This document shows positions 1 through 64,000 of a stretch of 64,000 nt of DNA, piece after piece. The notes below the pieces were generated by a model that was given only the letters and a program-made list of their open reading frames with translations, made no database searches and was not told where the DNA came from. Source of the stretch: an uncultured Clostridia bacterium (GTDB taxonomy: Bacteria; Bacillota; Clostridia; Saccharofermentanales; Saccharofermentanaceae); contig CAJOLL010000002.1 of NCBI GenBank assembly GCA_905235455.1, positions 1-64,000 on the forward strand, given 5' to 3'. A program made the position numbers and the translations under genes. Position 1 is the stretch's first letter; each line of letters begins with the position of its first letter.

Positions 1-2
1 AG

Positions 3-788
3 AATGCATTGGACGAGATGTTCTTTCTGAACCGCCTTTTTGCCGCGCTTCCGGTTCAGGCCGTCGAGTACGGTATGCAGTTTTTGCATGGAAAGAAGGA
101 TCTTCCAAAAGCCTGTGACGAGATCCTTCCTCTTTATATCCGCTTCGTTAATCTCGTCGATTACTGCGAAGCGATCGACATCCTCGGGCAGATCCCTTCC
201 CAGCCTTCTCCCGAAGAACTGAAAAAACGAATTGAACTTCACCAGAGCCTGGAGGAGCGCGAAAAGAGCTTCTGCCGCCCGCTTCTCGGCTTTGCTTTCA
301 ATAATGAAAAAGCACCTGAAAAGATCGATCCGGAGACAGTTTCTTCGGAAGCGGAATCACAACCGGAACCCGAGGAAGAAGGCTCTTCGAATCTTCACCT
401 TATGGACGGCTCCGCACAGATCCTCGTCTGCAAAGATCCTTTGAAGACTTCTTCTTTTTACGAGACGAAACTCGGTTTTCATGCCGCGCATCTGGATGAT
501 GAAAGCATGCCGCATATCAGTCTCGTCAGAGATAACATCGAGATCCTGCTTGTAAAAGCCGATCCGGAAAAAGCAGCTTCTGTTCTTCCCGCCCGTGAAC
601 TCTACGGCGTCCCGTACGATCTTTTCATCTACTGCGCCGAGCCGATGCTGCTTCAGATGGAGCTTTTGAATAACGGAGTAAAACTGATCAAGACCTTAGA
701 AGACGCAGACTCTTCCAAGCATGAAAACCGTGAATTCGTCATCGAAGATATCGACAGAAGACATATCTGCTTTTCTCAGATGATGTAG
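3..788 (+). CDS. Partial protein with C-terminal VOC (glyoxalase-like) domain
   Basis: The reading frame is already open at the window edge, so the true start lies upstream; the first in-frame start-like codon is a TTG at 9. About 262 residues are visible. The N-terminal ~95 residues are helical and unrecognised. An acidic, proline-rich linker (EAESQPEPEEEG) follows at roughly residues 115-126. The last ~125 residues have the beta-alpha-beta-beta-beta pattern of the vicinal oxygen chelate/glyoxalase-bleomycin resistance superfamily, including SSFYETKLGF and a second half ending DIDRRHICFSQ. Function is unknown; members bind small molecules or metals. The 3' end overlaps the convergent cysE gene by 13 bases. 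Confidence 0.6.
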   Translation, partial: NALDEMFFLNRLFAALPVQAVEYGMQFLHGKKDLPKACDEILPLYIRFVNLVDYCEAIDILGQIPSQPSPEELKKRIELHQSLEEREKSFCRPLLGFAFNNEKAPEKIDPETVSSEAESQPEPEEEGSSNLHLMDGSAQILVCKDPLKTSSFYETKLGFHAAHLDDESMPHISLVRDNIEILLVKADPEKAASVLPARELYGVPYDLFIYCAEPMLLQMELLNNGVKLIKTLEDADSSKHENREFVIEDIDRRHICFSQMM

Positions 789-1732
789 CACCAGGCTTCG
801 CCCTGATCCAGGTCCTCTGTTTTTTTCTGGTTATCGTTGGTGTGGTATTCCATCTCCAGATTCTTCATGCTGACCTTACTGTTGGCCTCGATCGATCTGG
901 TAATAAAGGTGTTACCTCCGATGACCGTATTTTCTCCGATGATGGTGTCGCCGCCGAGGATGGAAGCTCCCGCATAGATCGTGACATTGTCGCAGATCGT
1001 CGGATGACGTTTCTTTCCGGAAAGCTTCTGTCCGCCTCGAGTGGAAAGAGCACCGATCGTAACTCCCTGATAGATCTTGACATTTTGTCCGATGATCGAG
1101 GTCTCACCGACAACGATACCCGTGCCGTGATCGATAAAAAAGTACTTGCCGATCGTCGCTCCGGGATGAATATCGATTCCCGTCTCCGAATGCGCATATT
1201 CCGTCATCAGACGCGGCAGTACCGGAACTTTCAGAAGATAAAGCTCATGTGCGATACGATAGACCGTGATCGCCATAAGACCCGGATATGCCAGAATGAT
1301 CTCATCGAAGCTGCCCGCCGCCGGATCGCCGTCGAGGGTCGCGAGAAGATCCGTCTCAATATATTCTCTGATCTTGGGGATCTTACGGAAAAACTCCTTG
1401 CAGAGACGGTAGCTTTCTTCTTCCCGCTCCGTTTCATGGCCTTCTTCGTTCAGCGAATAGTCGAGCGCACGGTAGATCTGCTTTTTCAGATGATAGAAAA
1501 TATCCTCGATCGTTACCGCAAAACTGTTTTCCGGGTTATAGATCTTGTAAGAACGGTCTCTGAAATAGCCCGGATAAATGATCCGGAAAAAGTGCTGGAC
1601 CAGTTCGATGACTTCCGTCTTATCCGGATTACTGAAAAGCTTTTTCGCGTCAATATTTCTGCCGCCGTCAAAATCGGCGATGATATCTTTTACGATCTCA
1701 TTGATCTCATGATCTTTTTCGATTCCACCCAT
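776..1732 (-). CDS. cysE: Serine O-acetyltransferase
   Basis: Transfers acetyl from acetyl-CoA to L-serine, giving O-acetylserine for cysteine synthesis; cytoplasmic. The 318-residue protein has a helical N-terminal ~165 residues and then a left-handed beta-helix of hexapeptide repeats, with the family's catalytic region visible as DIHPGATIG, DHGTGIVVGET and the QGVTIGALS segment. The ATG at 1732 is chosen because GAAAGGAAG lies 8 bases before it; an in-frame TTG at 1753 has no ribosome site. The long N-terminal domain is typical of the larger clostridial SAT type. It is monocistronic and convergent with the upstream VOC gene. It supplies the substrate for the cysteine synthase at 13.7-14.6 kb, although the two are not adjacent. 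Confidence 0.93.
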   Translation of the reverse strand: MGGIEKDHEINEIVKDIIADFDGGRNIDAKKLFSNPDKTEVIELVQHFFRIIYPGYFRDRSYKIYNPENSFAVTIEDIFYHLKKQIYRALDYSLNEEGHETEREEESYRLCKEFFRKIPKIREYIETDLLATLDGDPAAGSFDEIILAYPGLMAITVYRIAHELYLLKVPVLPRLMTEYAHSETGIDIHPGATIGKYFFIDHGTGIVVGETSIIGQNVKIYQGVTIGALSTRGGQKLSGKKRHPTICDNVTIYAGASILGGDTIIGENTVIGGNTFITRSIEANSKVSMKNLEMEYHTNDNQKKTEDLDQGEAWCYII

Positions 1733-1828
1733 TCCCGTTACTTCCTTTCTCAATTGAACGTCTTATAAGAAACGGATCTTTCTTCTCATGATAACATAAG
1801 CTTATACCGCATGAAAATCACATTTTTC

Positions 1829-2758
1829 CTATTCCTCTTTACGCATCTGCTGATCCTGCGCTCTGGCAAGTTCCCGCCATTCTTTTCTGTAATCCCGAGG
1901 CGTCGTTCCGAAGCACTTTTTAAAGGTCTCGCTCATGTAACTGACCCCGGAAAAGCCCGACAGCGAAGCGATCTCCGCCATGCTCAGATTGCTCGATCTT
2001 AAGTATTCCGCGACTTTCCTGGCACGGAAGTGCATCAGATAGTTGATCGGCGATTCTTCGACAAACTGCTTAAAGAGGAGATTACACAGCGATTTGCTGA
2101 TATTGGCCGAACCCGCGATCTCCTCGAGCGTCAATGTCCTTTGGTAGTTATTCGAGATATAGTGCATCATGTTCTTAAAAGTCTGCATCCTTGCGTCCGG
2201 TGCTTCTTCCGGCCCTAAGATACCGATGATCTCCGATCTTTTGATCACGAGATCCCAGATCTGATAGAACTGTTTCGTTACTTCAAAAGCACAGTGCCGG
2301 ATCGGAAGGAGCGACTTCATGAGGTCATACATCGCATCGGTCATCTCATCGATGTCCCGAAATCTCAGATACGGAAGATCTTTGTTATCCGTGATCGGGC
2401 GGATCGCCTGCATCTCAACGGCGACCGACGCATTCAGGATCCCCGGATGTGCGATAAAGATGACGTATCTCGCCCCTTCCTCATCAATGCACATACTGTA
2501 ATGGATCTGATTAGAATTTATAAAGATCGTATCCCCCTCGTGGAGCATGATCGTCTTACCATTCACGGAATACGCCATCTTGCCCTGCGTGACGGTACAG
2601 ATCTCTACATCCTCATGAAAATGAGGAACTCTCTCCCAGGTAACATTTGGCTTAACCCAGCCTTCGAATATATAAGAAGGAAACAGTGGATCGTCGTAAT
2701 TAACGATCTCAGAACCATCTTCCCGCTTTACGATCAATCCCATGATGTCCCGATTCAT
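1829..2758 (-). CDS. AraC family transcriptional regulator
   Basis: A 309-residue regulator with an N-terminal cupin-like sensor domain (histidine-rich PHFHEDVEICTV near residue 45) and a C-terminal AraC/XylS DNA-binding domain with two helix-turn-helix motifs (from about residue 200; the second includes ASLSGFSGVSYMSETFKKCFG). The family usually senses a small molecule such as a sugar. The gene is divergent from the ABC-2 exporter operon starting at 2948 and is probably its regulator; this is inferred from arrangement only. The 190-base divergent region contains an inverted repeat (ATTATAAC ... GTTATAAT, about 2780-2820) that could be its operator. Confidence 0.88.
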   Translation of the reverse strand: MNRDIMGLIVKREDGSEIVNYDDPLFPSYIFEGWVKPNVTWERVPHFHEDVEICTVTQGKMAYSVNGKTIMLHEGDTIFINSNQIHYSMCIDEEGARYVIFIAHPGILNASVAVEMQAIRPITDNKDLPYLRFRDIDEMTDAMYDLMKSLLPIRHCAFEVTKQFYQIWDLVIKRSEIIGILGPEEAPDARMQTFKNMMHYISNNYQRTLTLEEIAGSANISKSLCNLLFKQFVEESPINYLMHFRARKVAEYLRSSNLSMAEIASLSGFSGVSYMSETFKKCFGTTPRDYRKEWRELARAQDQQMRKEE

Positions 2759-2947
2759 AACTTACCTCATCTTCCACAAAATTATAACTATCTTCTACAG
2801 AGCTGGAGAATCGTTATAATTTTTGCGCATTTTTCATATAGAAAAGCAATTTCTACTACAATATACTTGCAATTGCAAAGAAAAGCAAGATATTCAAAAC
2901 AGTCGAAAAAAAGAAAAATCCGGAAGAAAAAGATGAGGAAACACAAA

Positions 2948-3883
2948 ATGGGAAACGCAATCGAAATGAAAAATGTATGCAAGGACTTTAAGATCCTGAA
3001 CCGTCACGAGGGATTAAAAGGCAGCATCCGTGACCTGTTTTCCCGTGACTACAAAACGATCTCCGCGGTAAAAGATGTCTCTCTTGAGATCAGCAAAGGC
3101 GAGATCATCGGATATCTCGGTCCGAACGGTGCGGGCAAATCTACAACGATCAAGATGATGACCGGCGTGCTCGAGCCGACCTCCGGCGAGATCCTCGTCA
3201 ACGGTGTCGTACCTTATAAGGAAAGAACGAAGAATTCTGAACACATCGGCGTCGTTTTCGGACAGAGAAGTCAGCTTTGGTGGTCGCTCCCCTTGATCGA
3301 ATCCTTCCGCCTTCTGCGCGATATCTACATGGTGCCGAAAAAAGAATACGAAGACATGCTGACACTTTACCGTTCGCTCGTGGATATCGAGCCGATCCTG
3401 CATAAGCCGGTCCGTCAGATGTCCCTCGGACAGAGAACGCTCAGTGATATCCTTGCTGCCTTTCTGCATAATCCGGCGATCGTATTTCTCGACGAGCCGA
3501 CCATCGGTCTGGACGTTTCGATGAAATCGAAGATCCGTGACCTTATCAAGGGGCTGAATCAGGAAAAGAACACGACCGTCATCCTTACGACTCACGACAT
3601 GGGCGACGTTGATGCCCTCTGCAAAAGGATCGTCATCATCGACAAGGGCAGGAAGATCTACGACAACGACATCGACCACTTAAAATCCTACTTCGGCTCC
3701 TACAGAACGCTCCGTATGAGGCTTTCCGACGACACCTGGGAAGAATGTGTCATCGACGAGACGAAAGAAGATGTCATGCAGGTCATTATGCAGAAGCAGA
3801 AAGAACAGAAGATCAAAGACATCCAGCTTCAGGAGATCTCGACCGAAGAGGTCATCAAAAAGATCTACGAAGGAGGCAACTGA
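2948..3883 (+). CDS. ABC-2 type transporter ATP-binding protein
   Basis: ATPase of an exporter, 311 residues. Walker A is GPNGAGKST near residues 60-68, the signature region is MSLGQRT, and Walker B is [12 protein letters not shown]. The N-terminal extension before the nucleotide-binding domain and the C-terminal ~70 residues after it match the COG4586 group, whose partners are COG4587 and COG3694 permeases. Exactly such a pair follows. The ATG at 2948 is chosen because GATGAGG lies 9 bases upstream; the frame is open further 5' but has no ribosome site there. It starts a three-gene operon with the next two genes. Substrate unknown. Confidence 0.92.
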
Positions 3884-3884
3884 T

Positions 3885-4694
3885 ATGAATATGAAAAGAC
3901 ATCTGGCACTGACACGTGCGGGCATCATGGAGTCTCTCCAGTACCGCCTCGGCACCGCGGTCACGCTCTTTGCCAACCTGATATATCTGGTACTTGTATA
4001 CTTTCTTTGGAAAGCAATCTATGCTTCGGCCGGAACGGATGTCGTCAACGGCATGACGTTTACCGATACCATGATCTACCTGATCCTGGCGACCGCCATT
4101 TTTAATTTTCTCGAAATGTTCGTGGTCTGGGATATGAGCCGGTCGATCCAGTCGGGGAAGATCATTCTCGATCTTCTAAAGCCGATGAGGTTCCGTGAGT
4201 ACACCTTCTGGAGCTACTCCGGATCCCATGTAGTACTTTTCGTGCTGACGTTCATCCCGACATTTCTCGTCGTACTGATCGTGACCCACGGCGCGATTCC
4301 TACGGGGATCAATCTGCTGTGGTTCGCCGTCGCGACCGTCATGGCACTGATCGTCAATTTCAGCATGGAGATGATCGTTGCCACGATCTGCCTGTATACG
4401 GAGTCGACCTGGGGCATCAATATCGTAAAAGAGACGATCGTACTTCTTTTGTCGGGTGCGTCGATCCCGCTGGCATTCTTTCCGGAAGCCCTGAGGCAGG
4501 TCGTTGATTATCTTCCTTTCCGGGCGGTCTACGATATTCCTCTTACGATCCTTCTGGAAAAAAATGACACCAACACGATCGAAGGTCTTCTTCCGATGTT
4601 CGGCCTGCAGCTGGCCTGGGCACTTCTCCTGACGCTTGCCGGTACGTTGTTTTGGAACTACTCGGTCAAGAGGATTACCGTGAACGGAGGTTAA
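3885..4694 (+). CDS. ABC-2 type transporter permease (first)
   Basis: A 269-residue membrane protein with six predicted hydrophobic segments (for example TAVTLFANLIYLVLVYFLW near the N-terminus), consistent with the COG4587-like permease that works with COG4586 ATPases. The start at 3885 follows AGGAGG in the end of the ATPase gene and lies two bases after its stop codon, so translation is probably coupled. Together with the next permease it would form the heterodimeric membrane channel. Substrate unknown; the family has been linked to drug or metabolite export. Confidence 0.85.
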   Translation: MNMKRHLALTRAGIMESLQYRLGTAVTLFANLIYLVLVYFLWKAIYASAGTDVVNGMTFTDTMIYLILATAIFNFLEMFVVWDMSRSIQSGKIILDLLKPMRFREYTFWSYSGSHVVLFVLTFIPTFLVVLIVTHGAIPTGINLLWFAVATVMALIVNFSMEMIVATICLYTESTWGINIVKETIVLLLSGASIPLAFFPEALRQVVDYLPFRAVYDIPLTILLEKNDTNTIEGLLPMFGLQLAWALLLTLAGTLFWNYSVKRITVNGG

Positions 4695-4695
4695 T

Positions 4696-5523
4696 ATGGA
4701 AAACGTAATGACAAAACCGCAAAAAAGGAGAGGCTTCGGCTTTTATCTTCGCATATACAGGAAGATCCTCGTACAGGATCTCAAGAGCAAGATGAGTTAT
4801 CGTGCGGACTTTCTGATCTCCACGATCGGCATGATCATGACGAATCTTTCGGGATTTGTGACGTTTCTGATCCTGTTTAAAAACTTCCCTTCCATCAACG
4901 GATGGGACTACCATCACATGCTCTTCCTCTACGGCTTCTCGCTGATTGCGCTGACGCCCGTACAGTGCTTTTTCGACAACAACTGGAACCTTCGTTTTCA
5001 GGTGCAAAGCGGCGACTTTATCAAGTACTGCTTCCGACCGATCAACGTATTCTTCTACTTCATGTCGGAAGTGTTCGATGTAAAAGGTCTCGGCCAGTTT
5101 GCATTCGGTGTGGGAACCCTGATCTATGCCTGGATCCACATCGGCATTCCCGTCACGCCCTTTGTGATCGCGAAACTCGTGCTGTTCCTCCTGACGGCAT
5201 CGCTGTTTATGATCGCGATCATGAACGCGGCGGCAGCGACGTGTTTCTGGATCGTCGGTTCCGGCTATGTTATGGTCATCATGTTCCGCTTTAAGGACTT
5301 TGCGAAATATCCGTCGAACATCTTCCACGGCGTGTTCCGCATCCTGTTCACCTTCGTAATCCCGATCGCATTCGTCGCTTACTATCCGAGCCTGGCGATA
5401 CTGGAATCCGAAAACATTCCGGTCTTGACCTGGTGCGCGCCGGCCCTCGGTATCCTCTTTTTCTACTTCAGTTACAAGTTCTGGATGCTCGGGGTAAGAA
5501 AATACGATTTCACCGGTTCATAG
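4696..5523 (+). CDS. ABC-2 type transporter permease (second)
   Basis: A 275-residue protein with a short cytoplasmic N-terminus and six hydrophobic segments, resembling the COG3694 partner permease. It follows the preceding permease by one base, with a GGAGG ribosome site inside that gene's end. The pair plus the ATPase at 2948 form a complete exporter operon, divergently transcribed from an AraC regulator. No terminator hairpin is obvious in the following 50 bases, and the next gene has its own promoter. Confidence 0.85.
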   Translation: MENVMTKPQKRRGFGFYLRIYRKILVQDLKSKMSYRADFLISTIGMIMTNLSGFVTFLILFKNFPSINGWDYHHMLFLYGFSLIALTPVQCFFDNNWNLRFQVQSGDFIKYCFRPINVFFYFMSEVFDVKGLGQFAFGVGTLIYAWIHIGIPVTPFVIAKLVLFLLTASLFMIAIMNAAAATCFWIVGSGYVMVIMFRFKDFAKYPSNIFHGVFRILFTFVIPIAFVAYYPSLAILESENIPVLTWCAPALGILFFYFSYKFWMLGVRKYDFTGS

Positions 5524-5572
5524 AAAAAAGATTACCGAAATAGCACATACAAAACATGTACATCATCGGTTT

Positions 5573-5599
5573 TTGACATTTCGTTACTTATGCTATAAT
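5573..5599 (+). promoter_or_regulatory. Promoter of the zinc-ribbon gene trio
   Basis: A -35 box TTGACA (5573-5578) and a -10 box TATAAT (5594-5599) are separated by 15 bases, with TGC just before the -10 as an extended -10 feature. It lies 36 bases before the ATG at 5635. Confidence 0.7.
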
Positions 5600-5634
5600 T
5601 TCAATGGTTTTTTATGGAAAAGGAGGCGTTCCAT

Positions 5635-6531
5635 ATGGCAAATGAGAACAGGACATGTCCGAACTGCAATTCGCCTTTAACGCTTCAAAACGGAAACTGG
5701 TTCTGCCCGATCTGCGGCAGTTCTTTTGCCTCAGACTGGCAGGCGGAAGATGTGGAGCGCGCCCGTGAAGCGACACGTGTCCAGCGCGAGCAGGCACAGG
5801 CCCAGCGCAATCAGACGATCAACCAGACCAGGGAATCTATCCAGCAGGCAAAGACCGCCAACGAGGCAAGAAGAACCGGTCAGGCGCAAATGTTTCGCAT
5901 TGCCAAGCCTCTCCTGATCATATTCGCTATCTGGATCATACTGTCTATCGGCCGATTTATACTGTTCGGGGCGGTCGGGTTTTCCCTCATAAACACCAAT
6001 ATCCTCGGTGGCAGCGATAATAACTCGAAAACGAACACGACCACGGAACAAAAACAGTTCTTCCCTGTCGAGGAGCTGGAAAATGACCCTTCTCTTCTTA
6101 AAGACGTGATCGCCTCGGGCTATTACTACGCCAAAAACGAAACCGCGCAGGAGATTGATTTCTCTGGCATTGCCAGGCGGACCGGAACGCCGGAATTGAT
6201 CGAACTTTACTCCATTCGGGCGGTCAACGAATACGGCACTTTTATCATGATGGTCTGGAAAAACATGTATCAAGCCGAGGACGGCACCGCTTTCGAGCGT
6301 TATGTCTCTATGAGGATCTACCTGGAAGAATTAACCCCGGACGGGACCGTTGTAAGTGATTTCGCCACATTCACCATCGGGCGCCCGTACTCCTCGGCAG
6401 ATGGCGGATATACCGATCTTGATGAACTTCATCTGGAAACGATCACAGAAGCCGGGTATGCCGGCGAAAAGGTAACGGAATTGCCCATCACTGAAGAGCT
6501 CTTTTCTGAGATCTCGGATTACCGCGGATAA
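5635..6531 (+). CDS. Zinc-ribbon single-pass membrane protein, paralog 1
   Basis: 298 residues. The N-terminus has a zinc ribbon of two CxxC knuckles (CPNC ... CPIC), followed by an Arg/Gln-rich helical or coiled-coil stretch (residues ~40-85), one transmembrane segment (~95-120), a Thr/Asn-rich linker and an exported ~150-residue domain. The topology suggests a cytoplasmic zinc ribbon and an extracellular domain. The ATG at 5635 follows AAAGGAGG by 8 bases; an ATG 21 bases earlier lacks a ribosome site. First of three tandem paralogs. Function unknown; TFIIB-type zinc ribbons of this kind are common in Firmicute hypothetical proteins. Confidence 0.8.
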   Translation: MANENRTCPNCNSPLTLQNGNWFCPICGSSFASDWQAEDVERAREATRVQREQAQAQRNQTINQTRESIQQAKTANEARRTGQAQMFRIAKPLLIIFAIWIILSIGRFILFGAVGFSLINTNILGGSDNNSKTNTTTEQKQFFPVEELENDPSLLKDVIASGYYYAKNETAQEIDFSGIARRTGTPELIELYSIRAVNEYGTFIMMVWKNMYQAEDGTAFERYVSMRIYLEELTPDGTVVSDFATFTIGRPYSSADGGYTDLDELHLETITEAGYAGEKVTELPITEELFSEISDYRG

Positions 6532-6543
6532 GGAGGAAGAAAC

Positions 6544-7419
6544 ATGAAATTAACGAATCTCAATTGTCCGCAGTGCAACGGGTACCTTCAGCAACAGGGA
6601 GATATGTTCTTCTGCAGCAGCTGCGGCAGTGCTTTTACCATCGACTATGACGAGGCAGATGTACAACACACGGAACTTGTCACCCAGGCAGACCGCACGA
6701 AGATGCTTCTTCAAAGTGATATCGAAGTCATGCAGACGGATTATCTGTTAAGCGAAAGCATGGCGGATCGCGAGGCGCTAAGAAAGATCCAGAAGGAAAT
6801 AAAAGACAGTATTAAATCGGCGACGAAAGCCGCAGGTATATATCTTCTCGTCATGGGCATCGGCATCGGCTTGCTCATCGGAATGCTCATCTGGTCCGGC
6901 AAGAACTGGAGCAAGCACAAGGAGAATCAGGAGGCCAACGAAAAAGAGACCGCACTGGAGCTTGAAGATCTCGTCGCTTCGGATCTGCACTTTCTGGAAA
7001 ATGAAGTGGCCAGAGGACAGAACTACGAATACAAGCTGCGAGTCGGATCTCCGGTCACAGATACACGCTTCGTAGAAACGCGCACCGCACATTTATGCGG
7101 CGATCCGAAAATGACCGACCTTTATCTGATGACCGTTAAAAGCAGCCATGATCCGGAACTTTGGATCGTCTATCAGATCCCGTATGTATACGAAGATACA
7201 AGCGAGCTGATCTATATTTACGATGTCGTCAGTTTTAATGAGATCGCCAAGGATAAATACGGAGATCCGACCGCCAATGAGAACGCCTTCTCCCGTTCTA
7301 ATGACAACGGATGGAGAGGTTTTTTCGAAAAAGACCAGCTCTACCGTGAATTGCTCCTCGGAGACGGAAGATACGAAATGAAGCCGATCGATACTTGGGA
7401 AGGAGTCGCAGACAAATGA
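6544..7419 (+). CDS. Zinc-ribbon single-pass membrane protein, paralog 2
   Basis: 291 residues with the same plan as its upstream neighbour: zinc ribbon (CPQC ... CSSC), charged helical linker, one transmembrane segment near residues 96-117, a Glu/Lys-rich stalk and an outer domain of about 150 residues. It starts 12 bases after paralog 1, with AAGGAGGAAG upstream, and its stop overlaps the start of paralog 3. Pairwise identity with the neighbours looks low outside the ribbon and the WxxxQxP-like part of the outer domain, so the duplication seems old. Function unknown. Confidence 0.8.
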   Translation: MKLTNLNCPQCNGYLQQQGDMFFCSSCGSAFTIDYDEADVQHTELVTQADRTKMLLQSDIEVMQTDYLLSESMADREALRKIQKEIKDSIKSATKAAGIYLLVMGIGIGLLIGMLIWSGKNWSKHKENQEANEKETALELEDLVASDLHFLENEVARGQNYEYKLRVGSPVTDTRFVETRTAHLCGDPKMTDLYLMTVKSSHDPELWIVYQIPYVYEDTSELIYIYDVVSFNEIAKDKYGDPTANENAFSRSNDNGWRGFFEKDQLYRELLLGDGRYEMKPIDTWEGVADK

Positions 7420-8303
7420 AACTGGTCGTAATGAATTGCAAAAACTGTAATGCTCCCCTTCACCTCGTCGACGGAAAACTCGTCTGCGAATACTGTGATT
7501 CTGTCACGGAGATTCAAAAAGACAGCAGTGACGTGGCCTTCGAAAGAGTCGCCAACGCGGAAGAATATATAAGAAGGTCTTTGGATCAGAAAAAGGAAAA
7601 CCTTCAGAAGCACTATCAGGAGCTGGAAGCACAAAAACTCGAAAAGGAAGCAAATGAAGAAAAGCTGAAAAAAGCACGCCGGCTCCGCTCGATGTTGAAA
7701 ACCTTTGTCTGGCTCATCCTCATATTTGTCTTTGTTGCGGCCATCGTTGCAGGTATGATTTTCCTGGTCAAAAAGGCCGACGATAAAAAACGGGAGGAGG
7801 AGGCTGCCCGTCACGAAGAGATGCTGCGCAACAAACCGGAATCGTATCGACTGACGAAGACGGAACTTCTAAGCGACGGTTATTTTGAAAAAGAAGCGGA
7901 AAAGATGGCGCTGGAATATTTAAAAGATGACCATAAAGGATCGGTCTATGAAACAACCGACGACGGGATCAATATCTGGAGCATGGAACAAGAACCGGAG
8001 CTTGTGGAAAAATACCTGATCACCACAGAACACGGTAACGGCCTGTATTTCTTTTATAAGCTGGTGCTCGAGACGGATGACGGACTTACCAAGGAAGGAT
8101 ATGACTGCGTCGTTATCAGCGACATCTATCTCGACAAAGACGGCAAGATCACGACTGACGGCGAGTACCGGATACACAGAGAAGCAAGTGGCTCTTTCGA
8201 TTACTGCTTCGCTCTTGACTTTGATCTGGACAGCATGAGATACGACATCGTCGAGAAAAAGAAAGCAAACGAAGACAGGCTGTATTTCGTATACGATCTT
8301 TAA
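7416..8303 (+). CDS. Zinc-ribbon single-pass membrane protein, paralog 3
   Basis: 295 residues: zinc ribbon (CKNC ... CEYC), long charged coiled-coil (about residues 45-90), one transmembrane segment (LVWLILIFVFVAAIVAG-like region, ~97-120), then an exported domain. The ATG at 7416 overlaps the previous stop as ATGA and has GGAAGGAG 10 bases upstream, so the three genes are one translationally coupled operon. Function unknown. Confidence 0.8.
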   Translation: MKLVVMNCKNCNAPLHLVDGKLVCEYCDSVTEIQKDSSDVAFERVANAEEYIRRSLDQKKENLQKHYQELEAQKLEKEANEEKLKKARRLRSMLKTFVWLILIFVFVAAIVAGMIFLVKKADDKKREEEAARHEEMLRNKPESYRLTKTELLSDGYFEKEAEKMALEYLKDDHKGSVYETTDDGINIWSMEQEPELVEKYLITTEHGNGLYFFYKLVLETDDGLTKEGYDCVVISDIYLDKDGKITTDGEYRIHREASGSFDYCFALDFDLDSMRYDIVEKKKANEDRLYFVYDL

Positions 8304-8362
8304 TCCGGAACTGTTCCTCCGAAACGGACGGATACATGCCCATGTTCGTCCCCCGGCTATTG

Positions 8363-8396
8363 ATTAACCTATTCACCTTGCGGTATAATAGGTAAT
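8363..8396 (+). promoter_or_regulatory. Promoter and candidate autoregulatory site of the Rrf2 gene
   Basis: TTGATT (-35) and TATAAT (-10, about 8382-8388) are separated by about 18 bases. An inverted repeat with arms CCTATT and AATAGG spans the spacer and -10 region, a position suited to autorepression by the Rrf2 protein encoded next. Operator assignment is inference. Confidence 0.5.
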
Positions 8397-8424
8397 AGAA
8401 TTTGTTTCGGAAAGGAGAAATCCT

Positions 8425-8838
8425 ATGGTTTCTACAAAAGGACGCTACGCGATCCGTGTTATGATCGATCTGGCTGAACACGATATCGGGAATTATGTCC
8501 CGCTGAAAGATGTTGCCGAAAGACAGGATATTTCCAAGAAGTATCTGGAGATCATCGTCAAAGACATGGTAAATGGCGGTCTCGTTACCGGCGCCAGCGG
8601 AAAAGGCGGCGGATATAAGCTCACCAGAAAACCGGAGGATTATAGGATCGGCGAGATCTTAGAGCTCATGGAAGGAAAACTCGCTCCGGTCGCCTGTCTT
8701 TCCGATGAGACAAATACATGTCCGAGAAGAGACTCTTGCCAAACGCTTCCGATGTGGGAAGAATATGATAAGATGGTACACGACTTCTTCTACAGTAAAA
8801 AGCTGAGTGATCTGATTGATTCTACAGTAAAAAGCTGA
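8425..8838 (+). CDS. Rrf2 family regulator, IscR-like with three cysteines
   Basis: 137 residues with an N-terminal winged helix (MVSTKGRYAIRVM) typical of Rrf2 proteins. Three cysteines at residues 91, 99 and 105 match the iron-sulfur ligand positions of IscR (spacing C-x7-C-x5-C), which suggests an Fe-S or nitric-oxide/redox sensor rather than the cysteine-free CymR type. The gene stands alone, between the zinc-ribbon operon and a terminator. The last ~14 residues are encoded by a tandemly repeated 32-33 base unit and the stop codon lies in the second copy, so the present C-terminus is probably recent. Targets are not visible; neighbouring cysteine and metal genes are candidates. Confidence 0.88.
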   Translation: MVSTKGRYAIRVMIDLAEHDIGNYVPLKDVAERQDISKKYLEIIVKDMVNGGLVTGASGKGGGYKLTRKPEDYRIGEILELMEGKLAPVACLSDETNTCPRRDSCQTLPMWEEYDKMVHDFFYSKKLSDLIDSTVKS

Positions 8839-8886
8839 GTGATCTGATCTGATTCTACAGTAAAATGCTGAGTGATCTGATCTGAT
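8790..8886. repeat. Three-copy 32-33 bp direct repeat over the rrf2 3' end
   Basis: Copies run 8790-8821, 8822-8854 and 8855-8886, each beginning CTACAGTAAAA and containing GCTGAGTGATCTGAT. They differ by one substitution and a CT insertion or deletion. The first copy and part of the second are coding. Confidence 0.95.
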
Positions 8887-8946
8887 ACCGGTCGGCGGGA
8901 TCTCCGTTTTGTCCGACTGCAGGCGATGCCGCAAAATAAGAAAGCA

Positions 8947-8979
8947 AAAAAAGATCCGCATTTCTGCGGATCTTTTTCT
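8947..8979. terminator. Bidirectional intrinsic terminator between rrf2 and trpB2
   Basis: A GATCCGC/GCGGATC stem with a short loop is flanked by A5-7 on the left and T5 on the right, so it can terminate the rrf2 transcript (+) and the trpB2 transcript (-). The two genes converge here. Confidence 0.85.
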
Positions 8980-8998
8980 TATCTTTTTCAGTTTCGGA

Positions 8999-10369
8999 TC
9001 AGTCGATCTTCGGAAGGTTTGCAGCGTACTTTGCAAGTTCCTCATCAGTCGGGATGTAATCGTCCATCTCGCCGTCGTGAAACTTCTGGTATGCAACGAG
9101 GTCGAAGTAACCTGTACCTGTGAGACCGAAGACGATGGTCTTCTCTTCACCGGTCTCTTTGCACTTGAGGGCTTCGTCGATCGTTGCGCGGATCGCGTGG
9201 GAGCTCTCCGGAGCCGGGAGGATACCCTCGACACGGGCGAACAGCTCAGCTGCTTCAAATACATCTGTCTGCTTCACGGAACGTGCTTCCATTAAGCCAT
9301 CATGATAGAGCTGGGACAATGTTGAGCTCATACCATGATAACGAAGACCGCCGGCGTGGTTCGGAGCCGGGATAAAGTCGGATCCGAGTGTGTACATCTT
9401 TGCCAGCGGGCAGACCATACCGGTATCACAGAAATCATAAGCGAACTTACCGCGTGTGAAGCTCGGACAGGATGCCGGCTCAACAGCGATAATCCTGTAG
9501 TCTGCTTCTCCTCTGAGTTTCTCCCCCATGAACGGAGCGATGAGACCGCCAAGGTTTGATCCGCCGCCTGCGCAGCCGATAATGATATCGGCCTTTTCGC
9601 CGAGCTTATCGAGAGCCGTCTTAGTTTCAAGGCCGATTACAGATTGATGAAGGAGTACCTGGTTCAGAACGGAGCCGAGTACATAACGGTAACCTTCTGT
9701 TCCTACTGCAACTTCAACCGCCTCGGAAATCGCGCAGCCGAGGGAACCGGTGGTATCCGGGTGCTTTTCGAGAATGGCACGTCCGACATTGGTCGTATCG
9801 GACGGAGAAGGTGTTAGGGATGCACCGTAAGTTCTCATAACTTCACGACGGAACGGCTTCTGCTCATAGGAAACCTTAACCATATAGACTTTGCAGTCGA
9901 GGTCGAAGTAAGAGCAGGCCATGGAAAGAGCCGTACCCCACTGGCCGGCACCGGTCTCGGTGGTTACACCCTTGAGGCCCTGCTTCTTCGCGTAGTAAGC
10001 TTGAGCGATCGCGGAGTTCAGCTTATGGGATCCGCTGGTGTTGTTACCTTCGAACTTGTAGTAGATCTTCGCCGGTGTGCCGAGCTTCTTCTCAAGGAAG
10101 TAAGCACGTATCAGCGGAGACGGACGATACATCTTATAAAACTTCAGGATCTCTTCCGGGATCGGGAAGAAAGCAGTGTCGTTATCAAGTTCCTGCTTGA
10201 TGAGTTCCTCGCAGAATACAGGAGCAAGCTCCTCAGCCGTCATCGGCTGATGTGTACCCGGATTGAGAAGCGGCGCCGGCTTGTTTTTCATGTCCGCACG
10301 CATGTTGTACCATGCGGTTGGGATCTCCTTTTCGTCAAGGTAGGTTTTGTAAGGAATTTTCTCAGACAT
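8999..10369 (-). CDS. trpB: Tryptophan synthase beta chain-like protein, TrpB2 type
   Basis: PLP enzyme, 456 residues, the length and N-terminal extension (PTAWYNMRADM) of the TrpB2 group rather than the ~395-residue TrpB1. The PLP lysine motif NTSGSHKLN is near residue 110 and the glycine-rich phosphate cup GCAGGGSN near 234. TrpB2 enzymes condense indole (and, in some cases, serine derivatives) to L-tryptophan and are often encoded without trpA. No trpA or other trp gene is in this window, which fits a role in salvaging indole. The ATG has AAAGGAG 7 bases upstream. Expression is controlled by the Trp T-box leader upstream. Confidence 0.92.
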   Translation of the reverse strand: MSEKIPYKTYLDEKEIPTAWYNMRADMKNKPAPLLNPGTHQPMTAEELAPVFCEELIKQELDNDTAFFPIPEEILKFYKMYRPSPLIRAYFLEKKLGTPAKIYYKFEGNNTSGSHKLNSAIAQAYYAKKQGLKGVTTETGAGQWGTALSMACSYFDLDCKVYMVKVSYEQKPFRREVMRTYGASLTPSPSDTTNVGRAILEKHPDTTGSLGCAISEAVEVAVGTEGYRYVLGSVLNQVLLHQSVIGLETKTALDKLGEKADIIIGCAGGGSNLGGLIAPFMGEKLRGEADYRIIAVEPASCPSFTRGKFAYDFCDTGMVCPLAKMYTLGSDFIPAPNHAGGLRYHGMSSTLSQLYHDGLMEARSVKQTDVFEAAELFARVEGILPAPESSHAIRATIDEALKCKETGEEKTIVFGLTGTGYFDLVAYQKFHDGEMDDYIPTDEELAKYAANLPKID

Positions 10370-10774
10370 ATTATTGTCTCCTTTCGTTTGGGCCTTCTGC
10401 CCGATTTATTTACTGAACCTCTGCCCGTCTCCACGGCCATAAGTTCTTGGGACCAGATCTTGTCTTCTGCCGGAAAAACAAAAATCCCGCCCCAGCTTCT
10501 AAGTTCTGCTGGGACAGGAACACTATTCTTTCCTGCGGTGCCACCCGGCTTGATCTCACTTCACTTTCGCTCCGCGAGAACCTCTCACGCATACCGACAT
10601 ATGCCGGATTTTGTTGACGGGGATCCTTTCCCCGGCGCAGATACTTGCTCTTTCGGAGCTTTCCCCTTGCCCTCGGAAGTCCATTCATCTCTGCCCTTAC
10701 CTGCTGCACTCTCACCAACGGCAACTCTCTGGACGGGAAGGAATCAGAGCCTACTCACTCTTCCTCGACGGTTT
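10370..10774 (-). promoter_or_regulatory. T-box leader RNA, tRNA-Trp specific
   Basis: Reading the minus strand, the leader contains Stem I with AGAGAGUUGCCGUUGGUG in its apical part, a specifier region GAA-UGG-ACU whose UGG codon (10681-10683) is Trp, the conserved T-box GGGUGGCACCGCAGG (10532-10546), and an intrinsic terminator (10477-10516). Uncharged tRNA-Trp should stabilise the antiterminator and switch on trpB2. All elements were read from sequence; family knowledge supplies the mechanism. Confidence 0.95.
10477..10516 (-). terminator. T-box regulated terminator
   Basis: On the minus strand CCCAGC pairs with GCUGGGG around a 12-base loop and is followed by CGGGAUUUUUGUUUUU. Its 5' arm lies just after the T-box sequence, so terminator and antiterminator are alternatives. 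Confidence 0.85.
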
Positions 10775-10780
10775 TTCTGC

Positions 10781-10810
10781 ATAATACCACTTGAAGTTTA
10801 GTAAAGTCAA
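10781..10810 (-). promoter_or_regulatory. Promoter of the T-box/trpB2 transcript
   Basis: TTGACT (10810-10805) and TATTAT (10786-10781) with an 18-base spacer; transcription would start near 10774. Confidence 0.7.
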
Positions 10811-10896
10811 GGGGGGCAAGCCGCAGACCTTTCTATTCCCGTTAATCATCTTTCTCAATGCTGACCGGCTTCCATTCGCTTGTAGCAAAAAGAGAT

Positions 10897-11312
10897 ATAC
10901 CCCCCGGGGGTATTCTCCCATCTCCGATAGGATAAATTTCGAAAAAATCACGTTTTTATCCTACGGGTTTGACTCGAAAATAGGATAAAAAACTGTCATG
11001 ACCCATTTTTATCTAATAACGCCGGTGCTTTTCGAAAAGGATTCGCTCTCAAATACCGGATATATGCAAAAATCGGACTGGCATACCCCCGGTGTAATAG
11101 GATAGAATTTCAATTTTCGCATTTTTTATCCTATCGGTTGACCTTTCTACGTTGGAATATCCTATCGGTGGACTTTTCTATGTTGGAATTTCCTATCGGC
11201 GGATTACAAAATTATCGGCATCGCCCACAGAAATTTCGAAATGATCCATACCACTCGATGAATGTCCAAATGATCCATACCACTCGATGAATTCCCAAAT
11301 GATCGATACCAC
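10897..11312. repeat. Gene-free region rich in inverted and tandem repeats
   Basis: No convincing coding frame fills 10811-11319. From left to right: a GC-rich palindrome ATACCCCCCGGGGGTAT (10897-10913); three inverted repeats with arms resembling TAGGATAAA/TTTATCCTA (about 10929-10966, 10983-11027 and 11097-11136); a ~33-base tandem repeat beginning TATCCTATCGG (about 11130-11200, two copies and part of a third); and a ~29-base tandem repeat AAATGATCCATACCACTCG (about 11238-11312, three copies, the last diverged). Function unknown. Confidence 0.75.
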
Positions 11313-11319
11313 CCGCAGG

Positions 11320-12351
11320 TCAGCTCATGATCTCTGCGATATCGAAGACAAGTTTCTCGGTTTTTTCCCAGCCGAGGCACGGGTCAGTGATGGACTTACC
11401 ATACACGCCACCGCCGACTTTCTGGCAGCCGTCCTCGATATAACTCTCGACCATGAAGCCCTTGACGAGATTTCTCACCTCCGGCGAAAGGCGCATGGAA
11501 TTCAGCACTTCCTTGATGATACGCGGCTGGGCGTACGGATTCTTATTCGAGTTCGCGTGGTTCGTGTCGATGATCACGGCCGGATTCGGAAGATTCTTCT
11601 CCTCGTACTGTTCACTCAGGCGGATCAGATCCTCGAAATGGTAGTTCGGCTGAGCTTCGCCGTGCTTATTGGTGTATCCGCGAAGGATCGCATGCGCGTG
11701 TTGATTGCCCTTTGACTCGATCTCCCATCCTCGATAGATGAATGTGTGCGGGTGCGAGGCCGCAAGAATTGCATTGAGCATAACGGCATAATCGCCGGAT
11801 GTCGGATTCTTCATGCCGACCGGCGATGCGATCGCGCTGGCGGTGAGTCTGTGCTGCTGGTCTTCAACTGATCTTGCACCGACGGCGACATAGGCCAGCA
11901 GGTCGTCAAGGTAAGCGTAGTTCTCCGGATAGAGCATCTCATCGGCGCAGGCAAAACCTGTCTCGGCGATCGCTCTCATATGCAGATGTCTGGTTGCCAG
12001 GATCCCCTTGAAAAGGTCCGATCTTTCATTCGGGTTCGGCTGATGGAGCATGCCCTTATAGCCCTCGCCCGTCGTTCTCGGCTTATTGGTGTAGATACGG
12101 GGAACGATGATGATCATATCTTTCACTTTTTCCTGTAGCGGGCGGAGTCTGGAGATATAATCGATAACGGAATCTTCGTTATCGGCAGAGCATGGTCCGA
12201 TAATGAGCACGAGCTTGTCGGAAAAGCCCTCGATAACTCTCTCGACTTCTCTTTTGGTATTGATCACTGCCTGCTCCATCTCGGCCGTAACAGGATAGAT
12301 CTCCTTGACCTCCTCCGGAAGCGCCAGTTTCTTTACATATTCTGCGTTCAT
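11320..12351 (-). CDS. aroF: 3-deoxy-7-phosphoheptulonate synthase (DAHP synthase, class I)
   Basis: Condenses phosphoenolpyruvate and erythrose 4-phosphate in the first step of the shikimate pathway; cytoplasmic, metal-dependent. 343 residues, with family motifs LIIGPCSADN (near residue 51), PRIYTNKPRTTGEGYKG (near 84), NPTSGDY and IDTNHANSNK, characteristic of the AroFGH type. The ATG at 12351 is preferred (AAGGATGAAG upstream) over an in-frame GTG 36 bases earlier. It lies 81 bases downstream of prephenate dehydratase on the same strand, so the two are likely one operon under the aromatic leader at 13.4-13.5 kb. The paralog letter is not certain. Confidence 0.92.
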   Translation of the reverse strand: MNAEYVKKLALPEEVKEIYPVTAEMEQAVINTKREVERVIEGFSDKLVLIIGPCSADNEDSVIDYISRLRPLQEKVKDMIIIVPRIYTNKPRTTGEGYKGMLHQPNPNERSDLFKGILATRHLHMRAIAETGFACADEMLYPENYAYLDDLLAYVAVGARSVEDQQHRLTASAIASPVGMKNPTSGDYAVMLNAILAASHPHTFIYRGWEIESKGNQHAHAILRGYTNKHGEAQPNYHFEDLIRLSEQYEEKNLPNPAVIIDTNHANSNKNPYAQPRIIKEVLNSMRLSPEVRNLVKGFMVESYIEDGCQKVGGGVYGKSITDPCLGWEKTEKLVFDIAEIMS

Positions 12352-12432
12352 TCGTTCTTCATCCTTTCCAACCGGCCGCATCTTCACGCCGATGCGTATG
12401 TCTCTTTTTCCTCGGCAAAAGCACTCGTCACG

Positions 12433-13296
12433 TTACTTTCCAAGCCGTACATCCGGCGCATAGGTACCGATGACCTTGATCTTCTCACAAGCTGTCTTGA
12501 GCTGCTCAAGCATTCTCCATCCTTCTTCGGAATCCAGCACACCTTCGATCTCAGCATAGAAATAGTACTGCCAGTTCACATCCTTGACCGGACGGCTTCT
12601 GATGACTCGCATGTTATAGTTATGTTTTCCGATGATCGAGATCGCACGGGCCAGAGCACCGGCAAAGTCTCGGATCGTAAAGATCATGATCGTATTCTTC
12701 GAATCCTGGCGGACGGCCTGTATGCCTTCACCGGCAGGAGTTCCGTCTTTTCTTGTAAATACGGCAAATCTCGTCACATTCTGCGAGCTTTCGTTGATAT
12801 CGTACTGAAGGATCGAAAGGCCATAAAGCTTTGCCGTTTCGGAACTTGCGATCGCGCCGACCGTAATATCGCCACGATCGGAAACTTCCTTTGCGGCGCG
12901 AGCCGTATTCTCATAAGGGATCGTCTCAAATCCGTGATGGGCGATATATTCACCGCACTGCTCCAGAGCCTGCGGATGGGAAATGACCGTCTTAACAGAC
13001 TCTACGGAGCTTCCCTCGACACCGAGAAGGCATTGGGAGACTGAAAGTTCAAACACACCGATCACTTCGAGGCTGCCGTGGAACATCAGGTCGCTGACCT
13101 GTCCGACTTCACCGGCATAACTGTTTTCGATCGGAAGGACAGCCGCTTCGGCAAGGCCGGTTCCGACCGCGTCATAGGCCTCGCGGAATGTTCTGCAGGA
13201 GATCTTCTCCGCATCCGGAAAGATCCCTCCTACCGCCATTGCGGCAAAAGAACCCTCGATTCCACTATATGCGATCTTCAACTTGTGCTCCGACAT
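12433..13296 (-). CDS. pheA: Prephenate dehydratase
   Basis: Converts prephenate to phenylpyruvate for phenylalanine synthesis. 287 residues: a periplasmic-binding-like catalytic domain (IAYSGIEGSFAAMA at the N-terminus; ENSYAGEVG near residue 58) and a C-terminal ACT domain (MIFTIRDFAGALARAIS, from ~203) with the family's RSRP-type phenylalanine-binding region (IRSRPVKDVNWQYYFY). There is no chorismate mutase domain. The ATG follows AAGGAG by 9 bases. Located between the aromatic attenuator and DAHP synthase. Confidence 0.93.
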   Translation of the reverse strand: MSEHKLKIAYSGIEGSFAAMAVGGIFPDAEKISCRTFREAYDAVGTGLAEAAVLPIENSYAGEVGQVSDLMFHGSLEVIGVFELSVSQCLLGVEGSSVESVKTVISHPQALEQCGEYIAHHGFETIPYENTARAAKEVSDRGDITVGAIASSETAKLYGLSILQYDINESSQNVTRFAVFTRKDGTPAGEGIQAVRQDSKNTIMIFTIRDFAGALARAISIIGKHNYNMRVIRSRPVKDVNWQYYFYAEIEGVLDSEEGWRMLEQLKTACEKIKVIGTYAPDVRLGK

Positions 13297-13393
13297 CTTT
13301 GTACGGCTCCTTCATCTTTTCAACTCTGCATCAGGCTTTGCCAAAATAATGATAACTAACCACATTAGCAAATACTGACTGTGGCTCATTTTC

Positions 13394-13495
13394 TCATATG
13401 ATCGGATATAAAAAAAGTGATATTACGAAAAAAGGCGGTTTTCGTTTAGAAAACCGCCAGTTCTTGGCACATATGATGTCATGGTACCAATGCAT
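13394..13495 (-). CDS. Candidate aromatic leader peptide upstream of pheA-aroF
   Basis: A 33-codon frame on the minus strand begins Met-His-Trp-Tyr-His and has a second Trp at codon 13 and Phe at 15. Its codons 13-22 run through the stem of a strong terminator (13428-13458). Trp, Tyr and Phe codons ahead of a terminator, before two aromatic biosynthesis genes, is the classical layout of a translational attenuator. The ribosome binding site is weak (AAGTAAGTG) and close to the predicted transcription start, which lowers confidence. The frame continues past the terminator to a TGA at 13394. Confidence 0.55.
   Translation of the reverse strand: MHWYHDIICAKNWRFSKRKPPFFVISLFLYPII
13428..13458 (-). 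terminator. Attenuator-type terminator before pheA
   Basis: On the minus strand a perfect 9-bp stem GGCGGTTTT/AAAACCGCC with a 7-base loop is followed by T6. It lies ~130 bases before the pheA start and downstream of a promoter, so it can only act as an attenuator of pheA-aroF. Confidence 0.85.
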
Positions 13496-13513
13496 ATCAA
13501 CACTTACTTTTTC

Positions 13514-13542
13514 AGATTATCATGCCTTACAAGTCAAGTAAA
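13514..13542 (-). promoter_or_regulatory. Promoter of the pheA-aroF transcript
   Basis: TTTACT (13542-13537) and TAATCT (13519-13514) are 17 bases apart; transcription would begin near 13507, just before the candidate leader peptide. Confidence 0.5.
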
Positions 13543-13590
13543 CATTCAATTTTGACTGTGACTGTTTTATTGTTCGATTTCACATCAGAT

Positions 13591-13626
13591 AAAAAAATCC
13601 CGAAAGCTTTTTAGAGCCTTCGGGAT
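13591..13626 (-). terminator. Terminator of the O-acetylhomoserine sulfhydrylase-cysK operon
   Basis: On the minus strand ATCCCGAAGGC pairs with GCTTTCGGGAT and is followed by T7; it begins about 40 bases past the cysK stop codon. Confidence 0.9.
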
Positions 13627-13665
13627 CATCAATCTGCTTTTTTGCGATCTTTGTAAAACGTGTGC

Positions 13666-14598
13666 TTACTCTTCGTAAAGAGCGGTGGAGAGATATCTGT
13701 CACCGGAGTCCGGGAGCAGAACGACGATGTTCTTTCCGGCGTTCTCAGGACGCTTCGCAAGCTCAAGTGCCGCAAATGCTGCCGCACCGGAAGAGATGCC
13801 GACGAGCACGCCTTCCTGACGACCGATCTTTCTTCCGATGTCAAATGCATCTTCATTGCTGACCGGGAATACTTCGTCATAGATGCTTGTATCAAGTGTC
13901 TCAGGAACGAATCCTGCGCCGATACCCTGGATCTTATGTGCGCCGGAACGGCCTTCGGAAAGTACCGGAGAATCCTTCGGCTCAACAGCTACGATCTTCA
14001 CGTCCGGGTTCTTTTCCTTGAGAAAAGCACCTGTACCTGTGATCGTTCCGCCTGTACCTACGCCTGCGACGAAGATGTCGACTTTTCCGTCAAGATCTTC
14101 CCAGATCTCCGGACCCGTTGTTGCCTTATGGATGGCCGGGTTTGCCGGGTTGGTGAACTGAGACGGGATCAGGCTGTCCGCGATCTCCTGATGAAGCTCT
14201 TCTGCTTTTGCGATCGCACCCTTCATGCCCTTTGCGCCCTCAGAAAGAACGAGCTCTGCGCCGTAAGCCTTCATGAGCTTTCTTCTTTCGACGGACATGG
14301 TGTCCGGCATTACGATGATGGATCTGTATCCGCGGGCAGTAGCCACTGCTGCCAGGCCGATACCGGTGTTACCGGATGTCGGTTCGATGATCGTTGTGGT
14401 CGGCTTCAGGATACCCTTTTCCTCCGCGTCATCGAGCATCGCCTTTGCGATACGGTCCTTCACGGATCCGCCCGGATTGAAGTACTCGAGTTTTGCAAAA
14501 ACCTTTGCAACTGCACCGGTGGACTTTTCCAGATGTGTCAGTTCCAGGATCGGTGTTTTTCCGATCAGCTGATCAGCTGCTGTGTAAATATTTGCCAT
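13666..14598 (-). CDS. cysK: Cysteine synthase (O-acetylserine sulfhydrylase)
   Basis: PLP enzyme making L-cysteine from O-acetylserine and sulfide. 310 residues; PLP lysine in [11 protein letters not shown] (near residue 43), substrate loop [11 protein letters not shown] (near 73), phosphate cup [12 protein letters not shown] (near 178) and the C-terminal [10 protein letters not shown]. The start follows GAAGGAAGG. It is the second gene of an operon with O-acetylhomoserine sulfhydrylase; the 86-base gap holds a hairpin with no U-tract. The pair sits behind a leader with a Cys-codon ORF. Confidence 0.95.
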
Positions 14599-14629
14599 AA
14601 TTATGATCCTTCCTTCGTTTATTTTTTGC

Positions 14630-14651
14630 CCGGAGCATATGCTCCGGGACT
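14630..14651 (-). other. Intergenic hairpin between O-acetylhomoserine sulfhydrylase and cysK
   Basis: A palindrome CCCGGAGCATATGCTCCGGG in the 86-base gap. On the transcribed strand it is followed by A-rich sequence, not a U-tract, so it is more likely an mRNA processing or stability element than a terminator. Confidence 0.5.
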
Positions 14652-14684
14652 TTCATCTCACTTATTTTGTTTATTATTGTACTC

Positions 14685-15962
14685 TTATACCTTGGCAAAA
14701 GCACTCTCAAGATCCGCGATGATATCGTCGATGTGCTCTGTACCGATGGACAGACGGATCGTGGTCGGCTTGATGCCTGCATTCAGAAGTTCTTCCTCAG
14801 AAAGCTGGGAGTGTGTCGTGGAAGCCGGGTGGATAACCAGGGACTTGACGTCAGCAACATTTGCCAGGAGCGAGAACAGTTCGAGATCCTCAGTGAACTT
14901 TCTTGCCTGATCAGCTGTTCCCTTCAGTTCGAAAGTGAAGATAGAACCTGCGCCGTTCGGGAAGTAACGGTCGTAAAGTGCTTTCTGCGAAGGATCGATA
15001 GAAGGATGGTTAACCTTTTCAACCTTCGGATGATTCTTCAGGAAATCAATGACCTTCAGTGCATTCTCTACATGACGCTCAACACGGAGAGACAGTGTCT
15101 CGAGGCCCTGCAGGAGCAGGAAGGAGTTGAACGGAGAGATCGCAGCACCCTCGTCACGGAGAAGTGTTGTTCTTGCCTTGATGATGTAAGCGACATTACC
15201 GACAGCCTGTGTAAATACTACGCCGTGGTAGGACGGGTTCGGCTTGGAAAGACCCGGGAACTTATCGTTCTGTGCCCAGTCGAATTTACCGCCGTCGATG
15301 ATGAGACCGCCCATTGTTGTACCGTGACCGCCGATGAACTTTGTGGCAGAGTGTACGACGATGTCGGCACCGTGCTCGATCGGACGGAGGAAATAAGGTG
15401 TAGCGAATGTGTTATCTACGATAAGCGGAACACCGTTCTCGTGAGCGATCTTGGAAACTGCTTCGATATCAAGAACATCGGAGTTCGGGTTGCCGAGTGT
15501 CTCAGCGAAGAACAGCTTGGTGTTCGGCTGAACTGCTTTTCTGAAGTTCTCCGGATCTGCCGGATCAACGAATGTTGTCTTGATGCCCTGATCTTCGAGT
15601 GTGTGCTCGAGAAGGTTGTAGGAACCGCCATAGATGTTCTTGGAAGCAACAACGTGGTCACCGGCTACTGCAATGTTTGTAATTGCATATGTGATAGCTG
15701 CGGCACCGGATGCAACTGCGAGAGCTGCGACGCCACCCTCGAGGGCTGCGATTCTCTGCTCGAGAACATCAGATGTCGGGTTCATGATTCTTGTGTAGAT
15801 GTTACCGCCTTCAGCAAGACCGAAACGGTTAGCTGCCTGGGCAGCATCCTTAAATACATAGGAAGTGGTTGCATAGATCGGGACCGCACGTGCATCTGTT
15901 GCGGAATCCGGTTTTTCCTGGCCTACATGGATCTGTAATGTTTCAAATTTATAGTTGCTCAT
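14685..15962 (-). CDS. O-acetylhomoserine sulfhydrylase (O-acetyl-L-homoserine aminocarboxypropyltransferase)
   Basis: PLP enzyme of the Cys/Met metabolism family that joins O-acetylhomoserine with sulfide (or methanethiol) to homocysteine or methionine. 425 residues, the length of the MetY group (about 425-430) rather than the shorter ~380-residue gamma-synthases. The N-terminus ETLQIHVGQEKPD and the PLP-lysine motif VHSATKFIGGHGTTMGG (near residue 207) are typical. ATG preceded by GAAAGGATAATAAAAC. First gene of the operon with cysK, with a promoter at 16305-16333 and a ~335-base leader. Confidence 0.93.
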   Translation of the reverse strand: MSNYKFETLQIHVGQEKPDSATDARAVPIYATTSYVFKDAAQAANRFGLAEGGNIYTRIMNPTSDVLEQRIAALEGGVAALAVASGAAAITYAITNIAVAGDHVVASKNIYGGSYNLLEHTLEDQGIKTTFVDPADPENFRKAVQPNTKLFFAETLGNPNSDVLDIEAVSKIAHENGVPLIVDNTFATPYFLRPIEHGADIVVHSATKFIGGHGTTMGGLIIDGGKFDWAQNDKFPGLSKPNPSYHGVVFTQAVGNVAYIIKARTTLLRDEGAAISPFNSFLLLQGLETLSLRVERHVENALKVIDFLKNHPKVEKVNHPSIDPSQKALYDRYFPNGAGSIFTFELKGTADQARKFTEDLELFSLLANVADVKSLVIHPASTTHSQLSEEELLNAGIKPTTIRLSIGTEHIDDIIADLESAFAKV

Positions 15963-16298
15963 AGTTTTATTATCCTTTCGAAATCAAATGTGTTGTGTTC
16001 TAAAGCGTAAACGACAAATGACGTGGCATATGCAGACTCAAGGAAGAACCGTCACATGCGCTCCGCTTTGTTTTTGTTTTTTCTTGCAGGGTCGCGTGCC
16101 AACACGCGAAATGGGAATTGCCATCACATATGGTCCGTTGATGGCCGAACTGTCACACCGATCACAAGATCGGAGAGGGACCGGTCAACAACATCGACAC
16201 ATTCGTCCGAAACGATAATTTTGTCTATTCAACTGGATAAGAAGCTCTCTCATTTTGCTCATCCTTACGTTTCGAATTACCTAGCAAATAACTAGGTT
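15963..16298 (-). promoter_or_regulatory. Long structured leader of the sulfhydrylase-cysK operon
   Basis: About 335 bases are transcribed before the gene. After the Cys-rich leader ORF (16185-16262) come three hairpins, all with perfect stems: CCGATC/GATCGG (16158-16173), a 7-bp GCCATCA/TGATGGC stem (16120-16145) and CGCGTG/CACGCG (16093-16108). GGTCC after the ORF stop can pair with GGACC in the loop of the second stem, a possible pseudoknot. S-box (SAM-I) and T-box core sequences are absent. No clear U-tract terminator was found, so the mechanism is open. Confidence 0.6.
16185..16262 (-). CDS. Candidate cysteine leader peptide upstream of the sulfhydrylase-cysK operon
   Basis: A 25-codon frame (22 from the second ATG at 16253, which has AAGGATGAG upstream) ends Met-Cys-Arg-Cys-Cys-stop. 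Three Cys codons, with two adjacent to the stop, directly before a structured leader and cysteine biosynthesis genes suggest ribosome stalling on uncharged tRNA-Cys, as known for Cys-rich upstream ORFs in mycobacteria. Position is ~36 bases after the predicted transcription start. Too short for compositional proof. Confidence 0.6.
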   Translation of the reverse strand: MSKMRELLIQLNRQNYRFGRMCRCC

Positions 16299-16304
16299 GT
16301 TTGA

Positions 16305-16333
16305 ATGATAAACCACTTCACCTACCATGTCAA
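16305..16333 (-). promoter_or_regulatory. Promoter of the sulfhydrylase-cysK operon
   Basis: TTGACA (16333-16328) and TATCAT (16310-16305) with a 17-base spacer. The -35 overlaps the end of the truncated zip fragment. Confidence 0.75.
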
Positions 16334-16437
16334 TAGGTTTTTGAAAACTTTTTTACCGGTGCTTTTCCGGAAGGATGAATCAGCCCGACGAGCGCCGTCC
16401 CCAAAAACGGGATCATCAGCCCGATAAATAAATCCAT
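16330..16437 (-). pseudogene. Truncated ZIP transporter N-terminus
   Basis: A 35-codon frame starts with AAAGG 7 bases before its ATG. Its first ~20 residues (MDLFIGLMIPFLGTALVGLI) match the first transmembrane segment of ZIP metal transporters; the ZIP half of the neighbouring fusion protein has DTIFGMLIPLLGTVLGAAFV at the same place. After that it turns into unrelated sequence and stops. It lies 35 bases downstream of the GNAT gene on the same strand and looks like the start of a deleted zip gene. It might still be expressed as a small membrane peptide. Confidence 0.55.
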
Positions 16438-16471
16438 ATCAAAACCTTTCTGATTCCGCTATCCAAAAGGA

Positions 16472-16906
16472 TCAAAGTATCTGGTTAAAACCGGTCTTAT
16501 CGTCACTTCTATATCCTGCTTTCCGGTAAAAGTTTAGCGTGGATTCTTTCTTTGAGCCGGTCATCAGCATAATCTTATAGCAGTTCTCGGAGATCGCGAT
16601 CTCTTTTGCTTTTGCCAGACATTCGCCGGCATATCCTTTGCAGCGGTAGTCTTCATGGGTCACGACATACTCCACAAGTGCAAACGGACGTACATTATGT
16701 GTGAGGTTCCGTATGATGTAGCAGCAACAGGAAGAAACGATCTTTCCGTTGATCTCACATACGATGACGTGATAATCATTATCTGTTATGATCTTATCCC
16801 ATACTTCAGCAAGATGATCATCGTGTTCCGGAATGTTTTCCTCATGAAGATACAGATACAATTCCAGCATCTGATCCAGATCTTCTTTTCTCGCTTCTCT
16901 GATCAT
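16472..16906 (-). CDS. GNAT family N-acetyltransferase
   Basis: 144 residues with the GNAT fold: an N-terminal IREARKEDLDQMLELY motif, the acetyl-CoA pyrophosphate loop EDYRCKGYAGECLAKA (near residue 88) and the C-terminal NFYRKAGYRSDDKTGF. Acetyl acceptor unknown. It begins 40 bases after the MntP-ZIP gene on the same strand and may share its riboswitch-controlled transcript. Confidence 0.88.
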   Translation of the reverse strand: MIREARKEDLDQMLELYLYLHEENIPEHDDHLAEVWDKIITDNDYHVIVCEINGKIVSSCCCYIIRNLTHNVRPFALVEYVVTHEDYRCKGYAGECLAKAKEIAISENCYKIMLMTGSKKESTLNFYRKAGYRSDDKTGFNQIL

Positions 16907-16945
16907 TTGACCACCTCGTTTTTCTTTTATTATACTTGTTTTTCA

Positions 16946-18310
16946 TCACATAATTATCAGAAGCATGATGATGGCAAAACCGATAACAAAAGCAAGTGCT
17001 CCTCTGTCATTATCTTTTTTACTGATCATGACAGGAGTCTCTTCGATTATGGTATAGATCATCGCACCGCCGGCCACCGCCATAATATACGGAAGCAATT
17101 CAGGGAACAGTGTAACGATCACCAGTATAAACACAGCAACCAGAGGAGTGGACATGCCGGAGACTACGCCCATAAAGAAAGCCCTTCCTTTTCCGATTCC
17201 CTGCTCCTTGATCGGAAGCGAGACAAATAAAGCCTCCGGAAAGTTTTGGGCGGCAATGGCAACGGCCAGAATGATCGGTGTGGATCCGGGGATCCATTCC
17301 GTCTGCATGAAATGTGCAGCGAAGATCGCACCCAGAGCAATACCTTCCGGCACATGGTGAATCAATTCTGAAAGCATTATTCTCGTCTCGGAATGAAGGC
17401 TGCTTTTCAGGCCCTCTGTAATATCGACATATGCATGCGTATGCGGAACGAAAACATCCAGAAGAAACTGAAAAGCCACGCCTGCACAAAAACAGATAAA
17501 CATCGGTTGGATCCCGGCGATCGTAATACCTTTAAACCCCTTGACGGAAGGCTCGAGCATTCCCCACACGGCAGTGGAAAACATGATACCGGAACTTGCT
17601 CCGGCCAGGGCAACTCGCACTTTCTCCGAAAGCTTCCGTCTTTTTGCATACACAAATGCCGCACCAAGAACGGTTCCCAGAAGCGGGATCAGCATGCCGA
17701 AGATCGTATCTGTATCCTTCATGGCACCTGATGTGTCCAGTGCCTCGATCAGTGTTTTAATGCCTATAAAAATAAGGATCGTTCCACCGGCCACTTCGGC
17801 ACCGGATTTATATCGCACGCCGAAAACATTTCCGATCTTCACGCCCAGCATGGAAATAACAAAAGTGACTACTGTGATGACAGATACGGCAAGAAGAACA
17901 TTCATCATGTTACCCGCATCCAGAACAGAAACAGGTACCGCAACAAAAGTAATACCTACTGCCAGCGCATCAATACTCGTGGCTACTGCCATCATGAACA
18001 TGGTCTTAATGCCGAAACCTTCCTTCTTCTCTTCTTTCTCGAAAAAAGCTTCCCGGACCATATTAAATCCGATCAGAGCAAGTAGTTTGAATGCCACCCA
18101 CGGCGCGACGATGCTGATCCATTTTTCAAAACGGGAACCGATGATATAGCCGATCAGTGGCATGATCCCTTGAAAAGCACCGAACCAGACTCCGCAGATC
18201 AGGCACTCTTTGGACGTCAGTTTTTTTACAGAAAGACCTTTGCAGATGGATACGGCAAAAGCATCCATTGCCAGACCGACAGATAGCAGAAGCAGTTCAA
18301 AAATGCCCAT
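16946..18310 (-). CDS. MntP-ZIP fusion: manganese exporter domain plus ZIP metal transporter
   Basis: 454 residues from the ATG at 18310, which follows AGGGGAG. Residues 1-~190 match the MntP (DUF204) manganese efflux family: GLAMDAFAVSICKGL at the N-terminus and SIDALAVGITF in the second half, six hydrophobic segments. Residues ~205-454 match the ZIP family, with metal-binding helices carrying HHVPEGIALG and QNFPEALFVSLPI. MntP exports Mn2+; ZIP proteins import divalent metals in most studied cases but some work in reverse. Each domain is full length and no stop or frameshift separates them. A Mn2+ riboswitch precedes it, so its expression should rise with manganese. Confidence 0.9.
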   Translation of the reverse strand: MGIFELLLLSVGLAMDAFAVSICKGLSVKKLTSKECLICGVWFGAFQGIMPLIGYIIGSRFEKWISIVAPWVAFKLLALIGFNMVREAFFEKEEKKEGFGIKTMFMMAVATSIDALAVGITFVAVPVSVLDAGNMMNVLLAVSVITVVTFVISMLGVKIGNVFGVRYKSGAEVAGGTILIFIGIKTLIEALDTSGAMKDTDTIFGMLIPLLGTVLGAAFVYAKRRKLSEKVRVALAGASSGIMFSTAVWGMLEPSVKGFKGITIAGIQPMFICFCAGVAFQFLLDVFVPHTHAYVDITEGLKSSLHSETRIMLSELIHHVPEGIALGAIFAAHFMQTEWIPGSTPIILAVAIAAQNFPEALFVSLPIKEQGIGKGRAFFMGVVSGMSTPLVAVFILVIVTLFPELLPYIMAVAGGAMIYTIIEETPVMISKKDNDRGALAFVIGFAIIMLLIIM

Positions 18311-18401
18311 TAATAACTCCCCTAACAAAAAACCCAAGTACAGCCTTCACTATACTCAGGTATCAAATTTCTATATAGACCTCACGTATAGTACATCTAT
18401 A

Positions 18402-18485
18402 CATGAGTCTCGCAATTTAAAGCAAGCCAGGCCAAAGACCAGTATGTTGACTTGCTACGATAAACGCTCGCTACTCCCTCATGGA
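18402..18485 (-). promoter_or_regulatory. yybP-ykoY manganese riboswitch
   Basis: The minus strand carries the family hallmark GAGGGAGUAGCG followed by GUCAACAUACUGG, CCUGGCUUGC and a closing P1 strand CUCAUG that pairs with the initial CAUGAG. The same CUCAUG can pair downstream in a longer hairpin with CGUGAG (18381-18407), an alternative fold typical of an expression platform. The downstream gene encodes an MntP domain, a known target of this riboswitch class. A covariance-model search was not possible here. Confidence 0.8.
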
Positions 18486-18496
18486 ATGTAAGGAAT

Positions 18497-18525
18497 AAGT
18501 TAACATGAATGGTTCCATCCGTCAA
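18497..18525 (-). promoter_or_regulatory. Promoter of the Mn riboswitch transcript
   Basis: TTGACG (18525-18520) and TAACTT (18502-18497), 17-base spacer; transcription would begin just before the riboswitch. Confidence 0.65.
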
Positions 18526-18635
18526 CACCAAATACCATAAGGAGATCCGGACATGGCACTAACACCGTCTTATCTGACCACACAGCGTTCTCGATGTGTT
18601 TTTTCAATCGCACTGAAAAACTTTTCCGAAGTATG

Positions 18636-19559
18636 TCAAGCCGGGGCATCTTCGCTTCTATCGTGATGCAGGTTCCAGTACCAGCGGAAAACAGCCATCC
18701 CGATGATGATTACATATCCGCAGATACTTAAAGCCGCCGGTATCTCGTCGAAGAAGACGATGCCCAGGATGGCCGAGAATACCACCTGCGTATTGTCGAA
18801 AACACCGATCTTTCTGGCCGGCGCAAACTTATAAGCGGAAGTAATAGAGAACTGCGCGATTGCCGCAAAGATGCCTGCAGCGATCAGGCACAGAAGCTGC
18901 CAGGCTTCCATCATCTTGAAGTCGAAGATCATAAAAGGAAGCGACAGAAGGCACGAGAATAGTGAGAAGCACAGAACGATGATCGATGTCCGCTCCTTTC
19001 TGCTCCCCAAAAGCCGTACGAAAGAATAGGCAATTCCGGCGCCGGCGCCTCCCCAGATCCCGGCCAGTGCCGGAATCATGGAGACATCCGCAGATGGCCT
19101 TGCTATGAGAAGCACGCCCGAGAATGCCACCAGTGTCGTTATGATATCGATCTTCGTCGGCTTTTCATTAAGGATCGGGATCGACGCAAGGATCGCAAAG
19201 AACGGCGAAAGCTTATTCAGCATATTCGCATCTGCAAGCGGAAGATGATCAATGGCATAGAAATTGCAAAGAAGCCCTGTCGTTCCAAAAAGGCATCGAA
19301 GGAAAATGTACTTCCCGTTTCCCCTCTTCATCTTAAACTTCTCTTCCGAACGAAGAAGCGTCACCGCCGCGATCACCGCGGCAAAAGCATTGCGGAAGAA
19401 AGCCTTCTCCATGGTCGGCACATCCCCGCTCAGTTTTACGAAGAAAGTCATCAGAGCAAACCCCAGCGCCGCCGCTAAGATACAGGCGATGCCCTTGGCA
19501 TCCGAGCTCTGAAGCTTTATCCCGTGTCCTTTTCCTTCCATCCTTTTTATTTCCCGCAA
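18636..19559 (-). CDS. DMT (EamA) family transporter
   Basis: About 300 residues with ten hydrophobic segments arranged as two EamA repeats (the first includes ACILAAALGFALMTFFVKL, the second begins near GIWGGAGAGIAYSFVRLLG). Members export amino acids, nucleotides or other small molecules; substrate unknown. The start is uncertain: a TTG at 19559, or the ATG 18 bases later which follows AAAAAGG closely. Monocistronic, divergent from the methyltransferase at 19773. Confidence 0.88.
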   Translation of the reverse strand: MREIKRMEGKGHGIKLQSSDAKGIACILAAALGFALMTFFVKLSGDVPTMEKAFFRNAFAAVIAAVTLLRSEEKFKMKRGNGKYIFLRCLFGTTGLLCNFYAIDHLPLADANMLNKLSPFFAILASIPILNEKPTKIDIITTLVAFSGVLLIARPSADVSMIPALAGIWGGAGAGIAYSFVRLLGSRKERTSIIVLCFSLFSCLLSLPFMIFDFKMMEAWQLLCLIAAGIFAAIAQFSITSAYKFAPARKIGVFDNTQVVFSAILGIVFFDEIPAALSICGYVIIIGMAVFRWYWNLHHDRSEDAPA

Positions 19560-19772
19560 AATCTTCGTCTATCTGGCTTAGGCCTGCGAAGATTCGTCCT
19601 TTTCCTCTAAATTGCCAACATTGTATCTTTTTCTTCACTTGACGTAAATAACGAAAAAGCACAGGATTCCACGTTTTTATGAATGAAATGATATGGTATA
19701 ATGTCTGAAAACGGATCGGCATATCGGAATTAGCCTGTCAGAGATAAGATTGGAAGAAACGGAAAATACCAT

Positions 19773-20582
19773 ATGGCAACAGATAATCGAAAAGAACTGG
19801 GAGGAACTTTTGATACAGCAGTACCCCTCTACGAGAAGATGCGTCCGGGCTATGTGGATGAGCTTTATAAAGCGATCTTCGATTATGTTTCCATTAACGA
19901 GAACAGCTCGGTGGTGGAAGTCGGAAGCGGCAGCGGGCAGGCAACGCTTCCTGTCCTTAAGACGGGATGTGCACTCACTGCTGTCGAGTATGGAGAGAAC
20001 TTCTCCACGCTTCTCAAGGACAAATTCAAAGAGTATAGCAAATTCAATGTCCTTACCGGGAAATTCGAAGATATAGAACTGGAAGAAGGCGCTCACGACC
20101 TCATCTTTTCTGCCACCGCTTTTCACTGGGTGCCGGAAGAGATCGGTTATCCGAAGGTTTTTTCATTGCTGAAAGAAGGCGGTGCTTTTGCCAGATTTGC
20201 CAACCGCCCCAGAAACAGCAAGAACGATCCTGAACTTGCGCAGGAGATCGATGTGATCTACAACGAACACTATAACAAGTACTATGGTGTTAAGCCCGGA
20301 ACGAAAGCCTGGTTTACCGAAGATACCGCACGGGAGATCTCGCAGATTCCTGCCAAGTACGGATTCACCGATATCACGTATCACCTGTTCTATAGAGAAA
20401 GAGTTTTCACGGCAGAGGAATACATCCAGCTTCTCGGGACCTATTCGGATCACATCGCGATCGAAGAAAGCATCCGAAAAGTGTTTTTCGCAAAGATCAA
20501 AGAAGCGATCCGGCGCCACGGCGGCACGATCACGATCAGCGACACCCTGGATCTGGAGCTCGCCAGAAAACCGCGCCGATAG
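19773..20582 (+). CDS. Class I SAM-dependent methyltransferase
   Basis: 269 residues with motif I VVEVGSGSGQATLP (near residue 46), an acidic residue at the end of strand 2 (AVEYGEN) and the FSATAFHWVP region typical of small-molecule methyltransferases. N-terminal FDTAVPLYEKMRPGY is common in this subgroup. A -10 TATAAT lies at about 19696. Substrate unknown. Followed by two imperfect copies of a GATTTGCCGATTTTAGGA element. Confidence 0.88.
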   Translation: MATDNRKELGGTFDTAVPLYEKMRPGYVDELYKAIFDYVSINENSSVVEVGSGSGQATLPVLKTGCALTAVEYGENFSTLLKDKFKEYSKFNVLTGKFEDIELEEGAHDLIFSATAFHWVPEEIGYPKVFSLLKEGGAFARFANRPRNSKNDPELAQEIDVIYNEHYNKYYGVKPGTKAWFTEDTAREISQIPAKYGFTDITYHLFYRERVFTAEEYIQLLGTYSDHIAIEESIRKVFFAKIKEAIRRHGGTITISDTLDLELARKPRR

Positions 20583-20640
20583 GATTTGCCGATTTAGGAT
20601 GTTCCGCCGCAACAGATTTGCCGATTTTAGGACGTTCTCT
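20583..20640. repeat. Imperfect direct repeat after the methyltransferase
   Basis: Two copies of GATTTGCCGATTT(T)AGGA(T/C)GTTC about 33 bases apart fill the space between the convergent methyltransferase and carbonic anhydrase genes. Confidence 0.7.
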
Positions 20641-20647
20641 CAAAAAA

Positions 20648-21205
20648 TCAAACGTCAAACTCCACGGTGCCGTCTTCGATCCGATAGATCGCACCGACGA
20701 CCTTTAGCCCGTTTTCCTCGTCTTTCTGGATCTGCAGGCTGGACTTTATGATCTCCACACTCCTTCTCACATTGAGAAGTGCCGCCTGATAATCGTCCGT
20801 TTCACTTCCGATCGCCTGCTTGATCTCATCCGTGATGAACTTGATATAGCCCTCCGGATCATGGTGGATCGCCGCCGTAACGGCACCACACTGGGTATGT
20901 CCGAGTACCACGATCAGATTCGTTCCCAGGTGACCCGTCGCGTATTCGATACTTCCCAGCTGGTGATCGTCGATCACATTTCCGGCCACTCGAATCGTAA
21001 AAAGATCCCCGATGGCTGCGTGGAAGATTCTTTCCGGAATCACGCGCGAATCCGAGCATCCGATAATAATGGCATATGGTTCCTGCCCGTTCTTCGCGAA
21101 ATGCTCTAGTGTCGTCGGAGATACATCCGTCTGAAATGTATCCGCGGCAACATATAGTTTATTTCCTTCTTTTAGACGTCTGATCGCTTCATCTGCTGAG
21201 ATCAT
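20648..21205 (-). CDS. Beta-class carbonic anhydrase
   Basis: Zinc enzyme interconverting CO2 and bicarbonate. 185 residues; zinc ligands C50, H103 and C106 with the Asp52-Arg54 dyad, in GCSDSR and LGHTQCG. The ATG follows GAAGGAGAATCCAG and overlaps the stop of a small upstream frame as ATGA. Length and motifs fit the minimal bacterial form. Confidence 0.93.
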   Translation of the reverse strand: MISADEAIRRLKEGNKLYVAADTFQTDVSPTTLEHFAKNGQEPYAIIIGCSDSRVIPERIFHAAIGDLFTIRVAGNVIDDHQLGSIEYATGHLGTNLIVVLGHTQCGAVTAAIHHDPEGYIKFITDEIKQAIGSETDDYQAALLNVRRSVEIIKSSLQIQKDEENGLKVVGAIYRIEDGTVEFDV

Positions 21206-21336
21206 CTGGATTCTCCTTCGCTTTCTTTGTTACTCTCTCTTTGCTCTCTTTTCTTTCTTCTCTGTTCCCGGTTATTTAGCTGTCTTAATGCTCTCGCGTA
21301 CAAAAACATCTTGCCATACTCCTCGCCATTGACCAC
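21202..21336 (-). CDS. Possible small basic protein or gene remnant
   Basis: A 44-codon frame from a GTG at 21336 (AGAGGTGG upstream) ends in a charged tail of Arg, Lys and Glu, and its TGA overlaps the carbonic anhydrase ATG. The same frame stays open ~100 bases further upstream without a good start and encodes protein-like sequence (IELIDIGDCQRWCIVV), so it may be the tail of a frameshifted gene connected with the hydrolase remnant next to it. Not recognised. Confidence 0.3.
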   Translation of the reverse strand: MVNGEEYGKMFLYARALRQLNNREQRRKKREQRESNKESEGESR

Positions 21337-21368
21337 GATGCACCACCTCTGGCAGTCGCCAATGTCGA

Positions 21369-21692
21369 TCAGTTCGATGACACCGTTATAGATCGTCTCC
21401 TTAGCCAGGCAAACGCTTTTGCCGTGCGGATATCCGGTTCTTTGAAGTGATTTCCTTCATTCCATTCGAGGACACAACTAACACCACGATCCTTTAGCAG
21501 ATCATGCGCTTTCCACGGGGAAAGATCCTTATTCCAGTCTTCGACCTGACATGCGACCAGAAAGAAGTCCCTTCCACAGCTTTCGGCTATGACAAAAACC
21601 TCATTCTCGATTCCCTCCATGTCGTGATCATCGACCGGCTGGATCAATACTATGTCCGCATTCGGATTCCCAAACTTATGTAACTTCATCAT
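21369..21692 (-). pseudogene. Alpha/beta hydrolase remnant with internal deletion
   Basis: The 107-codon frame joins what looks like the first ~63 residues of a ~200-residue alpha/beta hydrolase family (IQPVDDHDMEGIENE, then VEDWNKDLSPWKA) directly to its last ~40 (CVLEWNEGNHFKEPDIRTAKAFAWL). The middle, which would hold the nucleophile elbow, is missing. This reading depends on remembered family sequences, not on an alignment. The frame is otherwise intact, so a short product may be made but should be inactive. Confidence 0.5.
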
Positions 21693-21767
21693 ACGACTTC
21701 AGAACGGAGTGAATTTTGACTTAACAAGATGGTTTCATTATATCATGATTGAATTGTAATTCTCCTC

Positions 21768-21798
21768 TTGACTTAGAGTTAACTCTAAGTTGTAGAAT
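21768..21798 (+). promoter_or_regulatory. MerR-type promoter and operator
   Basis: TTGACT (21768-21773) and TAGAAT (21793-21798) are separated by 19 bases, the over-long spacing of MerR-activated promoters. The spacer holds a perfect 20-base palindrome ACTTAGAGTTAACTCTAAGT (21771-21790), the classic form of MerR-family operators. No MerR gene is in the window. Confidence 0.85.
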
Positions 21799-21843
21799 GA
21801 ACATATTAATTGGCAAACCAGCTAAAAGGACGGTTGACCGGAC

Positions 21844-22416
21844 ATGAAAAAATCGATATGGCTTCTTCTTTTATCTCTTGCAGTCTGTATGGCAGGATGT
21901 GCAGGGAAAGAAGAAACAGCAGGGACAAGTGCTTCTGCAGAAGCATCAACAGAGATCACGGAATCATCTACGGAATCGTCATCTGCAGAAGTCACTTCAA
22001 CAGAAACTGTCACTTCTTCCGAATCGGAAGCAACCGTCTCTGCATCCGAAACTGAAACCGCAAAGGAGAAAACTATGGTACTGAAAATCGGAGATCGGGA
22101 AGTTCCCGTCACTTGGGAGGATAATGACTCCGTCACTGATCTAAAAGCACTGGCTCAGGATGGACTTGCCATCGAGATGTCCATGTATGGTGGATTTGAG
22201 CAGGTAGGCTCAATCGGAAAAAGCATCACCAGGAAAGATTCCCAGACCACCACTTCATCCGGTGATATCGTTCTTTATTCGGGAGACCAGATCGTCATCT
22301 TCTATGGTTCCAATTCCTGGTCCTATACCCGTCTTGGCAGGATCGATCTATCCGAAGACGAGATGACAGATCTTCTTTCCAACGGAGATGTGACCATCAC
22401 GCTCAGCATGGAGTGA
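21844..22416 (+). CDS. Lipoprotein with cyclophilin-like domain
   Basis: 190 residues. A lipoprotein signal peptide ends in the lipobox MAGC (Cys at about residue 19), followed by a ~55-residue Ser/Thr/Glu-rich linker. The C-terminal ~110 residues (VLKIGDREVPVTWEDNDSV ... GDIVLYSGDQIVIFYGSNSW ... LGRI) match the cyclophilin-like fold family (PF18050 type) found in many anaerobes. No prolyl isomerase activity can be assumed. Anchored outside the cytoplasmic membrane. Controlled by the MerR-type promoter upstream, so it should be induced by a metal, oxidant or drug signal. Confidence 0.85.
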   Translation: MKKSIWLLLLSLAVCMAGCAGKEETAGTSASAEASTEITESSTESSSAEVTSTETVTSSESEATVSASETETAKEKTMVLKIGDREVPVTWEDNDSVTDLKALAQDGLAIEMSMYGGFEQVGSIGKSITRKDSQTTTSSGDIVLYSGDQIVIFYGSNSWSYTRLGRIDLSEDEMTDLLSNGDVTITLSME

Positions 22417-22496
22417 TTGATGCGCCGATTTCGCCACCCTTGTGCGATTCATGCGCCGATCTCTCCCTCATGGCACAAAGCTTGATAAATCAATAT

Positions 22497-22718
22497 TTAT
22501 AACAGTGTTACCGGTATATCCTCCCTTACGGTATCAAGAAGTTTAAGAGATTCGCCGAAGAAGTCTGGAATGTTTCTTCCGAAGGAAAGTCTGATGAACA
22601 GGTGGCTCTCGAGGGCGGCTACAAAATCCTCTCTAAGGATGAGGTGCGCGAGATCCGGAAAGGAGTCGCTCTGATCCTGTTTCTTTTCGACACAAAGAAG
22701 ATCTTCATTTTTACTCAT
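22497..22718 (-). CDS. Small hypothetical protein coupled to the ABC operon
   Basis: 73 residues. Its ATG overlaps the stop codon of the ABC transporter gene in a TAATG, so translation is probably coupled. It is acidic at the N-terminus and has the amphipathic segment DFVAALESHLFIRLSFG; no membrane segment or known domain. It could be the tail of a larger degraded gene or a small accessory factor of the transporter. Confidence 0.45.
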   Translation of the reverse strand: MSKNEDLLCVEKKQDQSDSFPDLAHLILREDFVAALESHLFIRLSFGRNIPDFFGESLKLLDTVREDIPVTLL

Positions 22719-24457
22719 TAACTCATCTTCCAATTTTGTGACAGCAGCTGCTGTTTGGTCATATTCCGGTAAAGACTGTCGTCTTTTTCGATCAATTCTG
22801 AAGGCTTCCCCTGCTCGGCAACGATTCCATCCTTCAGTACAACGATATGATCTGCATTGGCAATCGTACGCATACGATGCGCAATGATCAGAACTGTCTT
22901 ATTTTTGATCAGTCGGGAAAGTGCTTCCTGGATCACGGTTTCATTCTCGGCATCCAATGATGCGGTCGCCTCATCAAGAAGAATGATCGGCGCATCCTTC
23001 AAGAAAGCCCTGGCAATGGAAATACGCTGCCGTTCTCCGCCGGACAGTTCACTTCCGTTCTCTCCGATCCGGGTGTTGTATCCCTCCGGCAGCAGCGAGA
23101 CGAATTCCTCACAGTTTGCCATTCTTGCCGCCTCCATAACTTCTTCATCAGAGGCGCCTGCCTTACCGATACGGATATTCTCCATTACGCTGTTATTAAA
23201 TAGAGTTACATCCTGGAAAACAATGGAATAATTCTGCAAAAGTGTCTCCGGATCGATTCCTGAAATATCTGTCCCGCCCAGAGTGATCTTACCTTCAGTC
23301 GGGTCCCAGAAACGAGCCGCAAGACGGGAGATCGTTGTCTTTCCTCCTCCGGAAGGACCAATCAGTGCCGTCACCTCTCCCTGTTTTGCCGTAAAGCTTA
23401 CATCCTTCAAGACCGCTGTATCATCTGAATACTGAAAGCCTACATGATCGAATGCTATATCATATCCATCATGTGTCAGGTTATCCGACCCGCTCTGGAT
23501 CTCATGAGACAGTACTTCATCCAGTCGCTCACTCTGGATCCCAATGGAAATAATTGCGGCAAAGTTCTGAAGCGTGATCTGCATCGGATCGTAAAGTCTT
23601 GAAACCAGCATCAGGAACATGAAGAACGTAAGGATCGAAATGCTTCCTTCTGCGAAGAGTGCTCCACCGACCAGCGCAGTCGTACCGATCCCCATCTTCA
23701 GGACAATGGCGGCAGAGTTGACATACACAGCCATCTTAAGTTCGGTAAAAAGCGCCATTTTCTCCACTTTTCGGATTTTCTTCTCTAACCCGTCCATATA
23801 TGTATCCTGGGCATTATTCGCACGAAGGTCACGAATAGATTCCAGGCACTCCTGGATGCCATCCGCCATATCCATTTTGATGGCAGTATTCTTACGGATG
23901 GCCCGTTTTTCCGCTCCGGAACAGCTGATTACGATCAGGAATGCCACCGGGATCACCCAAAAACTGGCAAGTGCCATACGCCAGTCAAAGAAGAAGAAAA
24001 GACTGATTCCTACAATACTGGTAGAAATGATCGCGCCAATCAGTTCCGGGATCCAGTGGCTGGAAGCAGTTTCGATCGAGGCACAGTCGCCCATGATATT
24101 CGTAGTAAGATCGGCAATATTTTTCTTACCGAAATACGAAAGCGGAAGCTTACGGAGTTTCTCAGCCAGAGCCGTTCTCCGGACACCGCTTTCACGATAT
24201 GTAGATAGGAACGTTGCATTGTACTGAAGATAATTCGTGAAAGCGATCAAAGCAAGAATAACAGCACTCGCGATCAGATAGATACCGATCCTCCCATTGG
24301 AAAGATTATCTTCCAAAAGATCTTTAATGAGCATATAGAGCACACCGGAAGGCATCATCAGGCAGATATTCGTAAGTGCACAGAAGAGGCATGCCTTCAT
24401 CATATCCTTAGCGCCCTGTTCAGAAAGAGCATATTTATGCATAAGAGTTTTAATCAT
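22718..24457 (-). CDS. ABC transporter, fused membrane and ATPase domains (YbtQ/IrtB-like half)
   Basis: 579 residues: six-helix exporter-fold membrane domain (1-~320) and ATPase domain with Walker A GPSGGGKTT, signature LSGGE and Walker B ILLDEATASLDAENE. It follows its partner gene by three bases, so the two form a heterodimer. The partner carries the DEATAFADPDNE variant seen in siderophore importers of the YbtPQ/IrtAB type, which use an exporter fold for import. That role is inferred; multidrug export remains possible. Third gene transcribed from the tetR side. Confidence 0.82.
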   Translation of the reverse strand: MIKTLMHKYALSEQGAKDMMKACLFCALTNICLMMPSGVLYMLIKDLLEDNLSNGRIGIYLIASAVILALIAFTNYLQYNATFLSTYRESGVRRTALAEKLRKLPLSYFGKKNIADLTTNIMGDCASIETASSHWIPELIGAIISTSIVGISLFFFFDWRMALASFWVIPVAFLIVISCSGAEKRAIRKNTAIKMDMADGIQECLESIRDLRANNAQDTYMDGLEKKIRKVEKMALFTELKMAVYVNSAAIVLKMGIGTTALVGGALFAEGSISILTFFMFLMLVSRLYDPMQITLQNFAAIISIGIQSERLDEVLSHEIQSGSDNLTHDGYDIAFDHVGFQYSDDTAVLKDVSFTAKQGEVTALIGPSGGGKTTISRLAARFWDPTEGKITLGGTDISGIDPETLLQNYSIVFQDVTLFNNSVMENIRIGKAGASDEEVMEAARMANCEEFVSLLPEGYNTRIGENGSELSGGERQRISIARAFLKDAPIILLDEATASLDAENETVIQEALSRLIKNKTVLIIAHRMRTIANADHIVVLKDGIVAEQGKPSELIEKDDSLYRNMTKQQLLSQNWKMS

Positions 24458-24460
24458 TTA

Positions 24461-26230
24461 TTACGCACCTACCTTCCACTCGATTGAACGGCTGTACTCA
24501 TCAAACATACGCTTATAAAGACCGTCCCGATTCAAAAGCTCGTTATGGGATCCGTTTTCCAGTAGTTGCCCGTCTGACAGAACAAAGATACGGTCTGCAT
24601 CGGTCACTGTACTCAGTCGATGTGCAATCATAATCACCGTCTTGTCCTTCGCCATCTCCGAAAAAGCCGCCTGCACCTTTGTCTCGTTATCCGGATCTGC
24701 AAATGCTGTCGCTTCATCCAGAATCAGGATCGGCGCATCCTTTAAAACGGCACGGGCGATCGTGATACGCTGCTGTTCACCGCCGGAAAGATAGGTGCCT
24801 TTCTCCCCGATGATCGTATGGATTCCTTTGGGGAGCTTGTTAATAATATCCATGCACTGTGCTTTTCCCAATGCATCCAGCACCTCATCCTCCGTCGCCG
24901 AAGGTCTTCCCAGCCGCACATTTTCCAGAATAGAAGTCTTGATCAGCCGGCTATCCTGAAAGACGAAAGATACCTGAGCCATCAGCTCTGATGACGACAT
25001 ATCCTTGATATTCACTCCGCCGATAGAGATATTTCCCTCCGTCACATCAAAGAATCGTACAAGAAGCTCTGCCAAAGTGGTTTTACCGGATCCGGAAGGA
25101 CCGACCAGCGCGACATGCTCACCGGGAAGGATCGAGAGAGAAATGTCCGACACAGCATCTCTTGTCGCATCCTTGTAACGGTAGCTTACATGTTCCAGTT
25201 CAATGCCGCCATCCATAGGAGAAAGTGCGTTTTCCGATTCCGGAAGAGGTTCGATCTCAAGGATCTGATCCACACGCGTCAGCGCATCGATCAATGTCAT
25301 TTCTGCCTCGCCGGAATAAGCCACCTTTGTTAAAGCCACTGTAATCAGCGGCGTGACAATGATATAGTACATAACATTCAGGATGTCGGCATTTGCGATA
25401 CCGCTGCCGGTAATAAGGAAAGCCGCAACCACGAGCGCCAGGAATATCGCATTGATGCAGGTCATGAACGCGATCATCGGTTTCCGAAGCATAAGCGTAT
25501 AGTCCGTGGACCACTTTCCGAAATCATCGATGGATTTCTTAAATCTTGTGAAAGAATGCACCGTTTGTCCGAATGTCTTTACGACAGGGATGCCGCGAAC
25601 ATACTCTGTTGCTTCGCTGCTCATGATCTCAAGTGCATTCTGATATTCTTTCATTTTCTCCTGCATGTTCTTTCCCATCATGGTCATCATGAAACAGAAT
25701 CCGATGATGGCCGGGATCACACAGATCAGACCGATCTTCCAGTTAAATGCAAGAACAAGTACGATCAGGCCGACCGGAGTTACGGCCGCAACTGTTTTAT
25801 CCGCCAGATTATGTGCTATATAGGTTTCCGTTGCCGCAGTTGAATCATTAACGATTCTGCGGATTTTACCGGTGCCATCCTCATCAAAAACACCGAGTGG
25901 TAATGAAATGATCCTTCTCATCAAGGCACTTCTCATGTTCGCTTGCACGCGAAATGCTGCGATGTGCGTACATAAGAGCGCGAGAATATAGACCAGAAGT
26001 GCGCCGATGATCAGGCCTACCGCCATCCACGCATGTCCGGAAATAAGATCCGGGTCCTCTCCGTCCACCGCAATCTTAATGATCTTCCAAAGCTCATAAA
26101 ACGGAATCAGCGTCATCACGGCACTGATCCCGGCCAGAATCCTACCCAGCAGGATCAGATTCTTATGTCCGCCCGCATAATTGCGTATGAGCTTCATGTG
26201 GTCATACTTCTCAACTTTTGCCAAATTCAA
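24461..26230 (-). CDS. ABC transporter, fused membrane and ATPase domains (YbtP/IrtA-like half)
   Basis: About 589 residues. Walker A is GPSGSGKTT (near residue 370), signature LSGGE, and the D-loop region is LDEATAFADPDNE; FADP-E at this place is characteristic of YbtP/IrtA-type metallophore importers. Starts are TTG codons (26230 or 26224) behind AAAGGAG; the second has better spacing. The promoter region holds a GTTAGC-N4-ACTAAC site (26247-26262), linking the operon to the feo and nitrogenase-like genes. A TetR gene lies just upstream on the same strand. Confidence 0.85.
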   Translation of the reverse strand: MNLAKVEKYDHMKLIRNYAGGHKNLILLGRILAGISAVMTLIPFYELWKIIKIAVDGEDPDLISGHAWMAVGLIIGALLVYILALLCTHIAAFRVQANMRSALMRRIISLPLGVFDEDGTGKIRRIVNDSTAATETYIAHNLADKTVAAVTPVGLIVLVLAFNWKIGLICVIPAIIGFCFMMTMMGKNMQEKMKEYQNALEIMSSEATEYVRGIPVVKTFGQTVHSFTRFKKSIDDFGKWSTDYTLMLRKPMIAFMTCINAIFLALVVAAFLITGSGIANADILNVMYYIIVTPLITVALTKVAYSGEAEMTLIDALTRVDQILEIEPLPESENALSPMDGGIELEHVSYRYKDATRDAVSDISLSILPGEHVALVGPSGSGKTTLAELLVRFFDVTEGNISIGGVNIKDMSSSELMAQVSFVFQDSRLIKTSILENVRLGRPSATEDEVLDALGKAQCMDIINKLPKGIHTIIGEKGTYLSGGEQQRITIARAVLKDAPILILDEATAFADPDNETKVQAAFSEMAKDKTVIMIAHRLSTVTDADRIFVLSDGQLLENGSHNELLNRDGLYKRMFDEYSRSIEWKVGA

Positions 26231-26246
26231 TCACTCCTTTTATTCG

Positions 26247-26262
26247 GTTAGCTATCACTAAC
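26247..26262. promoter_or_regulatory. GTTAGC-box, one mismatch (ABC pair 1)
   Basis: GTTAGC-TATC-ACTAAC, 17 bases before the first start codon of the ABC operon. It is part of a longer symmetric stretch reaching CGATCGATAAC at 26276. Confidence 0.6.
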
Positions 26263-26283
26263 TATCGATCGATAACTTATATA

Positions 26284-26306
26284 ATAAAAAAGAGCCTTGC
26301 GGCTCC
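26284..26306 (-). terminator. Terminator of tetR (26.3-27.0 kb)
   Basis: On the minus strand GAGCC-GCAA-GGCTC is followed by T6. It starts at the tetR stop and precedes the ABC operon promoter. Confidence 0.85.
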
Positions 26307-26309
26307 TTT

Positions 26310-26957
26310 CTATTTCATACCCATGATCTTCTGCCATCCCGGCATGAAGAACTCTTCCAGTGTATCCAGATACCTGAGGATCTTTTCATCGTCATCTTCG
26401 TGAACGATAGGTTCAAAGCAGGCTGTGAGATAGGCAGAAAGAAGCATATGTATCTCCCCCTCACTGACCGGGGAAACAGGATATCCTTTCTCTCGAAAGA
26501 AAGCCAGAGCGCGCATATACTCTTTCTGATTCTCCACAACAAAATCATGTACGAAATGCTCGTACTTTGTCCCTTTTGAACCATTCAGAAGCAGACGGAA
26601 TTCTTCTTTTCGAGGCAGGATCACTTTCTTGATCAGATCCATGATCGTCTCACCAAAGATCTCCCCGGTCTTCCGATTCCGCGCCACCAGCTCATACTTT
26701 TGAAGAATGTGTGCTTGAGTCCACTTTTGTATGTCATGAACAAGTGGAGCTATGATTGCATCAAACATCGCCGCCTTATCAGAATAGTGCCGATAAAGCC
26801 CTGCGGAAGTCATACCTGCACGAGAACCGATACTCCGGATCGAGGCATCTTCAAATCCCTTTTCCAGAAATTCAGCCTTGATAGCCTGATTCACTTTTAC
26901 ATGACTTTCCGACTTATCTCTTGGCATACACAACGGACTTTCTTTCTTAGCAATCAT
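26310..26957 (-). CDS. TetR family regulator (ABC module 1)
   Basis: Up to 215 residues (an internal ATG at residue 11 is also possible). N-terminal helix-turn-helix with IRSIGSRAGMTSAGLYRHYSD; C-terminal ligand domain with TetR_C-like helices. It is similar in motif and plan to the TetR at 37.2 kb, and both sit immediately upstream of YbtPQ-like transporter pairs. Its own start region carries a 15-base palindrome (26963-26977), suggesting autorepression. Ligand unknown. Confidence 0.88.
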   Translation of the reverse strand: MIAKKESPLCMPRDKSESHVKVNQAIKAEFLEKGFEDASIRSIGSRAGMTSAGLYRHYSDKAAMFDAIIAPLVHDIQKWTQAHILQKYELVARNRKTGEIFGETIMDLIKKVILPRKEEFRLLLNGSKGTKYEHFVHDFVVENQKEYMRALAFFREKGYPVSPVSEGEIHMLLSAYLTACFEPIVHEDDDEKILRYLDTLEEFFMPGWQKIMGMK

Positions 26958-26962
26958 TGTTA

Positions 26963-26977
26963 GCTATCACTGATAGC
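26963..26977. promoter_or_regulatory. Candidate TetR operator (module 1)
   Basis: Perfect palindrome GCTATCA-C-TGATAGC directly upstream of the tetR start. GCTATCAC recurs in the operator region of the ABC pair at 26251-26258, consistent with one regulator acting on both. Confidence 0.6.
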
Positions 26978-27021
26978 CTACATAATCATGCACCTTCTGA
27001 AAGAGTCTGTCAAGAGTAAAT

Positions 27022-27768
27022 TCATGCTTTCTTTCCCTGATTTGCCACAGCTTCCATCTTTGCTTTCAGTGCTTCCTGGTCACCAAGATAGTAGTGGTTC
27101 AACACATGGAAATCATCATCAAACTCATATACCAGCGGAACCGCGGTCGGGATATTGACACCGATGATCTCTTCCGAAGACAGGTTATCGAAATACTTCA
27201 CCAGTGCTCTCAGCGAGTTACCGTGAGCTGCGATCACGACTCTCTTACCCGCTTTCATCTCCGGCTTGATCACTTCTTCAAAATACGGGATCACTCGCTC
27301 AATCGTGGTCTCCAGGCTCTCATTTTTGGGAAGAAGGGATGCGTCCACATTTCGGAACATTGCCTGTTTAGTGGCAGAGCGCTCATCGTCATCAGGAAGC
27401 TCCGGCGGCTTCACATCAAAAGAACGTCTCCAGATTTTGACCTGATCTTCGCCATACTTCTCGGCTGTCTCCGACTTATTCAGTCCCTGCAGCGCACCAT
27501 AGTGACGCTCATTCAGCTTCCATGACTTCACGACCGGAAGCCAGGCCCGATCCATTTCATCCAGTGCGATATTCAGTGTATGGATCGCCCGCTTCAGGTA
27601 CGAGGTGAAGCAGATATCGAAGTCGTAGCCTTCAGAGAGAAGCATCTGACCTGCTGCTTTCGCCTCCTCGCGTCCCTTATCACTCAGATCCACATCTGTC
27701 CATCCGGTAAACAGATTGAGTTTATTCCACTCACTCTCGCCATGTCGGATCAAAACTAATTTCATCAT
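27022..27768 (-). CDS. gpmA: 2,3-bisphosphoglycerate-dependent phosphoglycerate mutase
   Basis: Interconverts 3- and 2-phosphoglycerate in glycolysis. 248 residues; phosphohistidine motif [20 protein letters not shown] at the N-terminus, [21 protein letters not shown] near residue 88, and the second His in [10 protein letters not shown]. This mutase needs no metal, unlike the Mn-dependent GpmI. It is the last gene of the feoA-feoB-HMA-gpmA row (14-base gap after the HMA gene), an unusual place for a glycolytic enzyme. The ATG at 27768 has AAAGGAG at good distance. Confidence 0.93.
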
Positions 27769-27790
27769 AAATTTCATCTCCTTTTATTTT

Positions 27791-28042
27791 TCAAAATAAG
27801 CCGAATCTTTTCTTCTCATACGGGGCCGCTGAAACCGAGCGAACCTGATATCCGGTTGCTTCAATCACCTTTTCCAGTTCAGCCATATCCGGTCTGGTTT
27901 CAACCACAAAAGAACTCTCGCCTGATTTATGTGAACTCTTTACCTTTTTCGCCTGCGGCACGGCCTTTCTGATTGCGTCATTGATATGAGCTTCACACAT
28001 ACTGCAGGCCATTCCTTCTATCTTCATCGTAATCTGATACAT
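27791..28042 (-). CDS. Small heavy-metal-associated (HMA) domain protein
   Basis: 83 residues, one ferredoxin-like HMA domain with the metal-binding motif GMACSMC near residue 10 and a basic C-terminal tail (EKKRFGLF). CopZ-like proteins bind Cu(I) or other soft metals and hand them to partners. It starts 13 bases after feoB; a role in iron uptake is uncertain, though small metal proteins are often linked with clostridial FeoB. Confidence 0.88.
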   Translation of the reverse strand: MYQITMKIEGMACSMCEAHINDAIRKAVPQAKKVKSSHKSGESSFVVETRPDMAELEKVIEATGYQVRSVSAAPYEKKRFGLF

Positions 28043-28055
28043 ACCTAACCTCCCT

Positions 28056-29924
28056 TTATAGAATCAGCGAAGCAAGATGGTATACGATGCAAGACAGGAT
28101 CAGTGCCGATCCGAAGTAGAAGAATGCTACCCGGGAGGTCCATTTCAAGGAATGAGACTCACGATACGTTGTCGAAAGAGCCATCACGCAGGGAATATTG
28201 AAAGTCACTGCAAACATAAATGCGAGTGCCTCCGCTTGCGATACGCTATTACTCATTACCGTGGAAAGAGTGCCGGCATCTGCTCCGCTGCTCTTTGCAT
28301 TGAAAGTGGCATTCAGAAGAGAATTATCTCCGATGAAGACTGAATTCAGAACACCCAGCACTGCCTCTTTTGCAAAAGCAGAGCTAAGGAAAGCCATGAA
28401 AGTTCTCCACCCCATACCAAAGAACTTCGTCACCGGTTCAATGGTCGTACCGACTTTGTAAAGAATACTGTCTTCTACAGCTCCGCTCTTGCTGTAAGAA
28501 AGAGCCCAGAACAAAAGCGAGATCAGGGTTACCGTACGAAGCGCACGCAAGAAAATATCCGAAGACTTAAAGAAAGACTCCTTGATGATGTGCTTCCAAT
28601 GTGCCTTATGATATGGCGGAAGCTCCATGATCATACCGGTACGGCTCTCGATTGGAGCCAGTCTCTTACCAAAGATCTTGGATACCAGAAAGATCATCAC
28701 AAAGATATAAAGAAGGATACAAACGCAGATCAGAAGCGTTCCCCATGCCGGGAAGAACATGCCGGAAATAACAGGAACGATCGCCCAGATCGACGCACAG
28801 GGGATTGCCCATACCGCCGCCATGGCAAGCATTTTCTGTCCCCAGTTATCCATGACACGTGTACCGCAGGAACCGCCGATCGTGCATCCAAATCCCATCA
28901 GAAGAGGGGCCACGGCTTTTCCCTGAAGCCCGATTCTACTTAATACGCCATCGAACTGGTAAGCCGCTCTCGCCAGAAATCCGACTTCTTCCAGAAAGCC
29001 GAATACCAGATTGACACCCAGAACAAACGCTGCCATGGAAAGGGAGAAGTAAATAACATTCGGGATCATCAGACTGAATATGGAAACCAGCCAGGGATGA
29101 ACGTTCCATCCTGTGAGCGCATCCGAGATCGGTCCGCCGGTATACTGCGGGATCATCGAACCCAGACTCATAAACGGAATGCAGATGATCATCGCGACCA
29201 GAAAAGCGAGAAGGATAATTCCAATCGTAACGAATTTACCCAGGACCGGGCGGATCGCAATTCGGTCAAATTTCGAAAGGGTATATTTCTCAGACTTGGT
29301 CTTCGTGACGCCATCCAGCATTTCCGAAACCCACTGAAATTTCGTTTCGCTTTCTGCCTTCAACTGATCCGCACTCTTCTTTCCCTTCGCGTCTTTTCCT
29401 GAAGCTATATACGGAGTCGAAGAAAGCTTATGCGGATCAGAAAGCTCCAACACGATCAGATCTTTCAGTTTTCCGTATTCTTTTCCTTCCGCTGCTGTAA
29501 ACGGGAGGACCGGAATACCCAGACGTGAGGAAAGAAGATCAGCATCGATGGTCTTATTCTGCTTTTCTGCCACGTCCATCATATTCAGGATCAGAATCGC
29601 CGGCTTTTCCATTGAAGCGAATTCCGATACCATATACATACTTCTTTCCAGCTGGGATGCATCGACCAGAATACATACCAGATCAGCTTTTCCGCTCTTT
29701 ATAAAATCCTCGGTAATGATCTCCTCATCCGAGTTTCCGGAAAGCGCATAACTTCCGGGAAGATCGACCAGCTCATACTTCACTCCGTTATAGGAAAAAG
29801 AACCGTCCTTTCTTTCAACTGTCTTACCCGGCCAGTTACCGACATGCTGACGGGCGCCGGTCAATTGATTAAACACAGTAGACTTACCTGAGTTCGGTTG
29901 TCCAAGTAACGCAATCGTACTCAT
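28056..29924 (-). CDS. feoB: Ferrous iron transporter FeoB
   Basis: 622 residues, at the short end for FeoB. N-terminal G domain with G1 GQPNSGKST (7-15), G3 DLPGSY (~54) and G4 NMMD (~114). A GDI-like helical linker follows, then the membrane domain with two Gate repeats and the conserved GFGCTIGGSCGTR-type segment (residues ~344-357). Takes up Fe2+ across the cytoplasmic membrane with FeoA. The start overlaps the feoA stop by one base. Regulated by GTTAGC boxes upstream of feoA. Confidence 0.95.
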   Translation of the reverse strand: MSTIALLGQPNSGKSTVFNQLTGARQHVGNWPGKTVERKDGSFSYNGVKYELVDLPGSYALSGNSDEEIITEDFIKSGKADLVCILVDASQLERSMYMVSEFASMEKPAILILNMMDVAEKQNKTIDADLLSSRLGIPVLPFTAAEGKEYGKLKDLIVLELSDPHKLSSTPYIASGKDAKGKKSADQLKAESETKFQWVSEMLDGVTKTKSEKYTLSKFDRIAIRPVLGKFVTIGIILLAFLVAMIICIPFMSLGSMIPQYTGGPISDALTGWNVHPWLVSIFSLMIPNVIYFSLSMAAFVLGVNLVFGFLEEVGFLARAAYQFDGVLSRIGLQGKAVAPLLMGFGCTIGGSCGTRVMDNWGQKMLAMAAVWAIPCASIWAIVPVISGMFFPAWGTLLICVCILLYIFVMIFLVSKIFGKRLAPIESRTGMIMELPPYHKAHWKHIIKESFFKSSDIFLRALRTVTLISLLFWALSYSKSGAVEDSILYKVGTTIEPVTKFFGMGWRTFMAFLSSAFAKEAVLGVLNSVFIGDNSLLNATFNAKSSGADAGTLSTVMSNSVSQAEALAFMFAVTFNIPCVMALSTTYRESHSLKWTSRVAFFYFGSALILSCIVYHLASLIL

Positions 29925-30148
29925 TATGCCTTCACCTCCACTTCAATCTTTTCACAGTCTTTTCGATTCAAAGCCAGAAGTGTTTCTCTCACATAGATCA
30001 AAAGTGGCATTTTCTTGTCGTTCCGGACAACCTGTACACGGGTTCCCTCCGTCATCCCGATCGAAGTGACACGGGACAGGAAGTGCGTGTCATTGCCCAG
30101 CGCCTGTATTGTCGCCATTTGATCAACTTTTACCTCACTGAGTTTCAT
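29924..30148 (-). CDS. feoA: FeoA family ferrous iron transport protein
   Basis: 74 residues from the ATG at 30148 (GAGGGGAAG upstream; a TTG 21 bases earlier is less likely). SH3-like FeoA domain: LSEVKVDQMATIQAL at the N-terminus and the ALNRKDCEKIEVEV end. It acts with FeoB at the membrane. First gene of feoA-feoB-HMA-gpmA. Confidence 0.92.
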   Translation of the reverse strand: MKLSEVKVDQMATIQALGNDTHFLSRVTSIGMTEGTRVQVVRNDKKMPLLIYVRETLLALNRKDCEKIEVEVKA

Positions 30149-30171
30149 TTGTATCTTCCCCTCTTTCAAAT

Positions 30172-30187
30172 GTTAGCATCCGCTAAC
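30172..30187. promoter_or_regulatory. GTTAGC-box, perfect (feoA 5' UTR)
   Basis: GTTAGC-ATCC-GCTAAC, 23 bases before the feoA ATG, downstream of the predicted transcription start. Confidence 0.75.
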
Positions 30188-30246
30188 CGTCATACGTAAA
30201 AGCTTACAACAGATGGTTTAAAATAGATAATTCGCGGAAATTCGCA

Positions 30247-30278
30247 GTTAGTATATGCTAACTTCAGAGAAAAAGCAA
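30247..30278 (-). promoter_or_regulatory. feoA promoter with overlapping GTTAGC-box
   Basis: -35 TTGCTT (30278-30273), 17-base spacer, -10 TATACT (30255-30250). The box GTTAGC-ATAT-ACTAAC (minus-strand reading, 30247-30262) covers the -10, so bound protein would block RNA polymerase. Confidence 0.75.
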
Positions 30279-30303
30279 GAGTTCTTTTATGTTTGTTAAG
30301 AAG

Positions 30304-30340
30304 AGGGTCCCTTGAAATATATAGATTTCAAGGGACCCTT
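30304..30340. terminator. Strong terminator ending the ABC/FtsX operon
   Basis: A 15-bp stem, AGGGTCCCTTGAAAT pairing with ATTTCAAGGGACCCT, lies in the 125-base space between the FtsX gene stop and the feoA promoter. It separates the feoA promoter from the permease gene downstream of it on the minus strand. The U-tract is short on both strands. Confidence 0.6.
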
Positions 30341-30387
30341 TAACAAGAGATTGGGGAATATGGAATGTCCGAACTCGGACTTTTCGG

Positions 30388-32652
30388 TTATTCTCTATTC
30401 TTCAGAGCTTCGGTCATATCGATCTTACGCACATGCTTGACATGGATCGCATTCGTGATCAGGCAGGTCGCCGCTCCAAGGACCACGATGATGGCAAAGA
30501 CCAGCGGTGTGACACGGAAATAGAAGAACCCGCTCATAGATTTCAGCATGTCCGGCCAGATCTTACCGATGAGGAAGTACTGCAGTGGCAGGAACAGGAT
30601 CACGGAAAGAATGATGATCCACTGCGTTTGAGACAGGTATAACCTGTTGACTTCTTTATTTCTGTAACCGAAGACTTTCAGAAGCGAAATGTTCAGCGCA
30701 TTCTTATCGATGACCATTTTCGTAAGCATGAACATGACAATGACATAGCAGATGATTCCAACAGCCGTAAGAAGTACGATCAGTGAAGCCATGAGGGTCT
30801 TCATTTGTTTTGCGCTGTCTGCAACCTTCTCTTTTGTCATCACAGTTGAAACGAAACGTTCATCGATCCCCGGGATCTCGTTATCCGAAAATACCGTATT
30901 GTAGTAGCCTTCGTCTTTTTCAAGATAAGAGTTTAATGATTCCTGCGTTGTGAAAACATATACTCCGAGTTCAAAATCGACAATATCCGCTACCTTGGCA
31001 TCCCATTTATGAAGCGTCAGTTTGTTTTCGATTTCAATGGTATCTCCTTTATGAATACCAAGTTTTGCAGCCATGATATCGGAGATAATGATCTCATCTT
31101 CCGAAAGAAGGGATACATCTATATTATTCAGATATTTCGAGCCACTGCTGATGCCAAGAACATTAACAGGAAGCATTCTGCCTTTATAAGCCGTTTCGTA
31201 AGTGCTGATCGTATCCTTTTCCGCCTCGGACGGAAGAACAGATTCATCCGGAAGCGGTGACTTCAGAACATATTGATATTCAGATACCGCCGAATCCGGA
31301 AGCGAATCGATGTATCTGTCGAAGGAAGAACGCATACCCAATCCGAACATGCAAAGGAGACCTGCGAGAAAAACACCGATGATCAGAGAAATATACTGCC
31401 CTTTACTCCTAACGACAGTACGTACACGGAAACGATTGAGGAAACCAAGTTTTTTCATCTCATGTGCATTCTTCACTCTTTTTTCCTTCTTCGTATCTCT
31501 TCGTATCAGGCGGAGCGGGGTGAGATTAAGTTTTCTTCCGAAGACGATCAGGTTAATCAGGCTCACTGCCGCAATGGGGAATCCGATCATGAGGGCCATC
31601 CTGGCGGGATCGATCGTATAGAGCATTTTCGGAACCACATAATAGTCCAGTATACTTTTTGTCGGGATCTTATATACGAAAGCAAGAGCCAGTAACAGAC
31701 CGATAGCTGTAGAAACCAGCGTGACCAGTACCGGGATCGTCAGATAGTGGCGAAGTATGTTTTTTTTCTTGTATCCGGTTGCAATCAGGACTCCGACAAA
31801 AGAACACTCATCCTCGAACGTGTGAACCGATACCAGAGCAAACAAAAAGGCAACAATCACCATAGAAAGGACCATGAAATATGTTGACATATTAATATTC
31901 AGTTCCAACTTGGAGATCAGATTGTTCACTCTGTTATTGTCTCCGATGGCGCAGAATTCGGTAAGAATGCCTTTATCTCCGAGTTTCTTGATGATGTCTC
32001 TGTTTTTCTGATTGACTTCTTCTTCAGTAAGTTCGTTTCGGAATTTATATGCATACTGGTATGTCATCTTCTCTTCATTGAGAGTGGAGAAGAACCCGTT
32101 ACTTACTATCGCAACACCAAACACTTCACGATCCGCCAGAAGATCTCCAAGTTCCTTGAAACTGACGATATACTCGGGAAGTCCTATAATACCGGAAACT
32201 TCCATATCCTCAGACCTGACTTGCAAATGATCGCCAAGCTTTAAACCATGTGACTCGGCATAAAGACGGTCCAGAGCGATCTCCTTATCACTGTCCGGGA
32301 AACTGCCTTCCAGAACAAACGGAATATCGATGGAATGACGCATTTGGAAGACTCGTACTTCCGAGCCGTCTGATGACAAGAGATCAACATATGGCTGATA
32401 TTCAAATTCGAAAGAATCTCCTAAAAGAACAGAAAGTTCAGTAGTATCCATCGGGGAGGAAATGGCGAAAAAACCGTCTTCTAGCCGATTCTCATCTTCT
32501 ATTTTGTGAAAAGCAGCCCGAATACCCTGATTACCTACGACATATGCTGCACTGAGACAAATCATGAGAATGATGAATAGCGCAATTCCTCCGTAGATTC
32601 CGATATTTCTCCGCAAAAACCGGGGAAGTCTTTTCCTGAGAACAATTTTCAT
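30388..32652 (-). CDS. FtsX-like ABC transporter permease (MacB/LolC type)
   Basis: 754 residues from the ATG at 32652 (AGAGGTG upstream). One N-terminal transmembrane helix, a large extracellular domain, three helices near residues 260-385, a second extracellular region and three C-terminal helices: the ten-helix duplicated FtsX layout. With the preceding ATPase it forms a LolCD-like exporter for peptides or lipophilic compounds. Last gene of the operon headed by YbtPQ-like pair 2. Confidence 0.85.
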   Translation of the reverse strand: MKIVLRKRLPRFLRRNIGIYGGIALFIILMICLSAAYVVGNQGIRAAFHKIEDENRLEDGFFAISSPMDTTELSVLLGDSFEFEYQPYVDLLSSDGSEVRVFQMRHSIDIPFVLEGSFPDSDKEIALDRLYAESHGLKLGDHLQVRSEDMEVSGIIGLPEYIVSFKELGDLLADREVFGVAIVSNGFFSTLNEEKMTYQYAYKFRNELTEEEVNQKNRDIIKKLGDKGILTEFCAIGDNNRVNNLISKLELNINMSTYFMVLSMVIVAFLFALVSVHTFEDECSFVGVLIATGYKKKNILRHYLTIPVLVTLVSTAIGLLLALAFVYKIPTKSILDYYVVPKMLYTIDPARMALMIGFPIAAVSLINLIVFGRKLNLTPLRLIRRDTKKEKRVKNAHEMKKLGFLNRFRVRTVVRSKGQYISLIIGVFLAGLLCMFGLGMRSSFDRYIDSLPDSAVSEYQYVLKSPLPDESVLPSEAEKDTISTYETAYKGRMLPVNVLGISSGSKYLNNIDVSLLSEDEIIISDIMAAKLGIHKGDTIEIENKLTLHKWDAKVADIVDFELGVYVFTTQESLNSYLEKDEGYYNTVFSDNEIPGIDERFVSTVMTKEKVADSAKQMKTLMASLIVLLTAVGIICYVIVMFMLTKMVIDKNALNISLLKVFGYRNKEVNRLYLSQTQWIIILSVILFLPLQYFLIGKIWPDMLKSMSGFFYFRVTPLVFAIIVVLGAATCLITNAIHVKHVRKIDMTEALKNRE

Positions 32653-32671
32653 GATGACACCTCTTTCCCCG

Positions 32672-33370
32672 TTACCATGCAAGATCCTTAGCCGGAGTTT
32701 TCGATGAATTGATCTCGTTTTTGGTGATCCTTCCGTCTTTCAGCTGGATGATCCGGTCCGACATCCGGCTGAGTGCTTCATTATGTGTTACGATTAGGAT
32801 CGTTGTGTTATACTCTCTGTTCACACCTTCAAGGAGCTCAAGGATCTCCTTCGATGTATCATAGTCCAGCGCGCCGGTCGGCTCATCGCAGAGAAGAAGC
32901 GTCGGAGCTTTGATCAATGCTCTTCCGATCGAAGTTCTCTGCTGCTGGCCGCCTGAAAGCTGTCTCGGGTATTTGTTCTGATGTTCTTTAAGTCCCAGAT
33001 CCTTAAGAAGCTTCTGGATATCCAGGGATTTCTTTCCCAGAAATCCGCAGACTTCGATATTCTCTTTGACCGTCAGATCCGGAATGAGGTTATAAAACTG
33101 GAATACAAATCCCAGGTGATCTCTTCTGTACTCCAAAAGTCCGTCTTTATCATCCAATTCGATCTTCTTGCCATCGATACGGATCTCTCCGGACGTAAGG
33201 GTATCGATTCCTCCTATCAGGTTAAGAAGTGTCGATTTTCCTGCACCGGAAGGCCCGAGGACCGTGCAGATCTCACCTTTTTCAAGCTGAAAGTTCAGTC
33301 CCTTGAGAACATGCACAGTATTATCACCGATTCCATAGTCCTTCTTTAAATCCTTTACTTCAACAAACAT
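32672..33370 (-). CDS. ABC transporter ATPase (LolD/MacB type)
   Basis: About 232 residues. Walker A GPSGAGKST (near 42), signature LSGGQQQR, Walker B LLLCDEPTGALD. Partner of the FtsX-like permease that starts 20 bases downstream. ATG at 33370 (AAAGGAT upstream), or two codons earlier. Encoded 20 bases after the ABC half-transporter gene on the same strand. Confidence 0.9.
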   Translation of the reverse strand: MFVEVKDLKKDYGIGDNTVHVLKGLNFQLEKGEICTVLGPSGAGKSTLLNLIGGIDTLTSGEIRIDGKKIELDDKDGLLEYRRDHLGFVFQFYNLIPDLTVKENIEVCGFLGKKSLDIQKLLKDLGLKEHQNKYPRQLSGGQQQRTSIGRALIKAPTLLLCDEPTGALDYDTSKEILELLEGVNREYNTTILIVTHNEALSRMSDRIIQLKDGRITKNEINSSKTPAKDLAW

Positions 33371-33389
33371 TTTCATATATCCTTTCTTA

Positions 33390-35129
33390 TTATTCAGTTA
33401 TTTTCCAAGAGGCGGCTTCTTGGCGATCAAGAATGAACTGCTTATAGATGCCTGCTTTCTTCAATAACTCCTCATGTGTTCCATGCTGGACGATCCCTCC
33501 ATCGTCGATGACAAAGATCTGATCTGCATGACGAACAGTCTTAAGACGGTGCGCGATCATAATGATCGTCTTTTCCCTTGTCAGCTCCTCAATGGCCGAA
33601 GTAAGTTCCGCTTCATTTTCGGGATCTACGTTCGCCGTCGCTTCATCGAGAATGATGATCGGTGAATCCTTTAAGATCGCACGTGCGATACTGATCCTCT
33701 GCTTCTCACCTCCGGAAAGACTGGCGCCACCTTCTCCAATTACAGTATCGTATCCATCGGAAAGTTCTCTTATGAAATCATCGCAGCGTGCTTTTCGGGC
33801 GGCGGCTATGACCTCGTCCATACTTGCATCCGGCTTACCGAAACGGATGTTATTGGCGACCGTATCTTCGAAAAGATACACTCTCTGAAATACGAAACTG
33901 AAGTTCTTCATTAAAGAGTCGAAACTGTAGTCCTTCACATCTCTTCCGCCTAACTTGACCACACCTTCATCCACATCCCAGAATCGGGCAAGAAGATTGC
34001 AAAGAGTCGTTTTTCCGCCACCGGAAGGTCCGACGAAAGCAGTGGTCGTTTTCTCCGGTATCCGAAGTGAAACATCGCTGATGATCTTCTTTTTGTCATA
34101 CGAAAAACCAATATGTTCGACTGAAATCGTGTGGTCCTTCGGAGTGATTTCTTCCCCGTCAATATCCATCGGGGGCATATCCATGATCTCTTTTGCTTTC
34201 GTAACGGCAATGTTGATATTCCGCATCAGTGCGGAAAACACGCCCATGATCTCGAGGCTTTCATACACCATGAACGAAGAGATCATCATCATGATGCAGT
34301 AAAGAAGGGACATACTTCCATCAAAAAAGAACTTCAGGGATGCAAGGCACATAAGAACACCTGTAAGTTTTGTCGTTAACCCCTGAAGGAACACATGGGG
34401 CATGACGCAGAACTCCAGTTTGGTATCTGTCTTCACTTTTCCTGCGATGGCTTTTTCGAGTTTTCTTGCTGTCTTATCCGTAAGGTTATAATTCTTTACT
34501 TCTGCGATTCCCTGAACATATTCGATGACCGCGGTAACGATCGCTTCATCTGCTGCATGCTTCAACGGCGCTACGGTTTTCGTGCTTTTCTGCATAAATG
34601 TATTCCACAGGACGAATATCACAACACCTGCAAGAAGGATCAGACCGATCCTCCAGTCGAAAGCAAATACAAATACGGCGATTACAGTAGTAGTAAGGAT
34701 TCCCTGCGATACGACCATGACGATACGTGTCGCAATATCCGAGAGGCTCTCCATTACATTTGTCGTTACATTTGTAATTGAACCCAGGCTGTTATGATTA
34801 AAGAACCCCATCGGCAGATAGCGGAGATGTTCAGCGATCTCTATACGCTTATGTGCACAGGAATGGTATCCTGCTTCTGTCTGAAGCATAGTGATCTTTA
34901 ATCCGATCAGAATCTGACCGATCACGGATACCATCATGATGCCTAAGGAAAGGAGTATCCTCCGATTCGTCATATCATCATCGATCACACCCTGTGCAAA
35001 AACTGCAATTGCAGAAATGCGGAGTGCTGCAAAAAACGCTTTGACCACGCTAAGTACAATGGCCAGATAAAGTTTCTTTCTATCTTCGTCATTACAGAAA
35101 TCGAAGAAATTTTTTAAAGTCGAAATCAT
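33390..35129 (-). CDS. ABC transporter, fused domains (pair 2, YbtQ/IrtB-like half)
   Basis: 579 residues from the ATG at 35129, which lies just past the upstream stop and behind GGGAGGTGG. Exporter-fold membrane domain, then Walker A GPSGGGKTT, LSGGE and IILDEATANVDPENE. Heterodimer partner of the next gene. Metallophore import is inferred from the partner's motif and the shared GTTAGC site; drug or peptide export is the alternative. Confidence 0.82.
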   Translation of the reverse strand: MISTLKNFFDFCNDEDRKKLYLAIVLSVVKAFFAALRISAIAVFAQGVIDDDMTNRRILLSLGIMMVSVIGQILIGLKITMLQTEAGYHSCAHKRIEIAEHLRYLPMGFFNHNSLGSITNVTTNVMESLSDIATRIVMVVSQGILTTTVIAVFVFAFDWRIGLILLAGVVIFVLWNTFMQKSTKTVAPLKHAADEAIVTAVIEYVQGIAEVKNYNLTDKTARKLEKAIAGKVKTDTKLEFCVMPHVFLQGLTTKLTGVLMCLASLKFFFDGSMSLLYCIMMMISSFMVYESLEIMGVFSALMRNINIAVTKAKEIMDMPPMDIDGEEITPKDHTISVEHIGFSYDKKKIISDVSLRIPEKTTTAFVGPSGGGKTTLCNLLARFWDVDEGVVKLGGRDVKDYSFDSLMKNFSFVFQRVYLFEDTVANNIRFGKPDASMDEVIAAARKARCDDFIRELSDGYDTVIGEGGASLSGGEKQRISIARAILKDSPIIILDEATANVDPENEAELTSAIEELTREKTIIMIAHRLKTVRHADQIFVIDDGGIVQHGTHEELLKKAGIYKQFILDRQEAASWKITE

Positions 35130-35130
35130 C

Positions 35131-36888
35131 TTATTCCACCTCCCTTGAAAGCACGTGGGCATCCCACATCTTACGATACAGTTCGCTTTCTTTAAGAAGT
35201 TCTTCCTGCTTACCGCTTGCTTCGATGCTGCCCTGGTTCACAAGGATGATATTATCCGCAGTCGCAATCGTAGAAAGCCGGTGCGCGATAACGATCAGCG
35301 TTTTCCCACGGACCAGTTTTGCTACACTTTTCTGAACCAGTGCCTCATTCTCCGGATCGGTGTATGCCGTTGCTTCATCAAGGATCACGACCGGAGCGTC
35401 CTTCAGCATCGCACGCGCAATGGATATTCTCTGGCGCTCTCCTCCCGAAAGGTGAGATCCGGCACCGCCGCAAATTGTCTGATATCCGTCTTCAAGACGC
35501 ATAATGAAATCATGGCATCCGCTTCTTTTCGCGGCATCAATAACCTGTTCATCCGTTGCCCCCGGATGGCCCATTCTGATATTTTCCATGACTGTCTCAT
35601 CGAAAAGATAATTGTCCTGGGATACATAGGCAATGTTATGGTTGTACTCATCCAGCGGGATCTTACGGATGTCCACACCTCCGAGAAGGATCGCGCCTTC
35701 GTCCACATCCCAGAAGGAAGCGATGAGCTTTGCGATCGTTGATTTTCCGGACCCGGAAGGCCCGACCAGAGCATTGACTGAACCCTCTTTAATTGTCAGG
35801 TTCACACCGTGAAGCACTTCCTCCTTTTCATAGGCAAAATGTACATCTCTTAATTCAATGTCAAAGCCTTCGGGCAGTTCAGATACGGTATCGGGACGTT
35901 CCAGTTCCGGCTTCACGATAATGGATGTCGCTTCCCCGATAATCACCTGACACTTCTTCAGGTCATCCAGATAATTCGCAATAGTCAGGAACGGAGATAC
36001 CAGTCCAAGCGCAAGTATAATCAGCAAAAAAGCATCACTTCCGCTGACCCGGCCACGGCTGTAAAACCATCCGGCAAAAGGTACCAGAGAAAGAAGCTGT
36101 GCCGGAAGCATAGACAGTGCCACATTCTGGTACACGTTACAGCTTCGCATCCACTCGATAAAGCAGTCCGCGCCTTCTTTTGCCGCCGTGACAAATTTCG
36201 AATAGGATGTTCTTGCTTTACCGAAAGCTTTTATCACCTCGATACCGTTGATATACTCAACAGCAGTATCATTCAGTGCTTTTGTCTTATCGATGGTATT
36301 CTGGAAACGCTCTCCAGCGCCGATCAGCTCGAAACTGAAGAACAAAGCACCGATCGGAAGCGAAATGAGAGAAAGAAGCGCCAGTTTCCAGTCGATCGTC
36401 AGCATATAGATGAAAACAACGATCGGGATCAGAAGATTGGATGTCACTTCCGGAAGAATATGTGCCATGGTCGTTTCGATGGAATCTACGCGCTCGATGA
36501 TGATGTTTTTATATGTTCCTGATGATTCAGCAAGAACATCTCCGAGCGGCATCTTCGCCATATGCTTCGTGATCCGTCTTCGGATATTTCCGAGAACTTC
36601 GAATGTCGCCCGATGGGAGAGTGCCGTCGAAACCGTGTGCATCAGGCGGTTCAGTACCCAGCTGATCGCAACGAAGATAAGCTGACGATAACAGAATGCT
36701 TTATCCGCATTTCCGGAAAGCAGCTCAGTGACGATTCTTCCGATAAAAACGTAAGGCAGAAAACCAAATGCGACGCTGAAAATAGCAAGTATCACGCTTG
36801 CGATGTAATAGCTTTTCTTCGACCCCGCAAACTCTGCGACCCAGCTAACAGTAGAACGGGGCTTAGTGTGAGATGTGTTTTTTTTCAT
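35131..36888 (-). CDS. ABC transporter, fused domains (pair 2, YbtP/IrtA-like half)
   Basis: 585 residues. The exporter-fold domain is followed by Walker A GPSGSGKST, LSGGE and VILDEATAYTDPENE, the AYTDPENE variant close to that of YbtP/IrtA-type proteins. The ATG follows GGGAGG. The operon order is this gene, its partner, then the LolD-FtsX pair, perhaps one functional unit. Upstream are a GTTAGC-box within a promoter, a terminator hairpin and TetR-type operators. Confidence 0.85.
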   Translation of the reverse strand: MKKNTSHTKPRSTVSWVAEFAGSKKSYYIASVILAIFSVAFGFLPYVFIGRIVTELLSGNADKAFCYRQLIFVAISWVLNRLMHTVSTALSHRATFEVLGNIRRRITKHMAKMPLGDVLAESSGTYKNIIIERVDSIETTMAHILPEVTSNLLIPIVVFIYMLTIDWKLALLSLISLPIGALFFSFELIGAGERFQNTIDKTKALNDTAVEYINGIEVIKAFGKARTSYSKFVTAAKEGADCFIEWMRSCNVYQNVALSMLPAQLLSLVPFAGWFYSRGRVSGSDAFLLIILALGLVSPFLTIANYLDDLKKCQVIIGEATSIIVKPELERPDTVSELPEGFDIELRDVHFAYEKEEVLHGVNLTIKEGSVNALVGPSGSGKSTIAKLIASFWDVDEGAILLGGVDIRKIPLDEYNHNIAYVSQDNYLFDETVMENIRMGHPGATDEQVIDAAKRSGCHDFIMRLEDGYQTICGGAGSHLSGGERQRISIARAMLKDAPVVILDEATAYTDPENEALVQKSVAKLVRGKTLIVIAHRLSTIATADNIILVNQGSIEASGKQEELLKESELYRKMWDAHVLSREVE

Positions 36889-36974
36889 CCTTGAAACCTC
36901 CCTTGATCTTTCATATTCTTTGGACGATGGATTATCCTAAGAATCCTGCAGCATAAACTGTTCGCATTTCATTA

Positions 36975-37000
36975 GTTAGCACTAGCTAACCTTTTGTCAA
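36975..37000 (-). promoter_or_regulatory. Promoter and perfect GTTAGC-box of ABC pair 2
   Basis: TTGACA (37000-36995) is followed within the spacer and -10 region by GTTAGC-ACTA-GCTAAC (36975-36990), so the site would block this promoter. Possible -10 sequences (TAACTA or ACTAAT) overlap the box edge. Confidence 0.7.
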
Positions 37001-37003
37001 AAG

Positions 37004-37024
37004 AAAAGCGACTTTGTCGCTTTT
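37004..37024. terminator. Hairpin between the two promoter regions of ABC pair 2
   Basis: AAAAGCGAC-TTT-GTCGCTTTT, with T-rich sequence on each side in the direction of transcription. It lies between the TetR-operator region and the GTTAGC promoter, so it may act as an attenuator for the upstream promoter or insulate the downstream one. Confidence 0.6.
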
Positions 37025-37043
37025 CTCTTTTTGTAGAAACAAT

Positions 37044-37096
37044 TTTAGCGAACAGTGTTTGCTAACCGTCAGTTAGAGTACACCGTTCGCTAACTT
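37044..37096. promoter_or_regulatory. Candidate TetR operator pair (module 2, ABC side)
   Basis: Two adjacent imperfect palindromes, TTAGCGAACAGTGTTTGCTA and GTTAGAGTACACCGTTCGCT plus AAC, share TAGCGAAC half-sites. The outer half-sites mirror those upstream of tetR at 37811-37861. Confidence 0.6.
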
Positions 37097-37115
37097 TTGT
37101 CAACAACTTCCGAAA

Positions 37116-37152
37116 AAAAAGAGCGGTCTCATCTTATCTGAAACCGCTCTTT
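37116..37152 (-). terminator. Terminator of tetR (module 2)
   Basis: On the minus strand AAAGAGCGGTTTC pairs with GAGACCGCTCTTT around a short loop and is followed by T-rich sequence; it lies 20-55 bases past the tetR stop. Confidence 0.85.
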
Positions 37153-37171
37153 CGCCGATACTGACTTAGTC

Positions 37172-37786
37172 TTATATGCCCAGAACTTCTCTCCATCCCG
37201 GGTAGAAGAACTTCTCGAGAGTCTTTGCATAGTGCATTGCCTGCTCTCTTGTAAAATCATGTTCTACCGCAGCGACTATCGCATTAATATTCATCGTGAC
37301 CAGAAGATGGAACTCTTCCTCAGGAATATCATTAATATGAAAACCATTCTTTCTGGCTTCTTCAACAAACTCCCGGGTTTTCTGCTCTTCCATAACGGCA
37401 CAATCATGAACAAAGTCAGCATATTTTGTTCCCTGTGATGCGCAAATAACAAGTTTAAACACATCCAGATGCGAATAGATATAATCCAGCATGACCGTCG
37501 TGGAAGATCCATCCTCCCACAGCGTCTCTGTTTTCGGATCAGAAAGGGCATCGTTTTCCTGTCTTGTCAAATCATCATACAACGACCTCATCTCATCCAG
37601 AACCGGATCAACGATTGCCGAGAACATCGCTTCCTTGCTTTCAAAATGTTTATATAGGCCGGAAGCACTCATTCCGGATGCAGCCGCGATACGCCTCATG
37701 GAAGCATCTGCAAATCCATATGTGCGGAATTCGTCATATGCAGCCTGAAGAATCTGTTCATGATGGGTTTTCTTATCTCGGACCAA
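37172..37786 (-). CDS. TetR family regulator (ABC module 2)
   Basis: 204 residues, probably starting at a TTG (AAAGGAAAAC upstream). Helix-turn-helix MRRIAAASGMSASGLYKHF near residue 26, followed by a helical ligand domain. Close in plan to the TetR of module 1. Flanked on both sides by operators with TAGCGAAC half-sites, so it likely controls itself and the ABC operon. Ligand unknown. Confidence 0.88.
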   Translation of the reverse strand: MVRDKKTHHEQILQAAYDEFRTYGFADASMRRIAAASGMSASGLYKHFESKEAMFSAIVDPVLDEMRSLYDDLTRQENDALSDPKTETLWEDGSSTTVMLDYIYSHLDVFKLVICASQGTKYADFVHDCAVMEEQKTREFVEEARKNGFHINDIPEEEFHLLVTMNINAIVAAVEHDFTREQAMHYAKTLEKFFYPGWREVLGI

Positions 37787-37810
37787 TTCAGTTTTCCTTT
37801 CCTATTATGC

Positions 37811-37863
37811 AAATAGCGAACGGCGTTTACCAACTTTAGTCAGCGTAACCCGTTCGCTATTTT
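37811..37863. promoter_or_regulatory. Candidate TetR operator (module 2, tetR side)
   Basis: A perfect 12-bp inverted repeat, AAATAGCGAACG and CGTTCGCTATTT, separated by 28 bases that contain two weaker inner half-sites. It lies just upstream of the tetR start. Confidence 0.65.
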
Positions 37864-37914
37864 TTGTCAATACTACACTACAATACGAACATTATAGGAG
37901 GTGGGAACGTATTC

Positions 37915-39246
37915 TTAGTTTTCAGTACCGGACAAGATTATATTGTTAAGAATTCCTTCGAGACATTCCTGCTTTCCGGATACCGGATCCTTCGGAGCAC
38001 GAAGTTCGAGTGCACGGTCAGACAACATCTGAAGAGTTGCTTCGCCGTTTCGAATCTTCTTTCCGAGATCACTGTCAAAGGAGGCATAACGCTCTTCCAC
38101 GTTTTTCTCAAGACGTCCATCCTCAATGATCTCTGCTGTCTTCAGAAGACCGAATGCAAAGGAATCCATTCCAAGGATAAACGCATGGAACATATCCTCA
38201 TAGGTATTACTCGGTCTTCTGTTTTTGGAGTCAAAATTAATACCGACAGGAAGTCCTCCGTTCTTAACGATCTCATACATGGCAAGAGTCGTGTCATAGA
38301 CATTGCTCGGGAAACAGTCGGTATCCCAGCCCAGCATAATATCGCCCTGGTTGGCATCGATGGATCCGAGCATATCATTGATCCGTGAGATGCGGAGTTC
38401 ATGCTGGAATGTATGACCGGCAAGTGTGGCATGGTTCGCCTCGATATTCATCTTGAAATCTTTATCCAGACCATATTCTTTCAGGAATCCGATTGCTGTC
38501 GCAGCATCAAAATCATACTGATGTTTCATAGGCTCCTTCGGCTTCGGTTCAATCAGGAATGTGCCGTTAAATCCGATGCTTCTTCCGTAATCGCGTGCCA
38601 TCTTCATGAGGCTGGCAATATTCTCCTGTTCGAATTTCACCTTTGTATTCAGAAGTGTCTCATACCCTTCTCTTCCGCCCCAGAAAACATACCCTTTACC
38701 ACCGAGCTTGACAGTAATATCAAGTGCTTTTTTTACCTGAGCTGCTGCAAAACAATACACATCCACATCATTGGTGCTGCCGGCGCCGTTCATGAAGCGC
38801 GGGTTGCTGAACATATTGGCTGTGCCCCAAAGACAGGTAATATCTGTTCCCTTTGTCTTCTCAAGGATATAATCTGAAATCTCGTCCAGTCTGCGGTTCG
38901 TTTCATTGATATCATCCGCTTCCGGAACCAGATCCACATCATGGAAGCAGTAGTACTTGATGCCCAGTTTCTTCATAAATTCGATACCGGCATCAACCTT
39001 TGCCTTGGCGTGTTCCATCGTTCCTTCTTTTTCTGCTCCGAAACGCTTGTCGATCGTTCCTCTTCCGAACATATCCACACCGTTGGCGCCCAGATTATGC
39101 CACCAGGCCATGGCGAAAGGAAGCTGATCCTTCATTTTCTTTCCAAGAACTACTCTTTCCGGATCATAATACTTAAAAGAAAGAGGATTCTTACTTTTAC
39201 TTCCTTCGAACTTGATCTCCGGTATATTCTGAAAAATCTCACTCAT
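37915..39246 (-). CDS. xylA: Xylose isomerase
   Basis: Interconverts D-xylose and D-xylulose (and glucose/fructose), needing Mg, Mn or Co. 443 residues, class II size; metal and substrate motifs include FHDVDLVPEAD (near 102), WGGREGYETL (near 190), EPKPKEPMKHQYDFD and LGWDTDCFPSN. ATG behind AAGGAGG. It starts 22 bases after enolase, with no other xylose gene nearby, so it belongs to an eno-xylA operon controlled from the eno promoter. Confidence 0.95.
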   Translation of the reverse strand: MSEIFQNIPEIKFEGSKSKNPLSFKYYDPERVVLGKKMKDQLPFAMAWWHNLGANGVDMFGRGTIDKRFGAEKEGTMEHAKAKVDAGIEFMKKLGIKYYCFHDVDLVPEADDINETNRRLDEISDYILEKTKGTDITCLWGTANMFSNPRFMNGAGSTNDVDVYCFAAAQVKKALDITVKLGGKGYVFWGGREGYETLLNTKVKFEQENIASLMKMARDYGRSIGFNGTFLIEPKPKEPMKHQYDFDAATAIGFLKEYGLDKDFKMNIEANHATLAGHTFQHELRISRINDMLGSIDANQGDIMLGWDTDCFPSNVYDTTLAMYEIVKNGGLPVGINFDSKNRRPSNTYEDMFHAFILGMDSFAFGLLKTAEIIEDGRLEKNVEERYASFDSDLGKKIRNGEATLQMLSDRALELRAPKDPVSGKQECLEGILNNIILSGTEN

Positions 39247-39267
39247 ATTCGCATCCTCCTTGAAATA

Positions 39268-40710
<1,443 letters not shown>

Positions 40711-40877
40711 CTATTTGTCACTGTCAACATCTTTCCCCTGTCTGCTCAGTATCTGATCAGCCGCGAATACTCTTTGGTGCTGTTGGATCGAAGGGTTTTC
40801 CCCATGAACTTTTTGCCGACGGTATCGTTAAGCTTCAGCGTGCCTTTCCCAAAGAAAACAAGCTGTGATTCATTTTA

Positions 40878-41870
40878 TCACATATGGATCGAGACACGTT
40901 CTCCCTTTCGGATCATATTTCGAAGGCTCATCAGTTCCTGATCTTTTTTCTCTGCAAGAAGCAGCACAGCCTCTTCCTGTTCATTCCGATAGAGAATCTT
41001 GTCGATCCGGCCATTTTTGATTACGATGCGTTTCGGTGCCATCAGAGAAAGAATCGGGTCATGCGTCGCGATCAGCACGATCTTATCATTTCCCGTCAGA
41101 AGCTCCATAGCCTTCCTTCGATCGATCCCTGCATTCTCGATTTCATCGATCAGCACGATCGGCGCCCGGGAAAGATACGCGCAATCGGCGATCATCAGAG
41201 CGCGTGACTGACCTCCGCTTAAGGCCGTCACAGCCGTATCTGGAGAAAAAGGCTCACCCGCCAGGGATACAGCTACATCATATACTTTCCGGACTTTTTC
41301 GGGGATCTCTTCTTTTCGCAGGAAACATTCAGCATGCATTCTGAGAAACTCTTCCACATTCATATCCAGAACGAAATTCATATTTTGTGAAAGCTGAGCG
41401 ATCGAACGTCTTCTTTCTCCTTTTTTCAGCCACTCATCCTTATTCTTTCCGTCAATCAGGACCGTTCTTAGTGTCGGTGTGTCCTCTTGTGCCTGCCACT
41501 CGATATCTTCCAGTAACCGGCTCTTTCCTGAGCCGGTCTCTCCGACAATGGCGATCATTTCTCCTTTTTGTATCGTAATCGGGACGAAACTTTCTTTTGT
41601 GCCATCCTTTCCTCTTCCGGGAATGATCGTGACAGATCCGACTTTCCGAACCTCCTCGGAGAGACATTCAGATGCATTCCGTAGATAAATCGAAAAATCT
41701 TCCTCCACCTCTTTACGGGACATTTTTCTCTGCTCGAAAAAAGCATCCGGAAGCTCCATCAGATTGTCTGAGAAACTCTTTTCCTTATTCCAGTCCACCT
41801 CAAAGTCGTCCAGATAGTAAGGCAGATACGGATACTTTTTTTCCAATTTCGAAAGCGGAATTGTCTGCAT
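40878..41870 (-). CDS. ABC-type ATPase of the nitrogenase-like operon
   Basis: 330 residues. The first ~105 residues are unrecognised. The ATPase core has Walker A GETGSGKSR (near 134), signature TALSGGQSRALMIADC (near 216) and Walker B PIVLIDEIENAG, with the H-loop ATHDP. It has no membrane partner of its own beyond the FecCD-type permease, which already has an ATPase, so it may not be a transport ATPase. It is the last gene of the operon, 16 bases after the GTPase. Possible roles are metal-site assembly or an ATP-driven step of cofactor insertion; unproven. Confidence 0.75.
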   Translation of the reverse strand: MQTIPLSKLEKKYPYLPYYLDDFEVDWNKEKSFSDNLMELPDAFFEQRKMSRKEVEEDFSIYLRNASECLSEEVRKVGSVTIIPGRGKDGTKESFVPITIQKGEMIAIVGETGSGKSRLLEDIEWQAQEDTPTLRTVLIDGKNKDEWLKKGERRRSIAQLSQNMNFVLDMNVEEFLRMHAECFLRKEEIPEKVRKVYDVAVSLAGEPFSPDTAVTALSGGQSRALMIADCAYLSRAPIVLIDEIENAGIDRRKAMELLTGNDKIVLIATHDPILSLMAPKRIVIKNGRIDKILYRNEQEEAVLLLAEKKDQELMSLRNMIRKGERVSIHM

Positions 41871-41886
41871 ACTTGTACCTTCTTCC

Positions 41887-42570
41887 TCAGATCCGGATGT
41901 GCTTCACATTTCCGATCTGATATTCTTTTCCTATTTTCGTCTCGCCCAGACAATAGGAGCAAAGTGCCATAGGCATGGGGAAACGCAGTGTCTCATCTTT
42001 GATTTCCCTTTCCATAGCCATATTCCGGATCGCCTTTGTAACTTCCGAAATGCCCTGTCCGGAAAGTCCGTTGACTGGGAAAATTAGGGCTTTGGGATTT
42101 GAAGTTTCTACTCTTCGCATGAATACTTCTCTTTCCGCCTGAGATACGATATCTCCCTTTGTAATTAGTACAATATCGGCCAGTTTTAATAGAGGTCCGA
42201 TCTTTCTTGGCGCACGGATCCCGCTTAACTGATCGATCACACAAACAGACAGTACATTCTTGATATAGGGAGAGCACCGGTTACAAAGACCGGCACTCTC
42301 CGTAAACAGATAGTCCATTTTTTCCTTTTTTCCCCAATCATATACTGTCTGAATATTCGTGATGTAGTAATGATCAGGACAGAGTTCAGAGGAAAGGCCC
42401 TTTGCAGACGGGATTCCTGCCTGCGTGTAGATTTTGTCATCTTCTGTTTGAAGACAGTCAAACTTACATGCCCCGACTTTTTTTCCATCTTTCATGAATT
42501 CTTTCAGGATCCGCGTCATAACAGTCGTTTTGCCTGTCGCGGGCGGACCTGCAAAGGTGACAAGTTTCAT
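41887..42570 (-). CDS. UreG/HypB-like P-loop GTPase, cysteine-rich
   Basis: 227 residues. P-loop GPPATGKT (8-15), G4-like TKGD (137-140) and the switch segment ESAGLCNRCSP (91-101), matching the position of the metal-binding loop in HypB/UreG-type SIMIBI GTPases, which load nickel into hydrogenase or urease. Further Cys pairs are C35/C39 and a C-terminal CSYC (about 204-207), so several metal sites are likely. Its ATG overlaps the upstream stop (ATGA). In this operon it is a good candidate to deliver a metal to a cofactor or substrate. It is not a hydrogenase or urease gene set: none of those are nearby. Confidence 0.82.
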   Translation of the reverse strand: MKLVTFAGPPATGKTTVMTRILKEFMKDGKKVGACKFDCLQTEDDKIYTQAGIPSAKGLSSELCPDHYYITNIQTVYDWGKKEKMDYLFTESAGLCNRCSPYIKNVLSVCVIDQLSGIRAPRKIGPLLKLADIVLITKGDIVSQAEREVFMRRVETSNPKALIFPVNGLSGQGISEVTKAIRNMAMEREIKDETLRFPMPMALCSYCLGETKIGKEYQIGNVKHIRI

Positions 42571-43496
42571 TTCGTCTCCTCCGTTATGATCCGCTTACAT
42601 CTTTGAATGATCTCAGGAAGAGAAGGATCATAGATATATTCCCATCCGACAAACCGGAGCCTTCCCGGAAGGGCATTATCGACTCCTGTAATGTTACTTG
42701 GGAAAAAGCCCTGCTCGCGGAAGATATTTCCTACTTCCTCCTGACAGAGGATGGACATGATCCTTTCCGCGTCCGGAGTGGCTCTGGACGTCACAACAAG
42801 GGGAAGGATTGGCGCTCCGTCGGAAAACCAGAGAAACTTCATTCCACTCTGTCGGGCTTTGATTTCTCCGAAGATCCATGGCATCAAATATATATATGGT
42901 TTTTCGCCTTCGATTGCACCCGGTTTGATCATCTGGGAAGGATGTACGATCGCCCGGATGTTCTTGCGAAGTCGTCTGATACCTTCATCTCCTGCTGCCT
43001 GATGAATATAGGTCAGAATAATACCGTCAAACATGTGCCCGTCATCCGGGAAAGCGATACTATTCTCATACTCCGAAGAAAGAAGGTCAGATAGGGATTC
43101 CGGCGCTCTTCTTCCTTTGGCCTGATTCATATCCACTACCATCACCAGAGGAATGCATGAGTAGATATCAAACATTCCCCTCGGATCGGTAAACGGCGCA
43201 AAATCCCGGTTGCCGAGGTACGCCTTTCCCTTTGCATGAAACCTTTTTTCCTTCATGACAGGATGATTGACGAGGCCCTCAATACCGGTCCCCATGAAAA
43301 CATCCGGATCACATACCCGGAAGATCTCATCAACCCAGGATACCCCAAACTCCGCTAACGCGATGTTGTACTCTTTCCTGTCAGAGATATGCTCATCCAG
43401 ATAATCCTGGAATGGAAGCTGTACCACACACGGAACACGTCCTACAAGCTTGGCTTCTTTGTTTTCAGCTGTGTAATGTAGTTCTTCGCTTTTCAC
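42567..43496 (-). CDS. Solute-binding-like protein without signal peptide
   Basis: 309 residues from a GTG at 43496 with GGAAGGAG 8 bases upstream. The fold pattern is that of type II periplasmic solute-binding proteins (IPLVMVVDMNQAKG, LSDLLSSEYENSIAFPDD, GAPILPLVVTS, PDAERIMSILCQEEVG), yet there is no signal peptide or lipobox, and it is embedded in a row of overlapping cytoplasmic genes. It overlaps the ABC ATPase gene by 32 bases. It may bind the substrate or cofactor inside the cell. The start choice matters: no upstream start adds a signal peptide. Confidence 0.72.
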   Translation of the reverse strand: MKSEELHYTAENKEAKLVGRVPCVVQLPFQDYLDEHISDRKEYNIALAEFGVSWVDEIFRVCDPDVFMGTGIEGLVNHPVMKEKRFHAKGKAYLGNRDFAPFTDPRGMFDIYSCIPLVMVVDMNQAKGRRAPESLSDLLSSEYENSIAFPDDGHMFDGIILTYIHQAAGDEGIRRLRKNIRAIVHPSQMIKPGAIEGEKPYIYLMPWIFGEIKARQSGMKFLWFSDGAPILPLVVTSRATPDAERIMSILCQEEVGNIFREQGFFPSNITGVDNALPGRLRFVGWEYIYDPSLPEIIQRCKRIITEETK

Positions 43497-44334
43497 GAAA
43501 TCGACTCCTTCCTTCGACGACGGACAACTGTTCGCAGTTGTCCCGACTAAGTACATCTATGGGCAGCACGCAAACATGCTTTTTCTCTTCGATCATAAAG
43601 TCACGGATCCGGACATCGACATCAAATGCTTTACAGAGTTTTTCTTCCGAAATAACTTCCCCTGCATTTCCAAATGAATTGCTTCCGTCACGATTCAAGA
43701 TCAGGGCCTTATCGGAAATCGCCAGAGCATGCTCAGGATAATGAGTATTGACGATGGATGAGATACCCCGTTCTCTACACAGCTTATGGATCGTATTGAT
43801 CACGATCAGCTGATTCTTAAAGTCGAGATTTGACTCCGGTTCATCCAGGATCAGAAGTTCCGGATCCGTAGCCAGAGCTCTGGCGATAAGGACCATCTGC
43901 AGTTCTCCTCCGGAAATCTCATTGCAAAGTTTCCCGCGAAGACGGCTCATGCCGACCAGTTCCAGGCACTCTTGCGCGAACTGATAGTCTTTTCTTGTCG
44001 GCTGCGCCAGAATACCCAGATGTGCATTCCGCCCGAGAAGTACCATCTCTTCCGTTGTATAGGAAAAGGCAGAGCGCTTCGCCTGAGGTACATATCCGAT
44101 CTTCTTCCAAATCTCCTGATTTTTCCATTCGTGCCATGGTTTACCGTTGATATAAGTGCAACCGGTCCGCCAGGGAAGGAATCCGAGCGTACATTTCAGA
44201 AGAGTCGTCTTTCCGACACCATTTGAACCGAGTATCGAAAGGATCTCTCCTTCATTCACGGAAAAAGATAGATTCTTCAGGATGTCCGGACCTTTCTTGT
44301 ATCCGAACGATGCGTCTTTTACCTCAAAGATCAT
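43465..44334 (-). CDS. FecE/BtuD-like ABC importer ATPase
   Basis: 289 residues. Walker A GSNGVGKTT (near 35), signature ISGGELQMVLIARALA, Walker B LLILDEPESNLD, and the helical region typical of iron-siderophore/B12 importer ATPases. Works with the FecCD permease (start overlapping, ATGA) and the lipoprotein upstream. The final ~35 residues, basic and poorly conserved, overlap the next gene. Confidence 0.9.
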   Translation of the reverse strand: MIFEVKDASFGYKKGPDILKNLSFSVNEGEILSILGSNGVGKTTLLKCTLGFLPWRTGCTYINGKPWHEWKNQEIWKKIGYVPQAKRSAFSYTTEEMVLLGRNAHLGILAQPTRKDYQFAQECLELVGMSRLRGKLCNEISGGELQMVLIARALATDPELLILDEPESNLDFKNQLIVINTIHKLCRERGISSIVNTHYPEHALAISDKALILNRDGSNSFGNAGEVISEEKLCKAFDVDVRIRDFMIEEKKHVCVLPIDVLSRDNCEQLSVVEGRSRFREKRRTTLHS

Positions 44335-45329
44335 GTTTTCACACCTCCTGTCCGCCTCAGCAGAATGATAAATACCGGGGCTCCGATAATAGCCGTAAGG
44401 ATCGAAATCGGAAGTTCTGCCGCAGTCGCAGATCTTGCAACTGTATCAATAAGCAGAAGATACGTCGCGCCAAGTCCTATGCTGGCTGGAATGACGTATT
44501 TATTGTTGTTCCCGAACATCATTCGGGAGATATGCGGAATCAATATACCGATCCAGCCGATCTTTCCGCACATAGCAATAACGGATCCGGTGATCATGGT
44601 AGAGGATACGATCGTAAGTCCTCTCATTAGTTTCAGGTTGATTCCCATTGCCCTTGCTTCATCATCGTTCAATGAAAGAACGTTCAGTTTCCATCTCAGG
44701 AAGAAAAGAATGGTTATACCAATAAGCATCGGAATCGTTCCGATCCACAGGTTTTTGAAACTTGTGCCGGATAAGCTTCCCATAAGCCAGTATGTGATCT
44801 CCGGCAGTACGTCCTGCGGATCCGCCACATACTTTATAAGTGAGACCAGGGCTTCAAAAAGCGAGCTGATCACCATACCGGAGAGGATAAGCATAACTAG
44901 CGAAGACTCTCCCTTAACGCGGCTGATCATGTAAACCAAGGCCACGGAAATCAGGCCCATAGCAAAAGCCGTTCCCTGAATCCCCAAAGATGGAAGCCGG
45001 AGCATGATTCCGAGCGTTGCCCCAAAAGAAGCACCCGTAGCGACTCCTAAAGTATCAGGAGTCGCCAGGGGGTTGGAAAACATACTCTGAAAGGCTGCAC
45101 CGGCAACGGCCAGACCCGCACCTGCGATAATTGCCAGGATAGCTCTGGGAAGACGGATATTAAAAAGGACCGTTTTCACATTCGGATCATCGACCTTCAT
45201 GCCTATGAGGACTTTTACGCAGTCTTTGATGGGGATCGAGTATCGGCCGACGCCTAATGCGATCATAAGAGATGCGACAAGCGCAAAAGCAATACCGATC
45301 ACCCAGATTATTTCTGTTTTCTTTTTCAC
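44331..45329 (-). CDS. FecCD/BtuC-like ABC importer permease
   Basis: 332 residues with about ten transmembrane helices. RLPRAILAIIAGAGLAVAGAAFQ and NPLATPDTLGVATGASFGA (about residues 58-102) and the C-terminal PHISRMMFGNNNK are hallmarks of the FecCD family, which imports iron-siderophores, haem, corrinoids or related complexes. Between the lipoprotein and ATPase genes; the complete importer lies inside the nitrogenase-like operon, suggesting it brings in its metal, cofactor or substrate. Confidence 0.93.
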   Translation of the reverse strand: MKKKTEIIWVIGIAFALVASLMIALGVGRYSIPIKDCVKVLIGMKVDDPNVKTVLFNIRLPRAILAIIAGAGLAVAGAAFQSMFSNPLATPDTLGVATGASFGATLGIMLRLPSLGIQGTAFAMGLISVALVYMISRVKGESSLVMLILSGMVISSLFEALVSLIKYVADPQDVLPEITYWLMGSLSGTSFKNLWIGTIPMLIGITILFFLRWKLNVLSLNDDEARAMGINLKLMRGLTIVSSTMITGSVIAMCGKIGWIGILIPHISRMMFGNNNKYVIPASIGLGATYLLLIDTVARSATAAELPISILTAIIGAPVFIILLRRTGGVKT

Positions 45330-45350
45330 GCGTTCACCTATGTCCTCTGA

Positions 45351-46592
45351 TCAGAGACCTCTGGCTGCATCACGTGACGGAATAAACATCATATCCAGCT
45401 GTTCGTCAGAAAGATCATATCCGCACATTTCCTTATAGTATTCCTTTGCGATCTTACGGATATCAGTATCCTTGAACAGTTCCGGATAGATCACTGAAGC
45501 CATCCACTGCATAGTAACCGGAGAGTCTCCGCCAGGTGTATAACTTCTGTAAAGACCCAGTGGCATCTTATAGACGCGCTTATTCTTTACCGCATTGTTC
45601 GTGCTCCAATCATCGTTCCCAATGGCATTGTTATACAGATCTTCCGGCTGTGTGCCGCAGAAGTTGGTGATGATGATAACGTCCGGATTCCATTCATATA
45701 CCTGTTCCATCGATATCTTCAGGATAGAGCCGTCCGGCACTTCACTGGCAACATTGTAAGCATTTACAGACTCACACCACCACTGGCCGAAGAAATTCTC
45801 ACCGGAAGCGACCATTGCCGCATCAGAATATTGAAAGAGAACAAGAACCCGTGCTTTCTGATCGTCTGGAATAGCCTTTGTCTTCTCGATGATATCTGCA
45901 TGAACAGCATCACTCTTCTCCATAGCCTTTTTTGCAAAGTCGGATCCGCCAAAGATCTGGTCAAGGAGATCGATCCAGTGCTCATAGGTTTCGATAATAT
46001 CATAATCCCAAGCAGAAGCTGAGGTTGTAACGGCTGGAATTCCAGCTTCACGGATCGCTTTTGCCTGCTCCTGTCCGACACCAATGACAATATCCGGTTT
46101 AAGAATCAGAAGCTCCTCCAGATTGACTTCATCACCACTGATAAACGCTGTATTTGCATTTAGAATCTCAGGATAGATCTGACCAAGAAGGCCGTTTTCC
46201 GCAGCACTCATCGATACCGGGTGGATGCCCACGATTTTCTCCGCGGAACCAAGGTACTCCGTAATAACGGATGCCAGCGGATAGAAAGAACCTACTGCAA
46301 TCCGATTGATTGTATTGGGGACTTCAACTGTGTCTCCGGCATGGTCAACAACAGTATGCGTCCCGTTCGGATCACCAAACGGGTTCTCGGATTCTTTGCT
46401 TTCGCCTTTGACCTCGGAACCTGCAGCCGAAGACTCCTCCGAAGTGGTTTCAGAAGATTCCGTGCTCGTCTCTTCCGTCTGTGTTACAGTGGTCGATGGA
46501 ACACTCGTCTCCTCTTTTTTCTTGGCACAGCCCGAAAGGGCACATAGCGCAATGGACGCCGACAATAAGCCGGCAAGAAGTTTTTTCTTCAT
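45351..46592 (-). CDS. Iron-complex/B12-type solute-binding lipoprotein
   Basis: 413 residues. Signal peptide with lipobox LSGC (Cys22), then a ~45-residue Ser/Thr/Glu-rich linker and a FecB/BtuF-type type III binding fold: VVDHAGDTVEVPNTINRIAV at its start, EELLILKPDIVIG and the C-terminal VYKMPLGLYRSYTPGGDSP. The tryptophan- and Tyr-rich pocket residues fit an aromatic or tetrapyrrole-like ligand as well as a siderophore; this is weak evidence. Anchored outside the membrane, feeding the FecCD permease. Confidence 0.9.
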   Translation of the reverse strand: MKKKLLAGLLSASIALCALSGCAKKKEETSVPSTTVTQTEETSTESSETTSEESSAAGSEVKGESKESENPFGDPNGTHTVVDHAGDTVEVPNTINRIAVGSFYPLASVITEYLGSAEKIVGIHPVSMSAAENGLLGQIYPEILNANTAFISGDEVNLEELLILKPDIVIGVGQEQAKAIREAGIPAVTTSASAWDYDIIETYEHWIDLLDQIFGGSDFAKKAMEKSDAVHADIIEKTKAIPDDQKARVLVLFQYSDAAMVASGENFFGQWWCESVNAYNVASEVPDGSILKISMEQVYEWNPDVIIITNFCGTQPEDLYNNAIGNDDWSTNNAVKNKRVYKMPLGLYRSYTPGGDSPVTMQWMASVIYPELFKDTDIRKIAKEYYKEMCGYDLSDEQLDMMFIPSRDAARGL

Positions 46593-46635
46593 AATATTCC
46601 TCTTTCTACTTACTTACGTAAGAACTTAATATATT

Positions 46636-46668
46636 AAGCCAGGCGTTGACAACGCCGAACGGGCTTAC
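46636..46668 (-). other. Nested hairpin between the component-1-like gene and the lipoprotein gene
   Basis: On the minus strand TAAGCC pairs with GGCTTA around an inner GGCGTT/AACGCC hairpin. No U-tract follows, so it is probably an mRNA stabiliser or processing site that sets different levels of the nif-like and transport genes, not a full terminator. Confidence 0.5.
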
Positions 46669-47804
46669 AAATTCAGTTCAAGCCACTTTTTTTCATCCAG
46701 ATAATTCCAGTAACTGTTTTTTCCTACGCGGCTTGATACGGAGTACTGCGGAAAAAGGATCTGATTTCTTGATTTTCCTGCGAACTCCATAAATAGCGGA
46801 TCTGCGATCAAAAGATCCTCCTGCCCTTTCACCACGGAAAGAATCGCATCCTCATCACTTAGATAAGTGGACTCATCATCTTGATGTTCGATCGTATATA
46901 ACTTGCAATCAATATTATTCGACCGCAGATAATTTCGTACCGAATCTCCTATCACCGCATCGCCAATAATGACTCCGGAACGTCGGGGAGTCTCAGAAAC
47001 GGGCTCCTTAAACACAGCTGTTTTTCCTTCCCTGACCAGATCAAGATAAGAATTCATTTGCTTCTGGCCTATCGGGAAATTCACGATATACGGTGTCTGA
47101 TATTTCTTTTCCATCGCTTTGGCTATAGCAAGCCCTGCCTGATTCCATACAAGATTTAGAGTCACCTTCTCCGGATACTGAAAAAGCAAAAGCGAACCGT
47201 ACAGTCCTTTTTCATGCATAAGATGAATACCATTTTCAGTAAGTGTTCCACACAGAGTGTCATACACCTCCTGATGCATATCCAGCGGAGTAATACCGGG
47301 GATCGCAATCGTCCCCTCATTTCTCCACGCCTCCCGTTTCTCCGGGTTTTTCTCGTAATACTCAGTAAGCGCGGAATACGCCATAAGAATTCCGTCATAG
47401 TAAGATCCCTTAATCCCCGCGGTAGGAAAACCAAAACAAGGAATACCGGTTCTATTCTCGACCGCTCTGGCAACTCCGTTGAAATCAAAGCCGATAACAT
47501 TTGGCACCGGGCTTCCGACAATAGCAATAAACTTCGGATGTCTTTCCAAAGCATTCTTTGTGATCTTTCCGATCAGTTTTTCATCATCGCCAAGGATAGC
47601 ATCCACCTTTCGAAGACCTGTACAATACACCATCGAGTGACTGCCATACCATCTTGGTTCATCGAAATGGGTATAATTTCCCGTACAGCCTGCAGCATCG
47701 TGGATACAGATCATACCACCGAGATCAAAAAGCGCAGAGCATACTCCCGAATAATCCCCTGCAAAAGGAGGAAGATACATACAAACTTTATGTTTTTTAT
47801 TCAT
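46665..47804 (-). CDS. Nitrogenase component 1-like subunit A
   Basis: 379 residues. The N-terminal region (SGVCSALFDLGGMICIHDAAGC, split here at residues 19-40, followed by THFDEPRW and the DAILGDDEKL segment) is that of nitrogenase component 1/NifE-like oxidoreductases. Cys22 and Cys40 match two cluster-ligand positions. Where the third ligand Cys is expected, before VIGFD (residues 97-103), the residues are Gly-Ser-Pro-Val-Pro with no Cys. It is shorter than NifD/NifK (about 480-520) and lacks an obvious FeMo-cofactor His region. It pairs with the next subunit; reaction unknown. Confidence 0.83.
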   Translation of the reverse strand: MNKKHKVCMYLPPFAGDYSGVCSALFDLGGMICIHDAAGCTGNYTHFDEPRWYGSHSMVYCTGLRKVDAILGDDEKLIGKITKNALERHPKFIAIVGSPVPNVIGFDFNGVARAVENRTGIPCFGFPTAGIKGSYYDGILMAYSALTEYYEKNPEKREAWRNEGTIAIPGITPLDMHQEVYDTLCGTLTENGIHLMHEKGLYGSLLLFQYPEKVTLNLVWNQAGLAIAKAMEKKYQTPYIVNFPIGQKQMNSYLDLVREGKTAVFKEPVSETPRRSGVIIGDAVIGDSVRNYLRSNNIDCKLYTIEHQDDESTYLSDEDAILSVVKGQEDLLIADPLFMEFAGKSRNQILFPQYSVSSRVGKNSYWNYLDEKKWLELNL

Positions 47805-49054
47805 CAGACGATTCCTCCATATTCATCGATCAGTTTACGGATATCCGCTTTCTCTCTCATCGCCAGACGAATGGTATCCATCAGGATCCGAATTCCCTGA
47901 TATCCGAATAATCCTTCATCCGACGAGATGTCAGCCACATAGCGGGCATGGCTTAAGTACGCCGCTTCTTCGCCTACCGCTAACGCAATCGATTCTGTTT
48001 CCGAACGGAAAACCGAATCCGGATGGTCTCCCTGGATGATCTCGACTTGAGGATAATCAGCCAGAAGAATATCTGCATACTTCTGATCGGGACCGACAAC
48101 CTCGGAAAGATAGACCCTTGTGACATGAAAGCCATATCTAAGAAGCGCTACCGCCAAAGCGAGCGGAAACACTGTCGCACTATCCGAGACAAAAATCGGC
48201 ACATCTGCGACTTCTTCCCTGGCGAAATGAATTGCCTGTTCACATAAGAACCGGTCGTTTTCCATCTCTTGGGAAAAATCTTCGCCTAAAAAGGCGAACA
48301 AATCCTGATACTCTTGAGATACGGCATCCATGTCGTAAGAAATCGGCATTTCCACATGTGCAGCTCCGGTCCTTTGTTCCAGCCGGCTCAATGCATATCG
48401 GACAAATGGCTTAATTACTATCGATTTTCCGGAGCGGGACATCTCCTCATAATCGGAAAATGAGTTACAGGAGGAGATCTGGCGTACCGGATGACCGTTT
48501 TGGCTAAGAACGCGGATCAGTTCATTATCTTGAGGGATCCCAACAAAATTTCCCCAGATCGTCACCCCGTTATCCCGTTTCTCCCAAACAGGCAGCACAC
48601 TCAGCATGGCATCAAAAGTCGTAACTGCGGGAGGCATCTTCGTGGAAGATGCGATCGGGTTCATATGACCTGCACGGAAAAGAATATCAGGATATCTTTT
48701 TCCGAGTATCGAAGTCACTTTTTCCATATCTGTACCGATAAAATCATCCAGACATGAGACATAAATAAAGAGAAGATGGATATCCTTTTCCGTTCTTTCC
48801 AGAAGTTCATCCACACCATCAAGAATCTCCTGATCGTACCCTTCTACAATGTCACTTTGGTCAATATACAGATATGAAATACGATCCTTATAGTGATGCT
48901 GAATAGCGCCTAGTGCCCCATGGCGGAAACAAGCCGACGGGCATACAAACAGGAGATAAGATCCCGGAATCAGTGCAGCGACACGAATGATTCCCCAGCC
49001 GCCATGCGCCGGATTGCAGTAACACAAATTTTGCTCAAATCGCATTTTTCTCAC
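47804..49054 (-). CDS. Nitrogenase component 1-like subunit B
   Basis: 416 residues. Cys13 (or Cys11), Cys38 and Cys101 have the spacing of the three NifD/NifK P-cluster ligands; the third is in [12 protein letters not shown], matching CPxGLIGDD of component 1. So this subunit can provide three cluster ligands while its partner offers two. The rest has the Rossmann-like repeats of the family ([32 protein letters not shown]). It starts in the stop of the nifH-like gene (ATGA) and ends in the start of subunit A: tight coupling typical of a heteromeric enzyme. Confidence 0.83.
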
Positions 49055-49860
49055 CTCCGAAGCAGGAAATTCAATTCTTCAGTATACGGATCCTTCTCTA
49101 TCCTCATATCACCGGAACACAGGCTGATCATCCGATCTGCCAGTTCCTCATAATCCTTGGCGACTGAAGATCGTGGAAACATTTCGATAACTGTTTTACC
49201 TTCCTGCTCTGAATCCTGTACCATCTTACTTCTATGTATATGTGAAATAACCGGAAGATCATGCTCTTTGGCAAAGCGGTTTACCAGTTCAGTTTCACTT
49301 TCTACAAGTCGTTCGTTTAAGATCAAACCACGAACTCGGGCATACCCGCGTTCTTTGAAATTATCTACCGCCCGGGAGATATTATCAGCAGCAAACAGAG
49401 CCATCATCTCCCCGGAAGTAACGATAAAGACATGCTCCGCATAGCCGTCACGGATCGGCATGGCGAATCCGCCACAGACGACATCCCCGAGTACGTCATA
49501 AAGAACGATATCCGGATTATATTTTTCAAAAGCCCCCAGTTCCTCCAGTTTCTGAAGAGCAGAGATTATCCCCAGACCGGCACAGCCAATGCCCGGGGTA
49601 GGTCCACCGGATTCCACACAAAGGACACCGTTATAGCCTTCATGGACCAGGTCGGAAAGTTCGACATCTTCCCCTTTTTCCTTAATTTTCCCGAGAACAG
49701 TACTGATCTTCTCGCCACCCATCAGATTCTTTGTCGAGTCTGCTTTCGGGTCGCATCCGATCTGCATTACTTTATAACGGCGCGAAAGTGCTGCAGCCAG
49801 ATTTGAAGTCGTCGTCGACTTTCCGATTCCACCTTTACCATATATCGCAATTTTTAACAT
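49051..49860 (-). CDS. NifH-like ATP-dependent iron-sulfur reductase
   Basis: 269 residues. P-loop GKGGIGKST (8-16), DPKAD (38-42), and cluster ligands Cys93 (GIGCAGLGI) and Cys129 ([11 protein letters not shown]), the two cysteines per monomer that hold one [4Fe-4S] cluster in the NifH dimer. The arginine modified by ADP-ribosylation in NifH (GCAGRG) is Leu96 here. It should donate electrons to the two component-1-like subunits at the cost of ATP. First gene of the nine-gene operon; the shared promoter region has a perfect GTTAGC-box. This belongs to the NifH superfamily outside true nitrogenase (group IV-like); substrate unknown. Confidence 0.93.
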
Positions 49861-49913
49861 TTTTCGTTTCCCGGTCTTGCCTTTTCTTGGAATTTGAATA
49901 TAATAATCTCAAT

Positions 49914-49945
49914 CAGTTAGCTATCGCTAACTGTGACAGTATACT
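49914..49945. promoter_or_regulatory. Divergent promoter region with perfect GTTAGC-box
   Basis: CAGTTAGC-TATC-GCTAACTG (49914-49933) is the longest palindrome of the set. It covers the -35 (TTAGCT) of a + strand promoter with -10 TATACT (49940-49945) for the crp-like gene and lies 56 bases before the nifH-like ATG, so one bound protein could control both directions. Confidence 0.8.
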
Positions 49946-49960
49946 AAAAAGGAGCGAATA

Positions 49961-49984
49961 AAAAAGTTGCCTAAGCAACTTTTT
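49961..49984. other. Hairpin covering the crp-like start codon
   Basis: A perfect 10-bp stem AAAAAGTTGC-CTAA-GCAACTTTTT. The likely TTG start (49967) is inside the left arm. On the minus strand it reads as a terminator with a T-tract. Confidence 0.7.
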
Positions 49985-50656
49985 CAAAAAATGTTAAAGA
50001 ACGAAATACACGCACTACAATCAAATCTGTTTCAAGGATTTTCACCGGAAGAGATCGAGGTTATTCTTTCCCGGACCTGTTCATGTAAGCGGCGGTACAC
50101 CAAAAACGTCGATATCTTCTCACCTGGCGAATCGATATGTCACACCGGATTGATACTATCCGGGAATATTGACGTTCAATTCTCCGGCTTTTCCGGAAAA
50201 GAAGAATTGGTGGTAAGAGAAAAGCCCGGTGAATTAATCGGCCAGGCCTTTTCGCTAACAAAAACTGAGAATTCATTTATACATTTCCGATCTGTTGGAG
50301 ATACCGAAATTCTATTTATGAATCTCGATCTTCTTTTCTCCAAGCCGGAGATCGATCCGATTCTGGGAAGATTATCTGTAAATCTTATGAAGATCCTGGC
50401 GGCCACAAATATACAGTTGAATAAAAAAATCTGTCTTCTGACTCAAAAATCTCTGCGGGACAAACTCCTGCTCTTCTTTGAAGAAGGCGCGACCATAGGT
50501 CCCGAAGGAAAAACATGCCGCTTATCTCTAAGCCGGGAGGAACTGGCTGCATACATAAGTGCGGAACGATCTTCTGTCTGCCGGGAACTCGGGCGAATGC
50601 AGGATGATGGCTGCATCCGTCTAATAGGGAAAAAAGTGATCCTTGCTACAGGCTAA
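49967..50656 (+). CDS. Crp/Fnr family transcriptional regulator
   Basis: 229 residues from a TTG at 49967 (AAAGGAG 12 bases upstream) or 221 from the ATG at 49991. N-terminal cyclic-nucleotide-binding-like beta roll, a dimerisation helix, and a C-terminal winged helix with RLSLSREELAAYISAERSSVCRELGR. Cys residues near 38-40 (CSCKRR) could bind metal or a cluster, but the four-Cys pattern of Fnr is not present. Divergent from the nitrogenase-like operon and a likely regulator of it. Confidence 0.88.
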   Translation: MPKQLFQKMLKNEIHALQSNLFQGFSPEEIEVILSRTCSCKRRYTKNVDIFSPGESICHTGLILSGNIDVQFSGFSGKEELVVREKPGELIGQAFSLTKTENSFIHFRSVGDTEILFMNLDLLFSKPEIDPILGRLSVNLMKILAATNIQLNKKICLLTQKSLRDKLLLFFEEGATIGPEGKTCRLSLSREELAAYISAERSSVCRELGRMQDDGCIRLIGKKVILATG

Positions 50657-50665
50657 GGATCACTT
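50630..50665. terminator. Bidirectional terminator between crp-like and methyltransferase genes
   Basis: AGTGATCC/GGATCACT stem extended by TT/AA, with A6 on the left (T6 on the minus strand). The two genes converge here; the stem overlaps the crp-like stop codon. Confidence 0.85.
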
Positions 50666-50687
50666 CTCATCAATTTGATTTCTTTTC

Positions 50688-51485
50688 TTATTTTCTACCC
50701 ATCAGGATCTTGGAGCCTGAAAGGCCCATCCACTTTGCTTCAAACGGAGTCATGAACAGACCGTTAGTGGTATCGATAAGCTCCACTTTTTCGTACCCCA
50801 TAGAGCGGAGTTTTTTGACAAATGCTTCCATATCTCCATACTTTGCTTTCGACATAATATCGTGGATCACGAAAGTACCGCCCTTTTTCAGGGTGCGGAG
50901 AGTTTCCAGTAGGATCTTCTGACGATCAGATGACGGGATATTGTGGTAAACGTAATTACTGATTACCGCGTCAAAAACTTCATCTTCGAAATCCAGGTTC
51001 AGTGCATTTCCCTGCCGGAAAGTCGTATTATTCACTCCCTCAGCGATTGAATTATTCACACAGAGTGCCTTGTTGAAGGAAGCATATTCTTTCCCCCAAC
51101 GGTCAATGCCGACAAGTGATGCATTGGGATTTCTTTTCGCGCATGCGATCGTTAAAGCTCCGCTTCCACAGCCGACATCAAGCCCACACCCCAGTTCCGG
51201 AAGATGAACATATTCGGCAATTCCTTCAATGATCTGCTTCGACATTTTTCGCTTACCATTATAGGAAAATGCCCGATACATCAAGAACATCCATATTGTC
51301 ATACCGACAAGAAAGACCGAAATGATTGCAAAAATGATCGTCAATACTGTCTTTGCGCCCACGGAAGAAAGCAGCGGAGTACATCCGAATACTATCAGAA
51401 GCAGAATACTGATTCCCGCTCCAATTGCGCTTCCTGTCACCATTCCTTTAGGCATCCAATTCTTATAATCCGGTTTCATTTTCAT
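50688..51485 (-). CDS. Membrane-anchored class I SAM methyltransferase
   Basis: 265 residues. Two N-terminal transmembrane segments (about 18-38 and 47-70), then a cytoplasmic methyltransferase domain with motif I LDVGCGSGALTIACA (near 102), VGIDRWG, and the YVYHNIPSSDRQKIL region. Substrate unknown; similar proteins modify small molecules or metals. Its promoter overlaps a perfect GTTAGC-box, so it belongs to the same regulon as feoAB and the nitrogenase-like operon. Confidence 0.88.
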   Translation of the reverse strand: MKMKPDYKNWMPKGMVTGSAIGAGISILLLIVFGCTPLLSSVGAKTVLTIIFAIISVFLVGMTIWMFLMYRAFSYNGKRKMSKQIIEGIAEYVHLPELGCGLDVGCGSGALTIACAKRNPNASLVGIDRWGKEYASFNKALCVNNSIAEGVNNTTFRQGNALNLDFEDEVFDAVISNYVYHNIPSSDRQKILLETLRTLKKGGTFVIHDIMSKAKYGDMEAFVKKLRSMGYEKVELIDTTNGLFMTPFEAKWMGLSGSKILMGRK

Positions 51486-51518
51486 TCTCCTTTCTTAGCT
51501 AGCATTGTATCACACATG

Positions 51519-51534
51519 GTTAGCACTTGCTAAC
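51519..51534. promoter_or_regulatory. GTTAGC-box, perfect (membrane methyltransferase)
   Basis: GTTAGC-ACTT-GCTAAC. Read on the minus strand it overlaps the -35 TTAGCA of a promoter whose -10 is TACAAT, 18 bases further. Confidence 0.7.
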
Positions 51535-51625
51535 TTTTTCACTCTCTGTTTTTCAGAATTTCAACAGGCGAGATGCGCTTGATCTTCGGCGGACACGCGG
51601 CAAGAAAGACGATAACGTCGATTTC

Positions 51626-53389
51626 TCAGGCTAGTTTCCAGTTGCCTGCTGACTGCTGCTCTTTCCAAAGAGCCGCGTATCTTCCGTTTTTCAGAAGAAG
51701 TGTTTCATGATCTCCTTCTTCGATGATCCGGCCATCGTCGAGGACGAGGATATCATCGGCATTCATAACGGATTGCAGACGGTGGGCAATGACCAGGACC
51801 GTCTTATTTTTCACAAGTTCATCGATGGCTTTCTGAATGAGTACTTCGTTTTCCGGATCCAGGCTTGCTGTCGCTTCATCCAGAAATACGATCGGCGCAT
51901 CGGAAAGGATCGCTCTGGCAATCGAGATCCGCTGCTTCTCACCTCCCGAAAGAGTGGAACCGCCTTCCCCCACCATCGTGTCATACCCGTTTGGAAGGGA
52001 AAGGATAAAATCGTGACAGGCAGCGGCTCTGGCTGCAGCATAGATCTCCTCATCCGTCGCATCCGGCTTTCCGATACGGATATTTTCCGCGATCGTATCC
52101 TTGAACAGATAGACATCCTGAAAAACCATACTGATCTTTGATAGCAGATGTTCCTGCGTCATGGCAGTTATCGGAACGCCTCCGATACTGATCTGTCCTT
52201 GGGATATATCCCAGAATCTGGAAAGAAGTCTTGCGACAGTTGTTTTTCCGGAACCGGAAGATCCGACCAGCGCAACGAAATTCCGCTCCGGGATATCGAA
52301 ACTGATACCTTTGATCACATCATTTTTCCCATCGTACGAAAAATGCACATCTTGGAAGGAGATGTCACTTCGGTCGGTGGTTCTTGCCGGCTCGGATACG
52401 CTTAGTTCCTTTTCCTCTTTCAGGCGGATCAGCTTATCAACACACTGATTCATTCTCGCCATACTGATCACAAAGACAAAAAGCTGCATGATCGGCTCAT
52501 ACACCTGAAGCGCCGCCAGAAGGGACATAATGTAGAAGAAAGGAGTGATCTCGCCTGAAGACAGAAGATAGGCACCGGTACCCATGACGATACTGATTCC
52601 CAGGAACAGGAAGGCCCTGCCATACATGGAGACGGCACCTCCTGCTTTTTCCTGTCTCTTCGAATCATCCCGGAGTTGGGCAAAGCTGTTCTTTAATCCT
52701 TCAAAAGCACTGCCTGCCCGGTCATAGGCCTGAAGTGTGGTGATGCCGCCTGCATATTCGATCACATTCGCGGCGGTCTGCTGACGGATGGCAATCAGTT
52801 CCGAGCTAGTATGCGCGATCCTTTTATAGCTGATCACCGCAAAAGGAACCGCAAGCGGAATCACAACAAACATCGCCAGTGTCATTTTTATACTGAATAT
52901 ACTGAGCACGATCAGGGCGATCAGAAGTCTCATCAGGATCACGGCACCATTGGCCACAACACTGGATGACAGGTTCTCGATCTCTTCGTAATTTGCCATA
53001 AGAAGTGTGGAAAGCTCTCCGGCATCATGGTCGGCAAAGAATCCCATCGGAAGTCTTCTGAGCTTATCCCCCAGGCGAAGTTTCTCCTGCTGCTGAAGGG
53101 ATACATGCCCCACACAAATATCAAGATAGGTTTTTCTTCTCACGATCGCATAGATGATGGTCTGCACCAGAAGGATTCCGGCAAGGATCCAGAACGGTCT
53201 TTGCTCGAATACTTTTGCCGTGTCTAATACCGGAGCAAGAAACAGATACACGGCAACCATAAGTATACTCGAAGGGATCGAGGCAACGAAGCTATCCAGA
53301 AAGAGCCAGGCAATGAATTTTCCGTATCTGCCCTTATCTTCGTATGTGATGATATCCCACCATTTTGATAAGTGTTCACGTATTGTCAT
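51626..53389 (-). CDS. ABC transporter, fused domains (pair 3, YbtQ/IrtB-like half)
   Basis: About 587 residues: six-helix domain, Walker A GSSGSGKTT, LSGGE, VFLDEATASLDPENE. It overlaps the end of its partner gene by 14-20 bases, with AGGAGG inside that gene. Last gene of the tetR-ABC-ABC operon of module 3. Import of metal complexes is inferred from the partner; not proven. Confidence 0.82.
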   Translation of the reverse strand: MTIREHLSKWWDIITYEDKGRYGKFIAWLFLDSFVASIPSSILMVAVYLFLAPVLDTAKVFEQRPFWILAGILLVQTIIYAIVRRKTYLDICVGHVSLQQQEKLRLGDKLRRLPMGFFADHDAGELSTLLMANYEEIENLSSSVVANGAVILMRLLIALIVLSIFSIKMTLAMFVVIPLAVPFAVISYKRIAHTSSELIAIRQQTAANVIEYAGGITTLQAYDRAGSAFEGLKNSFAQLRDDSKRQEKAGGAVSMYGRAFLFLGISIVMGTGAYLLSSGEITPFFYIMSLLAALQVYEPIMQLFVFVISMARMNQCVDKLIRLKEEKELSVSEPARTTDRSDISFQDVHFSYDGKNDVIKGISFDIPERNFVALVGSSGSGKTTVARLLSRFWDISQGQISIGGVPITAMTQEHLLSKISMVFQDVYLFKDTIAENIRIGKPDATDEEIYAAARAAACHDFILSLPNGYDTMVGEGGSTLSGGEKQRISIARAILSDAPIVFLDEATASLDPENEVLIQKAIDELVKNKTVLVIAHRLQSVMNADDILVLDDGRIIEEGDHETLLLKNGRYAALWKEQQSAGNWKLA

Positions 53390-55178
53390 TTTCATTCCTC
53401 CTCATGATCCAGCTGTCACGGTGATCATTGGCATCGACCATATTCTTATACAGTTTGCACCGTTGCATAAGCTCTTCATGTTTTCCGATATCTTCCAGTT
53501 TTCCTTCATTCATCACGAGGATATTATCCGCATTCTGAATGGTCTTCAGCCTATGGGCGATCATGATGACGGTCTTTCCTTCCGAAAGTCGGGAGAAGGC
53601 CTTCTGTATCTTCGCCTCATTTTCAGCATCGGCATAGGCTGTCGCTTCATCGAGAACAACGACCGGTGCATCCTTCAGGATCGCCCTCGCAATGGCAATA
53701 CGCTGCTTCTCTCCTCCGGAAAGACCGGTGCTGTCCGATACGACCGTCTTATATCCGTCCGGAAGCGATTCGATCATCTCGTCAATACTGGCCGCCTTCG
53801 CAGCTGCTTTTACTTCCTCGAAAGACGCATTTTCATTTCCCATACGGATGTTGTTTTCAATCGTATCGTTAAATAGGAACGAATCCTGAAATACGTAGGC
53901 GATGTTCTTCACCAGATGCGCATGAGTCACCTCTTTTATATCAACTCCACCGATCCGGACTGTTCCGCTTTCGACTTCATAGAAATGAAGAAGCAATTGC
54001 GCGATCGTACTCTTTCCTCCTCCGGAAGGGCCTACAAGCGCATTGCAGCTTCCCTGCGGCAGACGGAAACTGACATCGTTACAAGCCTTCAGTTCATTTC
54101 CGGTATAAGAAAAAACCACATGGTCGAATTCGATATCGAATGCCGGGAAAGTTTTTCCTTCTCCTTCCAGAGCGATCTCCGGTTCATAAAGCATTTCATC
54201 GATTCTCTTCATGCCGACATTGATCTTCATGCAGTCGATCGATACGTTCATCATATTCTCGAGAGGCTCTTTTAAGCCTGCACATACAATAAGGAAGAAG
54301 AGCACCTTGGGAAGAACTTCCGCATAGGTTCCTGCGCCGTTCATTATCAGGATCGCCGCCGGAAGCAGGAAAAGCACCTGTGCCCCGAAGAAGGCATAAT
54401 ACAATCCCATTCCGTTTGCATTGTAATAAGCCGTATCGTGGACAGCTTTCGTGAAAGCATTCAGATCTGTCTCATACCGTTTAAATGCATTTCCGGTTCC
54501 ACCGAAGATCTTGATGACATTCATGCCGTGAATATACTCGACGATCGTTCCCTCCATCTGTGTCTTAGTGTCTGCCATTCTTTTCTGATACGCAGCCCCC
54601 TCCGGCTTACGAAGTGCCATCGCGAGTATGATAAATGAACAGATGATCGGAATGAGCGAGACAAGTGTCAGCCTCCAGTCCGTAAAAAAGAGCACGATAA
54701 TCGTAAAAAGAGGGGTTGCGATCGCAGTAGCTACTTCACACATACTGTGGGCAATAAAGACTTCGATCTGCTCCACATCCTCAATAAGAAGTTTCTTGAT
54801 ACTGCCCTGCGTATTGGAAGTATAGTATCCCGAAGAGATCTTCCCCATCTTTTCCATCAGTTTCATACGAAGTTCAAAGAGAATATCGAATGCGGCGCCA
54901 TGGGAAAGCATGGCCGAAGAATAGGCACATATGCCGTAAAGTACTGCACTTGCCGCGGTGCTATACACCAGTATCTGCACGGAACCGAAAGTAAACTCCG
55001 TACCGGTATGGTAGGCACTGATCATTTTCTGCAGTATAGAATAGATCGTAAAAAATGGTACGATCTTAAAAAGGCTCGATAATACGGAAAGGGTACAGGC
55101 AAATGAAAGTTTTATGCGGTTAGTCGCGGCTAACTCGAAGAGACGAGCGAGCCCTTCCTTCTTTTTTGGTGGTTTATT
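53376..55178 (-). CDS. ABC transporter, fused domains (pair 3, YbtP/IrtA-like half)
   Basis: 600 residues from the ATG at 55178 (AAGGAGG upstream), which overlaps the tetR stop; an upstream open stretch is not used. Walker A GPSGGGKST, LSGGE, VVLDEATAYADAENE, again the AYAD-type D-loop. A GTTAGT-CGCG-GCTAAC sequence lies inside the coding region at 55119-55134, about 45-60 bases after the start. Confidence 0.84.
   Translation of the reverse strand, partial: NKPPKKKEGLARLFELAATNRIKLSFACTLSVLSSLFKIVPFFTIYSILQKMISAYHTGTEFTFGSVQILVYSTAASAVLYGICAYSSAMLSHGAAFDILFELRMKLMEKMGKISSGYYTSNTQGSIKKLLIEDVEQIEVFIAHSMCEVATAIATPLFTIIVLFFTDWRLTLVSLIPIICSFIILAMALRKPEGAAYQKRMADTKTQMEGTIVEYIHGMNVIKIFGGTGNAFKRYETDLNAFTKAVHDTAYYNANGMGLYYAFFGAQVLFLLPAAILIMNGAGTYAEVLPKVLFFLIVCAGLKEPLENMMNVSIDCMKINVGMKRIDEMLYEPEIALEGEGKTFPAFDIEFDHVVFSYTGNELKACNDVSFRLPQGSCNALVGPSGGGKSTIAQLLLHFYEVESGTVRIGGVDIKEVTHAHLVKNIAYVFQDSFLFNDTIENNIRMGNENASFEEVKAAAKAASIDEMIESLPDGYKTVVSDSTGLSGGEKQRIAIARAILKDAPVVVLDEATAYADAENEAKIQKAFSRLSEGKTVIMIAHRLKTIQNADNILVMNEGKLEDIGKHEELMQRCKLYKNMVDANDHRDSWIMRRNENDNT
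55119..55134. promoter_or_regulatory. GTTAGC-box, one mismatch, inside the pair 3 coding region
   Basis: GTTAGT-CGCG-GCTAAC within the codons for the start of the ABC gene. Could be a roadblock site or chance. Confidence 0.4.
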
Positions 55179-55773
55179 CATTCGTATCCTCCTTGAAAAT
55201 ACAGTCGAAAAGCACTCCAAACAGTTTATCCTGAGTGCGCGTATATCCACTTTCGTGAAGCATGGGTCTGTTTTCTGCTGTCATGGCAAGAATCTTAAGC
55301 ATATTCGCGATCACGGCAACATCTATATCTTCACGAACGTTCTCAAACATGGAAAATAATCGGGTAAGTGTTTCAGTCTCTTCACCGATATCTGCCTTCC
55401 CCCTATCCGGCGACGCAGAAGCGAGTTTCTCCTCATCTTCCGGTGTGAGATACTGATACACGCTGTCCTGATTATTGATAATGGCTGTAAGGACTTTCTT
55501 ACTCTCGTCCACGGTCAGTTTTTCCCGGGTTCCAAGCATATCTTTCACGGCTTTCCAAAAGCGCATACGGTTGAACTCGATGAGCTGCAAGACAAAATCT
55601 TCTTTAGACAAAAAGAAATTGTAGAATGTGCTTTTCCCGATACCGGCTTCTGTCGTTATCTTCTCCACGGACATATGCGTCATGCCGTATTCCTTTAGAA
55701 GCTTCAGCCCGGCATGGAACATCTGCTCCTTCAGTCTTTCTTTCTCTTCCAGCGTAAAGATCTTCGGTGACAT
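55174..55773 (-). CDS. TetR family regulator (ABC module 3)
   Basis: 199 residues. Helix-turn-helix with VEKITTEAGIGKSTFYNFFLSK (residues ~37-58), then a helical ligand domain. Unlike modules 1 and 2 it is the first gene of the operon, overlapping the ABC start (ATGA). Its promoter is followed by an inverted pair of TTTCGCGACC half-sites, so it likely represses its own operon. Confidence 0.88.
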   Translation of the reverse strand: MSPKIFTLEEKERLKEQMFHAGLKLLKEYGMTHMSVEKITTEAGIGKSTFYNFFLSKEDFVLQLIEFNRMRFWKAVKDMLGTREKLTVDESKKVLTAIINNQDSVYQYLTPEDEEKLASASPDRGKADIGEETETLTRLFSMFENVREDIDVAVIANMLKILAMTAENRPMLHESGYTRTQDKLFGVLFDCIFKEDTNE

Positions 55774-55781
55774 AAAATACC

Positions 55782-55867
55782 TTTCGCGACCATTTTTAAA
55801 CTTTTACCGATCATTTTATCTAAAACGGTCGCGAAATGATTTTAGAACAAAATGCCTCTACTGTCAA
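55782..55867 (-). promoter_or_regulatory. Promoter and candidate TetR operator of module 3
   Basis: -35 TTGACA (55867-55862), 17-base spacer, -10 TAAAAT (55844-55839). Downstream of it TTTCGCGACC (55782-55791) and GGTCGCGAAA (55827-55836) form a perfect 10-bp inverted repeat 35 bases apart, with weaker inner repeats. The rest of 55868-56076 holds two short hairpins (about 55975-56005 and 56015-56037) and no gene. Confidence 0.7.
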
Positions 55868-56076
55868 CAATGTAATAAATCTACAGAAACAAAAGATATC
55901 TTTCCAATGATTTGCAGAGTCCGTTCTGCGGAGCAGCACTTCACCTTATTCCCCCAGGTGTAGTTTTTTCAGTGATTCCCAAGCTATAATACGGTTTTTG
56001 GGAACCGCGACAAAGAATCCCATCTTGTTTGGGATTAGTAGATTGTATGTAGCAGGAAAAGCCATATTAAAAAAAC

Positions 56077-56757
56077 TTACATCGCATTGACGTTCTGGAT
56101 ATACATCTCTTTCGGGATCATCGGCACTTCCAAAGAAGCGATGGTCTCCGGTGAAAGTGTCAGTGCTTTTGCATACTCTTCTCCGGCGGCTTCAAAGCGG
56201 GCAAGAAGCGGCTCGGCAACAGGTGCTGCGGCAGGAATATTCAGCATCGGTGTTTCCGGAACGCATACGATATCGTGACCCGAGAAACAGTGCTTGCACA
56301 TCTCTTTCAATCCGTCGAAGTTTCCTTCCCAATCCGGAAAACCACAGCCGCAGATAACCAGTGTATGGAGTTTGGAAAAATCAGCCAGCGCTTCGTGACG
56401 GACAGTACCGTCTTTTCCTTCTACCATGTTCATCTTTACAAGCGGGATCGTACGGTCCAGCACGGCCTTCAGATGAGACGGCATCGCGTAACAGTAAAGC
56501 GGGAAACTCCAGATCACCACGTCAGCTTTTACATAGAGATCCAGGATCGCATTCTGGTCATCCGGGATCAAACAGTGACCGTCCAGTTTCTGCCAGCAGC
56601 CGAAGCATCCCTGACACGGGGCGATGTTCTTTTCGATGACATTGATCACATCGACATCGTGCTTCTGCTCTTTGTTTAATCCCTTTAGAAAAGCATCTGT
56701 CAGGCGATACGTATCGCTCTTCTTTTTCGGGCTGCCATTTAAAACCAAAACTCTCAT
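56077..56757 (-). CDS. NADPH-dependent FMN reductase-like flavoprotein
   Basis: 226 residues from the ATG at 56757 (AAGGAG 10 bases upstream). Flavodoxin-like fold with the FMN phosphate loop LVLNGSPKKKSDT at the start and the motif PCQGCFGCW (near 47-55) seen in NAD(P)H oxidoreductase/iron-sulfur flavoprotein relatives, followed by WSFPLYCYAMPSHLKAVLDR. Two CxxC-like cysteines may be structural or bind a cluster. Electron partner unknown; monocistronic. Confidence 0.88.
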   Translation of the reverse strand: MRVLVLNGSPKKKSDTYRLTDAFLKGLNKEQKHDVDVINVIEKNIAPCQGCFGCWQKLDGHCLIPDDQNAILDLYVKADVVIWSFPLYCYAMPSHLKAVLDRTIPLVKMNMVEGKDGTVRHEALADFSKLHTLVICGCGFPDWEGNFDGLKEMCKHCFSGHDIVCVPETPMLNIPAAAPVAEPLLARFEAAGEEYAKALTLSPETIASLEVPMIPKEMYIQNVNAM

Positions 56758-56905
56758 AATCCTGTACTCCTTGTTTCCATTTATTCTTACTGACACCTCT
56801 TTAGCACCAGCTCCCTATAACTATTAAAAGGCATAAATCCGGTTTTGATAAGTCCCATTAAATTATCTTGTAATTCGGTAGTCGAAAGCATCATGCTATA
56901 ATTGT

Positions 56906-57076
56906 ATGGATGTAAACCGGATCGAAGCCATGGTCGAACCTCCGAACACAGGTTCACGCGCCCTTCTTGAAAAGTTGGGTTTCCAATATGAAGGCACACT
57001 CCGGAAACACGAGATGTGCCGCGGCGATTTCGTGAACATACAGATGTTTGGTTTATTGAGGGAAGATCTGAAGTAA
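56906..57076 (+). pseudogene. GNAT acetyltransferase C-terminal remnant
   Basis: A 56-codon frame matches the last third of RimJ/RimL-type acetyltransferases (NRIEAMVEPPNTGSRALL, then KLGFQYEGTLRKHEM and VNIQMFGLLREDL). The N-terminal two thirds are missing; upstream sequence to 56797 shows no matching frame. A TATAAT precedes it, but no ribosome site. Confidence 0.75.
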
Positions 57077-57094
57077 GCTGATTTGCACTTCTTT

Positions 57095-57200
57095 ACTTCA
57101 GAATTTCATAGCACAAAACTTCGGAATTTCATACTTATTGACTTCGGATTTTAATAATAGTAAACTTCGGAATTAGATAACAAATAACTTCGAAAACAAT
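57095..57200. repeat. Five direct repeats with an exact 23-base period
   Basis: Copies of ACTTCGGAATTT start at 57095, 57118, 57141, 57164 and 57187. The first four differ by one base or less in the first eight positions; the fifth is ACTTCGAAAACA. The array ends ~17 bases before the ATPase gene. It looks like an operator array or binding platform on one face of the DNA. Confidence 0.85.
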
Positions 57201-57216
57201 AAATCGAGGACAAGAC

Positions 57217-58401
57217 ATGATTGAGCGATTGGCAAAAGATACCTTATTGCGACTGGCACAGCAATTTCCTGTCGTGGCTGTAACCGGTCCAAGGCAGAGC
57301 GGGAAATCTACTTTAGTTCAGGAAGCCTTTCCTGAAAAAAGGTATATAACTTTTGATGATTCATCTGTGCGGGAACTAGCCACATCCAATCCGCGGGACT
57401 TCCTTCGAGCATTTAAGGACGGTGTCATCATCGACGAAGCACAGAAGGTACCAGCGCTTTTCGATGCGATAAAGCTTGTCGTGGATAACGAAGAATACTC
57501 ACCCGGGAAGTATATACTTACAGGATCTTCGCAATTCAAACTAAAGAAGAACATCAGAGAATCCCTTTCCGGAAGGATCGGCCTGGTGAATCTTCTTCTG
57601 CTGTCTATTTCCGAATTGAACCATCAGGGAATCCTCGGCGAAGATGCCTATGACTATGCTTTTCAGGGCTTTTATACACCCTTCTATGACGACCGGAAAC
57701 ACTACGATCGCCAGGACTGGTTCGAGAATTATATCGACACATATATCGAGAGAGATGTTGCCGAAGAAATACGCGTTGCAAATCTTTCCACATTCAAGAA
57801 GTTTATCCGGTTCTGTGCGATCTACAGCGGACAGATTCTGAACATGGAGAGTATCTCACGAGAGATCGGAGTTTCGGCAAATACGATCAAATCGTGGCTA
57901 TCGATTCTGGAGTCCTCTTTCATCATTCATATGCTGGAGCCGGACACGAACAATCTCGGAAGAAATCTCGTAAAGTCGCCGAAGCTCTATTTCGTGGATG
58001 TCGGGCTTCTGTGCTATCTTCTTCGGATCGAGTCGAAAGAGGAGTTATTACTGTCGAGATATAAAGGTGCCGTGGTAGAAACCATGGCGATATCTGAACT
58101 GTTGAAGTCAAGATTTAACAAAGGGCGCAAAGCAGAGTTGACATACTTTCGTGATAGCAATGGCTTCGAGGTGGACGTGATCGCCGATTGGCATAAGACA
58201 TATGCACTGGAGATCAAGAGTGATAGCAACACCGAAAAAAAACTATCCGCCAATGTGCGTAAGTACATCGACCTGCGCGCAAGTGAGACCAAAGGATTTG
58301 TATATTATCTGGGAGATATTACATGTGACATCAACGATGTAACCTATGTTTCCTGGAAAGACTGGGGCAATAATATAGGAGATACACATGGCATCAAGTA
58401 A
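57217..58401 (+). CDS. AAA_14/DUF4143 family ATPase
   Basis: 394 residues. N-terminal ATPase domain with Walker A TGPRQSGKST (near 24-33) and Walker B GVIIDEAQKVPAL (near 69), a TGSSQF sensor; a middle winged-helix-like part (SREIGVSANTIKSWLSIL) and a C-terminal DUF4143 nuclease-like domain (DVGLLCYLLRI ... EVDVIADW ... ALEIKSD). These proteins are widespread, of uncertain function, and often adjacent to short repeats. It has GAGGACAAG as its only ribosome site. A 14-base overlap joins it to the tfoX-like gene. Confidence 0.9.
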   Translation: MIERLAKDTLLRLAQQFPVVAVTGPRQSGKSTLVQEAFPEKRYITFDDSSVRELATSNPRDFLRAFKDGVIIDEAQKVPALFDAIKLVVDNEEYSPGKYILTGSSQFKLKKNIRESLSGRIGLVNLLLLSISELNHQGILGEDAYDYAFQGFYTPFYDDRKHYDRQDWFENYIDTYIERDVAEEIRVANLSTFKKFIRFCAIYSGQILNMESISREIGVSANTIKSWLSILESSFIIHMLEPDTNNLGRNLVKSPKLYFVDVGLLCYLLRIESKEELLLSRYKGAVVETMAISELLKSRFNKGRKAELTYFRDSNGFEVDVIADWHKTYALEIKSDSNTEKKLSANVRKYIDLRASETKGFVYYLGDITCDINDVTYVSWKDWGNNIGDTHGIK

Positions 58402-58702
58402 AGAATACCTGGATTTTATTTTAGAACAACTCTCGGAACTGGAGGGCATCTCATACCGCGCCATGATGGGCGAATACATCCTCTACTATGGCGATAAGAT
58501 CATCGGCGGCATTTACGACGACCGTTTCCTCGTTAAGGTGACAAAGTCTTCCCGGGAAAAAATGCCGGATGCGGAACTGGAGTTCCCTTACGAAGGCGCG
58601 AAGGAAATGCTTCTTGTAGATGACGTGGAAAATAGGGAGTTTCTTCAGGAACTTCTGGAAGCCATGTATCCGGAGCTTCCCTTGCCTAAGAAAAAGAAAT
58701 GA
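58388..58702 (+). CDS. TfoX N-terminal domain protein
   Basis: 104 residues matching the TfoX/Sxy N-terminal domain: ISYRAMMGEYILYYGDKIIGGIYDDRFLVK region (positions ~21-50) and a lysine-rich C-terminus. Full TfoX activates competence genes in gamma-proteobacteria; stand-alone N-terminal domains in Firmicutes have no established role. Overlaps the upstream ATPase and the downstream membrane gene. Confidence 0.88.
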   Translation: MASSKEYLDFILEQLSELEGISYRAMMGEYILYYGDKIIGGIYDDRFLVKVTKSSREKMPDAELEFPYEGAKEMLLVDDVENREFLQELLEAMYPELPLPKKKK

Positions 58703-59166
58703 GCGGCAATATGGAGAAACGCATTTACTCTTGGGAACCTTGGTTCTTCATCTTCTTCGGACTATTTCATATGCATCGGATCTGGGCCCTTCTTGACCGT
58801 TCTTCCTATGCTTCTTTCTGGATGGGCATCATGCATGACAAGGGCTGGCCGTATTTTCTGATCATGGGGATCCTTGCCGGTCTTTGTGTCCTCGGAATCG
58901 TCACTTTTTTCCGTGAGAGAAAAGCCAACTATCTCTGGCGCTGGATCTATATCTTCGGCGGCGGCTATGTCCTTTTTGATCTGTTTGCCATTGCCACCGG
59001 TATGACCTTCTGGCAGAAGCTGCTGGAAATCATGTTCGACACTTCTTCTGCCTACTGGAACTACATCTGGTCATTTTTCATCCTGCTTGGCACAGCTGTG
59101 TTCATTCTCGGGATCCGTCTTCTTCTTGTTCATCGTCAAAAGAACTCAGCGGGATGTACTGTATAA
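58699..59166 (+). CDS. Four-helix membrane protein, unknown
   Basis: 155 residues with four hydrophobic segments (about 14-35, 50-70, 83-105, 125-147), overlapping the tfoX-like stop as ATGA. Tryptophan- and aromatic-rich. No family recognised. Converges with the tetR gene at 59202. Confidence 0.75.
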   Translation: MSGNMEKRIYSWEPWFFIFFGLFHMHRIWALLDRSSYASFWMGIMHDKGWPYFLIMGILAGLCVLGIVTFFRERKANYLWRWIYIFGGGYVLFDLFAIATGMTFWQKLLEIMFDTSSAYWNYIWSFFILLGTAVFILGIRLLLVHRQKNSAGCTV

Positions 59167-59201
59167 GGCCATGCGTTCTTTTGCATAGCCTTATTATTCG
59201 A

Positions 59202-59891
59202 TCACCCGAAGATCAGTTTCTTTACGATCTCGATAGTCTTCTTTCGCATATAGGTCTGGTCCAGTTCGGGATCGATGGGATGCATATATGTATGGCAGAA
59301 GCACTCGATGTAGTTGATTGCCATGCGGATGTTCTCCGCACTGTTCTCCGGGTTCGCGCCCTTTAACAGGAACACCTGCTCCATATTCTCATACATATTC
59401 TGCCAGAAACCATCGGAGACTTCCGCGATATCCGCATCCGTGTGATACAGCGCCTCCAGTTCTTCATGCACGGCCCAGTTTCTCTGGTGATAATCCAGCA
59501 GGTAGTCTAATGTTTTCTCGGCAAAAGCATCGAACTCGATTTCTTTTTCTCCCTTTTCGGCTTCGTGGTAGAACCGGGTGACATCTTCCATCAGGTGATC
59601 CGCCGCCATCTGCAGCGCCTGGACCAGGATATCTTTCTTGTCCCGGAAATAGTGGTAGACGATACCGGTGGAAAGACCTGCCGCCTTGGCAATGTCATCT
59701 GCTGTGATGTTGTGATAGCCCTTTTGGAGGATCAGATCACCGCCGACACTTAAGATCTTGAGGCGTGTTTCAATCGAGCGCTTCTGCTTCGGCACCGCCA
59801 TGGGCTTCGGTGCCGCTGCCTGTGGTTTTCTACCGCTCTTCGGCGCCGCGCTCTTCTCATCCTTTTTCTTTTCCGGCTTTTCTTTCGCCAT
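59202..59891 (-). CDS. TetR family regulator with basic N-terminal extension
   Basis: 229 residues from the ATG at 59891, which follows AAGGAGACG; the frame is open upstream but without a ribosome site. Before the helix-turn-helix (ITADDIAKAAGLSTGIVYHYF, ~60-80) is a ~38-residue Lys/Ala/Pro-rich tail, unusual for TetR and possibly a DNA-binding arm. Divergent from the ABC-FtsX operon at 60134 and probably its repressor through the TTGAGA palindromes between them. Confidence 0.88.
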   Translation of the reverse strand: MAKEKPEKKKDEKSAAPKSGRKPQAAAPKPMAVPKQKRSIETRLKILSVGGDLILQKGYHNITADDIAKAAGLSTGIVYHYFRDKKDILVQALQMAADHLMEDVTRFYHEAEKGEKEIEFDAFAEKTLDYLLDYHQRNWAVHEELEALYHTDADIAEVSDGFWQNMYENMEQVFLLKGANPENSAENIRMAINYIECFCHTYMHPIDPELDQTYMRKKTIEIVKKLIFG

Positions 59892-59964
59892 GGGTAACGT
59901 CTCCTTGTTTTTATCTAACATCCCATATTCATTAAAACACATATTTGATTTGCTGCAAGCAATA

Positions 59965-60041
59965 TTGAGATTTTTCTCAACTTTCACAACAAACCAGGAT
60001 TTGGTTTTATTCATCATGTACAAAATTGAGAGATTTCTCAA
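59965..60041. promoter_or_regulatory. Two TTGAGA-N4-TCTCAA operators
   Basis: TTGAGA-TTTT-TCTCAA (59965-59980) and TTGAGA-GATT-TCTCAA (60026-60041, flanked by AAA/TTT) lie between tetR and the ABC-FtsX operon, 61 bases apart. The second ends 8 bases before the -35 of the ABC promoter. Confidence 0.75.
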
Positions 60042-60048
60042 TTTTCTA

Positions 60049-60077
60049 TTGACCTACTTTCAGGGCGGACGTAGAAT
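60049..60077 (+). promoter_or_regulatory. Promoter of the ABC-FtsX operon
   Basis: TTGACC (60049-60054) and TAGAAT (60072-60077) with a 17-base spacer. Confidence 0.75.
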
Positions 60078-60084
60078 GACTATA

Positions 60085-60100
60085 GTTAGCACAGGCTTAC
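60085..60100. promoter_or_regulatory. GTTAGC-box, one mismatch (ABC-FtsX operon)
   Basis: GTTAGC-ACAG-GCTTAC over the predicted transcription start of the operon. Confidence 0.6.
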
Positions 60101-60133
60101 TATATTACTTATATAAACGAAGGAGACGAAAAA

Positions 60134-60841
60134 ATGGGAAACACGATCGTCGAATTTAAAAATGTCATGAAACAATACGGCCAGGGAGAAGCGATCCAGC
60201 TGGCCAATAATGATGTCAACTTCACTATCGAAGAAGGCGAGTTCGTCGTTATACTCGGCCAGTCCGGCGCGGGCAAATCCACGGTCCTCAATATGCTGGG
60301 TGGAATGGATACGCCTACTTCCGGCACCATCACCGTCGCCGGACAGGAAGTCTCGAAGATGAATGATAAGGAGCTGTCGGAATACCGCGCCGGCACCATC
60401 GGCTTTATCTTCCAGTTTTATAACCTCCTCCCTTCCCTGACCGCCATCGAGAATGTGTCACTGGTAAAAAACATCGTCAAAAGCGGACCGGATCCGATGG
60501 AGATGCTTCGCGCCGTGGGGCTTGTAGATCACGCGAAAAAGTTCCCTTCCCAGATGTCCGGCGGTGAACAGCAGCGCGTCTCGATTGCAAGAGCGCTGGC
60601 CAAAGATCCGAAGATCATCCTCGGTGACGAGCCCACCGGCGCGCTGGATTCCGAAACCGGCGTAATCGTTCTGGAACTCCTTTCCGATCTTTCCAGAAAA
60701 CAGGGAAAGACCGTGATTCTGGTTACACATAATGCCGATATCGCCAAATGTGCGGATAAAGTCATCCGCATGAAAAACGGCAAGATCCGGGAGATCCGCA
60801 TCAATGAATCTCCGGTTCCGGTCCGGGAGGTGGAATGGTAA
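60134..60841 (+). CDS. ABC transporter ATPase (LolD/MacB type)
   Basis: 235 residues. Walker A GQSGAGKST (near 43), signature MSGGEQQRVSIARALA, Walker B IILGDEPTGALD. ATG behind GAAGGAGACG. Its stop overlaps the permease start (TAATG). Forms an exporter with the FtsX-like permease; control by both TetR and the GTTAGC-box factor is inferred. Confidence 0.92.
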   Translation: MGNTIVEFKNVMKQYGQGEAIQLANNDVNFTIEEGEFVVILGQSGAGKSTVLNMLGGMDTPTSGTITVAGQEVSKMNDKELSEYRAGTIGFIFQFYNLLPSLTAIENVSLVKNIVKSGPDPMEMLRAVGLVDHAKKFPSQMSGGEQQRVSIARALAKDPKIILGDEPTGALDSETGVIVLELLSDLSRKQGKTVILVTHNADIAKCADKVIRMKNGKIREIRINESPVPVREVEW

Positions 60842-63153
60842 TGCTTGTACGTAAAATGACAAGAGAGATCCGAAAGAATCTCGGCCAGTTTCTTTCTCTC
60901 TTTGTCCTCTCCTTTCTGGCCGTGTCGCTTTTTGCCTGCATGAAGGCAAGTAATATCAGCGCCTATAACAAGCTTTCGGATCTGCGGGAAGAAACCAATT
61001 GCGCAGACGGGTGGATCTTCAGTGAAAACTTTTCATCAGAAGATATTTCTTCGGTAAATGCACTTACCAACATCACTTCTGCGCAGAGACGGCTTCACTT
61101 CACCGCGACAGCAGAAGGCTTCGATCAGGCCCAGCTGGAAGTCTACGGTCTGGAAGAAGATCTGGTTTCAAGGCCCTATTATGTTACCGGAAAAGAGCTT
61201 GACCTGACATCGAAAGACGGTATCTGGATCTCCGAGTCATTTGCCAAAGAATGGGATCTGAAAGCAGGCGATACTTTTTCTTTTTCCGCGTATGGACAGG
61301 TCCTGACCAAAAAGATCGAAGGTACTATCGTATCTCCGGAGTATCAGTATCTCAAGGCGGATAAGGATCTGGATATCGTAGCCAAAAACATCGCCATCAT
61401 CTACATGCCGGTGGAAGGACTGAAAGAATATTTTTCCGCCATCCCGGGTGGGATTCCCTTTAACGAGCTGATCTTCACCACAAGCCGGGAGAATGTGAAA
61501 TCCCTGGAGTCTTCTTTGGACAAGGCACTGAACGGGAATTATGCCGTGATCTGTGATCGGGACGATATGCCCGGCATTCGTATCATGAAGGATGAACTGG
61601 CCCAGCATGATCAGTTCGCGATTACATTTCCTGTGGTATTTCTAGCGATTGCCGTCCTGGTCATTATGACCACCATGAACCGTATGATCGCCAACCAGCG
61701 CACCCAGATCGGAACACTTCGGGCGCTGGGTATGAAGAAAAGCAAGATCATCCTGCACTACTTAAGCTACAGTTTTATCGTATCCCTTCTGGGTTCAGTG
61801 GCGGGACTCTTTGTCGGCACTTACCTTTTCGGTGAAGGAATCGCCATGATCTTCCGTGCCTGGTATCTGATCCCCGGCTGGACAGTGGAAATGGATGCTT
61901 CGCTCCTTCTAGTAGCCGGTCTGATCGTTTTGGGCTGTACTCTGGCCACCTATCTCAGTTGCAGAAAGGTCATGAATGTCCATCCGGCCGCAAGTCTTCG
62001 TCCGGCTGCTCCGAAGTCCGGAAAGAATACGGTACTGGAAAAGCTTCCCTTCTGGTCAAAACTTGGATTTTCCACCCAGTACAATCTGAGAGATATCACC
62101 AGAAGCAAGCTTCGTTCCTTTATGGGTGTCTTCGGCACTGCTGCCGGCATGATGATTATGGTGGCGGCCATGGCTTCGATCACCACCATTCAGGATGCTT
62201 CTTCCTGGACTTTTGACAAGATCCAGAATTTCAAGAACGAGATCGACTTCTCGGACGATATCACTTTGGATCAGGCCGAGAAATATAAAGAGGAATACGG
62301 CGGCGAACTGATCCAGACCTCGGCAATCGAGATCGCAAAAGAACCGCATGCGGATTCTTCCAGGAAAACGACCACTTCTCTGATGGTCACCGAGGGTGAA
62401 AACTACTACCGTCTCACCGATACGGATCAGAAACTGACGGAACTTACCCCCGGAACCTGCGCCGTCACCATGAAGCTGGCCCGTTCCCTGGACATTCATG
62501 AAGGAGATACCATCTACTGGCATCTCTACGAGAAAAACACCTGGTATGAGGCGAAAGTCGGCCTAATCAACCGTCACCCTAATTTCTCCGGTATCACTAT
62601 GCTTCGGGCAGACTATGAAGCTTCCGGTGCTGAGTACCGGCCGACTCTCCTTTACAGTTCTTCTTCCAGCATCGTAGAAACTGACCAGAACGGGATTCTG
62701 GCAGTCCACGATGACAACGATCTGAAGGAAAGCTTTGACATCATGATGGAAATGATCTACGCCATGCTCTTCGTATTTGTCGCCTTTGCAACAGTGCTTC
62801 CGATCGTGGTGCTCTACAACTGCGGAAATCTCTCCTTCCATGAGAGGGTCAAGGAATTCGCTACGTTAAAGGTACTGGGCTTTACGACCAAGAAGATCAG
62901 AAAGCTCCTCTCCCTTCAGAATCTCTGGCTTTCCATTGTCGGACTCTTCCTCGGCGCACCTTTTGGAAAGATCATGCTCCAGTATATGTTCGATAGTAAC
63001 GGAGACAGCATGGACTATCCTGTGTCCGCCGGCTTCCTGACATATCTCGTTTCCGGTCTGTTCGTCATGATCGTATCGGTACTTGTGAGCTATATGTTCA
63101 ACAAGCGGATCAAAAAGCTCGATATGGTCGAGACACTGAAAGGCATCGAATAA
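60841..63153 (+). CDS. FtsX-like ABC transporter permease
   Basis: 770 residues. N-terminal transmembrane helix (FLSLFVLSFLAVSLFAC), extracellular domain, three helices (~260-385), a second extracellular domain and three C-terminal helices ending KLDMVETLKGIE, the duplicated FtsX layout. Same plan as the permease at 30.4-32.7 kb. Likely exports a lipid, peptide or other amphiphile. Terminator follows. Confidence 0.88.
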   Translation: MLVRKMTREIRKNLGQFLSLFVLSFLAVSLFACMKASNISAYNKLSDLREETNCADGWIFSENFSSEDISSVNALTNITSAQRRLHFTATAEGFDQAQLEVYGLEEDLVSRPYYVTGKELDLTSKDGIWISESFAKEWDLKAGDTFSFSAYGQVLTKKIEGTIVSPEYQYLKADKDLDIVAKNIAIIYMPVEGLKEYFSAIPGGIPFNELIFTTSRENVKSLESSLDKALNGNYAVICDRDDMPGIRIMKDELAQHDQFAITFPVVFLAIAVLVIMTTMNRMIANQRTQIGTLRALGMKKSKIILHYLSYSFIVSLLGSVAGLFVGTYLFGEGIAMIFRAWYLIPGWTVEMDASLLLVAGLIVLGCTLATYLSCRKVMNVHPAASLRPAAPKSGKNTVLEKLPFWSKLGFSTQYNLRDITRSKLRSFMGVFGTAAGMMIMVAAMASITTIQDASSWTFDKIQNFKNEIDFSDDITLDQAEKYKEEYGGELIQTSAIEIAKEPHADSSRKTTTSLMVTEGENYYRLTDTDQKLTELTPGTCAVTMKLARSLDIHEGDTIYWHLYEKNTWYEAKVGLINRHPNFSGITMLRADYEASGAEYRPTLLYSSSSSIVETDQNGILAVHDDNDLKESFDIMMEMIYAMLFVFVAFATVLPIVVLYNCGNLSFHERVKEFATLKVLGFTTKKIRKLLSLQNLWLSIVGLFLGAPFGKIMLQYMFDSNGDSMDYPVSAGFLTYLVSGLFVMIVSVLVSYMFNKRIKKLDMVETLKGIE

Positions 63154-63178
63154 TCACTGTAAATAAATAGGAAAAGAC

Positions 63179-63212
63179 AAGGGCGGCAACGAGGTATTGT
63201 TGCCGCCCTTTT
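63179..63212 (+). terminator. Terminator of the ABC-FtsX operon
   Basis: AAGGGCGGCAA pairs with TTGCCGCCCTT around an 11-base loop and is followed by TT. Confidence 0.85.
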
Positions 63213-63382
63213 AAGGATTATACCTAAAGATTGCCTCACTCTGCTTTGCCATGCAGACGTTTTCACGGCAACTTCCTGTCCGGGGCATTTCAAGGAGAAG
63301 TGCGAAAGGGGAGTTGGTCTTCTGCAAGAAAAAATATCAGGATCCCCCGGACCGGTATAAGTATGACATAGAACACAAACTA

Positions 63383-63398
63383 GTTAGCTCTTGCTAAC
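63383..63398. promoter_or_regulatory. GTTAGC-box, perfect (DUF3793, distal)
   Basis: GTTAGC-TCTT-GCTAAC, extended by one matching base pair on each side, ~80 bases before the -35 of the DUF3793 promoter. The rest of 63213-63475 has no gene. Confidence 0.7.
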
Positions 63399-63475
63399 TG
63401 CTAATGATAATAGCAAACGAATTCATTCGTGTCAACACCAAATTTCAAAAATCTTCAAAACCTCTGTTTTTAGTA

Positions 63476-63504
63476 TTGACATGACAGTTGTTGATTGGTA
63501 TATT
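63476..63504 (+). promoter_or_regulatory. Promoter of the DUF3793 gene
   Basis: TTGACA (63476-63481), 17-base spacer, TATATT (63499-63504). Confidence 0.8.
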
Positions 63505-63517
63505 CTTAATGTCGTTA

Positions 63518-63533
63518 GTTAGCATTCGCTAAC
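63518..63533. promoter_or_regulatory. GTTAGC-box, perfect (DUF3793, proximal)
   Basis: GTTAGC-ATTC-GCTAAC, about +7 to +22 of the predicted transcript. Confidence 0.75.
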
Positions 63534-63605
63534 TCTTTGTGTGAACACGGAATATACACAAGTGATTTTTCACACGACAAAAAGATAAGGAAAGGAGAGT
63601 TTTTT

Positions 63606-64000
63606 ATGCTGGAACGTTATCTGGTCGATCAGTGCGCACCCACTCTGGCCGGGATCAAAACAGGAAGTCTGTTTTCCATACAGGGCGAAGACCCTGATCT
63701 TATCAAGCGTGAAGTGCAGAAGATCAACCGGATCTTCCATGGTAAGGGTCTTCTTCTGCTTCCACTGAAGACAACCGGCGGTTATTCTCTTCTTTATCTT
63801 TACCGGCCATGCTATCTGAAAAGGGACCTCTGCGATAAGAGGAGCGCTTCTCTTCTTAAAGAGTTCGGATACACGTCTTCTCTTCCCTCCAGATGCCTCG
63901 TTCATCTAATCCAAAGAGTCAGAAAGGAAGGCTCATTTCCACATGAGATCGGTCTTTTCCTTGGGTATCCTCCGGAAGACGTAAAAGGGTTCATCGAAAA
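63606..64000 (+). CDS. DUF3793 family protein (cut by window end)
   Basis: 131 residues visible from the ATG at 63606 (GGAAAGGAG upstream). MLERYLVDQCAPTLAGIKTG at the start and HEIGLFLGYPPEDVKGFI near the end are typical of DUF3793, a small uncharacterised clostridial family often encoded next to flavodoxin and iron transport genes. Two GTTAGC-boxes at its promoter place it in the same regulon as feoAB. The 3' end is outside the window. Confidence 0.9.
   Translation, partial: MLERYLVDQCAPTLAGIKTGSLFSIQGEDPDLIKREVQKINRIFHGKGLLLLPLKTTGGYSLLYLYRPCYLKRDLCDKRSASLLKEFGYTSSLPSRCLVHLIQRVRKEGSFPHEIGLFLGYPPEDVKGFIE

What the first reader, a model, noticed from the sequence alone, without database searches (positions are those of the whole stretch)
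15963..16333. Cys-Arg-Cys-Cys leader peptide and structured RNA before the sulfhydrylase-cysK operon
A 22-25 codon ORF just after the promoter ends in three Cys codons before the stop, followed by three perfect hairpins and a possible pseudoknot. S-box and T-box signatures are missing. It looks like a cysteine-responsive attenuator, comparable in principle to Cys-rich upstream ORFs in mycobacteria, in a Firmicute.
Basis: partly seen in the sequence, partly recalled or inferred. Interest (0 to 1): 0.75.

Follow-up and report, generated by a model that had tools for sequence, protein, structure and literature searches.

The report
Sulfur-gene leader peptide translation switch
A 22-residue peptide encoded just upstream of the bacterium's methionine/cysteine-making genes probably works as a fuel gauge: a ribosome that pauses on its invariant Arg(CGA)-Met-Cys codons would unmask the start signal of the sulfur gene, and the same codon string recurs before this gene in scattered gut bacteria, apparently undescribed.

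Summary
The leader of the O-acetylhomoserine sulfhydrylase (OAHS)-cysK operon encodes MRELLIQLNRQNYRFGRMCRCC*, three perfect hairpins and a pseudoknot, with no Rfam match and no terminator.

(1) The uORF is conserved in 20 genomes of the genus and in distant Clostridia. The Cys run is not the conserved part. The most conserved codons are CGA-AUG, then usually UGY. Upstream of 105 non-genus OAHS genes, 25 of 28 CGAATG sites lie in frame in short SD-led uORFs (shuffles 0.6). Arg before Met is CGA in 25 of 26 cases, against 9% in ordinary genes of the same loci.

(2) In the NFRFGRM subgroup the peptide itself is conserved: one Arg is kept through five different codons.

(3) In the genus, the uORF's 3' half forms a ~22-bp helix with the OAHS Shine-Dalgarno region. 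A ribosome modelled on the core raises predicted SD accessibility from 0.17 to 0.73 in the window.

Best reading: a translational attenuator in which ribosomes stall at CGA-AUG-UGY when Cys (perhaps also Met) is scarce. Sequestration, covariation and conservation are computed here; stalling and the signal are inferred. New variant of a known kind.

The parts
16305..16333 (-). sigma-70-type promoter, TTGACA-17-TATCAT
   Evidence: the same -35/-10 arrangement is visible in relatives' leaders
16320..16338 (.). palindrome ACCTA-N9-TAGGT overlapping the -35 box (candidate repressor operator)
   Evidence: sequence; CCTA-N8-10-TAGG found in 31 of 117 OAHS upstream regions against 1.95 in shuffles
16279..16297 (.). 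second palindrome ACCTA-N9-TAGGT near the transcription start (also the 5'-terminal RNA hairpin)
   Evidence: sequence
16262..16266 (-). Shine-Dalgarno AAGGA of the uORF, 8 nt before its ATG
   Evidence: conserved in relatives
16185..16253 (-). uORF MRELLIQLNRQNYRFGRMCRCC* (22 codons)
   Evidence: peptide block under purifying selection in the NFRFGRM subgroup
16197..16205 (-). invariant core CGA-AUG-UGU (Arg-Met-Cys)
16188..16196 (-). further codons CGA-UGU-UGU (Arg-Cys-Cys), variable in relatives
16197..16219 (-). anti-Shine-Dalgarno arm inside the uORF (pairs with 15993-15969)
   Evidence: duplex -27 kcal/mol, 0 of 300 shuffles as good; pair counts
15969..15993 (-). Shine-Dalgarno region of OAHS (SD AAAGGA at 15978-15973), second arm of the helix
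16158..16173 (-). hairpin H1
   Evidence: 97% paired, one two-sided change in 7 close relatives
16120..16145 (-). hairpin H2, whose loop holds GGACC
16132..16182 (-). pseudoknot GGTCC (16182-16178) with GGACC (16136-16132)
   Evidence: 100% of cells paired; nearly invariant, so little covariation
16092..16109 (-). hairpin H3
   Evidence: re-formed with other letters in two relatives (sequences)
14685..15962 (-). O-acetylhomoserine (thiol)-lyase / sulfhydrylase, regulated gene
   Evidence: TIGR01326, 654 bits over cut-off 495
13666..14598 (-). cysK, cysteine synthase A, second gene
   Evidence: TIGR01139, 450 bits over cut-off 351

Best explanation
A ribosome-mediated translational attenuator. 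Shown computationally: the leader holds a conserved SD-led uORF whose core codons are CGA-AUG-UGY, and the 3' half of this uORF is complementary to the OAHS Shine-Dalgarno region, so that in the free leader the OAHS start is masked. Inferred: when cysteine (possibly also methionine) is plentiful, ribosomes read the uORF quickly, leave at its stop, the helix closes and OAHS is made poorly. When Cys-tRNA (or Met-tRNA) is short, the ribosome stalls at UGY (or AUG), primed by the slow CGA codon (read only by the ACG/ICG tRNA-Arg here) and perhaps held by the nascent R-x-N-[FY]-R-F-G-R-M peptide. It then covers the anti-SD arm, frees the SD, and OAHS-cysK is translated. In distant relatives the stalling module is kept, while the way it is coupled to the downstream gene differs.
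For: uORF and SD region are the best conserved parts of the leader in the genus. Anti-SD duplex: at most 4 of 300 shuffles as good in 18 of 20 genus members; cells paired 87.6% against 32-53% slid, four pairs with two-sided changes, e.g. U-A/C-G at synonymous positions and U-A/A-U in G021 where UGU became UGA. L009 pairs the same two places through an unrelated perfect 14-bp complement. Masking a ribosome footprint at the core raises predicted SD accessibility from 0.17 to 0.73 in the window, controls 0.17, and similarly in L083-L085, L087, L044, L081. CGAATGTG is the most enriched 8-mer before non-genus OAHS genes, 14 against 0.1 in shuffles. In 105 such leaders 25 of 28 CGAATG are in frame in an SD-led uORF, shuffles 0.6, and 0 of 60 leaders of more distant OAHS genes. 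Arg codon before Met in those uORFs: CGA 25, CGT 1; in long ORFs of the same loci CGA is 29 of 321. 24 of the 25 uORFs with CGA-AUG are listed with Cys or lie next to Cys codons except L202-like odd cases; next codon is UGY in 18. No terminator and no known riboswitch. Genome decodes CGA through tRNA-Arg(ACG); CGA is read significantly more slowly than CGU/CGC in the Salmonella his leader assay (PMC4046918).
Against: No expression, ribosome-profiling or amino-acid-response data. G018 and G010 (L086, L100) lack a significant anti-SD duplex. The folding model with a fixed footprint does not raise SD accessibility in L092, L093, L101, L102. In G021/G022 the Cys codon is a UGA stop. SD sequestration is not significant in about ten of the distant leaders, and the NNRRMCC clade has an open SD in any case, so SD masking cannot be the universal read-out. 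Why CGA is invariant is not demonstrated. Part of the covariation is weak because the sequences are nearly invariant.
Confidence: 0.6

Rival explanations
1. Nascent-chain arrest peptide with a small-molecule or precursor signal: the peptide R-x-N-[FY]-R-F-G-R-M stalls the ribosome by contacts in the exit tunnel (TnaC or ErmCL style), and Cys codons are only part of the arrest site.
For: R(-7), N(-5), F(-2), G(-1) are kept through codon changes across families; R(-7) is encoded by AGA, CGT, CGG, CGA and CGC; pN/pS 0.20-0.26 over the block. Three of ten distant members replace the next Cys codon (Arg, Trp, Tyr) and G021/G022 have stop, yet keep RFGRM.
Against: Other groups keep only R-M-C (NSERMC, NNRRMCC, YRMC), so the tunnel part is not universal. 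Cys codons sit within three codons after RM in nearly all members. A biosynthetic gene would have to be induced by a precursor.
Confidence: 0.2
2. Transcription attenuation or Rho-dependent polarity set by uORF translation, as proposed for the mycobacterial polycysteine leaders.
For: Similar placing of Cys codons before the uORF stop; mycobacterial leaders also lack intrinsic terminators (PMC1262725). Long leaders (95-265 nt after the uORF) would leave room.
Against: No terminator-like site in the leader, T-runs absent in most genus leaders; the conserved block next to the gene is the SD region, which this model does not need; in several distant members the gap is only 2-40 nt.
Confidence: 0.1
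3. RNA-level element (riboswitch or protein-binding hairpin): the loop xCGAAUGUG is the recognised part and the uORF is incidental.
For: The core lies in a 9-nt loop of a 6-9 bp hairpin in L006, L007, L187, L188, L190-L192, with different stems, and of a weak 4-bp stem in the genus. G021/G022 lost the Cys codon but kept the core.
Against: The hairpin is absent in many members; 25 of 28 CGAATG sites are in frame with an SD-led uORF, which a pure RNA motif would not require; the letter before CGA and after AUGUG varies; peptide-level selection.
Confidence: 0.07

Closest known systems
erm-type translational attenuators (ermC, ermB leaders)
   Same: Short SD-led leader ORF; downstream SD masked by pairing; a stalled ribosome would unmask it
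   Different: Here for sulfur amino acid biosynthesis, signal inferred to be Cys/Met supply rather than an antibiotic; the masking arm is inside the uORF and pairs directly with the SD over about 22 bp; CGA-AUG-UGY core
Polycysteine leaderless sORFs of mycobacteria (Canestrari 2020, known here only from citations in PMC9094748 and PMC13236596; Seliverstov 2005, PMC1262725)
   Same: Cys codons near the end of a short ORF before sulfur genes; no terminator
   Different: Actinobacteria; leaderless; defined by Cys runs. Here SD-led, in Clostridia, Cys run not conserved, CGA-AUG invariant, SD sequestration
uORFC-8-2 motif before cysS in Rhodobacterales (PMC8632094)
   Same: uORF with Cys codons as proposed sensor
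   Different: Two tandem Cys codons plus intrinsic terminator, other gene, other phylum; no CGA-AUG core reported
Cys T-box and S-box leaders of Clostridium sulfur genes (PMC2940859)
   Same: Same pathway, cis-acting RNA, Firmicutes
   Different: Direct tRNA or SAM binding and transcription termination; neither family matches here
Arrest peptides such as TnaC
   Same: Conserved residues upstream of the presumed stall site
   Different: No homology; arrest and ligand not shown; CGA codon rather than residues alone is invariant

Membership tests
Translational attenuator (erm type) | translatable leader ORF with its own SD before the regulated gene | tested here: met
Translational attenuator (erm type) | SD of the regulated gene sequestered in the free leader | tested here: met
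   for the window and most of the genus (prediction only)
Translational attenuator (erm type) | ribosome stalling in the leader ORF unmasks the SD and induces the gene | not testable with these tools
   in silico masking supports it for the window; no experiment
Classical transcription attenuator (trp/his type) | alternative intrinsic terminator before the first gene | tested here: not met
   none found
Mycobacterial polycysteine attenuator | conserved run of Cys codons at the end of the sORF | tested here: not met
   run varies or is absent (e.g. FGRMC*, RMCKAFRN*, FGRM*)
Mycobacterial polycysteine attenuator | leaderless initiation | tested here: not met
   SD-led, 45 nt or more downstream of the promoter
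T-box / S-box / any Rfam family | match to the covariance model | tested here: not met
Ribosome arrest peptide | residues upstream of the stall site conserved as peptide | tested here: met
   for the NFRFGRM subgroup only
Ribosome arrest peptide | arrest of translation at a defined codon | not testable with these tools
   needs toeprinting or ribosome profiling

The most novel reading that the evidence does not exclude
CGA-AUG-UGY is a codon-defined stalling module, not described before, in which a wobble-read CGA codon placed before Met and Cys codons (with or without the nascent RxN[FY]RFGRM peptide) makes the ribosome hypersensitive to the supply of both sulfur amino acids; it is old, scattered over an OAHS gene tree, and is wired to the gene by different downstream RNA structures in different lineages.
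Probability: 0.4. Interest if true: 0.85.

Novelty: new variant of a known kind. Interest (0 to 1): 0.72.

Why it matters
Cysteine sensing in Clostridia is known through T-boxes, S-boxes and transcription factors; a leader-peptide sensor of sulfur amino acids that acts on translation would be a further route, in abundant gut and rumen bacteria. The invariance of one synonymous codon (CGA) before Met is unusual: it makes the question whether bacteria use slow wobble decoding as a deliberate part of an amino-acid sensor directly testable with reporters and ribosome profiling.

Tried and rejected
Rfam scan with curated and relaxed thresholds: nothing. NCBIfam for the peptide: nothing. Full-text search for 'FGRMC': one hit, a short peptide in an unrelated RNA polymerase paper. 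Papers on cysteine leader peptides: only Actinobacteria and Rhodobacterales cases found. NFRFGRM pattern in the family, order and a phylum sample: beyond the genus only two single hits with AGG/AGA for CGA, regarded as chance. RMC uORF before other genes in the genus: the other pattern hits are not shared and look like chance or coding. 60 OAHS leaders at lower identity: no core. Universal hairpin presenting the core: rejected, only some lineages. Universal SD masking: rejected. Idea that the internal AUG is the real start codon: rejected for lack of an SD directly before it and because the upstream peptide is conserved. Laying the whole genome in the Python box was not available.

Full report
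What is there. The leader lies on the - strand between a promoter-like TTGACA-17-TATCAT (16333-16305) and the O-acetylhomoserine sulfhydrylase gene (15962-14685; TIGR01326), followed by cysK (14598-13666; TIGR01139). It encodes MRELLIQLNRQNYRFGRMCRCC* at 16253-16185 with an AAGGA Shine-Dalgarno sequence 8 nt before the ATG. The longer 25-codon reading is not conserved. No Rfam family and no terminator-like site was found.

Conservation. 22 of 23 genus genomes match the leader; the best kept blocks are the uORF 3' half and the last 50 nt before OAHS. The peptide is present in 20 genus leaders that could be read and in distant loci fetched by OAHS similarity alone. Its end varies: MCRCC, MCRCI, MCQCI, MCRC*, MCRCF, MCCCC, and FGRM* in G021/G022, where the Cys codon UGU is a UGA stop. 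So the terminal Cys run is not the conserved feature.

The CGA-AUG core. An unbiased k-mer count upstream of distant OAHS genes gave CGAATGTG as the most enriched 8-mer (14 leaders against 0.1 in mononucleotide shuffles). In 105 non-genus leaders there are 28 CGAATG sites in the last 300 nt, 25 of them in frame inside a short SD-led uORF; dinucleotide shuffles give 10.3 and 0.6; 60 leaders of OAHS genes of lower identity give 2 and 0. Of the Arg codons before Met in these uORFs 25 are CGA and one CGT; in long ORFs of the same loci CGA is 29 of 321. The codon after AUG is UGY in 18 of 25; others have Cys codons nearby, while three (L201, L202, L209) look unlike the rest and may be chance. These counts are not corrected for relatedness, but on an OAHS tree the labelled uORFs sit in several separate places: at least four changes for the FGRM type, one for NNRRM, at least three for the rest. 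Ascertainment: the non-genus loci are the best 80 of a capped scan plus the best 30 of a phylum sample.

Peptide or RNA? In the NFRFGRM subgroup the Arg seven codons upstream of CGA is kept in 10 of 10 distant sequences by five different codons, Asn by both codons, Gly by three, while the Arg before Met is always CGA; pN/pS is 0.20-0.26. This argues for selection on the peptide plus a codon-specific demand for CGA. The genome carries tRNA-Arg(ACG) and tRNA-Arg(CCG) but none dedicated to CGA among the tRNAs read, so CGA should be read by inosine wobble (established knowledge). In the Salmonella his leader assay CGA is translated significantly slower than CGU and CGC (PMC4046918). That CGA slows the ribosome here is inference.

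Coupling to the gene. In the window the uORF stretch 16219-16197 pairs with 15993-15969, covering the OAHS SD, at -27 kcal/mol; none of 300 shuffles does as well, and 18 of 20 genus members give at most 4 of 300. Across the genus 87.6% of the cells are paired against 32-53% when slid; four pairs show two-sided changes. L009 achieves the same masking with an unrelated 14-bp complement; L028, L044, L031 and L051 are also better than most shuffles. Masking a 29-nt footprint with AUG in the P site raises the predicted unpaired probability of the SD from 0.17 to 0.73 in the window, and comparably in several relatives; control masks elsewhere leave it at 0.17. The same calculation fails in L092, L093, L101 and L102, and other distant leaders have open SDs, so masking is well supported for the window and its close relatives and not a universal read-out.

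Mechanism. Most likely a translational attenuator: fast translation of the uORF lets the helix close on the SD; a ribosome held at AUG or UGY for want of charged tRNA keeps it open. Cysteine is the first candidate signal because of the Cys codons and of cysK; methionine is possible because AUG is even more constant and OAHS makes homocysteine. Rivals are an arrest peptide with another ligand, polarity of transcription, and a pure RNA element; evidence for and against is given in the fields. Steps shown (by computation): uORF conservation, codon invariance, peptide constraint, complementarity and its maintenance. Steps inferred: translation of the uORF, stalling, signal, induction.

Novelty. 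Cys-coding leader ORFs are known from Actinobacteria (PMC1262725; Canestrari 2020, seen only as a citation) and before cysS in Rhodobacterales (PMC8632094); Clostridium sulfur genes are known for T-boxes and S-boxes (PMC2940859). No described case with the CGA-AUG-UGY core was found in the open-access library, which does not cover all literature. I file it as a new variant of a known kind.

Noticed in passing
window 16338-16320 and 16297-16279: Two 19-bp palindromes ACCTA-N9-TAGGT flank the promoter; CCTA-N8-10-TAGG occurs in 31 of 117 OAHS upstream regions against 1.95 expected. Probably operators of a transcription regulator, perhaps of the Rrf2 (CymR/IscR) type, so the operon may have two layers of control.
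   Followed up: partly
L101 and L102 (genomes G022, G021), about 125 nt before OAHS: Two sister genomes read CGA AUG UGA: the Cys codon has become a stop right after FGRM, and in G021 the partner letter near the SD changed so that the pair is kept (U-A to A-U).
   Followed up: partly
L006, L007, L187, L188, L190-L192: The core xCGAAUGUG lies in a 9-nt loop of a 6-9 bp hairpin whose stem sequence differs between lineages.
   Followed up: partly
L201, 111 nt before OAHS: A uORF with four Cys codons directly before CGA-AUG (MTGFSKLCCCCRMTF...), the reverse order of the usual core.
   Followed up: no
OAHS tree: Closely related OAHS genes (about 80% identity) occur in Clostridia, Bacteroidota, Spirochaetota, Synergistota, Elusimicrobiota and Fibrobacterota of gut and rumen, which suggests much horizontal transfer, or in part binning errors of MAGs.
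   Followed up: no
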